DNA from: Acarospora socialis
Lineage: Eukaryota; Ascomycota; Lecanoromycetes; Acarosporales; Acarosporaceae
Length of the DNA stretch: 64,000 nt
Direction of reading: 5' to 3'
NCBI GenBank assembly: GCA_025617375.2
Contig: JAMYGW020000009.1
Coordinates: forward strand, 248,001-312,000
Below, piece by piece: positions 1 through 64,000 of this stretch (positions are counted from its first letter, which is position 1; each line of letters begins with the position of its first letter). Below the pieces are notes generated by a model. The model was not told the origin of the DNA. It made no database searches and saw only the letters and a list, made by a program, of their open reading frames with translations. The translations under genes and the position numbers were made by a program.

Positions 1-1214
1 TGGCGTCACCCTTTGTGCCAAATTCGCCGCTGACTCCAAAGTCGCAGAGCTTGACCTGGCCGTTGCGGCATAGGAGGATGTTGGAAGGTTTGATGTCTGT
101 CTGCGTCAACGAGACGTCAAGTCAAGTGGATATGTCCAGCTTACCTCGGTGTATTATCTTCTGTCCGTGAAGATATGTCAATCCGTTGAGTACGCCTTCC
201 GCCACTTTGCCAAGAACTTTCTCTCCAGTCCTACCGCCAAGCTTTTTGACTTCCCGGTATACACTGTCTAAGCTTCCTCCTTCGCAAAATTCCATGGCTA
301 TAGAGATTGTGCCAGTCGAGTGGTCTACAAACGCACCGTAATAGCGGCAAATATGCTCTGAGGCGCAGTCCTTGTTGAAATTGAGCTCTCGTACAATCTG
401 TTTCTTGACGTCTGGGTTCGGATCTGTTGTAATAATCTGGGCCTAATGTCAGCGGCCGCCTATGGATGGGATAACTGCATGGAAGTATTACCTTGAGCGC
501 GAAGACCGTCTTCCCACCTTTGAGCATGCACCTCGTAACCGCACCGCCTGCTCCCTCGCCTAGACTGCCCAGCTCTACAATCTTCTTTTCCACGCTCGCT
601 GCCCTCCAGCCGTCATCGTCCAGATCTTCCACATCCAGATCCCTCCCCTTCTCCAGACTCAGTTTATCCAGATCCGGCAATCCGTTCATACTGCCACTCC
701 GTTCCATGCCGGTATCCGCTTCACTTGGGGCTCTCTCCGAGTGGACCGAACTTATTGCAGACGATGGGTCGGGCGTATATTGTGGTTGCCGTAACCCCAT
801 CGCAAATGACAGGGCCGAGTAACTCGAGGACGAGGCCGAGGTCGGTCCGCTGCCCTTTCCATCCGGCACCGTAAAGCTGCCTGACCTCGAATGGCCGCTG
901 ACATCGCTGGCTCCACTGGCTGAACTGCCTCCGTACGGCTGCGGCGGCGGTCTCCCGTTCTGCAAAGCGCCCCTTTCTTGTGGTGTAGCGTTACTCCCCG
1001 ACGGTGTGGCTAGGCGCAGTTGCGGAAGGGCTGGTCGAGATGTGGGACGTTGGAGCTGCGGAAGCTCCGGTACGCTTCCTGTCGTGATTCCATTGACCGG
1101 TTTCATGCCAGGTGATGGAGGAATGGCGAGCCCCAGGCGCGGTACTCGTGTACCGCTGTTGTTACGGTTGCCGCCTGGTATTGGGGGTCGCAAGAGGGGT
1201 GCTGGTGAAGACAT
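1..1214 (-). CDS. mkk2: Cell-wall-integrity MAP kinase kinase (Mkk1/2 type), 3' part missing
   Basis: Dual-specificity kinase expected to act between Bck1-type MAPKKK and the Slt2/MpkA MAPK in the cytoplasm. Seen: exon 1 at 492-1214, exon 2 at 145-436, exon 3 from 96 leftward past the window edge; introns 437-491 and 97-144 keep frame. The N-terminus (about 215 residues) is Ser/Pro-rich and disordered and opens with [15 protein letters not shown], which I recall as the conserved start of fungal Mkk1/2 proteins. Kinase hallmarks: glycine loop GEGAGGAV, the VAIK-equivalent FALK, IIHRDIKPSN catalytic loop split by an intron inside HRD, and LCDFG. The activation loop and C-lobe lie outside the window. 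Start 1214 is preferred over an in-frame ATG six codons upstream (1232) because the conserved N-terminal motif begins there. Assignment to Mkk1/2 rather than Pbs2 or Ste7 rests on that N-terminus. Confidence 0.9.
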
Positions 1215-3538
1215 GACTGTGGCTCGTCTCAAACAGGTGTTCGAAGTTCGGTAACTTGGTAGACTGTTAACTACCTGTACAGCTGGGTGCTTCGAAAAGT
1301 AAGCAACGTATAAGATGGTAGGATAGGGCGATCACGCGCACAGTCTCTTAACCGGGTTTGGGGGCTTGTGGTTGCATCCGCAAGCTGGGGTGTTTAGAGA
1401 AGACTCCGAGGCTGTGATGCTTGCAGCTTCAGAGTATCAATGTTGGCGCAAATGAATGTCGTTACGCTCGTCGGGTGAAGTGAAGTTTCAAGCGGAGCTG
1501 AAATGGCTTGCTTGCGCCTTACAGCATGCGCCGACAAAGGCTTGCTCACTCCGTAGCTTACAACAATGAACACGGTCGACAGTACCAGCTGGAGTAATAC
1601 AGATGAGCAGAATGATATGAAGCTGAGCGAAAGTGAGTCTTCAGTTGGAAAGGACAGCGCACCAACAAGGCCAGGCCCCCAAGGCTGGAAGTGAATTCTT
1701 TGGGGGTCGTCGCGGTGTGTTTTGCCGCCCAACGGCTCTTCATCCCTGCGTATCGACGATCGTTGGTTTCGAAAGGCGCCGGGCTTTATTATTGCCCCAC
1801 GTTTGAGGAATGCCCACCTACCTAAACGTCATCAGAGTTATGCGTATATCTACTATGTACTTCTACATGAAAGGTACCCTATGGCCTTCGCCTTCCGGGT
1901 ACCACGGGTCTATCTGCAACATTCTTGAGCCGCCGTTTCTTCCTTCTTCCTATTTGCTTCAAGACAGCATCCCAAAAGCGCTTGCAACAAGAGTATATCT
2001 CCATCTGCGCGCCTCAGGCTGTTATGCTGTGTCAGATTGAGTGCCATGCAAGAACTCGCCAACAAACCCTCGAGCGGTCACTTCCCTATCAGTAATGGTC
2101 CCGGAGCTGGTCTACTGCTGTAAAAGAGGCACAGTCCAGCTATTAACACATCGCACCCTGCGAGCCAGCAAACGCTGTCAGTGTGCACTGAATGAAAATG
2201 GAGGCGGTATCATACAGCCATGAAATGCGCTTCTCTCAGCTGAGCGATGGCTTTTGCAAGACAAACAAGCTCATTGGAGTTGGACCTTCCCAAAGCCCTG
2301 GCTTAAGGCCAGTTGGTATTGCTTGGGTATGTTACAGTTCTCCCCAGATCAGCTGGCGGTGCGTCTCTAGATGGTATGTTCAGCCTCGTGGCTATGGTGA
2401 AGAAGATTGACCTTACAAGCCTTGCGTAATAAGGCCGTACAGTACGGAATTGACTTGATGCTGCCGTGGGGTCTTGGGACGGAAGTCATAGGGTTGTTCA
2501 AGGGGAACAATAGTAGAGAAGCCATTGATAGGCAACCATGCGAATGACCTTGAGTCGAATAGTTTATTAAGACCCTAATACTGTCGAGTCCAACTCCACG
2601 CAACTGTCTAATCGAACACTGAAGGAAATACCCTGGAAACCTGACAATTTGGTGGCCAGTAGTGCACACTCTCATGAGCCTAGATAGCACCTGCCATGTA
2701 CCACAGAGACTTGCAGGCGTCAAGGCTTGAGTTCGTCCTTCTCAAGCCGGCTCTTTGAGTATGAGCTTGAACATATACTGGGTACTGCATCTCCGCAGCC
2801 TCTCTTGCCATCTCTCTGTGGACCTTAGAAACATCCAGCCTAGATGAGTTTCTCCCCGTCTGCAATATTAACAGAAGTAATTCACGAGATTAGTTTGTAA
2901 CTACGACTTGCGAGCATGGTTTAAATGCTTAATTGGAGACTATTGTCTTGCCACAATCTCATGTTGTCGGATGCAATGATCAAGCCTGGACAAGTGCGAA
3001 GAGCGTACGAAGGTGAATAATCCGTACTGTAACAATTGTGAAGCTTGTGCTGCTGCAAAGATAATTTCCCGGCCCTGTTCGTCACCTTGCAACGGTACTC
3101 GGGCCGTTTATAGGAAGATTCCGGTCAGCGATGCTTCGCTTGTGCCCTTGGCTTCTCCACCGACAGCACGCTGATACGTCTACTCCCAAATCGACGAACT
3201 ACCTACTTTTCCTTCAACCAGGCAATGATGACAGGAAATTATCTTTGAACCCGTGATGTCTCTTGTTTCGTTGTGCCCCAAGAAGGCATTGCGTGCCGAC
3301 CAAGGCCTGCAAATCCATGATATCCGTTAGATGAATTAGTGCTTGCGTTATTAATATCGGAAGCTCATGTGATTTTTCAATATCATCAGGATGTCAGTAG
3401 TCCGTATTGGTGAGTGGGTCAGAGGCGGGGATTAGGGCATATATAATGTGTGGTACTCTCACGCACCAATGTTCGCAAATCGTTGAAAGGTTCAAACAAC
3501 ATCACTTCCACTTCTACCTTACCAGCGAGTCTTCACTC
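1215..3538. other. Intergenic: divergent promoter region of mkk2 and the protoglobin gene
   Basis: 2.3 kb without a gene I can support. Short open frames exist on both strands but lack conserved motifs, plausible introns or codon structure. It holds a 13-bp palindrome, ccgtac-a-gtacgg, at 2435-2447 and scattered CCGTAC/GTACGG words. The last 130 bp hold the TATA box of the protoglobin gene. Confidence 0.6.
3440..3446 (+). promoter_or_regulatory. TATA box of the protoglobin gene
   Basis: The word tatataa lies about 93 nt before the chosen ATG at 3539. The following leader is rich in CT and CA, as in many fungal promoters. This placement argues against the in-frame ATG at 3407, which lies upstream of the TATA box. 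Confidence 0.5.
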
Positions 3539-4464
3539 ATGGCGTCTACACCACACTCGCCGATGCATGTGATCTCTCCTTCTTCGCTGAATTCCCTTCC
3601 CTCCCGCGTCTCGTACTTGAAATCCTTCCTTTCCTTCACCTCCGAGGACGGTGCTGCCCTCCGTGCCTCCGCCCCCCTCGTGGCGCCCCTCCTGCCCGCC
3701 ATCCTCGACGCCGTCTATACCAAGCTCCTCTCGTACGACATCACCGCCAAAGCCTTCGTCCCTCGTCAGCCGGGGTACAACGGTGCTGTCCCGAAGGACG
3801 CGCTGGAGCTGACCGCCGACCACCCGCAGATCGTGCACCGGAAGGACTTTCTGAAGGCGTACTTGGTGAAGCTGGTCAGCAACGAGGATTGGAGTGACGA
3901 GAGCAAGTTCTGGGAATACTTGGACGCGGTGGGCATCATGCACACCGGTGTGCCCGGGTTCAAACACCGAGAGGAGAGGCCGGAGTTGAGGGTGGAGTAC
4001 ATTCATATGGGTTTGCTGCTGGGATACGTCGAGGACGTCGTGGTGAAGAGCGTGCTAGGAATGGATGGTGTTGACGCCGATACCAAGGGGAAAGTCGCCA
4101 GAGCCTTCAACAAGCTGCTGTGGATTCAGAACGATCTGTTTGCGAGACACTATGTCGTGGACAAGGACACTGGCACGAATCCTAGACGGATGGACATGAT
4201 GAAGGTAAGCCAATCATTATTCACATCCTAAGATCATTCACCACGGCCCGTCATCGAAATTTCCGCTATCTCTACGGGCACGGTGATGGCATGTGCTGGG
4301 CAAGGCTTGACGCATCACCATTCACCCAACAGTATTTTGTCCCTGGGGACCTGCTGACATTCGAACAGAGCGGTCATGGACGGGAGAAGTCAATGCAGCT
4401 GTCAGTGGCTGGCCTACTCGGCGTACTCGTAGGAGGCATCATTACCATCAGATTCGGTCATTGA
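3539..4464 (+). CDS. Fungal protoglobin (globin-sensor fold) with C-terminal membrane segment
   Basis: Heme protein of the protoglobin family (PF11563 type); ligand or redox role unknown in fungi. Exon 1 is 3539-4204, exon 2 is 4369-4464, giving 253 residues. Residues about 25-215 form the all-helical globin domain. His135 in GIMHTG is the likely proximal heme ligand by position (compare the IGLRH segment of archaeal protoglobins). Exon 2 encodes a short linker (SGHGREKS) and a hydrophobic stretch of 17-19 residues, LSVAGLLGVLVGGIITI, ending in RFGH and a stop: a tail-anchor-like segment. An alternative acceptor at 4332 would add 12 in-frame residues (YFVPGDLLTFEQ). Start 3539 is chosen over 3407 because of the TATA box. 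The family call is firm from the sequence pattern; membrane anchoring is inference from hydropathy. Confidence 0.85.
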
Positions 4465-6561
4465 GGACGGGTCGCGCGGTCAGGCTGCGATTGTTATGAG
4501 AGCTTGTAATCGCTCATCTCGGAAGATGCTATCATGAGGGTTGTGTATCGCTTTGTGGTAACGTAGTATTCGAGCACTTTCGCACAATGTGAGCTATAGC
4601 ACAAGGAAGACTTATTCGACACTCGGAGTACTTGTACCTTGATTGAACGCACACCAGTACTCCGTACTCTATGCCATATGCCATATGAGACTCTACTAAA
4701 GATAGGTACAGTGTAAATCGGCGATGGGAGAGCGTTGCCGGCCAGCTTTGACCGGAAAACGGAGCACTATCCCGTCAAATCTCCCCCATACAAGGGTTTT
4801 CCACGGTTCGCAAAGCCACAACCCGGCATCCAGCCTATGGTCGAAACCGGAGGACGGATTCCACCAGCTTGAATTGGCAGGTAACGTTATGTTCTCTGTA
4901 TCAACGTCTTCTCATTCGTCGTTCGATGGAACTATTACCTGAGAAATCCGCCGGCATCGAGCCTCTTCATCTCTCGTATTTAGGCATGTTCATTTCGACG
5001 GCGCTTGTGCGACTCCTATCACAGCGATTCCGTCGCTTGACTACCGATTGGCGATCTTGTTTAAGATGAGATGGCTGGGCGATGAATTCAACGCGTTCAT
5101 GGAGGAGATCTCTTTACCTTTACACGTATGTAAAGAACGGTCAATCTCGGTCAAGGCAATCGTAGCTTAGGGGATGCACCCCAGCTCACCAACTGACAGC
5201 ATGATTACCGGCTCGATGTGATTAATTCATTCAGCCTCCCGGCGCTCTCTGCAGGCGCTTGTTGGAAATTGCAAGAAGGATAACGACGTGAGGCGCCAAC
5301 ATGATGAGATATGCTTACCTTAGGTACGGATCCGTAAATTACGAGTTTACACAAGACTGCGGTTCGTATCTCTGTAGAAGTCACAGGTGGTTACTCGTGA
5401 GTATAGTGCTCTCCAACTACAATTTGGGACTTCGTGGTTCTGGGTATCGAAGAGTCGAGCACTCAACCCATGCTCGCAGAGATGGATAGACAAACAAGGA
5501 CTCAATGCATATAGTGTACGGTCAAGGGGTACAGCAATTCAGCGCTCTATGTGTATGTGTACAGCATAAGGTAAGGTAGGGTACCTGAATTGAAAGGCCC
5601 ATCGTACTCGTACTAAGACTTTAATAACTAGAAATTAATTTCGAGCTAGCGCATGGCAACGTTTTGCCCCTGAAGCTAAAGCGTCTTGTTGGAGTATCCC
5701 TTTCCGGGGTCGTCACCCTTCTAACGTTCCCAATTACCGACTCCAGCTGATCAACTTCCGCCTCATGTCAACTCAACAACGCACTGCGGAAATACTAACC
5801 TACCACTAATTTTAGGGTAAGCGGACAGAATGGACCAATCCGAGCCTTCGCGGTTCACTAAGGTAACTTTAAAGGAGAGGTAGAGTGTCCAGATCGGGCC
5901 ATCAACGCTGGCCAGATTACTCGTGAGTATTTCCACAGTCGTTACGATGGCAAATTGGAGATAGAGAAACAGATGGCTCCAACGTGAATAAATTGACCAA
6001 CATTGAAGGCAACGAATCAGCAGCTTTCTTCGAGCACCTGTCGGTGTAACGCTCAGCGGTATGGCCGGCAGAAATCGAATGAGAGGGTGAGTGGAGCCGT
6101 AGGGTTATTTATGGTTGGTCGATGGGCTGGACTGGTGTTATTGGTACCTGCATTAGCGGCAACAAGGCGTGGCCTCAAAGCCTTGTGATGTGATGCCACT
6201 TGTATGTAACTTTAGACCTTGGAAGTACGAGCTGGCCGAGCTGGCCAATGGGCAAGCCCGAAGCCGACAGGCTCCCGGGCGGCCCCCCTTTTCCAGGTTC
6301 CTTTCGTTGCTTTCGGCTGTATCACCACTAATTCACTGTTAATTTCCTGCTGAAGTATAAGGACGCTCCCACTCCTCTCTCGTGTTTCTCTCTTTCCTTT
6401 CACTCTTCGTACTCAAGCCAATCTTCCAGCACGCAGTATCTTTGAATCTCGACTTCGGTCATCCACTCTCTTTAACTAAGCCAACTACTACACTCTTTAA
6501 TAACTCACCAAGAAACTTCTTTCAAAGAACCCTTCTTCGGAACCTCCTCACAAATCTCAAA
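4465..6561. other. Intergenic, about 2.1 kb
   Basis: No supported gene. It contains a 12-bp perfect palindrome tacggatccgta at 5325-5336, a short direct repeat (atgccatatgccatatga) near 4672-4689, and a GGTAAGGTA/GGTACC cluster near 5573-5587. The final 200 bp are the promoter and pyrimidine-rich leader of the GPI-protein gene. Confidence 0.6.
6355..6361 (+). promoter_or_regulatory. TATA box and CT-rich leader of the GPI-protein gene
   Basis: gtataag lies about 200 nt before the ATG at 6562. It is followed by a long pyrimidine stretch (about 6366-6412), a pattern common in strongly expressed fungal genes. The ATG sits in a good context (CTCAAAATGC). Confidence 0.5.
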
Positions 6562-7596
6562 ATGCGTTACTCTCTTGTCGCCGCTGCCATCTTCGCGGGC
6601 GCCGTCTCGGCTGTCCCTGCTCTGCAGAACACCGAATACTCCACCGACGTTGTGACCGTCACCTCCTGTGGTCCTGAGGTCACCAACTGCCCGAGCAAGA
6701 TGAGCTCAAGCGCTCCCGCTAAGCCTATCGTTCCCTCCTCGAGCGAGCAGCAGATGACCACCTCAACCGTGTACACCACCACCGAGGTCACCATCACCAG
6801 CTGCGCCCCGACCGTGACCAGCTGCCCGGCTCACTCGACTATGGTCGTCACCCAGACCATCCCAGTCTCCACCACCGTCTGCCCGGTTACCCAGACTCCC
6901 GCTGCTCCGGCTTCGTCTGCCCCGGCTGCCCCGGCCTCGTCTGCCCCGGCTGCCCCGGCGCAACAGTCCAGCGCTCCGGCCGTACCTGCTCAGGGCTCTT
7001 CCTCCCCGGCTGCCCCGGCGCAACAGTCTAGCGCTGCGCCAGCATCAAGTCCATCCCAATCTGCCCCGGCCAGCCCAGCCAACTCCAGCCCGGCCGCCAA
7101 CAAGCCTTCCGGTTCCGCACCGGCTTCTCCAGCTTCATCCTCCCCGGCCGCCCCAGCTAGCCCAGCCAACGCTTCGCCTGTTGTCTCTGTCGTTACTATC
7201 AGCACCTGCATCCCAACCACCATCGTGTCGACTGTTACCGTCAACAACCAAGCTGGTGCCACCTCTGCTGCCAATGCCTCTCCCGCAGGTGCTAGCTCTG
7301 CCGCCCAAGGCGCCGGTGCTGGTGCCAACTCTGCTGCTCCTGCTGCCGCTAGCTCCGCTGCCCAGGGTGCTGGTGCCGGTGCCAGCTCCGCCGCTCCTGC
7401 TTCACCCGCTGGTGCCAGCTCTGCTCCCGCCAGCCCAGCTGGCGCTAGCGCTCAGGTCTCCGGTGTCGCCGCTGGCACTGGCTCAGCGATTAAGCCCACC
7501 CAATCGCCCTTGGCCTTCACTGGCTCCGCCAGCACCTTCGGTGGCTCCATGGCCGTCGCTGGTGTTGCCGCCTTCGCTGCCGTTCTTCTCGCATAA
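6562..7596 (+). CDS. GPI-anchored Ser/Ala/Pro-rich cell-wall protein
   Basis: 344 residues, single exon. Residues 1-18 (MRYSLVAAAIFAGAVSAV) are a signal peptide. Residues about 25-115 hold Cys-containing blocks (VVTVTSCGPEVTNCPS, EVTITSCAPTVTSCPA, STTVCPVTQ), a pattern found in fungal wall proteins. A long low-complexity Ala/Ser/Pro domain follows, interrupted by one more block (VVTISTCIPTTIVSTVTV). The C-terminus is a small-residue region and a hydrophobic tail (MAVAGVAAFAAVLLA), typical of a GPI signal. The product is expected at the plasma membrane or wall and heavily O-mannosylated. I chose the ATG giving the signal peptide instead of the longer open frame from 6382, which would bury it. 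Specific function unknown. Confidence 0.88.
   Translation: MRYSLVAAAIFAGAVSAVPALQNTEYSTDVVTVTSCGPEVTNCPSKMSSSAPAKPIVPSSSEQQMTTSTVYTTTEVTITSCAPTVTSCPAHSTMVVTQTIPVSTTVCPVTQTPAAPASSAPAAPASSAPAAPAQQSSAPAVPAQGSSSPAAPAQQSSAAPASSPSQSAPASPANSSPAANKPSGSAPASPASSSPAAPASPANASPVVSVVTISTCIPTTIVSTVTVNNQAGATSAANASPAGASSAAQGAGAGANSAAPAAASSAAQGAGAGASSAAPASPAGASSAPASPAGASAQVSGVAAGTGSAIKPTQSPLAFTGSASTFGGSMAVAGVAAFAAVLLA
6900..7035 (+). repeat. Coding minisatellite (Ala-Pro-Ala-Ser-Ser repeats)
   Basis: Within the wall-protein gene, units based on ccggctgccccggc and ccggcttcgtctgc recur in tandem, and a longer unit (tccccggctgccccggcgca followed by acagt) occurs twice. They encode APAAPASSAP-like repeats. Such tracts commonly vary in copy number between strains. 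Confidence 0.7.
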
Positions 7597-9438
7597 GTCA
7601 CTTGATCAATACGACGCCTTCCTACGTTAGCTACTTGCTTTGGAGGAGGGCTATGGCTTTTGACGACGGGGCGCATCGAGTCAAGCATAATCGTTACATT
7701 TCTTGTCTACATCTACGTATGTAATTGATAATTGGGGTGTTGTCTGGGCTCATCTGGTTAGTGGTGAAAATGTATATATCGAAGAGGCGCCTGCAAAGAA
7801 AGCGGTCTTGAGATGTGAGATCTTCCTGAACCAAGCTTGTTCCAATTGATTGAAACTTTGATTCTTGGCTCCCAACCGATCAACACTTCGTAAAGTCTCA
7901 CCCTGTGATCGCGGCAAATTGAAGACTGGTCTTGGCACGTTGCTCAACACGACAGCTGTTCGAAAGCGATATTCCCCTGAAGAGCCGATTCGGATGCACT
8001 ACGTTACCCAATTTGATTTGACCTGTTATAGTAGAATTGCGCCTCGGTATCCGCACCAATGTTCCATCTTTGCTCGGAAGATTTTGCCTTTTTCTTCAAT
8101 GCTTAGACCGAAATGCTCCTGGAGATTGATCCAGAGACGTTGAGCACAACCGAGTTCTCTTTGGTCGCCATTGTCGCCTAGCTTTGCGGCGCGAGAGTTG
8201 ACAGTCCCATATCCAGCGTTAGAAAGCAATGGCACCTGTCGGCCATTGACCGAATCCATTCGACACTACAGTAATATTGAATATTGCTATTGTTGCTGTG
8301 GAGATTCTCTGCGATCCCGATATCAGAGTGGTGGCCGACATCTTACCTCACCAAGTCGTAAAACGCCCGTCCTCGCCTCAGGCGTCAAATTACTAGATTG
8401 GGCCCTCGTTTTGGGAGCCGACCGTTCGCTCCATTCTCGTCACACGAATGCTCCGAGATGTTTCTCTAAAATCATGCGGTCGCGGCCATTATTGCAGGGT
8501 TCCTCCATATTTCTAGCATGTTTCACGACGATAGAATCCTTCTGAGCAGCACAGCCCTGCTGTACAACACGGCGCTACGTAATCCGGCTGCAGATTCATG
8601 CCTTCATGCATTGATGCTGCTGCAGTGAGATAGGGAGAGCTCCATCACTTGCGGAGGGACTGTAACGTAGTATCTTAGGAGTGTACGGGTATTGGTACAG
8701 TACCTTGTGTGACCTGCTCGAGTTCGGAGTTTGCTTTCATCTTGTTGGTGTCCATCCTACTTACCTCTGTCCATCGTCTAAGCATATCTTGCCGGTGGCT
8801 CTTCCGCCCCTTCCGTTGCAACCTTGTACCGCAATCTTTCTTTTCTAGATATGGCACGCTTGTAACGGTATATGGTGCGCTCTATAACCCAGCATCCGTC
8901 AACGGTCGTACTGCCGGGATGGTGTGGCGGAGCGAGCAGGGGCTTATACCTTTTCAAGGCGTTAGGGCGTGATGCTGCGGCAAGCACAAGCCTATCGCTG
9001 ACTGTTGGCGACATACATCTTTACCCTTCTATACAGTGCTCTGGCATGGCACTCTTGATGAGAACGAGCTCGCTCTACCGCGGCAGTCACGCTTGTTTGG
9101 GATACCGAAATGCATCAGAACGGTTATCCGGTTCCAGCGTTTCGTTTGATCTTTTGGAAACCAGGTCCAGTACAAATGGGGTCAGCGCGATGAGGCTGCG
9201 GGCACCGCCCCTCAGCAGCAGCGTTGCTCTGGCCTGATATTGTTATACCCTTACGTCAATGTTATCGCGCTCATGGCCCTGCTCCGCCAGGATGGGCACC
9301 CTGTTAATCATCCTTCCGTCACGCCTTCTGTGCAAATTATCACTATTCTAGTTCACTACCTGCTCAGCTACTCGCACCCCCTCAGTCTTACAGTCTATAT
9401 GATCACCAATCTGACCGATCGGTATCAGAAAGATCCTG
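7597..9438. other. Intergenic, about 1.8 kb
   Basis: No supported gene. Several 60-125 codon open frames on both strands lack motifs and homology I can recognise. The 3' part is the promoter of the gene starting at 9439. Confidence 0.55.
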
Positions 9439-10194
9439 ATGGCTTCCCAAGACGAGCTGGTTGACCTGTCTCTCTTTTCGATTTCTCCAACAGGTGACAG
9501 ACCATTCCCGCTATCTGACTTGCCAGAACCAAGCAGCCCTCAAATTCGGATATCATCCTGGGAAGACATCCCTCCCGATTATCATCCCGCTGTAATTCAA
9601 GACAAACCTCTTCCACCTCTGCCGGCGGACTGGCCCTCTCCACCTGCGTCAAACGAGTGGGCCATGCCACCAGTGCCGAGTGAATGGCCGCAACCACACG
9701 GCTGGTCTCAATCATCAGAAGACCGATATGGCGATCTCAAACCTGCCAAGAAACGGTCCGGATGCTTTCTATCGAAGATCAAGCGGAGCAAAAGCGACAC
9801 TAGCCATTGCCAAAACAAGAAAGACAAGAAGAACTCATCCGGAGCACCAAAACTTACGCTGGCAGTCCCACAACAAGCGGCCAGGACAGTGCCGTCCAGT
9901 CCGTTACTCTGGATTCCGGACGAACAGGTGTGGGCGGTCCAAGAACAACCCACGTTCCAGCAAGCCGCGATGAGGCCCAGTGGCGACAACCGGTTGCAAC
10001 AAAGATTTCCGCCCGCGCCGCAGAGGACAATGCCTCAACTCATCATCACCGACGATGAAGGCGACGTTTCACCGCCCCCTTCGTACAGCCTTCACGATCA
10101 CTGGGACTCCGAGTTGAGGAGATCAAGTCCCGGGAGTCAGTGGGGTGCCGTGGCGACGCGGATGAGCCGGCCTGCTTCGACAGGATACTTGTAG
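9439..10194 (+). CDS. Hypothetical proline-rich fungal protein
   Basis: 251 residues, single exon, not recognised. Residues 1-95 are acidic and Pro/Trp-rich with repeated (P)SEWP-like words (DWPSPP, NEWAMPPVP, SEWPQP). A basic cluster follows at about 100-130 (KPAKKRSGCFLSKIKRSKS, then KKDKK), which could bind membrane phosphoinositides or act as a nuclear signal. The C-terminus carries DDEGDVSPPPSYSLHDHW, with a PPSY sequence that fits the PPxY consensus for WW domains. No hydrophobic segment is present. The ATG context and codon use look real. It converges on the HEXXH gene, with 239 bp between the stops. Confidence 0.65.
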   Translation: MASQDELVDLSLFSISPTGDRPFPLSDLPEPSSPQIRISSWEDIPPDYHPAVIQDKPLPPLPADWPSPPASNEWAMPPVPSEWPQPHGWSQSSEDRYGDLKPAKKRSGCFLSKIKRSKSDTSHCQNKKDKKNSSGAPKLTLAVPQQAARTVPSSPLLWIPDEQVWAVQEQPTFQQAAMRPSGDNRLQQRFPPAPQRTMPQLIITDDEGDVSPPPSYSLHDHWDSELRRSSPGSQWGAVATRMSRPASTGYL

Positions 10195-10433
10195 CTCGTT
10201 GACCGTCAAGGTTCACAATACTGTCGTTTCAGCAGCATACATATAGCAGTGACATCACTTACGGCTCCTGGGACGTTTACTTGTGTTTTATTCCGTCGCT
10301 GTCGAATTCTTCGCTCACTACGCAAATGATTAGTTGGCATACCACGCGATGACCATAAAAATGACGGCAGCAGTTCGACGAAGCCAGAGCACTGAGGCAC
10401 ATCTCCAAGAACAAGCGTTGAATTAGTCTAGGG

Positions 10434-11360
10434 TTACGGCGATTGTGGATCAAAATCATCTGTGAACAGTACCACGGCTGTGCAAGCCGCTGCCTTCAGT
10501 GGGGGTCTCACCTGCTTCCAACCGTCTTCCTGGAATTGCAGCATCACCCATTTCATGTTCACCGCCACAAACCTCCTATCATCCCTTTCGATAGCTTCGG
10601 CCTCCGCTGTGGCTGATTGCCACGGGTACCACATCAGTCCATCGGCAGCAGTCATGGAGTGATTTATGGGCTGGATCTTACCGCCGAATTGAGAATACTC
10701 CCACGATGCGCCGAGCTCGGCCTGTGGCTCATCGCGGTCAAAGTACGGCTCTCGGCCAACTCGTCGGCACTTCATGACCGAGTGTGCCAGCTCGTGGCAT
10801 ATGTTCAGGGCGAGGAAGAACTGAAAGCGCAGCTGGTGGGACGGGGTACTGTCGTGATAGGCACCTTCCGCAAAAGCCTGCATCTCTGAATGCAAATAGA
10901 TGACGGTCTTCGATCGGTCGCGCGGATCGGGATATGTGGAAGCGAAGGCGTCAGGGTCAGACCGCCACCGGAACGAAACGTAGTCTGCATGCTCTGTCAG
11001 CTTCTGTCGCGCCAGGCCGAATCGTCCAGGAATGTCGACGAGAACCTCCCTGTTCTGCCCGGGCACGCTCCGCACGCTCCCGAGCAGCACTCGCGTCCAC
11101 CAGAGCATGCCTGATGGCTGGCTGATGAAGCGCGATGCTAGTCGCAACGCCGGGCTGATGGTGGCATAGAGCGAAGGCACCCGAGCTGGGCCGCCAACTG
11201 TTCTTCTCCCAGCCGGGAGCCTCAAGGAGCCGGGAAAGTTGGAGGCGCGAAAAATGGGGTGAATTGGGTCCGTAAGGGTCGAGGCAGTGGCGGAGGGCAG
11301 ATCAAGGGCATCAGCAGCCTGTAGCGCAGCTCTGTTAAAGCATTCTTGAGATTTATTCAT
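10434..11360 (-). CDS. Putative HEXXH zinc metalloprotease-like protein
   Basis: 308 residues from the ATG at 11360, single exon. The motif CHELAHS near residue 188-193 is a zincin HEXXH site, preceded by a hydrophobic helix (FQFFLALNI). Downstream, EPQAELGASWEYSQFGG offers acidic residues that could supply the third zinc ligand. I recall fungal proteins of unknown function with a similar HEXXH...ELG.SWE..FGG layout, but not a named family. No convincing signal peptide is seen. The frame stays open upstream to 11621, but that part is basic and low in conserved features, so the internal ATG is preferred. Substrate and location unknown. It is divergent from the large GTPase gene at 12283. Confidence 0.65.
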   Translation of the reverse strand: MNKSQECFNRAALQAADALDLPSATASTLTDPIHPIFRASNFPGSLRLPAGRRTVGGPARVPSLYATISPALRLASRFISQPSGMLWWTRVLLGSVRSVPGQNREVLVDIPGRFGLARQKLTEHADYVSFRWRSDPDAFASTYPDPRDRSKTVIYLHSEMQAFAEGAYHDSTPSHQLRFQFFLALNICHELAHSVMKCRRVGREPYFDRDEPQAELGASWEYSQFGGKIQPINHSMTAADGLMWYPWQSATAEAEAIERDDRRFVAVNMKWVMLQFQEDGWKQVRPPLKAAACTAVVLFTDDFDPQSP

Positions 11361-12282
11361 AGCGAGTAGTGTTTTGCGGCAATTGGGGAGAACTCGGCGG
11401 TTTGGTATCAGGCAATTCTTTGGTTGGGAGGGTACAGTCTTCGAAAAGTTGTGTCGATGTCTAGGGTTTTCATTGCTTTCAGATATATCTACAGAGCATA
11501 AAGGCAACAATACATTGTGACCGCAGATAAAGAACGTAGAGAATAAGGACTTGCTTTTCCATTTGGAATATCTCTTTGAAAGGACCTTTGTTTGCAGGAA
11601 CCGACTCGGTGGAGTGCTCACGGCTCGGTATTCTTTATTATTTGCTGCGCTGCTTTTCTTTGCTGCTTGCGCCAGCCAAATCGTGTCTCTGCCATTGCTG
11701 TGGCTTTCTCAGGATAATGAATGCCCAGCACCACCTTTATGAGATGGATGTCTCCTAGCCTTCACCTGAATTTCAATCATCGTAGTACTACCTCGTCATC
11801 AAGCCAGAAATCTTCTCATTTGTACGCGAGAGAACGCTTCTACGATATTTAGTAGAGTCTCAGCCTAGGTCGTCGAGCAGTATAGATGTTTAGTGCACTG
11901 ACTAATCAGTTTCTGTCTGGAGGACCCCAGGTTACGGTTCACGTCAGAGCACGTGCCGACGTAAGCTAGGCCGCCTGTTAGCGTGTTCATAACGTTTACC
12001 TCGCGTTACGAGTACTTCAAAGTTTACAAACCGTCGCGACTTCATCTCCCTGACAGAGGAACCACAATCCTCAACCACCACGATGTTGCAATTAAGGCTT
12101 ATTCACATCCGAAGATGACAATCATAGTCTTATTATCTATCGTCATCGTGTCGAGATCATTTATTCCTGTCTTGTTGCTGCAAGATACTTCCACTCACTT
12201 CTTAACCCTACTCTAATCCTACATTAAGCGCCTTGCTTTCATACCAACCAATCATCCAAACCTCATATCCGTTGCTTCTGCC
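11361..12282. other. Intergenic: divergent promoter of the HEXXH gene and the GTPase gene
   Basis: 922 bp. It includes an upstream in-frame extension of the HEXXH open frame (to 11621) that I do not believe is translated. No other feature is supported. Confidence 0.5.
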
Positions 12283-15200
12283 ATGGCAGACGCTATGTCA
12301 GTCATCTCATCTCATTGGTTACAGTGGCGATACTGACATGAACAGCACCTTTCATGATAAGGCCAAGGCTCTTCGTCCCGACCAGCCATCAAAGCCTACT
12401 ACGTTTTGGGTCGGCGTGTTGAATGATAGCAAGAAACCAGAGGAGGCCGAAGCCGAGAACGACTTCCTTTGGCTCAAATGTCACAAGGTGAGCTAAGTCA
12501 TGAGCAGGACTTCTGCAATGTTCGTTCACCAAGACCCTCACTTATTCTCCCTTACAGGGAGTTACGGTTCAAACCATTCGCCAGGAGTACATAGCAAGAA
12601 GCTTCCAAGACGAAGAGGTTCTGTTGAAGTATGACAACAGGTTCCTTGACAACACCACGCTCATGAGAGAACTCAATGATCATGGTGATAATCTGATTGC
12701 TATGGAGGCGGTCAAGCGTTCCGATCTACCTGCGCGAGCGCCACGTCCGCCGCTTCAGCCTTCAAATGCCCAAGTTCCGGCGAAGCCTACATCGCCTACG
12801 CCTGCACCAGTGAAGCCGAGTCTAGAACCAGAGGCCCGTTACGCATCGCCTTATGCGCCTAAGACTGGTACACCAGGCGCACTATATATTCCGGGCAGCG
12901 TGGCTGCCAATTCGAATGCTGGCCAGCGAAGAGCTGTAGCAAACAACAACTTGATCGCGAATCGAGTACCTACAAAATCGCCATTATCAGAGCGATCAAG
13001 CAATTCGCAAGGACATGTTGAAGGGCAACATGATGTGGTGGGGCATCGCGAACCTAGAATACTAGGATGGGATGAGACGATTACCACAGCAGTGGCTAAG
13101 GCTCGAACACTCATGGCCCAAGATCCGCTTCATACAGTTGAGAACTTCCCAGCAAAGATGAGGCCAAATCTATCGGCCTTAGCTCAGCATGACAAGGCCT
13201 ATCGCGAGGAGCTCAAAGAGCAGTTCCCTTGGAGGAGCGATGGTACGAACCCATTTCTGGATGAAACGAGCTTAGACTGACTGTGCCTGTCCAGATCAGA
13301 TTGATGAAATGCTAGTGCAGCGTTTCCAGTCAGAGGGCGCACATCAAATTCGCAGCGCTATAAGCCGCGCATCCACGGAAACACCACGAATTAAGGTGGA
13401 CCCGTCGACTGATCTTGTCACCCACAACCATCAAACTACTGGCGATGGAGGTGTCGAGCGCTCTAAGCTTTCTGACACTGGGCAGCCGAAACACTTCCAG
13501 CTCCAGACCTTACTAGCTGGAGCAACTCCTGAGGTTCTGGAGGCGGCCGTCGAGACAGGCGTTGAGATCCTCGATAGAATGAAGACTCCCCTGCTCGAGA
13601 AAGCTCCTTATGCTCCTGACGTTGCACAGTGGCTGCAACAGATTGGTAAGTGATAGGGTGATTCAGGTCCTTTCTCCCTCATAGCTGACAATCGCAGATA
13701 ATGTGCAGAAGCAAGCGGTCAAAACCAAGACGATCGTGGGTGTTGTAGGAAATACTGGAGCTGGCAAGTCGAGTGTCATAAACGCCATGCTGGACGAAGA
13801 GCGGTTGGTGCCTACGAACTGTATGCGTGCTTGCACTGCAGTGGTCACAGAAATCTCATACAATGATACCGAGGATCCTTACTACGCCGAGATTGAGTTC
13901 ATCACAGCACAAGATTGGGAGAAGGAGCTTAAGACGCTGTTCGAAGATCTTCTAGATGGTAATGGTAACGTGTCAAGAGACTGCGTGAAAGAAGATACGG
14001 AAGCTGGAGTTGCCTACGCTAAAATTCGAGCTGTGTATCCGAAGAAGACGAAAGAAGAGATAGCTAACAGCAGCGTCAACGAGTTAGTTCATCACAGAGA
14101 TATCGTGGACCTACTAGGAAGCAGCAAAACGATCAAGGAGACCAATTCAGTGCAATTCTACAAGCGACTACAGCATTACGTAGACAGCAAGGAGAAGTCT
14201 ACTGGCGATGACGAAAAGGACAAGAAGAAGAAACGCCAGATGGAGTACTGGCCCCTCATCAAAGTCGTTAGGTTGTATGTGAAAGCACCAGCGCTGTCCA
14301 CCGGAGCCGTGATCGTTGACTTGCCTGGTGTGCACGACTCCAACGCCGCTCGAGCTGCCGTCGCGGAAGGATACATGAAACAGTGTACGGGGCTGTGGAT
14401 TGTTGCACCGATCAATCGTGCTGTTGACGATAAGGCGGCGAAGTCTCTCCTCGGCGAATCCTTCAAACGACAGCTGAAGATGGATGGTGGATTTAGCTCG
14501 TGCGTAGACACGAAAGGCCTTTTCTGAACATCATATGCTAACATTAACCAGAGTTACCTTTATATGTTCAAAGACCGATGATATCAGCATTGTTGAGGCA
14601 CAAGACTCGCTAGGTTTGGACGAGGAGATGGGAGCTCTATGGGAGAAAAGAAACAGCTATGAGAATGAGCTTAAGCGCTTCAAAAGAGAGCTCGGAGAAC
14701 TGAAGCAATCCAGGGAGGATTATGCTGAAGCTATGGAAGAGGCTGAGGAGCAACTGGAGATTTGGGAAACCTTGAAGGATGACTTGGAGAGTGGCAAAAC
14801 TGTCTACGCCCCTTTACCAAAGCTGCCGTCTGCCAAAAAGCGCAAGAGTGACTCCGGTAGTGCCGGCAAGCCACGCAAGAAGCAACGACGCTCCAGTGGC
14901 TCAGACTCAGATGGCGACAATGGAGACAGCGATTATGCGGACGACGCCTCGGATGCCTCACGTGGGCATGGAAACGAGGATCCCCCGCAAGAAGAGCGCG
15001 GAGACCCGCTGACCGAAGAGCAAGTAGAATCTAAGATCTCCGAACTGAAGTCTACGAAGAAGGGTGGCAGACGACAGCGGCTTCAACTTGAGGAGAAGAT
15101 CAAGGCACTCCGCGCTGAAATGGCCGAAATCGAAAACGCAGATCAAGTAATTGAAGCCGAGATGAGCCGCATGTGTATCAGTGGGAGGAACAACTACTCC

Positions 15201-17752
15201 AAGGGCGCCATTCAACAAGATTTCGCGGCCGGTATCAGAGAGCTTGATCAGGAACTCGCAGTCGAAGAGGATGAGGAGCATTTTGACCCTAGCGTGGAGA
15301 TCCGGGATTACGAAGAAGTCGCGCGGTCGCTGCCCGTATTTTGTGTGAGTAGTCGAGGCTACCAGAAACTGCAGGGCCGTCTACGCCAGGATCCTGCTGT
15401 CCCAGGTTTCAAGGACATCGAGGAGACCGGAATTCCTCAACTGCAGAAGCATTGCCGGCAGTTGACGGAGAAGGGTCGTGCAGAGAGCTGTCGCCGTTTC
15501 CTGAATAATCTAAGCCAGCTCCTTAACTCCATGAGTCTTTGGGCGTCGAACGATGGGGCTGGGAGGAATCTCACGGAAGGTCAGAAGGCGAAGGAGGCCA
15601 AGATCTTACGAGATAGCTTCAAGAAGCTCGAGAGTGTAAGTGTGGGCGGTCACTAGCTACAGTATGCGGATTTCTTGAACCCGTAGAACACTATTGACGA
15701 TGCTCCGATATCTCTTCCAACTCATGCGTGTCCTGAGTACCGGCGGAAGAATGTAGGCTGAAAAGTGATAAACAGGGCCTCGAGAAAGTCGTCGAAACTG
15801 TCTGCAAAGACTTGAAAGAAGAGTTTGCAGATAACATCTACGACAAATATGGTAAGCTCCTGTTTCAATGCCTACTCTCGTCCAGGAGACTGAGCTGACA
15901 GGTTTCAGAGATGGCTACCACGAATGCTACCAACGAAGCCACGAACACTGCTCATCATTGGGGCGCACCAGTCAATCGAGACGACCGTGCTGCTGGTGGA
16001 TACCATTGGGCAACTTACAAGGCCATCTGTAGACGTAATGGCGTTTACTCGAATGCTCAGGGACCACATGTGAGTCCTTTGCCCTCTGTGAATGTTCTAT
16101 CCTTTTACCTAAACTGACGCTCGATATAGGACTGGAATGTTGCGCTGTATGCTCCTTACTTCCTCGTCGGGCTTATGCAAGACATATCCTAACAGTGTCC
16201 AGTGCGGACCCAATGATGAAAGTGCTTGCGCCTGGATGGGAAAAGTACGTACTTATCCTCAAGCAACACTTGCAAACAAAGGCTGACCGATCCCATCAAG
16301 GGCATTCTCGCGCCGTGCCCCTGCCGTCACGGCCAGTTTCGCCCGCAACGCCGGCACCCTGATCAAGGATTTCCATCGCGAAATCGAGACGCGTGCCCGG
16401 CACAACGGCGCCAATATCGCCGGTCTGCACATGCTGCAACAGCAACTGCGCGTCTACGAAGAAATCTTCAAAGACCTTGCCAACGCGGTCCGCGAGACCA
16501 TCAACACGCAGCAGAAGGACATAAACCGCGAGTTCATCCCCGTCATCACCATCGCCATGGAGCCGGCCTACAACGCCTGTGTCGAGGAGAGAGGTACGTA
16601 CTTTCTCCGCACCGGTCGTTCGTTTCTCACGTTAACGTTGACTGACGGAACCACACAGGCCCCGGCAGCTTCATGCGCATGAAACACGCCATGGTGGCCA
16701 TTGTCGACGAGAAACGCCTTACCATGTTCCGGCAGAGCACGGACGAGGTCCGGACGCGTCTGGCGCGCATGGTGACCGCGTTGGAGGAGATGATGCACAA
16801 CAAGGCGGACGAGGTGCATCTGATGATGCGTCGCGATTACACGGCTGTGCTGGGTGGGCCGGAGACTCCGAAGGGTGGCATCATGCCGAAGTGGCAGCGC
16901 GATATGAGGAGGGACATCATGGACATAATCGAGGGCAGCGAGAGGCTGTTCAAGAGGGTTGCTGGCATTGAGGATGGGGATGAGGAGGAGCGGGATGGAG
17001 CGGTTACGGAGAAAGGTTCTGAAGACGATGCCGTAAAGAATGAACTGAACCTACATGATGACGACGACGAGCCGATGTTCAGAGGTGGCGGGGCGGATTC
17101 GGAGGACGAAACTGCCAGCGATCACGCTAGGAAGGGTGAGACTGAGGACATCAAGATACGCAACTCACCTCTGCCGCAAGAGCGCACACCGACGAGCTTG
17201 TCAGCCACAACCGCACAGGCTCCTCCGCAGCTAGCACAGCAACGAGATCCGAACCACGACGCCGCCAAGGCCGACACCATCAAGCCCGAAGAAACCGACG
17301 CCCACCCGCTCCCCCTTCAACCCACTGATCCTTCCCCAATCGAGGAATTCGCGAACGAGAGCTTCCACCCAAACGCCTACGACGACGATGACGACGATGA
17401 CGATGGCGAAGACAACATCAGCGTCGACAGTTGCGGCGTGCCGAAAGGTGTGTACTCCGATGGAGAGGGAGAAGAGACGCCCGAAGAGTGGGAGAGCGAT
17501 GGGGAGTGGGACCGGTACGGTGGGACGCGGAAGTGGGGACCGGGCTTTGAAGCCTACGATATGGACGAGGGCGAGGACGATGACGACGACGATTGGCCGA
17601 GTTCGGGGACGAGTGGGCTTGAGGAGGTGGATGAGGAGGAGGAGGATGTGGATGCTGACGGAGGAGAGGAGAAGGTGGAGGGTGAGGGTGAGGATGAGAA
17701 TGGTGTGCTGGCCGTGGAGTCTCAAGTCGAGAGTGCGGACGGTGCGCTCTGA
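12283..17752 (+). CDS. Large P-loop GTPase, SLIP-GC/dynamin-like, with acidic C-terminal tail
   Basis: Twelve exons: 12283-12296, 12346-12487, 12558-13242, 13295-13645, 13698-14499, 14552-15635, 15776-15851, 15909-16069, 16130-16146, 16203-16244, 16301-16593, 16659-17752. All junctions keep frame; product about 1,586 residues. Residues 1-110 are a conserved head (FWVGVLNDSKK...FLWLKCHKGV); 115-260 are Pro-rich and disordered. The GTPase domain starts near residue 410: G1 GNTGAGKSS, G3 DLPGVHD near 605, G4 CSKTDD near 672. After G4 come coiled coils broken by a bipartite nuclear signal (KKRKSDS...RKKQRRS, about 760-782) and a helical region. The last 200 residues are rich in Asp/Glu. This order matches fungal relatives of nuclear GTPase SLIP-GC (NUGGC). 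Nuclear location is inferred from the NLS. Function in fungi unknown. Confidence 0.85.
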
Positions 17753-18636
17753 GGAATCGTATTGTATCGTCTGGGTTGGAGGGCAGGATAGGATAGCACT
17801 CTCGGCTTCATGTGCGGGTGTGGGGTCCGGGATGAGAGAGCGGAAAGGGGCAGGCAGGTGGTTGCTACCACATTCTTTCTGCATGCTTCTTGATCGTTAC
17901 CACCCCTTTCACGCAACCGGCGCTGGAGATGGGATAGCTTTTGAGATATCTTTACCTTTGGAGAATACCTTCTTTGGCATGGTGTTTCGGCGCGTGTGGA
18001 TACTTGACAAAAGGTACCTACCTACTTAAATGTACGTCCATTCGACCCGGGCAAGTCTTCGTACGAATATCATTCAAGTAGGCGCTGAGATGACCGTACT
18101 GACGAATGCGGTTGTGGTTGGGTGGTTTGGACACTGAGGTAGGGCGTTTTGTTGAAAAAGGGAGGAATTCAAGAGAATATGTAGGGGGTTGGGGAAGGTA
18201 GGTAGTCATATTAAGTAACGGGCTAGCGACCACTCCATCCCGAGCTAGCATTCAGTTATTGTTTCGAAGCCCTCGGCGTTTTACTGGAACGCAGGCTCCT
18301 CTTGATGTTAGTGTTCCATCTATCGTAGAGTAATGGGATTAGCTTTCTCAAGGGAAGCCTGGCATTGGCGTTGGCATTGTTTTTAAAGGTCCGACAGTTC
18401 TGGAGAAGGTTGTTGGTGATACTTTTAATAATGTGTGCGTAGTATCTAAGCCCAAGTACAGTGACTTTACATGTTTGTTTTCGAACGTTGCTTGTGGTTG
18501 ATTTGGTTCAAAGATTGTTTGTTTTAGTGATAGATCAATATAGAAATGATCCTCTCTTGAAGACTGAGCATTGCCGCACCTTCCTACCACAGATCGACGC
18601 CTCTCATCTAACCGGCGCCAATCTTTAAAGCAATTT
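17753..18636. other. Convergent intergenic region
   Basis: 884 bp between the stops of the GTPase and DUF1295 genes; expected to hold both 3' UTRs. Contains ggtacctacctac near 18014. Nothing else supported. Confidence 0.5.
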
Positions 18637-19904
18637 CTACAACTCCTTCCCGCCCTCCACCTTCCCCTTAGCGTTCCCCGCCCTCTTATCCGCGAAGTCG
18701 CCCGGCAGACTCGTGCTCAGCTTCGGTACGAACTTTCCCACCCGCGCCTGATACTCCCTATACTCGGGGTATTTCCTGGCGGAGATCTTTTCGGTCAACC
18801 AGGTGGAGCCCTGGAACAGAGCGAGGTAGGCCATGGGTCCGGCGAGGGTCCAGTTGAAGTAGGTGTTGGAGACGTAGCAGGCCCATTGGTACAGCACGAC
18901 CCAGACGGTCTGCTCGGCGGCGAAGTTGGGGTGCCGGCTCCAGGCCCAGAGGCCGGTGGCGTTGAAGCCGCGGTCGAGATCTTCGCGGTGGTATTTGGGT
19001 GGGACTTGGGCCGTTTCTTGGTACTTTTTCTTGGCGCTTTGAAAGTCTGTGTTGGGGTGGTGTTAGTGGGTGGGTTTGTGGAGGGGATGTGCGTTGAGGA
19101 AAAGGGAAGTGCTTGGTTTGAGGAGGGAGGGGAGGGGCGTACTCCATTGCTGTTGGTCGGCGAAGAAGGCGAGAAGGACGAGGCCGACGAGAACGCGTGA
19201 GAAGATGAGATCTGCGGTGGTGAATTCGTTGCCGGTGAGACGTGTTGCGAGGAGGATGATGTATGTTGGCATGGTGACTGAGAAGAGGAGGACCTGCGAG
19301 ATGGGTAAGAACCCGGATGTTCAAGAGATTTGGTTGGTCGTCACTAACGCTCTGCGCGAAGGAGATAAATACGACATTGAAGATGAAAAAGAGCGGAGGG
19401 CTGATATATTGTCGCAGAATAGCCCATCGATAGTCTTCGGATCCTTTGCTGTATCCTCCCTTCCGCCAGTAGTTGTAACTTAGACGTAACTACTACCGTC
19501 AGCTACTATGTCACTGCCTCATTCTGAGCGATTAAACATACACTCCAAACGGTGCTAGCTGCGAGCAAAGTATCTAGTCTTTGTGTCGGTAGGCCCACCG
19601 CATGCGCATAGAGGGTAAAGTGGGCGTTGTACATCGTCGGGAGGATACTCCAAAATCGATCAACTTGTGAGTAGTTCTTATTGATTTCCGAGAAGAACAA
19701 GAAAATTGGAGCCAGGAACAAAGACAATGCGAATGCAGAGATGAGCGGATTGGTCGATACATAGAGGACTTTGAGTTCCTGCAGATTCGTGATGGATTGA
19801 AGAATCTGTTGTGGTAGCTCGTAGAGCTGTGGAATGTATGGCGAGACGGTCTTGCTGAAGTCAGCACAGTCGCTGACCGTCTTAATGACTGGAAGCCCCA
19901 TCAT
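18637..19904 (-). CDS. DUF1295 / steroid-5-alpha-reductase-like membrane protein
   Basis: Exons 19542-19904, 19349-19489, 19143-19293, 18637-19046 (minus), 354 residues. Polytopic membrane protein of the DUF1295 family (PF06966), related to 3-oxo-5-alpha-steroid 4-dehydrogenase and isoprenylcysteine methyltransferase folds; likely in the ER. Seen: hydrophobic segment LISAFALSLFLAPIFLFF near residue 55-72; DRFWSILPTMYNAHF; LRLSYNYWRKGGY and SEDYRWAIL across the first junction; and the diagnostic C-terminal GLWAWSRHPNFAAEQTVW followed by YPEYREYQARVGKFVP. In reductases of this fold, the SRHPN-containing part contributes to NADPH binding. Substrate unknown; a sterol or lipid is only a guess. It is divergent from TOP3, with 334 bp between starts. 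Confidence 0.88.
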
Positions 19905-20238
19905 CTTTGCAATTGAGTGTGTTGCAAGTTAAATCTGCGGTGGTGGGCAGTGATTTATTGAAATTTAAATATCCATATCAACTTCATGATGTCATCGGAG
20001 ACGGGAACAGATCTTACGCTTATGCAAAGCTAACCCGTTGCATCAACCTTACCTTATTTGTCCAGTTGGAGGCAATGCAGCGCTTACCTAATCCCTTTGT
20101 AGATTTGTTTGTCTTCAACGCGTCCCGGTAATAGCAGTGTACGCGGGCGCTGCTACAAAGATCTACAGAAGATAGCACAAGTCATGGGAGTCTTGATCAT
20201 TTGCGAGGCCAGACTTGTAGGCCACTGGAGTCAAGGCC
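19905..20238. promoter_or_regulatory. Divergent promoter, DUF1295 gene and TOP3
   Basis: 334 bp shared between two start codons. An AT-rich patch (gaaatttaaatatccatatc) lies near 19960. No binding site assigned. Confidence 0.45.
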
Positions 20239-22523
20239 ATGGTGTCAAAGATCCTCTGTGTCGCTGAGAAACCGGCCATTGCTAAATCCGTGGCACACCA
20301 TCTCGCAGGAGGAAGTCAGAATGTCCGTGTAGTGAGTGGATTGTGCGATTTCTAGGCTGCCCTTTAGTATTGACACGTTGCTCAAGCGTAACATAAACGG
20401 CAATCCCTACGTTAAGAACTACGAGTTCGACTTTTCATTTGCACAACCATGGGGTCAGTGCAGCGTCACGATGACCAGTGTGATCGGGCATTTGAACGGC
20501 TTGGACTTTGAACAACGTTATAAGAAGTGGCAGTCTTGTCGGCCGGGAGAGTTGTTTGATGCTCCAGTCATCGAATCTGTGGATCCAGTAGGTTCTTCCT
20601 CTTCCATATTTACCAATCTCAAGCTGACATGCCACGAGGATAAGGCGTCAATCGCGGAAAATATCAAGCAGCAGGCTAGATATGCAAAGGGGCTCTTCAT
20701 ATGGACCGACTGCGACCGAGAAGGTGAACATATTGGAGCGGAAGTCCGACAGCAAGCTTTCAAGGGCAATTCCAGACTAGAAGTGAAGAGGGCCAGGTTC
20801 AGTAATACGGAAAGGGCGTGAGTGCTGTACTATCCTGCAGGTTGTCCCCATGGTATGGGCGTTGACTTGATCAGCCATGTCTTCCAAGCTGCCCTCCACC
20901 CTATTCAACTCGATGATCGTCAGGTCAATGCTGTTGCGGCACGGATTGAGCTTGATCTACGCCTGGGAGCCTCGTTCACTAGGTTGCAGACACTGAGCCT
21001 TCAGACCATGGGCGGTCCGTTAGAGGAACTCATGATAAGCTATGGTTTGTGTTAACGTCTTTAGCCGTACAACATCTGAACACCATATACTTATTATTCT
21101 GCAGGTTCGTGTCAATTTCCCACTCTAGGCTTCGTCGTTGATCGCTACCTTCGAGTCAAAAACTTCGTTCCAGAACCGTTCTGGAGCATCCAGGTCATGC
21201 ATCGCCGTGATGACACTAATGTCCATTTTCTTTGGAGACGTGTACACCTGTTCGATCGCATGGCTGTGGTCATCTTCTTCGAGCGATGTCTGACAGCACG
21301 GACTGCGAAGGTTTCGCATATGCAGAAGAGGCCAACGAGCAAGTGGAGACCGTTGCCACTAACCACTGTTGAGTTGCAAAAGCTAGGTAGCAGCTATCTA
21401 CGCATGGACAGTCAAAAGGTGATGAAGGTCAGTACAATATGGGCATAGTGCGCGATATGGCTGTTGATGTTGGGTTAGATTGCAGAAGAGCTCTACACCA
21501 AGGGCTGGATAAGCTATCCTCGAACAGAGACGGATCAATTCGATAAAGGTATTGATTTGAAGAAGCTCATCGAGAAGCAAGTCCAGGATCGCACTTGGGG
21601 TCAATATGCCCAAGGGTATGCACCGTCCAGTATATGTCTCCTTGAATGACTGATGCTGACCGTTGAGCAGTCTGATGGATGGCAACTTCAAGCAGCCTCG
21701 TGGTGGGCGCAATAATGATCAGGCTCATCCGCCAATTCATCCGGTCAATTACGTTGCGGGCAATGTGCTCCGCGATGAGGAACGGCGGGTCTACGAGTTT
21801 GTCGTTCGTCGTTTTCTCGCGTGCTGCTCCGAGGATGCGAAAGGAGAGTTGACGAGCGTGGAAATTGAGTATGGGCGTGAGAGTTTTCACACCAGCGGGC
21901 TGATTGTGCTGGAGCGGAATTACTTGGATGTATATCCCTATGAAAAATGGGAAAGCAGCCAGCATTTGCCACGCTTTACTCTCGGAGAGGTGTTTGAACC
22001 GACCGAAGCGAATATTGTGGATGGCAAAACAGGTCCGCCCGGATATCTCACCGAGCCAGAACTCATCAGCCTGATGGATGCCAATGGGATTGGAACGGAC
22101 GCGACCATGGCGGAGCACATTGTCAAAATCAAGGAGCGCCGATATGTGGAGACCCGGTCAAGGGGTGGAGACGGAAGAAGAGGCGGACGCGGTGGAAGCT
22201 CGGTGCAAGAGTTCATCCCCACCAATCTCGGGGTTGCTCTCATTGAAGGATATGACAACATGAGGTTCGAGACGAGTTTGGGAAAGCCGTTCCTGAGGAA
22301 AGAGATGGAGCTGAAAATGAGAGAGATCTGTGCTGGAACGAAAAGCCGGAATGACTTTGTACACGAGACTCTGGAGCAGTACCGGGAGGTATTTGTGAGG
22401 ACCCAACAGCAGATTGACGTTCTGAAAGCCGTACGTCTTATCAGAGATCCGCATGAGTCTGATTTCCCTCACTAACCCAGGGTACAGGCTTGCAGGAAGT
22501 ACGTCTTCGGCGTTGCTGCTTGA
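20239..22523 (+). CDS. TOP3: DNA topoisomerase III (type IA)
   Basis: Exons 20239-20331, 20387-20817, 20875-21044, 21105-21427, 21479-21615, 21671-22430, 22488-22523; 649 residues, close to yeast Top3 (656). Relaxes negatively supercoiled or single-stranded DNA and, with the RecQ helicase (Sgs1) and Rmi1, dissolves recombination intermediates in the nucleus. Seen: Toprim start KILCVAEKPAIAKSVAHHL; WGQCSVTMTSVIGHL; the DxDxEG metal site as DCDREGEHIGAE; SCQFPTLGFVVDR; and the active-site tyrosine in GWISYPRTETD (about residue 352). Late domain: LMDANGIGTDATMAEHI. A Gly/Arg-rich patch (SRGGDGRRGGRGG) lies between conserved blocks. No C-terminal zinc finger is encoded, as in yeast and unlike animal TOP3A. 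The last exon is 36 nt and codes for a short basic tail. Identification is firm; the last junction is the least certain. Confidence 0.95.
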
Positions 22524-23240
22524 GCGTCCCAGAGTTGGAGATGTGCACAATAATACCCTGGTTTGAGACCACCGACCTGGGTCTCGGAGCTGCAGTCTTG
22601 TAGGACCCTTTCTCTCTACCCGCGATACATACATAGATGATAGCCCATAAGTGGGGGCGCCATTTCTTCGAGCAACGACCTGCATATCTACTCGGTACTC
22701 TCAGCCACTTGGATGGATCGCCGTATGCAAACCCCGCCTGTTCGAGTACCTACCTAGGCTACTTCCTTCTGGCGCTTCTCTCCGAACTGCAAATCGGGCG
22801 ACGTACTGATAACCTACTCTACATGATTTGAAGATAAGACGACTGGGTTACCGATCTCGGAGTAGGCAGTTGATAGCGAATACGTATCCAAGGTGCGGAG
22901 AGGATGATAGCGTGCCTTCTCCGCACGCAGCTCCACTGGAAATTCATAATAGATATTCACGGCTTCAGTCCCCATTACCATACTAACAGTGTCTCCTAGG
23001 ATGACTTCGGTTGGATTCTCGACAAGTCTCGATAAGATACCTTACTCATCTCTGTAATGGCCGGAGCCGTGCCCGGTACTTGTACATGATACCATCATAA
23101 GGTACTTCACAGCCTTTGGAGACCAGTGGCTTGGCTCCTCCTCCCTCCCGAGATTGGTGCAGACTCCCCGGACTGTAGAATACGGGAGCAGTATTGGTAC
23201 TACCTCCACTCCCGCATACCCTTGTTCCGTCCTGCATAAG

Positions 23241-23270
23241 GTAGGCATAGATTGGCATAGATTGGCATAA
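23241..23270. repeat. Short tandem repeat, unit attggcatag
   Basis: Three adjacent 10-bp units: gtaggcatag, attggcatag, attggcataa. Located about 530 bp upstream of the STB3 start. Confidence 0.7.
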
Positions 23271-23653
23271 CTGTAAGTTGTGCCTTGAATGAGTCTTGGG
23301 TCTTGTGAACGAATCAGCTGTTAAGCTCATCCCATTCATCACACCATTCGCAAGCCAAAGTCGACCAACAATCCATCCAACCGAGTCCTTCGTTCGACAG
23401 CTGTTTCTTCCCAACAAGTTACAGCTACAGCTACACAGTACTCATCTGCAAACAACTTCTCGCAATACTTCTATCCCCCGCTTTATTCGCGCAGAAGCTT
23501 CCATCCTGCTCAAACATCATCGTCGCAAGTCCATCGCGTTATCAGTCATCCTCTACGCTCGTCGCTCCAGAATTTCGGAGCAACTGTCTACAGCTTCCAC
23601 CACACTGTTACTTCTGTCGCTTCAAGTCTGTCTGTTTCTATTCGCTAAGCGAT

Positions 23654-23735
23654 GTGAGTTCTCATCTGATAGTTGAACAAAGAAAGCCGACCGCGTCGTT
23701 GACTGCCGTTCAACCTGTCATTCTCACCTTTTCAG
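23654..23735 (+). other. Probable 5' UTR intron of STB3
   Basis: Donor gtgagt at 23654, a ttgac branch-like site near 23698, and acceptor tttcag ending at 23735. This gives an 82-nt intron of typical fungal size ending about 60 nt before the ATG. It lies outside the coding frame; inferred from splice signals only. Confidence 0.45.
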
Positions 23736-23795
23736 TCTGAGCACCGAGCTGACTCATACTTCAAAGAGAAACTTTCCAAGACATCGATCAATCAA

Positions 23796-25088
23796 ATGGC
23801 TTCTGTGAACAACGTCTCCAGCATCGCTGCTGCCTTCGCCGGCAAGACAGCTTCCGTCGACATTCCCAAGCCGCGCGACGGTGGCTTCCTCATGGGCAGA
23901 GATAGCTTCGCTGCTGTGGCCGCCAGATCTCTCCCGACCAACAAACAGCCGGCCATGCTCCCTACTCCCCCCAACTCCATATCCCCTTCTCTCCCGCCCC
24001 ATGGCTTCAAAGCTCACGGCAACGGGGCCACGCAAGCTCCATCGGCTCCGATCCACGTCGACTCGGACATCGACCTCCAGGACGCGGTGGACCATGCGAA
24101 AAGCCAGGATCAACCGCAGCATGGCTTTGCCCCTGTTGGCAGTGGCGGTGGCATTGCCAAACTAGATGCGGCTGGGACAATTACTCCTGGCTTGCTGGCG
24201 AAACATCACCTGCCCGATATTCTTCTCGCTCACGGTCCGTTGGCGATTCGTCACGTCATGGGCTATCTCACAACCTCGGTGCCTGGCTTCTCGAGGATAC
24301 CTCCGGCGAAGGCTCGAAGGTTGGTCGTGGGCGCGCTTGAAGGTCGATCCAGCGGTGGAGAAGGGGGTGGAGTGAACGGTGATGTGGAGTTTGAGAAGGT
24401 CGGCTGGGGTCGATGGGATGCCAAGTTGAGAGGGCATCCGGCAAGAGATAGCAACCACTCAAGTCGGCAAGGTCCGCCGCCAGCGGGCAACCCGTCACCA
24501 CCGGCCAGTGTCCCTTCCTCATACACCGGAGTTGGTATGGAGATACCTCACAGAGGCCACTGGCAGAACAGGAACAACAACCTTCAACCGGGAACAAGCA
24601 CGAACGGCGACTCGGCTGTGCTTTCCAACGGCGAAGAGATGGACTGCATTGACCATCATGAGGATGTCACGATGCTTGAACATGAAGCGGACAAGATGTC
24701 TCTCGATGGCGATGAATCCTGCTCCTCTTCCGAAGCTCCGGACGACGGCCCGATCCTCGACGAAGACATTGGCGACGTCACGGACGAAGAGGACTGGGCG
24801 AACATCGGAGCAGCCGCCCTCAGACAAGGCTCTTACCCGACGGCAACGTCTGGGGGCGGTCGAAACCATAACAACTCCCATCTTTCTACACATCTGTATG
24901 CGAAAGACCGCAGCGGTGGCGGTCCCGCATCATCGGCATTGGCGAAATCGATGCCGATGCCCTCGGTATATAATTCTCAGCAACCTCACGGTTACGTGGG
25001 ATTTGCACAAATGGATAGTTTTGGCGTTGGGTCTGATTTACAAGAGAGGGAAGCGGTCGAAGCTTTGCTCCGCTTGAGTTCTGTATGA
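23796..25088 (+). CDS. STB3: Stb3-type Sin3-binding / RRPE-binding transcription factor
   Basis: 430 residues, single coding exon. In yeast, Stb3 binds the ribosomal RNA processing element of growth genes and recruits the Sin3-Rpd3 deacetylase when glucose/TOR/PKA signals drop. Seen: LPTPPNSISPSLPPHG (about 50-65), then the conserved domain at about 125-215: ITPGLLAKHHLPDILLAHGP, LAIRHVMGYLTTSVPGFSRI, PPAKARRLVVGALEG, VEFEKVGWGRWDAKLRG. An acidic region follows (DEDIGDVTDEEDW, about 310-325), then a conserved C-terminal end (EREAVEALLRLSSV). The rest is disordered and rich in Gly, Ser and Asn. The product should be nuclear. The family call (PF10330) is from recognised motifs; target genes in this fungus are not shown. 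Confidence 0.88.
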   Translation: MASVNNVSSIAAAFAGKTASVDIPKPRDGGFLMGRDSFAAVAARSLPTNKQPAMLPTPPNSISPSLPPHGFKAHGNGATQAPSAPIHVDSDIDLQDAVDHAKSQDQPQHGFAPVGSGGGIAKLDAAGTITPGLLAKHHLPDILLAHGPLAIRHVMGYLTTSVPGFSRIPPAKARRLVVGALEGRSSGGEGGGVNGDVEFEKVGWGRWDAKLRGHPARDSNHSSRQGPPPAGNPSPPASVPSSYTGVGMEIPHRGHWQNRNNNLQPGTSTNGDSAVLSNGEEMDCIDHHEDVTMLEHEADKMSLDGDESCSSSEAPDDGPILDEDIGDVTDEEDWANIGAAALRQGSYPTATSGGGRNHNNSHLSTHLYAKDRSGGGPASSALAKSMPMPSVYNSQQPHGYVGFAQMDSFGVGSDLQEREAVEALLRLSSV

Positions 25089-25495
25089 TATTACTACGCG
25101 GCGTTCTCGGGCACGGGCATAGGCATGTGCCATCACATTCACGGATGGGGTGGGTGGACTCGAGCTGCGGCGGCGATCCCGGCATAATCATCAACGGCGG
25201 GGACATTACGGATTTGGATAGTGTCACCAGCACGGCGTTTTCGACTGTTATTATCAATCATGCGTAACGACCTCGAGCATGCGCCTCGTCGCGGAGGCTC
25301 TTTTCGCTCGGTCCGGCGCGCTTTTATCACTATCCATACCCCTCTCAACACTCAAGGGAACTTCAACTGCCCTCAAAGCATTCTTACATTATTCTTTTCT
25401 TCGCCAGGCATGTTGATCACGCTAGCATTTCTTTAATCGATATCTTAACCAAAGGAAAGTCGGAGGGATGTGGGAAGGAGGAAGGAGAAGAGGAA

Positions 25496-25745
25496 ACGGT
25501 CATCTTCATTGCATCGCACCGTCTCTTTTCCTCCTTGCCTTTTCTCTATCTTCGTCTAAGTCTTCTCCTATACGATAAAAAAGACAGAAGAGGAGGGAAA
25601 AGGAGGAAGGCACGGTCATCTTAGCTGTATCGTACCGTCGCTTCCGATCTTTATGTCGGTGCTGTTTTCGGACAGAATCGGGAGGGAAGTGAAGGGAAGG
25701 GGAGGAGAGCGGGAAGTCACGGTCATCTTGGCTGTATTGTACTGT
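25496..25745. repeat. Three spaced copies of a 27-nt element with inverted ends
   Basis: Copies at 25496-25522, 25612-25638 and 25719-25745. Each starts acggtcatctt; the first two end accgt (inverse of acggt) and the third ends actgt. Each copy is preceded by a purine-rich tract (GGAAGGAGG-like). Start-to-start spacings are 116 and 107 bp. The third copy differs from the second mainly by C-to-T changes at CG positions. Confidence 0.8.
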
Positions 25746-26500
25746 GGCTTTCTAACCCTAACTCTCGACCACATAACCAGTCCGAAGCTCAACAACGTGT
25801 GTGACTTGCCTTGTCGCAACACACTTCAAATCCATCTCATCATATCCATCCTACATATATCCTCCCTCGGTTCTTCCCTCCCGAATCTCAACTCTTCTCT
25901 AGATACAGACATAGTCCTCCACACTCCATGCTCGCATTCTTACTCTTTCAGCCAAACGCCCCCAGCACCCACACCTCATCACCCCCCAGCAGCAAATCAC
26001 CGCAACATCCCCAACGCCCCAGACATCTCAGCCCCAACCCTTACAGCTGGGAGTATCAGAACATCACCACCAACCTACCCGCCCACAAACCCAACCCCAG
26101 CCTCAACCCCACTTCTGGCACAGAAATCAAGAACCACTCCTACCGCCACTCCCCTATCGCCTCCACACTCCCTCCCTCCCTCTCCCTCCCACATCTTCTT
26201 ATCCAAGAATCAATACATCCATCCCCCTCCCTCCGCACCCCACCCATCTCATCCGCGTACGGAAGTAAAAGTCCAAGCTTTCACGATCCAGAGTCTCCAG
26301 AATCCAAGTCCACGTCCAAGTCCCAGATCACAACGAAGATGAAATGGGACGGGACGGGATGGGACGTCGAAGACCTCGTAGTGAACAAGAGAAAGAAAGG
26401 GAGTGAGAGAGAGGGACATCTATCGATCTCCCCCCTGCCCCCCGGTTACTCCAACCTCCATTCCCATTTCCGGGATCTTTCGACGGAAGGCCGGTCAATT

Positions 26501-26583
26501 AAGAACAGGGAGGAAGGAGAGGAGAGGAGAGGGTTGTGCGCAGCAGGATGGAGGGAGGGATGGAGGAAGGGAGGGAGGGATGG
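26501..26583 (+). repeat. Purine tract with GGGA/GGA runs
   Basis: Near-continuous G/A sequence with repeated gggagggatgg and gagaggagag words, broken only at about 26532-26545. Several runs of three or more G could form a G-quadruplex on the plus strand. No gene function inferred. Confidence 0.6.
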
Positions 26584-27257
26584 TGATCTGGACAACGGTC
26601 GGGGTTGTCGAATATGGGATGATGGGCCTGTTGTGGATTGATTGGTTGTTAGGTTACGAATGCCGGCTTGCTTCGCCCGTACAAACGCTGGTTTTGCCAA
26701 GACTGCTGTTCCCAGTGAAAGTGGCCCCGGGGCGCTGAAGATGGCACTTTTACTCGCTGGCATGCTTGTCAAACGGGCTGGAGATGTTTGACGTGCACTG
26801 CTCAGTCTACAGCGAGATGAGGTATGTGCCAGGTTGGAGAGGAGGGATATAGGACTTGATCAGGTTGTCACCCCCAGATAATAGCGCTCATCAAAAGCAG
26901 GAGCGTGAGATGATTTCTTCTATCTATCTTCATACGATATTTGAACCCTATCTTGTCTTGTCTTGTCGTGTCCCATCGTATCCAATTCCCTGATCTCTGT
27001 ACTCGCCCGGTCCATCTCTGCCGTGTATGTGACGCCACGCTCTACCAAAATCTTCACAGCGAAAAAGACGCGAATCGCAGTGTCCTCGAAGAATGGAACA
27101 CAGCGTACCCGCTTCGACGTGTAGGGATCTACTCTACTATTCCAAGACAAGAAGAGAACAGGTACGAAGCAAAAAATGCAAAGCTGTCGTACCCGCCCGC
27201 CATACAGGACGGCCACATTGTTGACACCAACAACTCATACGAACGCAGAGCACGCAA

Positions 27258-29242
27258 CTACCAAGAAAAGGACTCCTCGACAAAGTCGATATTGCTGTAA
27301 GCTTGTCGTTTCCGGACTGCAAGTCTGACGTCGTCGCTTAGAGCACCGGGCCCGCAGACACTGACGCCCATAGCGCCGATCTGCTTGTCCGCTTCGAGGC
27401 CGATGAGAGTGTCAACGTTGGGCCTGCCGGGGAACATCTGCACCGTTGCGGAGGGAGAATGAATTTCTTGGGTGGAGCGGGGTTGAGTGACGAAGAGGAG
27501 GATGCGTAGGATTTCGCGTCGGTTATCCATGGCGAGGATAGTCGTCATCCAGGGCCGGATCCATTCGAGATGTTCTATCAAGATAGTCAATCACTATAAC
27601 CAAGGAAGAGAGACAAAGGGTCGTAACTCACCAGGACTCTGAACAACCCACACGAGCACTATCCTCCGTGCAGCAACCGTCGAATTCGAGAAACCGGCGA
27701 CCAGCTCACGAACGTGGGGGATTTGATGCGTGATGCCGACGCCGCCAGCAAACATCATGACGGTACCGTAGGATTGTAATTGATTGAGACCACCGTATGG
27801 TCCTTCGACGAAAGCACGGACAACAAACTTCCCCTCACCGGCCTGCTCAGCTTTTCTATGTAAGTAAGTCGTAAAGCCAGTCCGACGACGGATTATAAGG
27901 GACATTTCTGTTCTCTTTGACGCAAGAATGTCTTGGCGGCTTATAGCAAGCCCCTTCTCCGAACTTGGGTTGTCTTCCTCTTCGCTCCATGCCACCGAGA
28001 ACGGATGATTCGTCCACATCCCGACGGAAGGCATGTACAGATACATGTGCTGGCCTGGTCGGAAGATCCAAGGGCGGGCCATCTTCAAAGTAATCCTTAA
28101 AGCATCTCCAGGCAACGCTTCGACGACGGCCTTTGTTCCATCTCCCCCGACATTGCGGTAGAGAAGCGTGGCGAAACGAGTTAGGCGCTGGGAAGTATTA
28201 GTCGTTGGTCTCATCCCCGAATCTAATCACTTACCTCGGCCGCCCACAGCACAATGGCACCGAGCAGGAATTGCTGCTGGGATAAATCATGCAAATGAAA
28301 CCATAAAGCAACAAGAGCCAAGACGACCAGTGCGATATGCAGGTGTAAGAATGTCTCGTAAAAAGCATGCCGGACAACCGACAGAGACTGGAAGAAAATC
28401 ACAACAAATGCAATGATCCCCTGAACGGATGTCAGTCAACCAACTCTTTCTGGGCGGACAGAACAACATACAATAAATCCAGTCATGATTAACCGAGAGT
28501 CGCTGATTTCTTCCTGTATCAGTTTCCAACCACCTAATACCTATCAGCTGCTTATCATGAGAAGCAAAGCATAAGACTTACCGCGATGGACCATCACGGC
28601 GCCCTGGGCAAATGTGTGGACGACAGCCTCCGCCACCACGATCCTACCGAACCAGCGATGGACCAGATTGAAGTTGTCGAATGAGATGTTCAACAACGCA
28701 ATGAGCGGGTTGTTTCGGGCGGCCAACACAACCAGGGGAATGAGGTTGACGACGGCAAGACTACCGGTTCGATTGCGGAGGTCGCCAAGCGTCTTCACAT
28801 AAGATTGGTGGAAATCGATGCCAACCAGGCAGAAAGCTGCATTCATGCCAAGGACGCAGGCAAGAAAGACGGACTGGAACCGTGTGGGAAGCATGCCCAT
28901 GTGCAAAGCAGACGATAGGCGGAACTCCTTATTGTGACGCTTGCGAAACATTGGTGCGTAGAGCATGTGTTCTTTGAAGAATGCGTACACCGAACTGGGC
29001 ATCATAAAGTACTTTTGGGTCGGATTGTTGAGACAGGTGAGCGTGCGGACGTAGTGGATGGAGAGGATAACGACTCGATAGATAGCCAGGGCACCGACAA
29101 CGGCTGCCAGACAGATCAGGATGCGCACGTCGAACGTCCATGTCGTGATCTCTGCTGAGGAGGAGTCTTTCGACGGCAGCTCAGCACCCAATGCCAGCTG
29201 GGCAGCCGCGAGCAGGAGCCATGGCGTATGTTGTGGATGCAT
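27258..29242 (-). CDS. Ferric/cupric reductase transmembrane component (FRE family)
   Basis: Exons 28582-29242, 28472-28509, 28235-28420, 27632-28187, 27258-27574 (minus); 585 residues. Moves electrons from NADPH through FAD and two hemes across the plasma membrane to reduce Fe(III) or Cu(II) for uptake. Seen: signal peptide (MHPQHTPWLLLAAAQLALGA), an early TM (LICLAAVVGALAIYRVVI), heme histidines in NLVHRWFGRIVVAEAVVHTF and FYETFLHLHIALVV...LWFHLH, FAD-binding MWTNHPFSVAW, NADPH motif MMFAGGVGITHQIPHV, and the C-terminal VSVCGPGALSDDVR. Length is in the family range. The 38-nt second exon needs an acceptor ending gaag (28510-28513), which restores frame and gives REISDSRLIMTGFI; this is the least certain junction. 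Regulation by iron is likely for the family but no site is shown here. Confidence 0.92.
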
Positions 29243-31617
29243 GATCCGTTATGTCACGAGCCTGCAGAATGAATTGGTAGCTTCGTCGACGAGTTGTCTG
29301 GTCGCGAGACTGATCAACGAGCGTCTTTCTTTCGCGGAAAAGGATTGAGAAGTCAAAGCGTCAAGCTGGTCACAACTTAACAGGTGTGACAGGAATCCGT
29401 TTTGGTACGAGGTGGTGCGAGGGGATAAATAACGCAGAGCTGTCTGTCTACCAGCGGGCGAACCTAGACCAGAGGTATTTCCCGGAGAGCTCGAAGGATT
29501 CAGAAGTGAAGACAGAGTTTAGGTCAACGAAAGACTAGCTGGGTATCCGGACTCAGTTAATAAGGAGAGTTATGCCGGGCATTGACAAGGAGAGGGAGGG
29601 GTTATGAGGTATGGTGAGGTTCTGGAGTAGGTGTGTCGAAGTGCACGGGGATAGGCTGTAAGGCAATGCCAGTAAGGCAAGGTGGGGTAGTTGAAGGAGC
29701 GAATGAATAAGAAAATACGAGCAGGCAGAGAAGAGGAAGAAAGAAGATGCGATGTCGATGCTGGTGCTGTGAGAAGGGGACGGGGGAAGGGAGTGAAGTT
29801 GCACAGCATGCAAGTGACTTGGATCGATGTCTTCAGAGGAGGGAGGTTAGACGGAGATGTTTAGCGAGCGAGACCCGACATGAAGCGCTCGACTTGAAAC
29901 GCCCCCACATCGCCCTTCATCCCTGAAGAAGAAGTTTGGATTAAATTACCTTCCTTTATGCAAGTCATGCCGAGACTGCAACGTACACATACCTTAGGGT
30001 AGGTATCTTACGCGGCGCATTGTTTCCCTGGACTCGTCAGCTACCCCCATGCCAAGCTTTGCTCTTCGGAGATCGAAGAAGGAAGCAGAGGAAAAAGAGA
30101 TATCAACCCCTCCAGTCCTCAGCAACTATCTTACTGCCCTCTCACGTCAGTACAGATAAGGTACAGTAGGTATGACGTGTCGGGTTGCGACAGATGAGAG
30201 CGGACTCCGTGATCCTCGAACAATCCCTCGAAACTCGCCCTGTGTTATCAACCCATTTTAATTACCCTCTCCTATCGGAATCGGACCACGGAATCATTTT
30301 CAACCGTCCGTTTGGATGGCATGGATATGACCTTACTGTCTTACTTCTGGGAACACAGCATGAACCAGATGTCAGGAATACACGGAACTGGCATGAAATT
30401 GTCCGGCCAGTCACGGGGCTTGTTCCTGCTTTGCGTACTCACTCTTCTCACTCTGATACCTTAGATCTATCGAATTTTCCGGTTGGACCGGCCGAAGTGT
30501 CGCAGGTGTGGTGTATAAGACCCTGCACGGCGCTGCGGATAGCCATGACCCCAGCGTTGGTGCTGAATTGCTTTAGGTATGCATCCAACCCTACTTCGAA
30601 GACGCGTACCTCAGCCCTGGTGGTGAGAGGATCGGTGGGGCGAAAAGGGGACCTCTCCTCCGTAACTACGGCCATATGGTCTTATTTGTCAGGTGATCGA
30701 CATTGATACAGCTCTTTCCTGGAGGGCAGACATATCTCCTACGAGCAGTATGAGTAGTTATCTCTTACCGGGACCGATATCAACGCCCTGCAAACCCTTC
30801 CTGCCTTCCTCTTCTGGGCATCCCGGGCCAGGTTCATCCATCATCCGGAGGGCTGCTTCATTGCTTTGACGATTTGGAATTGGGAGAAATGTAGGGTTGT
30901 GATCCATAAACAGCTACGAGACATGGCTAGGCAGGCTTAAGTAACGACACCTTACGCACCCCCCAAGCTAGGCATAACAAATCATCGCTTGCATTGGAAT
31001 ACAAGCATGCGGGAGCTACGGCGAGGCGTTGTCGACAGGTCCACTCCTTGCCTCCCGATGGACGGGTTGACCAATGTCGCACACCCAAAGACTTCACACT
31101 GATATCATCGTGCCTCAACTATGCGTCACCATCCTCGCAACAAGGCTCTAAGGTACTTGAATAACAATGATGTATCAATAAAGTCCTGCGCACTATCCTT
31201 CGGATGCTAGTGAGCTCATAACATCCAAGAATCGCTGCTTGTGCAAGCGGGTTTAAGAGCCAGGCCCTACCGGGTCTATACCTGTCACCAAGCTATCGTT
31301 TTTTTAACTGACATCCTGAACTATCACAACTAGCGTCACACTGCTATTGAAGAATGAACATAAACCAAGGGATGCCCCAAAACATCTCAGAGGGAGCTGT
31401 CGTATACTAGCATAAACAGGCAGGCTTCCCCTGGATCTGTCCAAGGTGCCTTCCCTTCTAGAATATTCCCAGCGGCGCCGAATATCAGTACAAAAAACCA
31501 GAATGCCTGTACCTATGGATGTCCAATGACAAGGACCTCCAAGAACTGCCTGAAAGCGTTCCATAGCAGAAGGCCTCCATACGTACGTGTCACCCGTTGC
31601 TCCAGAGCTCCAGAACC
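29243..31617. other. Intergenic, about 2.4 kb
   Basis: Promoter side of the ferric reductase and 3' side of the 31618 gene. A 75-codon minus-strand frame at 30448-30675 has protein-like composition but no supporting gene model. taccttagggtaggta lies near 29992-30007. Nothing else supported. Confidence 0.5.
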
Positions 31618-34476
31618 CTACATACCCAATTCGTCCTCGCTCTCGTCACTCAAAGACACGCTCGCAACCATAGGCTGCCGTGAACCGTGCTGAAAGCCCA
31701 AGGGCCGACACTTGGAGCTTCTGAGGGTCGGCCTCGCATCCCTACTTTGCAAGTGACAAGCCAATCCTAGAGCGGTGGCTCCCAACTTCCACTCTCGTGA
31801 CTTCACCTGTTGTCCCGGCGAGTCCGACATGGACAGCTCATCCTCATGACTGTCCGCATGCAGCTTCTTGCTGCCGTTAGGACCTGGCTCGAGAATACTC
31901 CGGCGCAGGGACCGTCTTTGCCCTTCCGTCGGTCCCTGAGCCCGCACGCGGTGTGCATGACCGGCATTGTTAGGGTGCTGGGTGGTGGGGATATGAGTGC
32001 TGATTTGTTTTGTGAGGCTGTTGATTGCTTTTTTCGAGCCACGGCTTGAGGTCACATGAAGCAGTTGCTTAGAACCCATTGGTAATCTTTTGGAGGCGTC
32101 AAATGATATATCCATAGAAGAAGCCTCTCGATGACGTGGTTGATATGTTTCACGATGAGGCTCGCTCAACATGTCATGTAGCTCATGCCTGGCACTGGCC
32201 ACCTCACTCCTGATCTTTGGAGTCTTCGCGATCCATTCACAAATCCCCTCCTCCCATCGGTAGCCTTGAGGCGGATTCTCGCTTCCTCTGAGTGGTGTCT
32301 TGGCCAAGGTCTGCGCAAGCGCTCGCGCTCGACGATCTTTCATGACACGTTCTTCCACCTCTAATGCCCATTCAATGTGAGAATTACTACCAGTCTCCTG
32401 CGCGTACTCCATGGCAGTTGTCGACGTAAAACAAGCAAATAGCTGCCGGGATTCGATGGTTACAGTCGTATCACTGGCTATAGATGCTAGGTAATTGGTG
32501 AGTTTCTGAAGTTGGTCGAACTCCTGGCCGGGTGATGCCTTTGCACAGCATCGAGCGATGGACGACACAACGTTTGCCACTTGGCTAGCTCTCTCGGGCA
32601 CATTGTGTTCGCATAGAGTAGTCAGGGCTACTATATTGTCAAGGATTCGTGCTGATCCGTGTTCCAGGAAGCCCTTCTGACAATCCTGGCACTCCCGCAC
32701 AAGCAAAAGTAAGGCTATTAGGACTGTGACTTTTCGCCGCCGATAGATTGTAGATGTGTTCTTGGTTCTTGCACTGTTATCACTGACCTCTATCTCTCGG
32801 AGGAAGTCCACGTTCAGACTTTCGATTAGCGCAAACGCAGATCTGTTCGAATCCGGCAGTCCGAGAATATGTTCCTGTTGAATCTTGTCACATTGCGTGA
32901 TACCGATAGCGTACATGATCGCCATAAGACTCGAGACCGTGTTGTTCAATGCATTGCCCAGGCTAGCATCCCCCGTTTTAATCCTTGTGAGGCTATCCGC
33001 GAATGGAATTGCAGGCTCTGTAGTAGATACCGGCACTCTCTTGAGCCGACTCAGACGAAGGTTATGTGTTGAATTCGATGCAGACTGATTAGCTGACCCG
33101 CAAGCAAGCATGACCGCTGTGATAAGCAGTTGGGTAGCGTCGCTGTAATCCTGGTCACCGTGCGAGATAGCCTGGACTACACGGCCCCAAGTGGGAGCAA
33201 ATGCAACAGTAGCCACCCATTCGACTGGCAAAACCCGAGTGCGCAGGAGCCTTTCAAGTTGTCGATACTGGAAACCATGACGGCCTGACCGACTCGCGAA
33301 TTCGTCAAGGGTGCCCAGGCATGCGGTCGCGTCGCTATCGAAGAGTTTGCTATAAAGGCTTGAAGGGCGAGAGGCGGCATTCAGGCTAGAGATAAGACAG
33401 TCGAGTAGAGTTTCGGCCTCATCGAAAGCCAGTGCATGGATGCACAGGAAGACTAGCCCGCGCCCAACAATATGGTCGATCAAGCCTTCCCTTATCGCAT
33501 CGCCCAACATCGCCACTCCATGAGCTCTTACCACCTCTCTCAGAGGCTTCCAACCTTCGCCTTTAGTCGATCCTAGGTTTTCCAAATGATGATACACCTC
33601 AGAACACACATCAACGTCATCATCATCGTCTTGAGACTCATGCCAGGCCTGTTCCGTTGCAATGTAGTCCGGTACCCTCCGAAGGCATAGTGAGAACAGC
33701 GAGCGCGCACCGCAGTTTAGTGTTCGAGTGGACTTTTCTGTGCCTTTTAGAAGCGCATCGAGTCCATTATACAGTCCATCTATCAGCATCCAACGTGACG
33801 GAGTAACGACTTTTTTCAGCTTTTGTCTCATGTCATGGGGTACCGGGTTCCCTTCACATCTTCGTGATTGGCAGTTCTGCAGCTTCCGACGTTTCCTCCC
33901 TTCCGCCGCATAGTCGACGGATTCGGGGTACCGGTCTTGAGCAATAGTATCTCCTACAGCCGTTGGTGCGGTTATGTATTGGCGGGCTTTTTGAGTGATG
34001 ATCGGTGTCGCAATTGTCACCTCGCCAGGCAATGTGCAAGGCGGGTTCCGTTCCTCGAAGTTTTTCCTGTGAGTTTTGCTCCCCGTTGTCCGGCTAGAGT
34101 ATTTGTGCTTGACCCGTCGTCTCACGACGGGGCTTGGCACCCATTCCGGATCACCCTTTGCGCCTGTTTGCGCCGCCGCGCGGCATCTGACTGGTGAAGA
34201 ATCCTGTGATGTTACCGTCTTCCTAGACTTGCCCACTGGTCGAGGAGATTGCGAGGTTGAAATGTCCGAAGCTGGCACAGTTGGCTTTGTGTTATTGCTT
34301 TTCCGAAGAAGAAGTATTCTGGACGCTATTGGACGCAGGAGACGATTGCATCGTGCTGTAGTCCATGGTACTTGAGCATGAATGGGCGAATGGTCGCGGA
34401 ATGGGGTTTGCGGTCGTCGTCGCACAGGAGTGTAGCCTGGTAAGACGCCCATTGACGCCGGGATGAAGAAACTCAT
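31618..34476 (-). CDS. Large conserved-looking fungal protein of unknown function
   Basis: 952 residues in one exon. Not recognised by name. Residues 1-200 are basic and disordered, with a conserved-looking PWTTARCNRLLRP segment (about 37-49), several basic clusters (VVRRRVKHKY, about 117-126) and a KRRKL nuclear-signal-like motif near 194-198. Residues about 225-720 are a helical, Leu-rich region resembling an alpha-solenoid (for example WKPLREVVRAHGVAMLGDAI and LVFLCIHALAFDEAETLLDC). Residues 720-952 are again disordered, basic and Ser-rich, ending ESEDELGM. No transmembrane segment and no catalytic motif are seen. A nuclear scaffold role is plausible from composition only. It is divergent from the 34997 gene. 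The uninterrupted 2.86-kb frame makes the gene call strong although its function is open. Confidence 0.8.
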   Translation of the reverse strand: MSFFIPASMGVLPGYTPVRRRPQTPFRDHSPIHAQVPWTTARCNRLLRPIASRILLLRKSNNTKPTVPASDISTSQSPRPVGKSRKTVTSQDSSPVRCRAAAQTGAKGDPEWVPSPVVRRRVKHKYSSRTTGSKTHRKNFEERNPPCTLPGEVTIATPIITQKARQYITAPTAVGDTIAQDRYPESVDYAAEGRKRRKLQNCQSRRCEGNPVPHDMRQKLKKVVTPSRWMLIDGLYNGLDALLKGTEKSTRTLNCGARSLFSLCLRRVPDYIATEQAWHESQDDDDDVDVCSEVYHHLENLGSTKGEGWKPLREVVRAHGVAMLGDAIREGLIDHIVGRGLVFLCIHALAFDEAETLLDCLISSLNAASRPSSLYSKLFDSDATACLGTLDEFASRSGRHGFQYRQLERLLRTRVLPVEWVATVAFAPTWGRVVQAISHGDQDYSDATQLLITAVMLACGSANQSASNSTHNLRLSRLKRVPVSTTEPAIPFADSLTRIKTGDASLGNALNNTVSSLMAIMYAIGITQCDKIQQEHILGLPDSNRSAFALIESLNVDFLREIEVSDNSARTKNTSTIYRRRKVTVLIALLLLVRECQDCQKGFLEHGSARILDNIVALTTLCEHNVPERASQVANVVSSIARCCAKASPGQEFDQLQKLTNYLASIASDTTVTIESRQLFACFTSTTAMEYAQETGSNSHIEWALEVEERVMKDRRARALAQTLAKTPLRGSENPPQGYRWEEGICEWIAKTPKIRSEVASARHELHDMLSEPHRETYQPRHREASSMDISFDASKRLPMGSKQLLHVTSSRGSKKAINSLTKQISTHIPTTQHPNNAGHAHRVRAQGPTEGQRRSLRRSILEPGPNGSKKLHADSHEDELSMSDSPGQQVKSREWKLGATALGLACHLQSRDARPTLRSSKCRPLGFQHGSRQPMVASVSLSDESEDELGM

Positions 34477-34996
34477 CAGGGTGCTGGTCCGTACTCCGAA
34501 GTCATAGATTCAGCTGGCGTGTTAGACAGCTTGAGAAATGTTTTGATGGGTATTGCTAGGGAGCAAATCGTACTATGCAATTGAGCCACGGGTGTTGGTG
34601 TTGGAGCTGTGTCTGTTGCTGAGTAAATAATAATGTAAACATTGTCGACACCAAAGCGCGGAAGAAGCCGAGGCCACAAATTTAGACCCGATGGAGCCAA
34701 CGACAAAAGAGGCAATGATAATATTGTGCTGTTCTCTACACTTCAATGAGGGCTTCAGGGAACTGTGCAGTTAAACTAGAAGGGAAGCTGATGCTAGGTA
34801 AATTTCAACGTTTCAAAGTTGACCTCTCCAAATTTGCACACTTACAGCAAAGGCCACCGATCTACTTGACACAGGCTCTCCCTCTCATTCCCATGAAAAG
34901 CTCTCAGAACCCACTGTGCATATCCGCTGACACCTAGTTTTATTACCGTCCTTGCTGTTTACATTTAGTCGGCCTCATTCTAGACCAGAGAAAGAC
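34477..34996. promoter_or_regulatory. Divergent promoter, 520 bp
   Basis: Between the starts of the 952-residue protein and the 219-residue protein. No TATA box or factor site can be assigned with confidence. Confidence 0.4.
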
Positions 34997-35656
34997 ATGG
35001 AAAACCACTCTATACCCAAGATCTCAGCCTCCCTCTCCGTCGACCCAGCGATGCACTCCTTCGCCAACTCACAAGCACCCGACCTGAATCTCACACTAAC
35101 TTCACACTACCCGGACTCCATAACGATCTACGCCGATGACATCTCCCCCAAGCTCATGCTGACCTGCGGTGCTCTCACCATCACCGACCTGACCACTGGC
35201 AGCGAGGTCCGACAAAGCAGCCGAACACACTGCCGGATTCCGCCGCCATCTAAAGTCACCGTGCCTCTCAACGAGGATCTCTTTCATACCCTTCTCCCGA
35301 ACACCCCACTTACTCTCTCTGCGCCTTTTACCCGCAGTCGTAAGAGCACCGGCGGTAGATCTCTAGCCAAACGCGACCCAGACTACGCCAGTGATGGCTC
35401 GGCCAAACACGGCGCGTGCGGTGTTGATGGTCTCGAGCCCGGACACAGATACGTGCTGAGCCTTGCTAGTAATCCACGAGTGCGGTGGGATATCATTCGG
35501 TGGTGGGAGTATGGAACAAAGGAGCAGGTCCTACACGCGGATGGGGATGGGCCCAGCTTAGACGGGAGACGGGTTAAGTTTGGCCCTGGCCGGCATGAGG
35601 CGATCGTGGTTGATTCAGCGCGTGTTGGGGTTGTTGAGTTTGAGTGTTGCGAGTAG
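34997..35656 (+). CDS. Conserved fungal hypothetical protein
   Basis: 219 residues, single exon. Not named. Predicted mostly beta-rich and soluble: LNLTLTSHYPDSITIYADDISPKLML near the start, a basic patch (FTRSRKSTGG) in the middle, then CGVDGLEPGHRYVLSL, WDIIRWWEYGTKEQVL and GRHEAIVVDSARVGVVEFECCE. I recall short secondary-type fungal proteins with this VDGLEPGHRY...WW.yGTKEeVL pattern, found singly or in expanded sets in Pezizomycotina, without known function. No signal peptide or membrane segment. Start 34997 is chosen because the upstream in-frame extension (to 34952) lies in leader-like sequence. Confidence 0.7.
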   Translation: MENHSIPKISASLSVDPAMHSFANSQAPDLNLTLTSHYPDSITIYADDISPKLMLTCGALTITDLTTGSEVRQSSRTHCRIPPPSKVTVPLNEDLFHTLLPNTPLTLSAPFTRSRKSTGGRSLAKRDPDYASDGSAKHGACGVDGLEPGHRYVLSLASNPRVRWDIIRWWEYGTKEQVLHADGDGPSLDGRRVKFGPGRHEAIVVDSARVGVVEFECCE

Positions 35657-36597
35657 CTAGAAATTGATGACGAGCAACAGATTGAAAAATCCTTAATGGT
35701 TGCGTGTTGCAGCGCAAAGGAAAACTCGGAATCATAGCGAGTCCAAACCGATTATGTATTAATCCAGTATCATATATAGCTCTGAGTATGAGTACTATAC
35801 ACATATATACACTTCTTGGCCCCTATCCTGCTAAGTAGTCTCAATAGCTAACCGCCAGCCCTCCGGAGCTGCCAGCCTGGTCCACCCAATCCCAGCTTCG
35901 GCGACACCGCTAAGATCTCGAACCCTGGGTGCTACACGCACGACACTAAGCCAGCCGCACGAAGACTTTTACAGCCCCCAAGATCGCCCCAAAGCAGGCT
36001 TCAAGACATGTTTCAGGCGCGCGATTCATTGTGAGCCCTGCTCGCCCCGACTGCCCCGACTGCCTCTTCTCTGGCACCCAGAACATCCACTGGTGCGACA
36101 CATCACATGGAGCACGTGTCAATGTCGAGAATGCGGTACGACGTCTTGCCTCGTTACTCGTTTCAAGGCGATGCTGCCGGAGCCGCCGTTGCGGGTGGAA
36201 GAAGATTCCCGAGGAAGACAACCAGGACGGCGCAGTATCTGTGGACAGCCACACATTCAGATTGGTTTCTCCTTACATGGCGAGTTTCTTAGATACCATG
36301 ATGTGTAGGAAATTCTAGGAAGACATGCTCTGCCCCGAGTGATATGAAGGGGCGGTAATGAGGAGAAAACAAGTAATAGTACGGATACAGTATGAAAACG
36401 TAACAGTGACGTCTTGCCTTCGTGCCGAAGGAACTCTAATACGGGTACATGTGATTGCAGTTCCCTGTCGTAGCCCATTACAACGCGATTTGTACCGTCA
36501 TCAACAAAAGGGTCTCGGCAAGTCTAGAAGGGCGTCGCAGGAGGAAGAAAGGCTAATCAAGATCTCCAGGCCGAGCGCAACGGAAGGAGATGGGAAC
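35657..36597. other. Convergent intergenic region
   Basis: 941 bp between a plus-strand stop and the minus-strand DUF6594 stop. Short frames at 36031-36318 on both strands have no recognisable motifs. If the DUF6594 gene has an extra terminal exon it would lie here, but I could not find one that continues the family sequence. Confidence 0.5.
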
Positions 36598-37934
36598 TTA
36601 CGCAGCGGTGGCCGCAAACACCTCATGCCTCTTGGCCTTCGTGAACACGGACAGAGCTGCCGAGAAGAAGAACGTAAAGAGCAAAACCACACCGATCTTG
36701 ACACCGCTGGACTCCGGCACACCGAACAGCACCACAACGGGCGCCATCAGCAAAGCGACAGCCAGGAGAGTAATGACGAGCCGCGTGAAGATGTCAAGCC
36801 GTTCCTTGGAGTATAGGTGCACGCAGTCGTCGTCCGTCTTGCAGCGTTCAGCTTCGGATGTGAATAGGAACTGTATCTGTTTAGTCCCGGATCTTCAGGT
36901 CACGCATCTACTGGCTGGAGAAAAGGCAGTTTAGTTGAATCAGCAGTAGCACACTCACTCTGCTCAATTTAGGCGGTAGAAATCTCAGCATGCGTTCAAC
37001 ACAACCATCGAACCAACCGCCTTCCTGCCCGTCCGCGAGTGCGATGAAGTCCTCGTCGTGCGTGACGAAAGAGGATTCGCTACGGGAAAGCGGCTTGTAG
37101 TTGTTCATCCAGGTCGCGAGACTTTTGTGATGCCGTGGCAAAGGCTTTCTAATGGATGCAAAGGTTTGACAGCGAAGGACCAGTTCATCTACCATCTATC
37201 AGAGCAGTTCTTGTAGTCTTAATCCGTAGGCTGGACCAACCGTATTCCTTTAATTTCTCGTCGATGCCGAGGATCAGGTCCTTACGCGTCGAGTCATAAA
37301 ATTCTCTGGATACCAATGCGCTTGGATTGTTTTTCTCATCATCGGCGTCAAGCTCGACGAGCTGATTTTCCAATTGTGCTAATTCGTCTTGCCTGTATAG
37401 CAGTACACGGGAATGCAAGAATCCAAAGCGGCGGCACATCAGGAAACTGGGATCGCTGTTGACGAAAGCGGCCAATCGAGGGTAGCCCAACGGATGATCG
37501 TCAACTGTCCGGATGTTTAGATCGATTGGCAAACGTAACACGTCGGCAGCTTGCTTACTCTTTTGCAGACTTTTCTCCGCCGGGCCATTCTTGTTCCTCC
37601 GCAATGTTTCTGGTAGATGCGACAGCTTTTCGGAAAAGGACAGACTTCGAACATATTCTGAAAGGCGACGGTGGAAGCTATATTTGGGCGGACCTAAACT
37701 CCACGTCAACGCCTCAACAGTCTGACGCCATGTTGGATTAGCCTTACTGTCTTGGCAATCGGGGCTATCGTCTTGTAAGGTAGCGCCTCCGTTGACATAT
37801 GAACATCTCTCATTATTGAACTCTTGTTTCTCTACGTCCGAGTTGATATTGATTACTGCGTCGTTGGTTGACAACGATGAACTCCGAGGCGAGCCAGGGT
37901 TTGTCGACGGCGGGGTTGGTGGCGGAACAGACAT
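36598..37934 (-). CDS. DUF6594 family membrane protein
   Basis: Exons 37241-37934, 36959-37188, 36598-36870 (minus), 398 residues. A Pezizomycotina-specific family, function unknown. The first 130 residues are polar and disordered. The conserved part begins DDHPLGYPRLAAFVNSDPSFLMCRRFGFLHSR, where the family's GYP(R/K)LA motif is clear, followed by a coiled-coil-like QDELAQLENQLVELDADDE. The C-terminus has two adjacent hydrophobic helices (FTRLVITLLAVALLMAPVVV and GVKIGVVLLFTFFFSAALSV) and ends KRHEVFAATAA. Family members I recall usually continue a few residues past AATAA; here the stop codon TAA overlaps a canonical gtaagt donor, so a further exon or an intron-retention end is possible. Same strand as the small gene and the caspase-like gene upstream. 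Confidence 0.8.
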
Positions 37935-38495
37935 GACAGAAAAGACAGAATTGACAGGTAACCAAATTCAAAAGCACAACCAGAATGTCAAATGCGGTCA
38001 CCGCTTTGCAATCGTGCTTCAGACAGAATGGCGGCAGAAATCGGGGCTTCTTATTAGAAAACAATCTCATACACATAAGCTGATGTCCGGAGATGCCTAG
38101 TTCTCACCGCTGTTCCGAAGGAGCTGTTTGCCCATCGAAAATATTTGTGCAAGGGTAAGCAACTCAGCCCCCAAGGCTTACCAGATTGTTTGTGGGAAAA
38201 TCGGCCGTCCTGTAAACAACCATTGGCTGCCATGCAAAAGCAACAATACTTCGTACGGGCAAGCAGTTCCATACGTGAAGCCAGCCATGTGGCACATCCA
38301 GCACAGCACAGCCCAGCCTGAGCCCATCGCAATACTATACAACAATAATCCGGCAAAGCATTGCACAACATAACAGGTTCCACTTCAGCTCCTGCGGAGC
38401 ATTAATTCCTATCGAAAGGGAGGTTTGTACTATGCGTGTGCTTTCCACTTAGTCTGCCCATCATCCTCTGATTGGGGATTCCAGATGCCAGGCAC
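37935..38495. other. Spacer between the DUF6594 gene and the 87-residue gene
   Basis: 561 bp. Expected to hold the DUF6594 promoter and the 3' UTR of the small gene. Open frames here have no motifs. Confidence 0.5.
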
Positions 38496-38805
38496 TCATT
38501 GCGAAATCGGCTTAAGTGCCTCTTCCTTGACTCCATCCTGGACGACCTGTCCGTCTGTCAGGCGGTATGTGCCATCCGTATACACTGCGTCAATAACATA
38601 GGGACCGTCGAGACCTCTAGCTCGCTTCAGCCACACTTTCCAACCCTTTCGGTAGAGGATTGGATACTGTTTCTTAGCTATGAATTTGACGAGGAGTCAT
38701 CTTGCATAGAGAGCTTACTTCAGCAGCTTTGTTAACCTGAGTCACATGCCCTCGAAAGTCGATGGAACCGGTGGGGTTGTTCCCAGTTCCTGACCCTTCC
38801 GCCAT
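38496..38805 (-). CDS. Small two-exon protein (87 residues) with GPY...DGTY core
   Basis: Exon 1 38719-38805, intron 38673-38718 (46 nt, gtaagc donor, ctaag acceptor), exon 2 38496-38672. Neither exon makes a long open frame, so it is easily missed. Residues 1-30 are polar (MAEGSGTGNNPTG...). Residues 36-80 form a compact core with alternating hydrophobic and polar residues: KVWLKRARGLDGPYVIDAVY, then TDGTYRLTDGQVVQDG and VKEEALKPI. The pattern suggests a small beta-barrel (SH3-like). I recall many short Pezizomycotina proteins of the form V.L...G..GPY.I..V...G.Y.L....G....NG..V.E..L, without known function. It lies 545 bp downstream of the caspase-like gene on the same strand. The coding call rests on frame, splice signals and this pattern; the function is unknown. 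Confidence 0.7.
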
Positions 38806-39350
38806 CTGAGGCTGGTCCTTTGCTTGCTAGCGACCGGTGTTAGGCTGCCTTAGCTTCGCCCAAGCTCTTCTGGGCATACCTCGGTTGGAGAAGACATAGG
38901 TCGAAAGTAATCCCTTGACTATTGTGTGCGATTTATTTTACGCAAGTTATGTTGTGTATGTGCAAAACGTTGGGTAGCCTGTGGCAAAGTTATGCCGGAT
39001 AGTCAAAATCTGAAGACTTCTGCTGAACTGCGCGATGGCGGGTTCTTTAAACTTGGCCCCCTCCGCATCTCCATGTCCCACAAGGTTGCTGCACACCATC
39101 GGATTGTCAATCCAACGACATACATGCAAGAGCCACCCACCAATCTGGACCATAGCAATCCAAAGCTTGCATCGACTGAGGCTCTGTTGGCTGAGTGCGC
39201 GTTCACACCTCATGCAAGTCGATGCTCCGGACGTACTCAGATCAGCGACAATCCATGTATAAGCGGTCCTGTAGATTCTCGAATGCTTGTATCGCATTAA
39301 GCTGGGATATCTTTGTATCCGAGCCTTTGGAACTCTTGAGATATTTGCAA
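38806..39350. other. Spacer between the small gene and the caspase-like gene
   Basis: 545 bp, 3' UTR of the caspase-like gene and promoter of the small gene. A minus-strand frame (38947-39420) runs through it but overlaps the caspase end and lacks motifs. Confidence 0.5.
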
Positions 39351-41029
39351 TTACTCTCGTGATACGTGCCAAAGACAAGCGACGCCGAAGACGACCACTG
39401 CCCATATGAATACATCCCAAGATGATGTTCGCGAACTGTGATAGTCCACTGCCTGGTCTACAACCGACACCATCGTAGGTACACGCCTTTTGCCACCGGC
39501 GATAGAACTCGCGGATGACTGCTCGAGAGGTGTGTGTTCGACTATATGCCCATTCGCATCCATCTGTTTGGGTCTAGGCATGGAAAGCTTGCCTAACAAA
39601 CTCCTAACGCTGGGGAGGTTTAATGAGTAAGCAACGGAGAAGAGACCGAGGAAGTAATGAATTTTGGCAGGTGGATTCTGTCCATCCAGAGACGGGGCCC
39701 TGTTGGAATCTCTTCGCGAGAATGCCGAGCGTGAAGTTTCTCGGACCGGCATAAAGGTACCGTCTCTTAACTGCGCAACCCCATCATTCCAATCGTACAG
39801 ATGACGGTAGTGCTGCTTTTCCAAGAGCGCAACATAGTTTTCGCCTCGTTTATACATATTCGAGATCTCCCTTGCCCCTCGCCTGGCCCGTACCGTCCGA
39901 GCCCATCGCAACAGATATTGCACCCGCTTAATAGAGGACCTCAGTGACTTGATATCCTCCTCTGGAGCGTGTAGCTGTGCAAGAACCACCTCCTGCACGT
40001 GCGGTAGATACTGGAGGGATTTCGCTAATTCGTTCATCATGAGGCCGTTAGGTGCCTCAGTCAGGTGCAGAGTTAAGTCAATCGTGATGTCTCGTTCTTT
40101 CGGCGTGGTGATTGCTTGCGATGTCGCTGGTAAGGGACGAAGCCAAATTTTACCGTAGTCGTAGCGCGATTGATCGAAGAGATATGGTTTGTACTCCAAC
40201 TTCGCGTTGTGGTATATATCACGATAGAGTTTCGATGTGGAGAACCCTTTCATGTATTTCTCGCTGTCGAGGAGGTTGTCCAAGACATCTGAAAGTATCT
40301 TGGTGAAAGAGCCTTCGTGCTTTGGCGCAAGGGCCCACTCCCCTTGCGAAGTTGATGCCAGAAGCTCAAACTTCCGCTTCCCCATCTCTCCATTAGCAAA
40401 CGCTTTGCCTGCGAAGCAGCAGTCGATGATAACAAGAATATCAGTGTCCGGTAGCCGCAGAGTGTTGAGGAAATCGTTGAAGAATGCACGTGGGTTTCCA
40501 TCGCCGTCGCCCTCCCATTTCCTATTTAGATATCTATCAGCACAGCGCGCTCTCCAGATAAGTCGAACTGAACACCCACGCTGCAAGCTTCAGAGCCTGG
40601 CTCTCCTCTCCAGTATAAGCATGGCCACTGTAGTAAAGGATCATCAAGTTGTTTGGCTGGTCGTATTCATAGGCGAAATTCGCAATTTTCTGGTGCAAGC
40701 CAGTCTCCGACTTCTCTGACGGTATTTCGTAGGTGTCGGTGGTATAATGAAACCTCTTCTCAAATATCTCTTGGAGGCGTTTGACCTTGCACCCAGAGTT
40801 GTTTAGTAGATTTCTATGTGTAGTTGTTGGCAAGACCTACTTCTAGAATTTTGGAGTTCAGATCATCGTCCTTCCATGTGAGGAGCAAAACCCCAACTTT
40901 CTCATATTCACGGCCATTACGATAATGACCCGCGATTGTCTTGTTGAACACGAATTCCGCGTCATGCTGAACCAAAGCGTTTCGAGTAGCTTTAGGTGGA
41001 GCCTCAACATGCACGTCAAGGGTGGCCAT
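39351..41029 (-). CDS. Caspase-like (peptidase C14) protein with C-terminal membrane segment
   Basis: Exons 40841-41029, 40580-40785, 39351-40521 (minus), 521 residues. Cysteine-protease fold of the caspase/metacaspase clan. Seen: first strand YEKVGVLLLTW (about 42-52), VKRLQEIFEKRFHY (64-77), catalytic His118 in NLMILYYSGHAYTG, and catalytic Cys in DILVIIDCCFAGKAF (Cys166/167). A DCC(F/Y)(A/S)G form is typical of fungal standalone or NLR-linked caspase-like proteins, in contrast to the DSCHSG of classical metacaspases. After the protease domain come a helical region (about 250-380) with basic patches and a disordered stretch. A transmembrane helix, VFIWAVVVFGVACLW (about 501-515), sits six residues from the C-terminus, so the protein would be tail-anchored and face the cytosol. 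Start 41029 (MATLDVHV) is preferred over the in-frame 41197. Role in regulated cell death is inference. Confidence 0.83.
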
Positions 41030-43394
41030 CCGAAGTGATATCAACCAATGTCTCTGCGAGTAGGCGGTGCGCTTGAGCCGAGGATGCAAATCGTGGAGCA
41101 ATTGGTGGGTGTATTGGTCGCAGTCGGACAAGAGAAGTCGAAGTGTCTGAATGCGAACCGTTTTGTGGGGTCTGTGATCCTTATAAGGCCAAGTCACAGT
41201 CCTTCAGATGGAGGTCGCAAAAGCCACAGACTATTTTTGACTGACAATCATATCAATTAATAACTCAGGCCCGGAAGAAACCAGGCTTATGGAGCTTAGG
41301 TCATCTCAGCCGCTTGCCTCTTCGTGCATGGTGTTTGGCCAACGAGCGGGGCTGAGGTGGGGGCCGGAGCCGCATGGTCGTGAGGCTGAGCATGAAAAGA
41401 AACACCCTTTGACCCATGAACAAGAAGCAGTCTCCATGTGATACTACCTCACTGGTTTGAAAGATCTTTTGCATATCTGCACGAGTATGCAAAGCATTGA
41501 TGTTGCCTGACCAAGTACGCTTGAGTTGTTGTCAGATACCACCTCCGGTACTGCTTAGTAAGCACACAGGGCTACCTAATTTTAGGGCATTTCTAACCTT
41601 GTTTGAAACACTCGGGCCACAACCTAACACTCTTATGGCGACCTAATCCGCCACTCATCAACACCAATTGAAGAGCCCTCATTTGTGTGTTCATAGGTCG
41701 GGGGTTCTTAGATGAAACTGCATGGCCTCATTATTCTTACATGGCACGTCATACTAGGCACACAATCCAACATACGTATTACGGAATCTGACCGAATGGC
41801 AATATCATTCAAATATCTAAGCTCCTTATGTGATTGGACTACGTTCAGTTATGGGAACACCATCTATCAAGCTCGAGTGGTATTAGTAATGTTTGAAAGC
41901 TGCTATGCTAAGCAAAGCTACGACTGGATTTCCAATCAAGACTCTGCCGCTCTATCAATAACATGAAACATTCAGTTTACTAATCCAGAGCCCATGATCG
42001 TACGAAATACTCAAATGACGATTTCCGGGCAGCACGCTCGAAATTCCCTTTGCCAGACCTGACAGTAAGCATACAGATACTGGTACATAGCTCTGTAGCT
42101 ACGGACTGAGTAATTTCTTGAGCTAAAAATAAGGAGGAAAGCACACATATACTATTTGTTCGATATCATGTTCTCACCGCAGTCAATACGTTAGTGTAAC
42201 TACGTCAATGCTAATCTTAGGGAGTGGGTACTACTCGCAGACTGGAGATATGTGACAATGGTTGACACATCCGTGCGGGTTTAGCCCTGGCGGGTGGCCT
42301 CGGCCGAGGGCAGAGCACAGAAATGATGGCAGACGAAAATGAGCACATACTGGATGTCTCACTTTCACAGATCAAAAGGTGACGCACAAAAACACAGGGA
42401 AGAGAGCACAATTACCCAACAAGATGTTTCAGTGTCCTGCAGTAAAGATGCAATACTAGAAACATTGTGACTATTGCTGTCGATGATGTGTAGAGATATA
42501 GTGTACATGATGCCGGTTATGGCTCTGCCGCGATCTCTGTCCTCTAACCTCGGGCCCAGGAGACTTTAGAGTGGTAGCGAGCCGCCAATGCAAAAGCTTA
42601 GTTGAACGACTACCTCGATGCTTCCGGGGGTGTCGGCATCGTGATTCCTTCACTCCTCGCCGTTCTCTGCGTGAACAATACGTTGACGTTTCCGGTTGGA
42701 CTCTAGGGATACTGTCTTGGATACCGTGGATCTGTTTACGATGTAGTGACTTCAGTCCCATCTACTATGGTATTCTCTTCTGCTGGTACTGGTTCGACCA
42801 CAGCAAGTTGCATTTCTACAATAATGAACTCAGAGACGTTGGCGAAATCGTCAGGGTTCCTCGTTATGTATGACCAAAGCTACTGGTCATCCGGACATGC
42901 CTCCGAATGGGCGCAAAGACAGTCAATTAACCCTCCGTGAAGCTGTCCTTCCAACGGCTGCGGATCAAGCGGGAAGGATCCTGGTTGTTGATCATCTCGG
43001 CCAGGGTCCCACTAATTTACAGGCTATGTGCCACCCGACGAAGGGATCTGGGGGCATTGGTGGTTGCCATGTAACATGACCTTTGCCAGCTCACGTTTCT
43101 TCTTGCAGTCTCATGCAGTCGCAACCCAATGGGAAAGGTCGGCACGGAAATGGTCTGATCACTTTGAGATAGGCCCGGTTTATCGATGGCTGTACTGCCG
43201 CGTTCCACGTCCGATTCGCTTCAGAATAAAACTTCTTAAGATCAATACTAATTCAATCATATTTTCCAACTCCCATGATTGATAGCAGGAGCACGATTGC
43301 TACAGCGTACTTGGCTTCACGTTATTACAATACTTAGTCGCCCCTCAACCTTCGGTGTGGCTCTCAAGCGCAGTCGTCAGTCCAACCTCTTAAG
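41030..43394. other. Intergenic, about 2.4 kb
   Basis: No supported gene after checking both strands for frames with splice sites. Plus-strand frames at 42571-43282 are Ser/Thr-rich but broken and motif-free. It may hold the caspase-like promoter (next to 41030) and the arrestin promoter (up to 43394). Confidence 0.5.
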
Positions 43395-45166
43395 ATGAAG
43401 CCTACACGAGCGGTACAATGTTGCGCTTGCAAAAATGCTTCAATGCAGAATATACCCGTATATTCTTCAAAGGCGCTCTCTATATCCATCAGGCTAGCAG
43501 AGCCCTCTCTTTTTCTGCGTGGATCTCAGGCCCCTGAAGAAAGAGAGCATAGCACGGCGATGCTAAGAGGTACCTTGTTGGTGAAAGTAAACAAAGCTAC
43601 CAGAATCAAATCTATAGGGCTTAAATTCGGTGGCAGAGCCCGCATAATATGGCCTGATGGTATGTGCACAGCTACGCCACTCGAATCGTTGTCGCCGAGT
43701 GTTGTTGCTGTCAACCTAAGAACTTGATGTGTCCTAATTCGAGAACCAGTAGGAATCCCACCTGAACACCGAAGGTTCTCAGAGGAAAAGTTTCGGATGC
43801 AGCATGCATGGATTTTCTTCGACGCTCAGTCGCTACCAGTAGGACGTTCCATATCTGCAGACTCCGTCAGCTTCTATGAACCGGGGATTGCTCGGCGCTC
43901 GACTGAGACTCCCGCATCGTCTAGAAAGTCTATGGGTGATGTCGCGCGGTCGTCGTCAGACTTGGGGGAGTTGAGAGCTTTTATCAACAGACGGCTTTCA
44001 TCTCAAGCAAACAGGAGGCAATCGGGAGGCGCGGGGACTTCCGACTGTATGGATAATTCAAGGAGGTTTGAGGTGTTCCAGCCAGGGGAATATGTCTATG
44101 ACTTTGAATTGCCCGTTGGGAACGACTTACCAGAATCCATCAATGTTCAGTACGGCAGCGTGAAGTGGGAGCTAGAAGCTCTCATAGGACGGGTTGGGTG
44201 GTTCTGTCCCAACCTTTTGGGTAAGAAGGAGGTAACGTTGGTTCGAGTGCCTGGGGAGGACTCGGTTGAACGGACTGAGCCGATAGTGCACCGAAAAGTC
44301 CGGGAAAACTGCCTTCGGTACGAAATCGTTATATCAGGCAAATGCTTTGCTCTGGGATCGCGGATACCGATTGCGTTTATGTTTACCCCCTTAGTGACTG
44401 TTCGGTGCCTCCGTGTCGAGATCGCTTTGACGGAGGAAATCGAACGTTGCGCACCCGACTCGAACGGCATTCCGTCGCGATCCCGCACGTCTATAGGTTT
44501 GCTCGAAAGAGACGAAGACGGCACCATGGCTAGCACTTTTCCAGGCTCCTCAGTACGGACCTTCTTCGGCGGAAGCCCCGATGACAACAAGCCCGAGAAA
44601 GCTACTCCGCAGGTAACGATAGCCCACGAAAGCAACACCCTCAACAGTCCCGAGGCTCAAACGGAGATGGTTAGAACGACTTGGGACTGCATGGTTCAAC
44701 TACCCACCTGTGACGCGACCAAATGGAAAGACCGGATCCATATCGACGCCATATCTAAGCACATTCAAGTTCGGCACTGGTTGAAGGCACGTCAATCCTT
44801 GTATTAGAGCCATGAACACAAGTTGCTGACTTGTGTCCACAGGTCACCATGTCACTGGCATTTCCAAACCTCGACGATGTCCCAAATCACAACCCTCAGA
44901 GGATCACCGTCAATTTCCCTATTCGCATCCTTTCCTGTCACGCCACGCCCGCCAATATTGACCTCCCGGCATACAGCGAGCGTGATTCAGTAAACACTAT
45001 CGATAACGGATATACTCTTCCCATGCAGCCACCGCATTCAAATTCCAGTCGTGATTCAGCAGCAATACAGCTAACTGACTGCAACGACATCCTGCTTACC
45101 ACCCAGCACCCACCTTCACCTCCAGCATACAAGAGCATCATCACAAACGGCGCGTCTGCAGTGTGA
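43395..45166 (+). CDS. Arrestin-like adaptor (ART family)
   Basis: Exons 43395-43659, 43753-44786, 44843-45166; 540 residues. Alpha-arrestins of this type link plasma-membrane transporters to the Rsp5-type ubiquitin ligase for endocytosis. Seen: N-terminal arrestin strand set (IPVYSSKALSISIRLAEPSLFLRG, MLRGTLLVKVNKATRIKSIGLKFGGRARIIWPDG), then FFDAQ, FQPGEYVYDFELPVGNDLPESI and VKWELEALIGRVG. The C-terminal arrestin domain carries CLRYEIVISGKCFALGSRIP, a disordered loop rich in Ser, and HIQVRHWLK. The tail holds LPAY and PPAY, candidate WW-domain ligands. The second intron (44787-44842) starts with GC, not GT: after TTG AAG comes gcacgt, and the frame closes correctly to VTMSLAFPNLD. Close fungal relatives include CreD/Rod1-type proteins; which one is not decided. 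Confidence 0.85.
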
Positions 45167-46180
45167 TCTGGCATCGATATGCGTCGCAGCACACTCGACC
45201 TTCTGCAACCGGAACGCCGCGATTAACAATTGTCACTCTTGTGATTTGTTAGACGGCCCTCAGATGACTGGGCGGAATGAACAACCTGCCGTAGCTCTGA
45301 AATGCGGAGAGGCCGCAAAGATAGACGGACATAAGGAGATGAACGCGTGTCGAGGCTGACCGCTTAGGTACTCAAGGACATTGTTAGGTTTTAGAGTTAT
45401 GTATGGTTCTACTCGTAGAACTATTCTACACGAATAGTGGGTAGCTCAACGGCCGAGCTGCCCTACCGGAAGTGTCGGGAGATAGCCTTGCATGCAGTAT
45501 TCTACTATGGTATAGAGCTGTTTTTTAGTTTCTGGCCGGACCATAAGCGATGCGCGTTGAAAGTCGCATTTACTAAAATGACTAATCTATCCCTTGAGTT
45601 TTGTATTTCCATACACAATCTGTCTGTGTCAATCTTGAAGTTAGCGGACCTTTGTATGCAACTTTCAACCTGCAGTGGCAAGATCCTGAGGTGGATGGTA
45701 CCATAGTACACAAACTTGATTTATGTTAGGTGACGCAATTCAAATGACGGGTGCCTACCTAGGTAGTCCGCCAATGCTTGGTACGAAGTTACTCGAATTG
45801 ATGAGGTTTTAGCGTGACTTTATTTCGTAGCTGCGAATCATAGCGGTCCGGGTGAAGTGCTAAGCTTTTCCCCACAACCCTAGATAGGTACCTTCGTACC
45901 TTACGGAACGTACTCCGAAACTTACTATGTAGCCTACCTCCGAGAGCTAAGGCAGGCCTTCCTCACAACGCACAAATATCGCATGATTAAGGTAATTGCC
46001 GTCTCACCGAATTAGAGGATAGATGCCCCAATACAACTGGCGCACATGCGCCAGGCGTCTTTGGGTAGGTTCATGCTACAAAAGCCCTTTCCAGAACCTA
46101 CCTTATTACCTAAGTCGTCCCGCAATTTGCTACATAACGCCTTCAAAATGCATGCCAAGTCGTAGATTCATCAGGTCACC
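45167..46180. other. Intergenic, about 1 kb
   Basis: 3' end of the arrestin gene and promoter of the Zn2Cys6 gene. A dense cluster of TACC/GGTA words lies at 45886-45904 (ataggtaccttcgtacctt). Nothing else supported. Confidence 0.5.
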
Positions 46181-49004
46181 ATGGATAGACAACCCCCTAT
46201 GACCCTCGCCAACGGCCGGAAAAGAAGAAGGGTACCCAGAGCTTGCGATGAGTGCCGTCAGAACAAGGTCAAATGTGATGGGAAACAGCCTTGCCTGCTC
46301 TGCGTCTCACATGAGTTTGGTGTGTACGCTGATGCAATGATGCTGGTGCCTCTGCAGTACGCTGAGTTACCATACTAATGTAAGCTTCAGAGTGCACATA
46401 TGACCGGCCTTCTTGTCGAAACCGGAAGCTTCCCGCTGCATCGGCTGAGGCAATCGAGAACCGGTTACGGCACATCGAAACGACGTTGAATGCAGTTGTC
46501 GATCGTGACTTGGCTCAAAATTCGATAGCACAGAGCGGCCAGCATGACAGAAAAGCATCCTCGTCAAACCAGGAGACTCAGGAATGTTCTTCAGTTGAAA
46601 GAGATTGTCTTGAGGTTACCTTGGATGCGAGTGGCCGGCTCGACATTGACGATGACGGCCATCATAACTTTCACGGCCATTCTTCAGGATTCGCGTTCTT
46701 GGCACAGATCCGGCAGAAGTACGAAGACCTCTTGAGTCCTGCGGCCGAGCCTGGCGACACGGCCAAATCACAGCCAGAATTACCCCAGATCTTTGATTCA
46801 CGCCAGTCGTTTGGGATTCCGGTGGCACTCGTTCCGCCAACTCTACCGTCGAAACCGGTTGCCAAAAAACTCGTGGAGTCCGGCCTGGAATGTGTCTGCT
46901 CACTATCACGAGTCGTGCATCGGCCCACGTTTGACTTGATGTTTAACCGAGTGTATGATCTGGGGCCAACCGAACATGGCGTTGAGGAACTTAGGTTTTT
47001 ACCTTTACTCTACGCAGTCATGGCTGTTGGGTGTTACGGATCCTTGGTCAACGACGACAAGGATGAGGGCAAGCGCGCGATGGCTGCTGGGTTAGCTCTC
47101 ACCAAGTGCACAGCATTTCCATGAGCTCAATTTACTGACTTCTTTTCAAGGGTTGAGTTTTTTTTGGCGGCGAAGCAGATGACGGACATTACCGAATGCC
47201 AAGACATCACCTCTCTGCAAGCCATTGTGTTTATCGTTGCTTTCCTGCAGTGCGCATCGAGAATGTCCGGCTGCTACACCTACTTGGGGATTGCTATGAA
47301 ATCGGCAATCCGTATGGGTTTGCACAGACGGGTCGATGCCAGGTTCAGCCCTATTGAGCAGCAGACGCGACGCAGAGTATTCTGGGTTATCAGGAAAATG
47401 GACATTTACGTCAGCACCATGCTTGGGTTACCGGGAAGCATAGCAGATGATGATATTGATCAAGAACTACCTCTCGATATTGACGACTCGTATGTACTTG
47501 GAGATCGAATCGTCCCTCAGCCGTATGGGCAAGTTGCTCCAGTGGCCGCAACAAACGCACATATACGGCTGATGGGCATCTTGAAGAAGATTACTACCTT
47601 TATCTATCCCATCAAAGGGGCGGAGCAGAGGGTAGTCGGCAATAGCAGGGTCCACCTCGTAGATCATTCAAGGATACATGAGATTGAAATCACCCTTAGG
47701 ACGTGGTTAGACGAGCTTCCCGAGCCACTAAAGGCTCCAGTTCAGATCTCAGAACGTCTTCCGAGGTATGTGCTATACTTCACTCACAGAGATGTGGCTG
47801 ACGCTGTCTAACTCCAGTTGCTTGTTACGAACTTCGTATTATCACGTACGGTTGCTTCTGTACCGACCGTTCACGCATCACCTTTCCAATGCGGACATAA
47901 GTAGTCGCTCCCAACGTCAGTCACAAGCTACCGCAGCGGCCGCGTGCCTTAGCGCAGCCAAGCACATTGTGCATATCACCAAAGAGATGAAGGACGGTAG
48001 TTTGCTTGCGCCCGGACACTGGTTTGCCCTATATGCGACATTCTTTGCCGTATTTTCGCTGGTATACTTTGTTCTGGAGAACCCCTCAGATGCGAGGGCA
48101 CCGACAGTCTTCGAGGAAGCCAAATTGGGGCGGGAGCTGCTGGTCTCTTTCCATGATCGCAGCCCCATCGCTGAAAGGTGTAGTGTGTCGCTCAAGGTAA
48201 CACGAACCGAATCCGACCTGTACCATTTCCATACTAATTTCAAAGCAGACTTTGTTTGATAGACTTCCAGACACATTGGAGAGGCGGCTGCGAGAAACCT
48301 GCCTCCAGACTTGGCACGGAGGGTCTCCGAACTCCACTGAATCAAGCCCGGAATATGGGCTCACCATATCCAATGACTACATCCAGGCTAAGGGGTCACC
48401 TGGAACAAATTGCGATAATCAGATGCACCAGACGCCGGGGATTGCTGCCGCCATGCCGATCAATCTGAACTTCACATCAGGTTCAGCACCGCAACCGGTG
48501 GGTAGTAGCTTTCACATCCATCCCGGGGGATGTTTCCCGGACACCCTTGGACCGGCACTCAATCTGGACACTCCCACTGTGATTCCGGGAAACCAGGGTC
48601 TCCGCTTTCTAGGTTCCGAAAGCAAGCATCTTGCACTTCCCAGCACGACTGCTTCCCACTGGACAGATTCCCTCACCACCCCTAACCAAATGGTGGCAGG
48701 CCTCACTCCCCATCTCCACTACCCCGATGGTGCGAAAATGTCAGCAGAGGATGGCGTCACTCCGCCGTCCAAAACGCACATTGTCGACGAATTTCTCAAC
48801 ACGGAGACGCCGAACACGGAACAAGTGCTTGCTGAAATCGACTTCAATGCGTCAGGGCAAGACTCTTCCGGCGAGTCGTGGAGCAGTTACGGGCTTGGCG
48901 ATGGCTCGCTCCAAGCAACTGGAGGCACCGACATTAATCTGGCATACTTCTTCAATGAGTATGAGTGGAAAGAATTGGAAATGGATGGGTTTGGCGGTCA
49001 TTAG
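46181..49004 (+). CDS. Zn(II)2Cys6 fungal transcription factor
   Basis: Exons 46181-46319, 46391-47090, 47151-47765, 47818-48196, 48249-49004; 862 residues. Nuclear DNA-binding regulator; target pathway unknown. The binuclear zinc cluster is complete only after splicing: Cys22, Cys25, Cys32, Cys38, Cys41 and Cys48 in the spacing C-X2-C-X6-C-X5-C-X2-C-X6-C, with the last Cys on exon 2. A basic run (GRKRRRVPRA) precedes it. A coiled-coil linker follows (AEAIENRLRHIETTLNAVV). The middle-homology domain (fungal_trans type) spans about 200-520: RVVHRPTFDLMFNRVYD, ITSLQAIVFIVAFLQ, GCYTYLGIAMKSAIRMGLHRR, RRRVFWVIRKMDIYVSTMLG. The C-terminal 200 residues are Ser/Thr/Pro-rich and acidic, a possible activation domain. 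I recall similarity to Mut3-annotated C6 proteins but do not assign a symbol. Confidence 0.9.
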
Positions 49005-50234
49005 AAGCACCTCCCGATGGAAGGGAAACGTACTTTGATGCTCTTTTCCAGCGCGGCGTTTGATGCGACGGCTTTCCACTCGATTCATCAGCACTCATCA
49101 GCGCTTGAACCCGGACCCAGACCGCGTTCTCATGGACTGACAGCGAGAAGTTAGTTCCACGTGTAAGGACACTCGGGCAGATCTTTAATTAAAGTAGAGC
49201 GTTTCTGAACGAAGTTCCAGATAGTATAATGCGAGTATGAGATAGATTGGAGCGACCGTCATGGTGTCGATTGCCGATGATGCACTCCGCCATGCATCCG
49301 AGTTACTTAGGGCTAAGGTAGAATTCAATCGATGATGAGCTTCGATCAACGACTCTCGGGTGCCGGCACGGGCACGAACCGAGTTAAACTCCAAGGATCA
49401 CGTGACGAGAATGCCTAAGGTAGCTGAAGAGTGGGAAGTCACGTGTGTCTGGGCGGAGTGATCGGGACTGCTGAATCCGTGTTCCGTCCTCAGTACTTGT
49501 ACTCTTCATCATTACCTTATTACATCAGCCAATCAATTTGTATTTATGATCCGAGCATATCGGCATCGATGTCCTACCCGAAATCCATGATGACCTAACT
49601 CCGTTGGCGAAGCGAAAAGCCTGTGATTACCTTATCCCGCCAGATCCATCCATCCTTCCCTAACTTTACTTTTTTACTTTTTCACTTTTCAGGGCTTGCG
49701 TGAGCTCTTCGCTCGGTTGCGTAGGCCCCTGATCGAGGGTATTCCCCGGGACATTCGGCTCATATTCCATCAGCTTCCGACTTCCATGATTCGCGTGTGT
49801 TGGTACGAGATTCAGGTACCTTACGTAGGTAAAGGTAAGGTACTCGTACGACGACAGTGGGCCGCAGCAATAATGGATGATGATGCGCATACGCAATTGA
49901 ATGACTTTAGCGGTGAAAGTCGAGCGTGCTTTGATTTTGCATATAGCGGAGTCATGACCTCTTCTTGTTTCTTTATTCTCAAAGTTTTCTTTATCCATAC
50001 ATGCTAGAACCCTCAGCATACTATAGAATCATCAAGCTTCTAATAGTCCGAAGAGACACTTTCCATTCATCTCAACAAACAACAGACCTTACTTCCTGCC
50101 CTGACAGTTACAAAATATCGGCAGCCCTCTACCTTACGTTGCTCCAACGGAACGAGCTCCGACGCAAGGTCCGTGCTGCCCGTCCCTGCACCATGACTTC
50201 CCCACTTCCCCAAACCTCTGCTCCAATCTAACAC
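49005..50234. other. Intergenic, about 1.2 kb
   Basis: No supported gene. Contains the clustered words caggtaccttacgtagg and aaaggtaaggtac at 49813-49842. Frames on both strands at 49666-50019 lack motifs. Confidence 0.5.
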
Positions 50235-50909
50235 ATGGCTACAGAACACCCAGCGCCTCAGCTCCGACAGCACATGGCCATCACCCACCGACGCAACTGC
50301 TTCACCATGCCACCCACCACACCAACCCTCCCCCCTCCATCCCCGCTCCGAACCCAACGCCTCGACCTCGCGCAAACCGCCCACCTCGCCCACACGACGC
50401 GCCGCAAGCTCTCGACCGCCGCCTCGCGCGCCGACCACGACCTGCGCGTCCTCGTCGGCCACGCCAACTTTCTCGACTCCCTCCTGCTCGAGCTGGCCGA
50501 AGCGCACAGGGACCAGGGGTGTGTTCCCTCTCCAGCTGCAGCGCCGACGGCAGAGTCCTTTGCGCGACCGAGGGTCGAAGAGCCGAAATCTCGGGCGAAT
50601 GGGGCCGATAGTGCTGTGTCTGAGAAGCCGGCTGATGATTGGGAGGTGTGGGAGAGCGAGAGCGAGGGGTCGGAGTCGGATGGGTCGGATAGCGATTTCG
50701 GTGACGAGAGGGGCGAGGGTATCGGGGCCGTGACGTCGACGAAGAGCTGGGTGATGCGGCCTGGAGTTGTGAGGGTGGGGAAGTTGGCTGTTGTGGCGAG
50801 GGAGGTGGGTGAGGATGAGGATGACGACAGAGATGATTATGGGGATCTGGGGCTCGTGCGGACGCTGTCGCATTCGCCGCCAAGGTTTCTGGATGATCTG
50901 TTTGCGTAG
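50235..50909 (+). CDS. Conserved fungal hypothetical protein (N-terminal helical, C-terminal acidic)
   Basis: 224 residues, single exon. Not named. Residues about 35-95 form a helix-rich segment (LRTQRLDLAQTAHLAHTTRR, then KLSTAASRADHDLRVLVGHANFLDSLLLELAEAH). I recall this RaDHdLRvLVGHAN.LDsL pattern in many Pezizomycotina proteins of unknown function. Residues 140-165 are very acidic (DDWEVWESESEGSESDGSDSDF), and the end LGLVRTLSHSPPRFLDDLF is a second conserved-looking motif. No signal peptide or TM. Start 50235 is the first ATG; 50277 and 50310 are alternatives. A 268-codon antisense frame (50067-50873) is a by-product of the GC-rich codons. Confidence 0.75.
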   Translation: MATEHPAPQLRQHMAITHRRNCFTMPPTTPTLPPPSPLRTQRLDLAQTAHLAHTTRRKLSTAASRADHDLRVLVGHANFLDSLLLELAEAHRDQGCVPSPAAAPTAESFARPRVEEPKSRANGADSAVSEKPADDWEVWESESEGSESDGSDSDFGDERGEGIGAVTSTKSWVMRPGVVRVGKLAVVAREVGEDEDDDRDDYGDLGLVRTLSHSPPRFLDDLFA

Positions 50910-52105
50910 GGGAGCGATGGTTGGAGTTTATAAGGTTTTGACGATGGGGCGTTTTGGGCTTGTCTTTGGATAGGCGATGGGAGGAGTTGATCAGTCAATA
51001 TGGGAGGCGGTTACGTGAGGTTGATGGGCCTGGTTGCCTCCTGCCCTATATCCTCTACGTGTGAAATGATTTATGACCTGTAGGATATAGGGGTCGAGTT
51101 TTGTAACTATCTTCATATAACTCAAATAAACCTTGACCGGAGGTTATTCTCGAGGTGTTCGCTTTGATGTGTACTACCCTTGCCGTGCCATCTAAGGCGA
51201 CAGTCATGAAGTAATCATCCAAAATTCTGAAGCATTATGAACGCCAAGCCAGACAGCACGTCGTGCAAGACCGTCCAAACGCTGCGGTGTGAGTCTGTTT
51301 CTCATGAAGGGACTCGAAACGTGGACTTGTGTATGGGATCACTGGAGTGAGGGCTGCATCTTTGAAGGCTAGGACCTCTGCGCGGATGTTCGTCGGTTAT
51401 GATCCTATGCTTTTATATTAGATAAAATAGTGGCCTACACCACTTAGCATCGACTCATACACCGTATTCTGGTACGTTGAAGCCAAGCTGGGAGTGTGCG
51501 TTGCGGATCAACGTACCTTGTGCCTATACCAGGCTTTTTCACATATATGTCGAACGTCTCCGTGGCTCATGAGGTACACAGGCTGGTGATGGGTTCTAGC
51601 CTGATTTGGGTTTTGAGATTTAACGTCGACCGTCTCTGCGAAGGGGAGTGCTCCCTCACTTCTTCGAGGGGGCCGTCATTGCTTTGTCGGCATTATCATC
51701 TAATGATGAATCCAGACGCCTAACCCAATTGAGAGGTTTTCCATGATCGTCGTCGAACGTCTCTGGTAGAGGAGTGCTCCGTCCTACTTTGTTTTGAAGT
51801 GCTTTGAAGTGTTTTGCCTCGTTCAGTGGTGATGAAGGGCATCATCAGGTGGTGATGGTTCTAGAAGACCAACATGGCTAACCCGTTAGAGATGTTTTCA
51901 AATTGTATCGTTGAACGTCTCCAGCATCAGAGTGCTCCCATCTTCATTTGTTGGGAGTACTCCCGTCTTTTGTGGAAGTATTTTGTCCCTCATTCACTGA
52001 TCAAAAGCATCATGAGGTCCCAGTGATGAGCTGCACGCCCTTTCTTCGCTAAGGTAACTCACCCCGGAGCTCCGAAGCGTGCAGGAGCTCTCTCGGCAGG
52101 ATGCA
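50910..52105. other. Convergent intergenic region with degenerate tandem repeats
   Basis: About 1.2 kb between the 50235 gene and SEN15, which face each other. Holds diverged repeats at 51549-51990, listed separately. No gene supported. Confidence 0.6.
51549..51990. repeat. Degenerate tandem repeats, core gtcgaacgtctc...gagtgctcc
   Basis: The core gtcgaacgtctc occurs at 51549, 51752 and, with one change each, at 51625 (gtcgaccgtctc) and 51910 (gttgaacgtctc). At the last three it is followed about 20 nt on by gagtgctcc. Further shared words are ctaaccc, gatgaa and gcatcat. Start spacing is 76, 127 and 158 bp, so the units are unequal and eroded. Confidence 0.65.
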
Positions 52106-52747
52106 TCAATTCTGTCTGGGTTTGACGATTCCTTCATGCACGATATAGTAGACAATAGTACTATCCGTATCCACCGTCGCCAGTAATACTCTCTTCCCCC
52201 CTCTCCTCCTCTCCGTCTTCTCATCACGCTTCTCACCTCCATCTTCCCCGGCACTCTCCAACTCATCCCCGTCAGGCGCTGGCGGCACATCCCCAATACC
52301 GTCAAACACCTCCGCGAACTTCCGCAAACTCCACTTCTCCCTCAGATGCGTCGGCAACACCCATTCCCTTTCTCTCAGGCCTTCTTCCATTTGATCCTGT
52401 CCATCACTACCAGGCTGCTGCTCCTTCCGAGCCTTCTCCTGCTTCAGTAACTCGACCTGCTCGTCGGGATGGATGTAGATCCTCTGCGGCGGAAGGCCGG
52501 AGATTAGCGGTCTTGGGAGGAGATTGGTGATTGGAGATGAGAGGGGCGAGTGTGTGTGTATGGTAAGAGAGGTCCAGTCGTGTTGGTGGCGGAGGTTGTG
52601 GAGGATTTGGGAGGCGAGGTGGTGGTAGTAGGGTTCGTGGGTTTGAGATTCTTTTGCGAGGGTGGAAGACTGGATGAAGGTGGTAAGGGCCGATGGGGGC
52701 GGTGGCGATTGAATTGGTGGCCGGTAGTGAGTGATTGACGGCGACAT
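52106..52747 (-). CDS. SEN15: tRNA-splicing endonuclease subunit Sen15
   Basis: 213 residues, single exon. Structural subunit of the Sen2-Sen34-Sen15-Sen54 complex that cuts introns from pre-tRNAs. Seen: HLASQILHNLRHQHDWTSL (about 43-61), LLPRPLISGLPPQRIYIHPDEQVELLK (76-102), EWVLPTHLREKWSLRKFAEVFDGI, an acidic low-complexity insert (DELESAGEDGGEKRDEKTE) and the strand RVLLATVDTDSTIVYYIVHEGIVKPRQ at the C-terminus. This set and order match the Sen15 domain (PF09631). The length fits fungal members. No catalytic triad is expected, as catalysis lies in Sen2 and Sen34. The gene is divergent from the second ferric-reductase-type gene. Confidence 0.88.
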   Translation of the reverse strand: MSPSITHYRPPIQSPPPPSALTTFIQSSTLAKESQTHEPYYHHLASQILHNLRHQHDWTSLTIHTHSPLSSPITNLLPRPLISGLPPQRIYIHPDEQVELLKQEKARKEQQPGSDGQDQMEEGLREREWVLPTHLREKWSLRKFAEVFDGIGDVPPAPDGDELESAGEDGGEKRDEKTERRRGGKRVLLATVDTDSTIVYYIVHEGIVKPRQN

Positions 52748-53407
52748 GGTGGATGCTCGGTAGCTGTGCTGGAAACTTGCCTTGGCAACGATGAGTGATT
52801 TCGGAAAGGTGTGATAGGTAGTTTAGGGTTCTTAACAGCTGAATAAGCATACTATTAGCGGCCGGCTACCCTAGGTAGCTTTGTGGCTGCATTAGCCTCC
52901 CGGCACTGTCTCGTCCCGGTTAAAGTGACCGTCATGGCCTAGATCTTTCAAGTGGTCACCTTTCCAGGATATGCGACCGGATGTCTGCTGTGACGGAGAA
53001 GGTGCATCAAATGATGACCGTTCTGGAGTAGATCGACGACACTTGGCTCTTTCCAGTAACCCTTGAGTCCCTTTCTGTCGACTCAACGCCCTTAGCTAAA
53101 AGCCTGTCCCGTTGAGTCTCCCGCCTCATGAGGATGACTTTGATGGATGAAGAAAAGCGCATTCGTGCGTTTGAAACGGCACCTTACTATTCGTAAACTC
53201 TTCTCGGTGGTGATTTGGAGTCCTTCCATCACCACCTGCATTTCCTACATCTCTATGGCTTCGTCCTTTCTACACACGAAGCCTTCTCATACTGCAATCT
53301 CGTGCTGAGCCAAGTGCATCCTCAAGTTTACTTATCTCCTGTCTTTCCTCCTTTTAGTTCGTCTCTTTTTCTACTAGCTTATGACGATGCCGCAGACATG
53401 GTAGACG
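52748..53407. promoter_or_regulatory. Divergent promoter of SEN15 and the 53408 oxidoreductase gene
   Basis: 660 bp. The part from about 53215 may include a first exon or 5' UTR of the oxidoreductase gene; a frame from 53215 runs to 53496 without matching the family. No factor site assigned. Confidence 0.4.
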
Positions 53408-55570
53408 TTGTTACCATTGTCGGATGTCTGCCTCGTCGAATGCTTGACGATGACACGAATAACGCCTCGAACATGTTTATACCCTCTTACAGGTAGTCTT
53501 CTGGTCACCTTTGGACTTTCCATTGCTCTCACCTTTCGTTCGAATCACCATTGCTATGCCGGTACTTGCGGGGAATGGCTGTTCCCTCTTCAAGCCCGAC
53601 TTCATGTTATCGTCTGGTACTTCTGGATATCCATATCGGTGACCTTTCTGGCAATACGCGCCTTTTCACCCAGGCTACGACTGGTTCTCCGTCAGCCGTT
53701 AATCCATGGGAAACTCCCTGTTATTGGCAAGCAACTGGCGGTTAGTGGGTGTTTGGCCTTCTTATGGATCATCTCGCTATATGGCATCATTGTCGGTATC
53801 TGGTGGATTCGACTCCAGGATTACTTTGTCACCCGCGGTCGCGATGGTGGTGTTCTCAATGGTAACAACAGACTCGCCGCAGTTGCGTTGACAGGGCATT
53901 TGTGTGATGTTACGATGGGCATGGTTCTGATCCCGATATCCAGACACAGCGCTCTAGCTTCGTTCTTCAAACTCTCCGTCTCGACAACGCTGGCCTTCCA
54001 CATGATCACGGCTTACACTCTCTTCGCGCTGGTGCTGATTCACGGGCTCTTGTACGTTTCATGGATCCCTGTATTCAACTCCCTGTCAGAAGGACTTCGC
54101 ACGGTGTTCCCTGTCCTCAATCCGACGTATCTGTACCATGAAACCTGGCCAGGCTATTCTTCGTCACTGGGGATCTGGCGGGCTTCCCTCATCTTCACTG
54201 GTGTCCTAACCACCGTTATCTTCGGTCTGATCTTCATCACCACGTTGCCACCCGTCCGGAGCAAGCACTTCAACCTCTTCTACTTTACACACCTCCTGAG
54301 CATTGTGGCTGTTATCATCATCTGTCTTCATGCCAGTACGATGTTTTACTGTACTTCCCCTGGACTTGCCATGTGGGTTCTGGATTGGGGTATGCGACTG
54401 TATGAACTGAGGCAGGCTTTGTATGGCAATATAACCACTTATGGGAATGGCTGGTATTGGTAGGGTGTCTCAATCCCAAATCAATGCTCCGCTGATTCCT
54501 TCCATCAGTCTTTCATTACCCTTGCCACGACACCGCTTGGATGGCTGTGCATGCACGTCGCCGCTCGCCCATTTCTACATCCACCATTCAGACTCATCTA
54601 CCCGAGAACTCCACCCCTTCACCACGATCACTCATCTCGCCTCTCAAAACGCTATTACTCCAAAAAATAAAGATGATTTGACCATTCAATTCCTCTTCCG
54701 CAAGCGCGGTAGACCCACCGATCCGGTTCCCGCCAGGAAAGACGGGTTCGTCGACGCTTTCAGCTTCTTCAGGCGAAAAACACCGAAACTGCAGTGGACA
54801 AACAGACTGGCCCGTCTTGTCGATGACCCAGAGCCGACATCAGATACCACAACACGCTCTCGTTCTGTAACGCATGATCAGTCCAAATCAAAGCCAGACG
54901 CTGCCACGGCAGAGCAAGGCAAAACACACCCGACAGTTGATGTTCCACTCCGGCTCGAAGGCCCATATTTCACACCCGTTGACCCGGCCCGCTACCGAAC
55001 CGTCGTCTGCTTCGTGGCCGGCACCGGCGTGAGCGGCGCCATCGCCATCGCTAACGCTTTCACCGAGCTCGAGCGCGAACGCGCCACGCAGCTCAAGTTC
55101 CCCGGCGACACCGCCGTCGACAGCACGCCGCATCCGTTCGAAGGCCAGCCGACGCAGGTCTGGAAGCGTTGCGTCGTCGTATGGAGCGTGAGGGAGGAAG
55201 ACTACGTCGACCTCCCCTTCCTGAAAGGTCTGAGATACCCTTTCCCTACCCTGCGCGCAACCTATCCCTATCCCAGAATCATATCTTCGCCCGGAGCCGA
55301 CTGACTGACTTTGTCGTCTATGTCTCGGTAGTGAACCCCGCCTCAAACCTCCAGATCCAAACCCACCTGACGGGCAACAATCGGCCCCGTCTCGACATCG
55401 CCCAGACGCTGGCTTCGATTCGCGCTGACGGGGACGCGAAGGCAGTGGATTCCGTCTGGGTCTATATCTCTGGCCCGAACAAGTTCATTGAGACCGGCGA
55501 GAGGGCTTGTAAGGCTGCGGCCGCGGCGGGTGGGGGGGTCGAGTGGTATGGTGCGCGGTGGGATATTTGA
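53408..55570 (+). CDS. Ferric-reductase-like transmembrane oxidoreductase, second type
   Basis: Exons 53408-54459 (5' end uncertain), 54509-55227, 55332-55570; about 669 residues. Seen: TM segments (SLLVTFGLSIALTF, VIVWYFWISISVTFLAI, LAFLWIISLYGIIVGIWW), heme-type helices with His (LAFHMITAYTLFALVLIHGLLY; LFYFTHLLSIVAVIIICLHAS), then LDWGMRLYELRQ, the junction WYCLSLPLPRHRLDGCAC, FAD site HPFTTITHLASQNA, NADPH-binding VVCFVAGTGVSGAIAIANAF, and C-terminal VWVYISGPNKFIETGERACK. Predicted to move electrons from NADPH across a membrane. It is not close to the FRE gene at 27258, and could be a metalloreductase or a NOX-like enzyme. A cttacag acceptor at 53486-53492 raises the option that the true first exon lies upstream, so the first 30 residues are doubtful. 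Confidence 0.82.
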
Positions 55571-56155
55571 GAGCGGGTCGATTGGGATGAGGGAAGGTTG
55601 GGAGATGGAGATGGGAGTAAGGGATGGGAGATACTGAGTGAAGGATTGCTGGCTATTGGATCTTACAAAGCAGAGGAGGGTGTCAGGCACTTCTCGGCCG
55701 AGACGATCGTGGCTGTCTTGGTAATGTAGAGTTGGTGCTTTCTCATTGGGTCGTGGGGAAGACATGTTGAGGGTCTTTCGTCTGCGTGTAGGGCGTTATA
55801 CAGATTTGGCAAGCGCACATTGTCTGTGTCTTCAGCGTGTGATCTCAGAATATGACTTTGGGTAAAGCGTATAAGGAGATACAAAGAAGCACATTGTCCC
55901 AAGCTCAGCGGTAGCGCTCCGTGTCAAGTAGTGATTCTTTCTGGATTAATACGATATGAAAGGAACAAACGACAAGGGTATGTGAAGTCAAGGAAAGTTT
56001 CTGCTTCTGCCTCTGCCTCTGCCTTTGCTTCTGCAAGCGCACTTCCCCCACCGCACCAGAACGAACAACCACCGAACTCACGACCAAGGAAAATCTCCTC
56101 CTTTCCTCGCTCCCGTTCTCAGCTCCCCATTCCACCCCCCACCAATCCTCACCAC
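55571..56155. other. Convergent intergenic region with TCTGCC microsatellite
   Basis: 585 bp between two converging genes. About 56001-56034 is an imperfect (tctgcc)n hexanucleotide repeat, followed by a C-rich stretch. Both 3' UTRs should lie here. Confidence 0.6.
56001..56034 (+). repeat. Imperfect (tctgcc)n microsatellite
   Basis: About six hexamer units with C/T changes, in the putative 3' UTR zone of the minus-strand membrane-protein gene ending at 56156. Confidence 0.7.
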
Positions 56156-57244
56156 CTAATTCGTAACCCCCTCCACGTCCCCAACCCACGCAAACACCAG
56201 CCCCGTCCCTACCGCCGCCGCCGCCCACACCGCCGCCCAGCCCGCAGCACCCACACTCTCGACTCCTTCAACCGTAACAAAGGTCTGCAACCACGTATTG
56301 AACCCACTAACCGCCACCAAGGTCGCCGTCCGCTTAATCAGCTCCCTCGTGCGCTTGCTGTAGCCCCAAAGATTATAGCGCACCGTCTCGCCGAGCGTGG
56401 CCGTAGCCGGATTAAACGCGCGGGCACGGATGTCGCCAAGATTGAGGCGGGCGCCGGTTGCGGGAGCGAAGAGAAATTCGCGAGCGGCGTAGCCGACTGG
56501 CAGGAGGGTGAGGATGAGGATGGGCAGGGCGGCGTTGTGGGCGGGGGCGATGGTGGGGAGGCCGTCGAAGTGGACGACGAGGTGTTCGGGCACCCAGGTG
56601 CTGTAGCTGGCGTAGAGGGTGACGCTGTAGATGCCGGCGGCGAGGAGGCTGGTGAGGAGGCGGACGGGCAGGTCGTTGAGGATGGAGCGGTTGGCGACGC
56701 TGCCTTTGGGGGGGTGCAGGGCGTGCGTGGCGGAGACGGGGCGGAGCAGGCGGAAGGGGATGTAGGTGGTCAACAGGTCGATGAGCAGCGAGGTCGCGAC
56801 GGTGCTGGGGTGGATGTTGTAGAAGGTTTGCAGGAGGTAGAGGGTGGGCAGGTGCGAGAGGAGGGTGAGGGATGCGAGGTCGTAGCCTAGACATTGAAGA
56901 CGAGGTTAGCGCGTTGCTTCTCCGGGTGTATGTTGGTGCTTGATCTGTAAGAGAATTGGAAAGATCTCACTGTCGTATTCTCCCCACCAGCCAATGCCCA
57001 ACTCGACGGTCCTCCACCCAATCAGTTCGGCCACCTCCGACCACTTGTTCAGGCTCCGACTGACCGTCGCCAGGTCGCCGGCCGTGTAGTCCGACGAGAA
57101 GGAGTAGAGCAGCGACGACAGCGACAGGCTCAGCGTCACCAGCAGCGGGAAGCGCATTGCTGCTGGGAGCTTGGACGTTGGCACCGGTGCGGGCCTCGAG
57201 CTAACGGCCACCGTGCCATTCGACATTTCCTTTCTACGGACCAT
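56156..57244 (-). CDS. Polytopic fungal membrane protein of unknown function
   Basis: Exons 56971-57244 and 56156-56886 (minus), 334 residues. Seen hydrophobic segments: FPLLVTLSLSLSSLLYSF (about 32-49), LASLTLLSHLPTLYLLQTFY (about 95-114) followed by ATSLLIDLLTTYIPFRLL, VRLLTSLLAAGIYSVTLYASY (about 163-183), AALPILILTLLPVGYAAREFLF, and the Ala-rich C-terminal WAAVWAAAAVGTGLVFAWV. Conserved-looking soluble parts: NKWSEVAELIGWRTVELGIGWWGEYD and RYNLWGYSKRTRELIKRT. No named family recognised; I recall similar four-to-five-TM fungal proteins with no known function. The start is either 57244 or the ATG at 57226 (MSNGTVAV). Divergent from the AAA ATPase gene by 649 bp. Confidence 0.78.
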
Positions 57245-57893
57245 CGTGATTGATGCGTTGATGATGTCTGCGGAATGATGCGCGCGGGAGTGTCACCTGA
57301 GAAGTGTCGATAGTTCTGATGGGTGGTGACTTGAAATGGATCGATAATTGGGAGGGCTGGGATTGGAATTGGAATCGCGCCGGCTTCGCGTGTTTTCTCG
57401 TTTTGGTGCGGTTTATGACGTAGCGAGCTGATTGGCCCGACCCGACAGCTGTAATGCCAATGCTGAGTTTCGCGCGGCTTAAGTATGGCTTGGTATTAGG
57501 GTGATTGTCAAAATGCTTGGCCAGATATCTTGCGTCCGGTGTCAGACTGCATTCCGACTGACCAGCTTTATCAGTACCGACGGTGACTACGAACATTGCT
57601 TTGCCAAAATACGCCCATGAACCCTATATGGAGTGGCCTTCAATCCCGCAAACCCAATTCATTTCTACTTAGGGGACTTCTGTGAATGTTAATGTCACTG
57701 TATATACTGTTCTAGCTGCACCTCTTTATTCAAGTTGTCATATGCTCCTGGGAATCACCTGGGGAACAGCACAAAAAGTTTCGGGGTTCTAATTGCAGCT
57801 TTCTCTTGGCATCTATAATTTCGAGCATCTTTCTACTCCACATGGCAAGGGTACGGCGGTCATCCCGATAACATTTCGTGACGATAAAGCAGC
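57245..57893. promoter_or_regulatory. Divergent promoter, membrane protein and AAA ATPase genes
   Basis: 649 bp. No TATA box or factor site assigned with confidence. Confidence 0.4.
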
Positions 57894-59968
57894 ATGTCTC
57901 TAATATCACGCTCCGCTGCGTCCTGCTGGAACACATTGCTCGCAGTTCCTAGACCAAGGGTGGCAGCGGATCGATTCCATAAACCTCGTCTTAATGGAAT
58001 GCCAATCAAGCCGAGGAAATGGGTGCGGAGGTTTGTCGGAGGAATCCAACCCGGTCCGCCAGGGCAACCAGGGCAACCAGGGCAAGAAGATCCGGGACCC
58101 GATAACGCCGCAGAAGACGGTCCCGAGAAGACTCGGAACAGTTCCACATTGTTCAAGATGTTCGAGAGCGCTGCTACAACGTTTGCTTCCTTGACCATCC
58201 TTGGGTAAGCCGAGCACATTCACGAGCAGGACTAAGAGCCAGAATCTGACACGCTCGCCATGAAGCCTAGCGGGTTATAGCTACCACAGGTACTACAAGC
58301 ATCTCGTCCTTCAGAAGATGGATAACGCCTTTAAACCAGGCGACCCCGTTCTTGAGCTGGCCGCAAGTCCGAGTTCTTCTAACGTTATAGAAGAGGAGGT
58401 GGACCATTGGCTACCACGCAAGGAGCAGGAAAAGATTGACGCCATCATAGACGGGTCTCAACGTGGTCATTACTACCTCCTAATTGGTGAGAAAGGCACT
58501 GGCAAATCGTCCATGTTGTTAGATGCGATGCAGAAGGTGAATGGAGAAGGAATCTCAATGTTTGAAGCGCACGCGGACCTTGAGATATTCAGGATCCGGC
58601 TAGGCAAAGCGCTGGACTTTGAGTTCTATGAAGAGTATGTGTTTCCAGGCCTTTGAGGACTTTCAAGGCTTACCGTTTCCAGCTATATTGGGAGTCTGTT
58701 CAGTATCAGGGGACCGCGAGATACGACCGCTCTACTTGACATTGAGAGAGCATTCAACAAGTTGGAAAAGGTTGCGCTAAGAAGACGCAAAACGGTTGGT
58801 AAGCCTCTGGTGTTGATCATCAACAGCACTCATTTGTTGAGGGACGACGAGGATGGTCGTGATCTACTGGAGCTCATCCAACAGCGGGCGGAACAGTGGG
58901 CGGCAAGTAATCTGGTCACTATCGGTGAGTTCCGTCAATAATAGACGTATAACTTCCTTTGCATTATAAGTAGTGATACTGATCGAGTGTAGTGTTGTAT
59001 GTTTTGAAGTCCGTCCTACTTACAAAGATCTGCTGTTAAATTCTTGTTCTTCTAGTAACAGCGACGATTACTGGGTATATGAGCGACTGAAGCAGTACGC
59101 AACGCGTATGGAAGTCTTGCCGGTGATAGATCTGTCCAAAGATCAAGCTCTAGGGGCACTCCGACTCTATCGCTCGCGATGTTTCAAGGAAGAGCCCTCA
59201 CCGGACTTATTAGAGCAAGTCTACGATCGCATAGGCGGCAGACTCACTTATTTGAGTCGAGTGGCTAGAGCTCCAGACATGTTACACGCTTGTGAGAAGA
59301 TATCTCGTACGGAGAAGACTTGGTTTCTGAATAAGTGCTGGATCCTTGGGGAAGAAATGGATGACGACGTTATGGATGAGCAAAAGTACTCTGTAGGTCT
59401 TCACATCACCTAGCACACTTTCACACTGTTGCTACTTTTGCGTATCCACCACGGTCTAGGCATTCTTTGAGAGTAAGAAGATGAAAGACACATTCTAGGA
59501 CCAAACTTCTTTAACCGAGCTACTGCTAATATATGATAGTCCGCAGCAATGGTTCTAGCCAAAGCTCTGGTTGAGAAAGAAAAGTCAATGGAGTCGACAT
59601 ACGATCCCGAGAAAGGCCACATCCTTCCACAAATACCGTTACACGAAGCACGACAAATCATGACCCGAGCAGACTTCATCAAAAGCTATGATCACATCAA
59701 CATCTTCACGATCGACTCCAACGCCATGGTTCGAGCGGACTCGGTGCCCATGCAGAACGCTTTTCGGGAGATCTGCAACGCCGAAGGGTTCGACGAACAT
59801 TTAGAAAAGACCCTGGACAGGATTTCCGCTATAGAAAGTCTGGGGAGGACGAGAGAGTTGGTCGCTAAGGACCTGGTGGATCAAGGCAAGTACAACATAA
59901 CAGTTCTTAATGCCAAAGGCGGCGTAGACAAAGCTGTGATCGTAGCCAAGCAGGAGGAGAGGGAGTAG
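57894..59968 (+). CDS. Mitochondrial AAA-type P-loop ATPase (fungal family)
   Basis: Exons 57894-58204, 58266-58634, 58683-58924, 58993-58996, 59056-59392, 59540-59968; 563 residues. The fourth exon is a 4-nt microexon (TGTT) needed to read TIVFNSDDYWVYERLK in frame. Residues 1-35 are basic, Ser/Arg-rich and without acidic residues, like a mitochondrial presequence. A collagen-like GPPGQPGQPGQ run follows (about 53-65), and a TM-like segment at about 90-112 (ATTFASLTILGLAGYSYHRYY). Walker A is LLIGEKGTGKSSML (about 173-186); the Walker B strand PLVLIINSTHLL (about 266-277) has Asn-Ser where Asp-Glu is usual. The C-terminal part is helical and probably winged-helix (HEARQIMTRADFIKSYDHINIF). 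Conserved in Pezizomycotina; substrate unknown. An inner-membrane site is inferred. Confidence 0.82.
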
Positions 59969-60513
59969 ATAAAACCACTCCCAGTGTTCCTGTCTGAGCT
60001 CTACAGTCAAGTTGTGTAATCAAGGCTGCAGTGCTGCCCGTTTCGTCTCTCGATATCTGATTGGAGATGGTCTGAAAACGTCCGAGGTTCCATCAAATCC
60101 CCCACTTTCGAGATTAGAATGACACACTACATGTGTGTTCGACGTGTCTCGTAAGAAGTTCTTGGCGGTTGACTCCATTTGATGGGACCAATTCTGAGAG
60201 GGCGCTTGGTCTGCGGTAATGTGCTCCGGATGACGGGAGCGGCGGATCAACAGTTTTTCCGGGTCTCGTCCCGAGATTGCCCGGCGCTAGATGTCGAGAG
60301 CTTTTTGCGCTGGGATGCCATGCCTAAGCTTTCAAGATGCTGTGAGACACTTTTTTCTCGCTCACTCCAGTGTCTGTAACTTTGTACATTATTACTTGAA
60401 GTCTTTCTTTCAAGCTGTCCCACTTAGCATCTTCCTTTAAACTAACTTCGAGCATATTCTGGCCTCCCGGCTTTTGGTACTTCGAAGGTTCTGTTCTATA
60501 GCGATAGTCGGTA
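59969..60513. other. Intergenic between the AAA gene and CLU1
   Basis: 545 bp, tandem orientation. 3' UTR of the AAA gene and promoter of CLU1. Nothing else supported. Confidence 0.5.
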
Positions 60514-63500
60514 ATGGCAGAGAGTAATGGTGACGTGAAGACACATCAAGGTGAGGAGCAATAATTCCATGTGCAAGCTACATATTCCTGCATGGAAATT
60601 GAGGTCGATATTCTTCAATTGGCTGTCTGCGCTGGTCTGACCTGGAATACCTTACGCAGAACGCACACCGCCTCAAGAACACCCTGCTGGTGACGGTGAC
60701 TCCCAAGATGGGACCAACAAGCCGAAGGACGGCGTCCTCAAGGAGAAAGCGGCAGAAGTCGAGCAGGCAGCTGATGGTATCATCAATCTGGCTTCGACGA
60801 GCCGTCAAGACCATTGGAGCAGAACCCAGACTGATAGCGGGCAGGCGTATTCCAGGTGACCGTCAAGCTACCGCACCGACCAGACCAGATTCAGATTATG
60901 GTACGATGGTACGGACTAGGGTAGCGCATATCTGACTATCCGTGTAGGTATCCACACAGGAACAGGTGCAAGATCTCCGGCAATCCATCGTCGAGTTACC
61001 AGAAACGTTCCAGTACTCCTGCTTTCATCTCGAACACAATGGCCAGCGCATCAATGATTTTGTGGAGCTGTCCGAGGTCAGCGGTCTATCTTCGGGCTCT
61101 GAGCTGACTCTGATCGAGGACCCATACACTGAGAAGGAGGCTCGAATGCATCTGGTCCGAGTACGAGAGCTCATTGGGGCAGCAGGGGATAGGACGGATA
61201 CGCTATATGGTATATCGGCAGGGATCTCATTACATGAATCTGTTACATCAATAGAGGGACCGAAAGAGTCAGGGGTATCGGACGGTAAGCCTTCGGATGG
61301 AGCCAAACCAGATCGCAAGCATCCCTTGGTCGATTACGACTTCGACGCTCCGGGCTCCCCAACTACACTGGTACCACCGCCTCAGAGTCCACCCCCAAAG
61401 ACCATCAAAGCAATCTCCTTATCGCCATGGAATACCCCGCCACATTACCTGCGACAGAAAGGTCACCTCATGTACCTGCAAGTCACAACGAACGAGGGCG
61501 AACAGCACCAAATTACCTCCCATGTCTCCGGCTTTTTCATCAACAAATGTTCAAATAGCAAATTTGATCCATTCCCAAGAGCAGCGCCGAAAAACCACCA
61601 CGCCCATTCTCTCTTGGCTCTCATCGACTCCCTATCTCCGTCCTTCAACTCGGCATTTAGAGCCCTACAAAACTACAACAACAAGAAAGATCCGCTCGCC
61701 ATGTTCCAACTCACTAACGCCATACCTTCTAGCCCGTGGCTCGTCCCTTCACCAACATCCTTGGTTGGCTCTCACCAACCAGACTCGACACGAGCACAAG
61801 AAAGCTATCTTCTTGCAGGCACGGAAAATCTGGAGACATTACGCGACTGGAACGAGGAGTTCCAATCGACGCGAGAACTTCCCAAGGACACTGTTCAGGA
61901 TCGAGTTTTCCGAGAACGGTTGACTTCAAAGCTCTTCGCCGACTACAATGAAGCTGCCGCTCGAGGTGCTGTTCTAGTGGCAAGAGGCGAGGTTGCCGCT
62001 CTGAACCCTACGGAAGGCAAAGACGCTCAAATTTTTGTATACAATAACATCTTCTTTTCATTCGGCGCGGATGGGGTGGGAACGTTCACCACCGAGGGCG
62101 GGGACGAAGCTGCACGTGTCGCTGTTGGGAAAGACGTTATGGGGGTCAAGGCTGTCAATCAATTAGATATACCGGGCCTGCACACTCCGGGTACTATCGT
62201 GGTTGATTATTTGGGTAAGCGTTTGGTCTGTCAGAGTATCGTGCCTGGCATATTCAAGCAGCGAGAACCTGGCGAAAACCAGATCGATTATGGTGGCGTT
62301 GAGGGTAGAGATACGGTTGCGGAGAACGAAGCTTTCGTTCCCGTCTTTCAGAAGCTCTCGAAGGCAATGAGGGTGAAGAAGCATCCGGTATGGGACAAAG
62401 AGGAGAAGAGGCACGATCTGGAAGGAAGTGTCGAAACCAAAGGTCTTTTAGGGACCGATGGTAGGAAATATGTATTGGATTTGTACAGATTGACTCCTCT
62501 CGATGTTGCTTGGTTGGAAGAACATAGTCCCGAGGCCATTGGAGAAGAGAATGGAGAATCAAACAAGCCCTACCCGCACCGCATGGCCGTGCTCAGGCCA
62601 GAATTGATCGAAGCTTACTGGAGGATCAAGTTGGGAGACTACGTCAAAGCAGAGGTCGAAAGGAGAAGAGAATCTCGAAGTCAAGCAACCGACGTCGCTC
62701 AGCGATCGGCCCATAAGGAGCAAGCTTCCGGGCCAAATGGACACGCAACAGCGCCCAAAGATGAGCAAATGACAGCACAACCGGACGGAGAGCATAAGGA
62801 AAATGCCACAAAAGAGCCAGACCACGGAGCAAATGGACATGCAATAGCGTCGGAAGACGGGGTCCCCAGGGCTCAATCAGATGCCGAACCTAAAGAAGCG
62901 ACTACCGAGAATGAAAGGGTTGATATCTCTGGGTTTCAACTTGCAATCAATCCTGATGTATTCTGCGGGCAGGCACCACAGACGGCGGAAGAGAAGGAGG
63001 AGTGGACTAAGGATGAGCAAGAAGTCCGGGCTATCTGCAATCACCTTAAGACTAAGGTGATGCCAGAATTAGTATGTCTCTTGATGATCAAATGAAGATG
63101 TGTCTATTCTGACGATTGTTCTAGGTTCACGATCTTAAAGAGGGCGACGTCGGATTCCCTATGGATGGTGAATCTCTGAGCCGGCTCCTGCACAAGCGCG
63201 GCATCAATATCAGGTATCTTGGGGAAATTGCCAAACTCGCCGAAATGCAAGGTCTTCGATTACAAGCTCTCAATGCGTTAGCGGTCCAGGAAATGGTTGC
63301 TCGCGCTTTCAAACACATTGCCAATCGCGAAATCCGACATCTTCCTCCTACTTTCGTACCCTCTTGTATATCTCATCTTCTCAACTGCCTGCTTGGCTCA
63401 GGCTTCAATCAACATCCTGTTGCGGAACTGGACGATACCTTGAAGGACTTATATCCAGACACCAGTCTGGCATTTGAAACTATCACCCCAGGCTCTCTAC

Positions 63501-64000
63501 AATTAGACATGGAGGAGCAGGTCTACTTGCGATATAGATACTCTCTCCATGATGGATGGTGCTCTTCGATCAAACCGCTGCAAATGCTTAGAGAGATTTC
63601 TCTCAAGCTAGGCCTCCAGTTGGAGGCGAAGAACTACATGTTTACACTAGGGTCGAGTATCTCTGACGACAAAGCTACTTCTGTTGTGAATGGTTCGTCG
63701 GCATCAGCCCATGTCAACGGCCATTCTGCAACCTTGGTGAATGGAAAGAAGAAGAAGAAGGCAGGCGATCATACTTCACCCACCTCATCTGTGTCCGGAC
63801 TTTCAACTCCACCCGTTACCTTTAGTCCGGATGACATTCTCAATATCATTCCTATAGTCAAAGAGTCGTCTCCAAGAAGTACGCTCGCAGAGGAAGCGCT
63901 TGAAGCCGGTCGCATCTCAATCATGCAAAATCAGAAAGAGTTGGGCCAAGAGCTACTCCTTGAGTCGCTGTCCCTTCATGAACAGATATACGGCATAATT
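60514..64000 (+). CDS. CLU1: Clustered mitochondria protein Clu1/Tif31, 3' part missing
   Basis: Exons 60514-60550, 60660-60776, 60845-60900, 60948-63071 and 63125 to beyond the window edge. Clu proteins keep mitochondria evenly distributed and bind mRNAs of mitochondrial proteins; Tif31 also associates with eIF3. Seen: disordered start (MAESNGDVKTHQ), then the CLU N-terminal domain across three junctions: GVFQVTVKLPHRPDQIQIM, VSTQEQVQDLRQSIVELPET, FQYSCFHLEHNGQRINDFVELSEV. Later blocks: SPWNTPPHYLRQKGHLMYLQVTT, the CLU domain (RDWNEEFQSTRELPKDTVQDR, GMAVLRPEL-like HRMAVLRPELIEAYW), a charged insert with NGHA repeats, VHDLKEGDVGFPMDGESLSRL and LHKRGINIRYLGEIAKLAEM. The TPR region starts near LAEEALEAGRISIMQNQKELGQELLLESLSLHEQIYG, where the window ends. 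Identification is firm. Confidence 0.94.

What the first reader, a model, noticed from the sequence alone, without database searches (positions are those of the whole stretch)
36598..41029. Possible cell-death module: membrane-anchored caspase-like protein, 87-residue protein, DUF6594 membrane protein
Three genes sit head-to-tail on the minus strand in a gene-poor stretch: a C14 caspase-like protein with intact His118 and Cys166/167 and a tail anchor, a tiny GPY/DGTY-core protein 545 bp downstream, and a DUF6594 protein with two C-terminal membrane helices. Seen directly: motifs, membrane segments, order and strand. Known: caspase-like domains with DCC(F/Y) active sites occur in fungal NLR and cell-death proteins. 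Inferred: the small protein could be a regulator or cleaved partner, and the DUF6594 protein a membrane executor or target. The caspase-like protein has no nucleotide-binding sensor of its own, so a sensor would have to be elsewhere.
Basis: partly seen in the sequence, partly recalled or inferred. Interest (0 to 1): 0.75.

Follow-up and report, generated by a model that had tools for sequence, protein, structure and literature searches.

The report
Fungal caspase-like and membrane gene pair
In a fungal genome, a protease related to the enzymes that run cell death in animals sits next to an unstudied membrane-protein gene, and the same two gene families sit together at two more places in that genome in different orientations, which suggests, without proof, that they work as one membrane-linked switch, perhaps for cell death.

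Summary
The three genes are there, with corrections: the small protein is 85 aa, not 87, and the DUF6594 gene runs on to 36163, giving 424 aa and three hydrophobic segments. The caspase-like protein (521 aa) keeps its His118 and Cys166/167 motifs and a hydrophobic tail. The pairing is more than chance: searches found 4 genes of this caspase-like family and 12 DUF6594 genes in the genome, and 3 of 4 caspase-like genes lie within 1.6 kb of a DUF6594 gene, as tandem, convergent and divergent pairs (random placement P about 8e-8; 2e-5 without the window). All four caspase domains score higher with the model of bacterial EACC1-associated caspases than with the general caspase model; the genome's metacaspase does the reverse. 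Best reading: a two-gene, membrane-linked caspase module, probably for conflict or regulated death, resembling bacterial EACC1-caspase and fungal protease-gasdermin pairs but a member of neither. The small gene has no support as a partner. Function is untested, and in a second, partial fungal genome the relatives found were not linked.

The parts
39351..41029 (-). caspase-like gene, 521 aa; exons 41029-40841, 40785-40580, 40521-39351; Pfam C14 match at residues 56-214; hydrophobic tail 497-519
   Evidence: model; PF00656 E=1.5e-7; H118, C166, C167 invariant in 4 of 4 aligned paralogs; tail; NF047832 E=1.3e-11
40621..40635 (-). YYSGH(118), catalytic-histidine motif, exon 2
   Evidence: read from the sequence with the model
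40416..40430 (-). IIDCC(166/167), catalytic-cysteine motif, exon 3
   Evidence: read from the sequence with the model
38496..38805 (-). small gene, 85 aa, exons 38805-38719 and 38666-38496; perhaps a small SH3/PWWP-like barrel (weak); not shown to belong to the pair
   Evidence: (codon score; exon 2 model, pLDDT 65.2; best E 0.51; no paralog found)
36163..37934 (-). DUF6594 membrane-protein gene, 424 aa; exons 37934-37241, 37188-36959, 36876-36602, 36238-36163
   Evidence: model; PF20237 E=6.9e-70, residues 151-406; three hydrophobic segments

Best explanation
The caspase-like gene and the DUF6594 gene form a two-gene functional unit: a cysteine protease with a constant N-terminal caspase domain and a variable C-terminal part, plus a constant membrane protein. 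Shown: the two families, intact catalytic motifs, hydrophobic segments, and linkage at three places in three orientations. Inferred: the protease is held inactive at or near a membrane with DUF6594; a signal through the variable part (here a hydrophobic tail, in C5 a kinase-like domain) or through the membrane protein brings protease copies together; cleavage, of itself or of DUF6594, then changes the membrane component or frees an effector. The outcome is most likely conflict-related, such as regulated cell death. Whether DUF6594 acts upstream (sensor or scaffold, as proposed for bacterial EACC1) or downstream (cleaved executor, as fungal gasdermins) cannot be told here. The small gene between them is most likely a local passenger.
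For: 3 of the 4 caspase-like genes found lie next to one of the 12 DUF6594 genes found (gaps 787, 1417 and 1555 bases; searches). Random placement: 0 of 2,000,000 simulations reach 3; binomial 7.8e-8, and 2.2e-5 with the window left out. Orientation differs: tandem, convergent, divergent. Between 13 neighbourhoods only these two families recur, apart from one match between two DUF6594 loci without caspase (coverage 3.2-36 kb per locus), which speaks against recent block duplication. The three linked DUF6594 genes group with C4a, apart from 7 others. Specificity: 0 of 12 DUF6594 genes within 10 kb of the NACHT (25), S8 (3) or CHAT (4 matches, counted as 3 places) matches; 2 of 12 within 10 kb of a HET match (52). 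Catalytic motifs intact in 4 of 4. Precedents: PMC3321046 (section 17 and passages: clustering of STAND/effector pairs conserved, orientation not); PMC10197012 (passages) and PMC12881547 (section 21 and passages): about 80% of fungal gasdermin genes clustered with protease genes; PMC7159879 (passages): EACC1-caspase membrane pair.
Against: One genome; paralogous pairs are not independent draws, since an ancestral pair may have been copied. 1 of 4 caspase-like genes (C3) and 9 of 12 DUF6594 genes are unlinked, so neither needs the other next door. In a second, partial fungal genome (fungal-looking contigs of the MAG behind L069) the one caspase found (closest to C3) and the three DUF6594 genes found lie on different contigs, and the DUF6594 gene closest to C4a has no caspase in 11 kb around it. 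No shared sequence motif between the partner proteins. No expression, interaction, cleavage or death data.
Confidence: 0.5

Rival explanations
1. Inherited neighbourhood: an ancestral caspase-DUF6594 pair was duplicated and has stayed together by descent without any joint function.
For: The three linked DUF6594 genes group together with C4a (support 0.86 SH-like, 85 UFBoot); caspase genes w and C12 seem to share an intron position that C5 and C3 lack (by eye on hand-made models), so the caspases are old copies of one another.
Against: The paralogs share only 24-27% identity with the window's caspase-like protein over full length, the orientation differs at each of the three loci, and no other neighbour is shared among them; linkage surviving that much change is more easily explained by selection.
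Confidence: 0.25
2. Protease-executor pair: DUF6594 is the substrate and death executor, cut by the caspase-like protein as gasdermins are cut by S8 or CHAT proteases.
For: Three C-terminal hydrophobic segments and a 150-residue extension before the domain; a protease gene beside a membrane-protein gene matches fungal gasdermin clusters.
Against: No gasdermin match by Pfam; 9 of 12 DUF6594 genes have no caspase neighbour; no cleavage site could be named.
Confidence: 0.25
3. Three-gene module with the 85-aa protein as regulator.
For: Same strand, 545 bases below the caspase stop; coding-like codon score.
Against: No copy found elsewhere in the genome or among frames beside the other two pairs; no family in Pfam or NCBIfam; similarity to either partner no better than shuffled sequence.
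Confidence: 0.07
4. Chance neighbours.
For: The C3 caspase-like gene and the C4a DUF6594 gene are solo.
Against: P about 8e-8 for 3 of 4 under random placement.
Confidence: 0.03

Closest known systems
Bacterial EACC1-caspase two-gene conflict system (System 4 of Kaur et al. 2020, PMC7159879, passages seen)
   Same: Two genes: a constant membrane component and a protein with an N-terminal caspase domain and variable C-terminal domains. The caspase model NF047832 is the best NCBIfam match of all four fungal domains (window 44.4, C5 36.5, C3 46.3, C12 45.0 bits), above Peptidase_C14 (31.8, 17.5, 30.9, 32.9); the scan with the four fungal caspases returned a Streptomyces locus with an EACC1 gene (PF19953, E=4e-13) directly before a caspase gene.
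   Different: The NF047832 cut-off of 140 bits is not reached; the membrane partner is DUF6594, not EACC1; separate genes in differing orientation.
Fungal gasdermin-protease gene pairs (HET-Q1/HET-Q2 and CHAT types)
   Same: Protease gene beside a membrane-acting-protein gene; protease proteins carry other domains.
   Different: Protease matches neither S8 nor CHAT in Pfam, and DUF6594 matches no gasdermin model there.
Fungal STAND/effector pairs (het-S/nwd2, sesA/sesB)
   Same: Adjacent genes kept together while orientation varies.
   Different: No NACHT match in the three proteins; no shared motif between partners.
Fungal metacaspases
   Same: Caspase superfamily with His/Cys motifs.
   Different: The genome's metacaspase scores 121.3 bits with Peptidase_C14 and 30.2 with NF047832, the reverse of the four genes here; DCC in place of DSC.

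Membership tests
Peptidase C14 (caspase superfamily), PF00656 | Score above the curated cut-off | tested here: met
   window protein 31.8 bits against 21.4; C3 30.9 and C12 32.9 also, C5 only 17.5
Peptidase C14 (caspase superfamily), PF00656 | Catalytic His and Cys motifs | tested here: met
   YYxGH118 and DCC166/167 invariant in 4 of 4 aligned paralogs; that the second Cys is the nucleophile is inferred by eye from DSC of the metacaspase and recalled knowledge
Peptidase C14 (caspase superfamily), PF00656 | Proteolytic activity | not testable with these tools
   needs purified protein
DUF6594, PF20237 | Full-length domain match above cut-off | tested here: met
   236.1 bits against 30, model 1-238 of 238
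EACC1-caspase system | Caspase of NF047832 type above its cut-off | tested here: not met
   44.4 bits against 140; nearest type but not a member
EACC1-caspase system | EACC1 (PF19953) partner gene | tested here: not met
   neither the small protein nor the DUF6594 protein matches PF19953 (E up to 1)
Fungal gasdermin-protease pair | Gasdermin partner | tested here: not met
   no gasdermin model among Pfam matches of the three proteins; whether Pfam covers fungal gasdermins was not checked
Fungal gasdermin-protease pair | S8 or CHAT protease | tested here: not met
   no such match of the protein; S8 and CHAT matches of the genome lie elsewhere
Fungal NLR / STAND pair | NACHT or other STAND domain in or beside the pair | tested here: not met
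   none in the three proteins; nearest NACHT match 78 kb from the caspase gene
Metacaspase | Closer to metacaspases than to other caspase types | tested here: inconclusive
   score preference is the reverse of the genome's metacaspase, but no phylogeny with bacterial and metacaspase sequences was made

The most novel reading that the evidence does not exclude
Filamentous fungi carry a descendant or counterpart of the bacterial EACC1-caspase conflict system in which the bacterial membrane component was replaced by DUF6594, making DUF6594 a new class of membrane sensor or death executor controlled by a caspase-like protease.
Probability: 0.22. Interest if true: 0.78.

Novelty: new variant of a known kind. 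Interest (0 to 1): 0.55.

Why it matters
Fungi are commonly said to lack true caspases, and the caspase-related proteins usually discussed in them are metacaspases and CHAT proteases (passages of PMC11596484 and PMC12881547, and recalled). A separate caspase-like family tied by gene linkage to an unstudied membrane family would give a new two-gene system to test in fungal self/non-self and antimicrobial defence, a first functional lead for DUF6594 (no paper in the searched open library holds 'DUF6594' or 'PF20237'), and a possible bridge between bacterial conflict systems and fungal cell death.

Tried and rejected
Search for prokaryotic or viral DUF6594 relatives with one protein, which reaches close relatives only: 25 and 1 stretches matched a pattern, none confirmed. 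Solved structures of the caspase-like and the small protein: no significant relative; the DUF6594 protein was not searched there. Structure of the caspase exon 3 without alignment: pLDDT 36.9, useless. Structure of the small protein's exon 2: pLDDT 65.2, best PDB match E=0.51 (PWWP), only a hint of a small barrel. Shared motif between partners: scores within shuffles (10-60% of 300 shuffles reach them). PADLOC: only a weak 'caspase' match, E=0.013. Plasmid collection: two bacterial 'caspase family protein' matches at about 25% identity, not followed. General link of DUF6594 to cell-death genes: 0 of 12 within 10 kb of NACHT, S8 or CHAT matches; HET 2 of 12 (0.4 expected, P 0.06). The other last exon of the DUF6594 gene (to 36478, 414 aa) was set aside because the longer model carries on the hydrophobic end usual for the family, which I recall. 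Codon scores: the caspase and DUF6594 genes are reached by 4.8% and 8.0% of the 374 control stretches; synonymous-only scores were not distinctive for the small gene and lie near zero for all three. The caspase of the second fungus scores poorly exon by exon: NF047832 none and 19.2 bits, Peptidase_C14 18.8 bits and none.
Full report
What is there. The window is bases 248001-312000 of contig 9 of a 31.1 Mb genome in 38 contigs, fungal by its introns, HET domains and DUF6594 genes (inferred; no label is given). On the minus strand lie, in order, a caspase-like gene (41029..39351, 521 aa, two introns), a small gene (38805..38496, 85 aa, one intron) and a DUF6594 gene (37934..36163, 424 aa, three introns). 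The models rest on splice signals and family fit, not on transcripts.

The caspase-like protein matches Peptidase_C14 (31.8 bits, cut-off 21.4). The window protein as query found three relatives in the genome, C5, C3 and C12; queries with C3 and C5 found the same set without C12, and the PF00656 search found only C12 and a metacaspase, so four is a lower bound. The relatives share 24-27% identity with the window protein over full length; Y114-Y115-x-G-H118 and D165-C166-C167 are invariant in 4 of 4. The C-terminal parts differ: a hydrophobic tail in the window protein (497-519), a kinase-like DUF7580 domain in C5 (32.7 bits, cut-off 27, on a tail joined by hand), and no Pfam match in the C-terminal parts of C3 and C12.

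Linkage. PF20237 gave 24 matches that, I group into 12 DUF6594 genes; one, C3:1792k, lies in a 14 kb stretch without any frame of 130 codons and is probably a relic. Three of the four caspase-like genes lie beside a DUF6594 gene: window (tandem, gap 1417 bases, small gene in between), C5 (convergent, 787) and C12 (divergent, 1555); some edges are those of domain matches or estimated gene ends. For C3 the nearest DUF6594 match is 196 kb away. With random placement of 12 and 4 genes in 31.1 Mb and centres within 3.5 kb, 0.011 linked genes are expected; 0 of 2,000,000 simulations reached three, binomial P 7.8e-8, and 2.2e-5 for 2 of 3 with the window left out. This treats the pairs as independent, which they may not be.

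Is it a wider island effect? Of the 12 DUF6594 genes, 0 lie within 10 kb of the 25 NACHT, 3 S8 or 4 CHAT matches (CHAT counted as 3 places); 2 (C6a, C9b) lie 4.9 and 6.9 kb from one of 52 HET matches, 0.4 expected, P 0.06; one (C3a) lies 13.3 kb from the metacaspase. Comparing translated frames between 13 neighbourhoods, only the two families recur, apart from one match between C6a and C9b that looks like a ubiquitin-conjugating enzyme by eye; coverage was unequal, from 3.2 kb to 36 kb per locus. In a tree of 11 of the 12 DUF6594 genes the window, C5, C12 and C4a genes are separated from the other 7 (0.86 SH-like, 85 UFBoot), with weak support inside. C4a has no caspase-like match on its contig. 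The C5 pair has a further neighbour, a kinase frame and an ankyrin-repeat frame on the same strand, perhaps one gene.

Relation to bacterial systems. The best NCBIfam match of all four caspase domains is NF047832, 'caspase, EACC1-associated type' (44.4, 36.5, 46.3 and 45.0 bits for window, C5, C3, C12), higher than with Peptidase_C14 (31.8, 17.5, 30.9, 32.9). The genome's metacaspase, joined by hand from two exons, shows the reverse: 121.3 with Peptidase_C14 against 30.2. None of the fungal proteins reaches the 140-bit cut-off, so this is nearest type, not membership. A pattern scan of the prokaryote genome collection with the four fungal caspases gave 67 stretches, of which 2 were confirmed: a Streptomyces locus where an EACC1 gene (PF19953, E=4e-13) directly precedes a caspase gene (NF047832, 179.8 bits), and a contig filed as a deltaproteobacterial MAG that looks fungal. 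The EACC1 system was described as a membrane-associated pair whose caspase component carries variable C-terminal domains, at least 33% of the caspase-carrying proteins having membrane helices (PMC7159879, passages). The fungal pair has the same plan with a different membrane protein.

A second fungus: evidence that does not help. The fungal-looking MAG (7.3 Mb held) has three DUF6594 genes, on contigs of 145,368, 314,690 and 133,948 bases, none on the 294,724-base contig that holds its caspase. That caspase is closest to C3, the solo gene (E=2e-18, against 6e-15 for C5); one DUF6594 gene is closest to C4a, a solo gene, and has no caspase in 11 kb around it. Exon by exon its caspase scores poorly with both caspase models. 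So the types seen there are solo in both genomes; linked types were not found there, and the scan was pattern-limited. Recurrence across species is therefore not shown.

The small protein. No paralog was found in the genome, no match in Pfam or NCBIfam and no similar frame beside the other two pairs. Its codon score is coding-like. A single-sequence model of its second exon is beta-rich at low confidence, with PWWP- and Tudor-like matches that are not significant.

Mechanism. Shown: catalytic motifs, hydrophobic segments, linkage. Inferred: joint action at a membrane, triggering through the variable C-terminal part or the membrane protein, and a conflict or death outcome. The strongest outside support is precedent: in fungi, effector genes and their STAND partners are kept as neighbours while orientation varies (PMC3321046, section 17 and passages), and about 80% of gasdermin genes lie near protease genes (PMC10197012, passages; PMC12881547, section 21 and passages). 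The primary gasdermin-protease paper was not read. Against a tight executor role stands the fact that 9 of 12 DUF6594 genes have no such neighbour.

Novelty. 'DUF6594', 'PF20237' and 'DUF7580' occur in no paper of the searched open library; five wider searches (two of them listing 20 of 27 and 8 of 10 papers) showed nothing on such a pair in titles or abstract starts. Passages of PMC9815663, PMC11596484 and PMC8195603 were also seen. Most subscription papers and preprints are not in that library. I rate it a new variant of a known kind.

Noticed in passing
L069 (NYXK01000053.1, MAG filed as Deltaproteobacteria) and G001 contigs 9, 75, 190: The contigs look fungal: a caspase gene split over two frames, a YDR124W-like domain (PF11001), three DUF6594 genes; the bacterial MAG seems to contain fungal sequence.
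   Followed up: partly
G000:C6:121804-122229 and G000:C9:944496-945388: Two DUF6594 genes lie 4.9 and 6.9 kb from HET-domain matches (0.4 expected within 10 kb, P 0.06).
   Followed up: partly
G000:C3:199090-213823: A DUF6594 domain ends one 694-codon frame with about 430 residues of no Pfam match before it, and lies 13.3 kb from the genome's metacaspase.
   Followed up: no
G000:C3:1786001-1800000: A DUF6594 match with many stops in a 14 kb stretch without any frame of 130 codons; perhaps a repeat-mutated region (inferred).
   Followed up: no
G000:C5:1282877-1286783: Protein-kinase frame followed by a 923-codon ankyrin-repeat frame on the same strand beside the C5 DUF6594 gene; possibly one receptor-like gene.
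   Followed up: partly
window 13685-14524: Frame with a Dynamin_N match (E=3.7e-18), a large GTPase.
   Followed up: no
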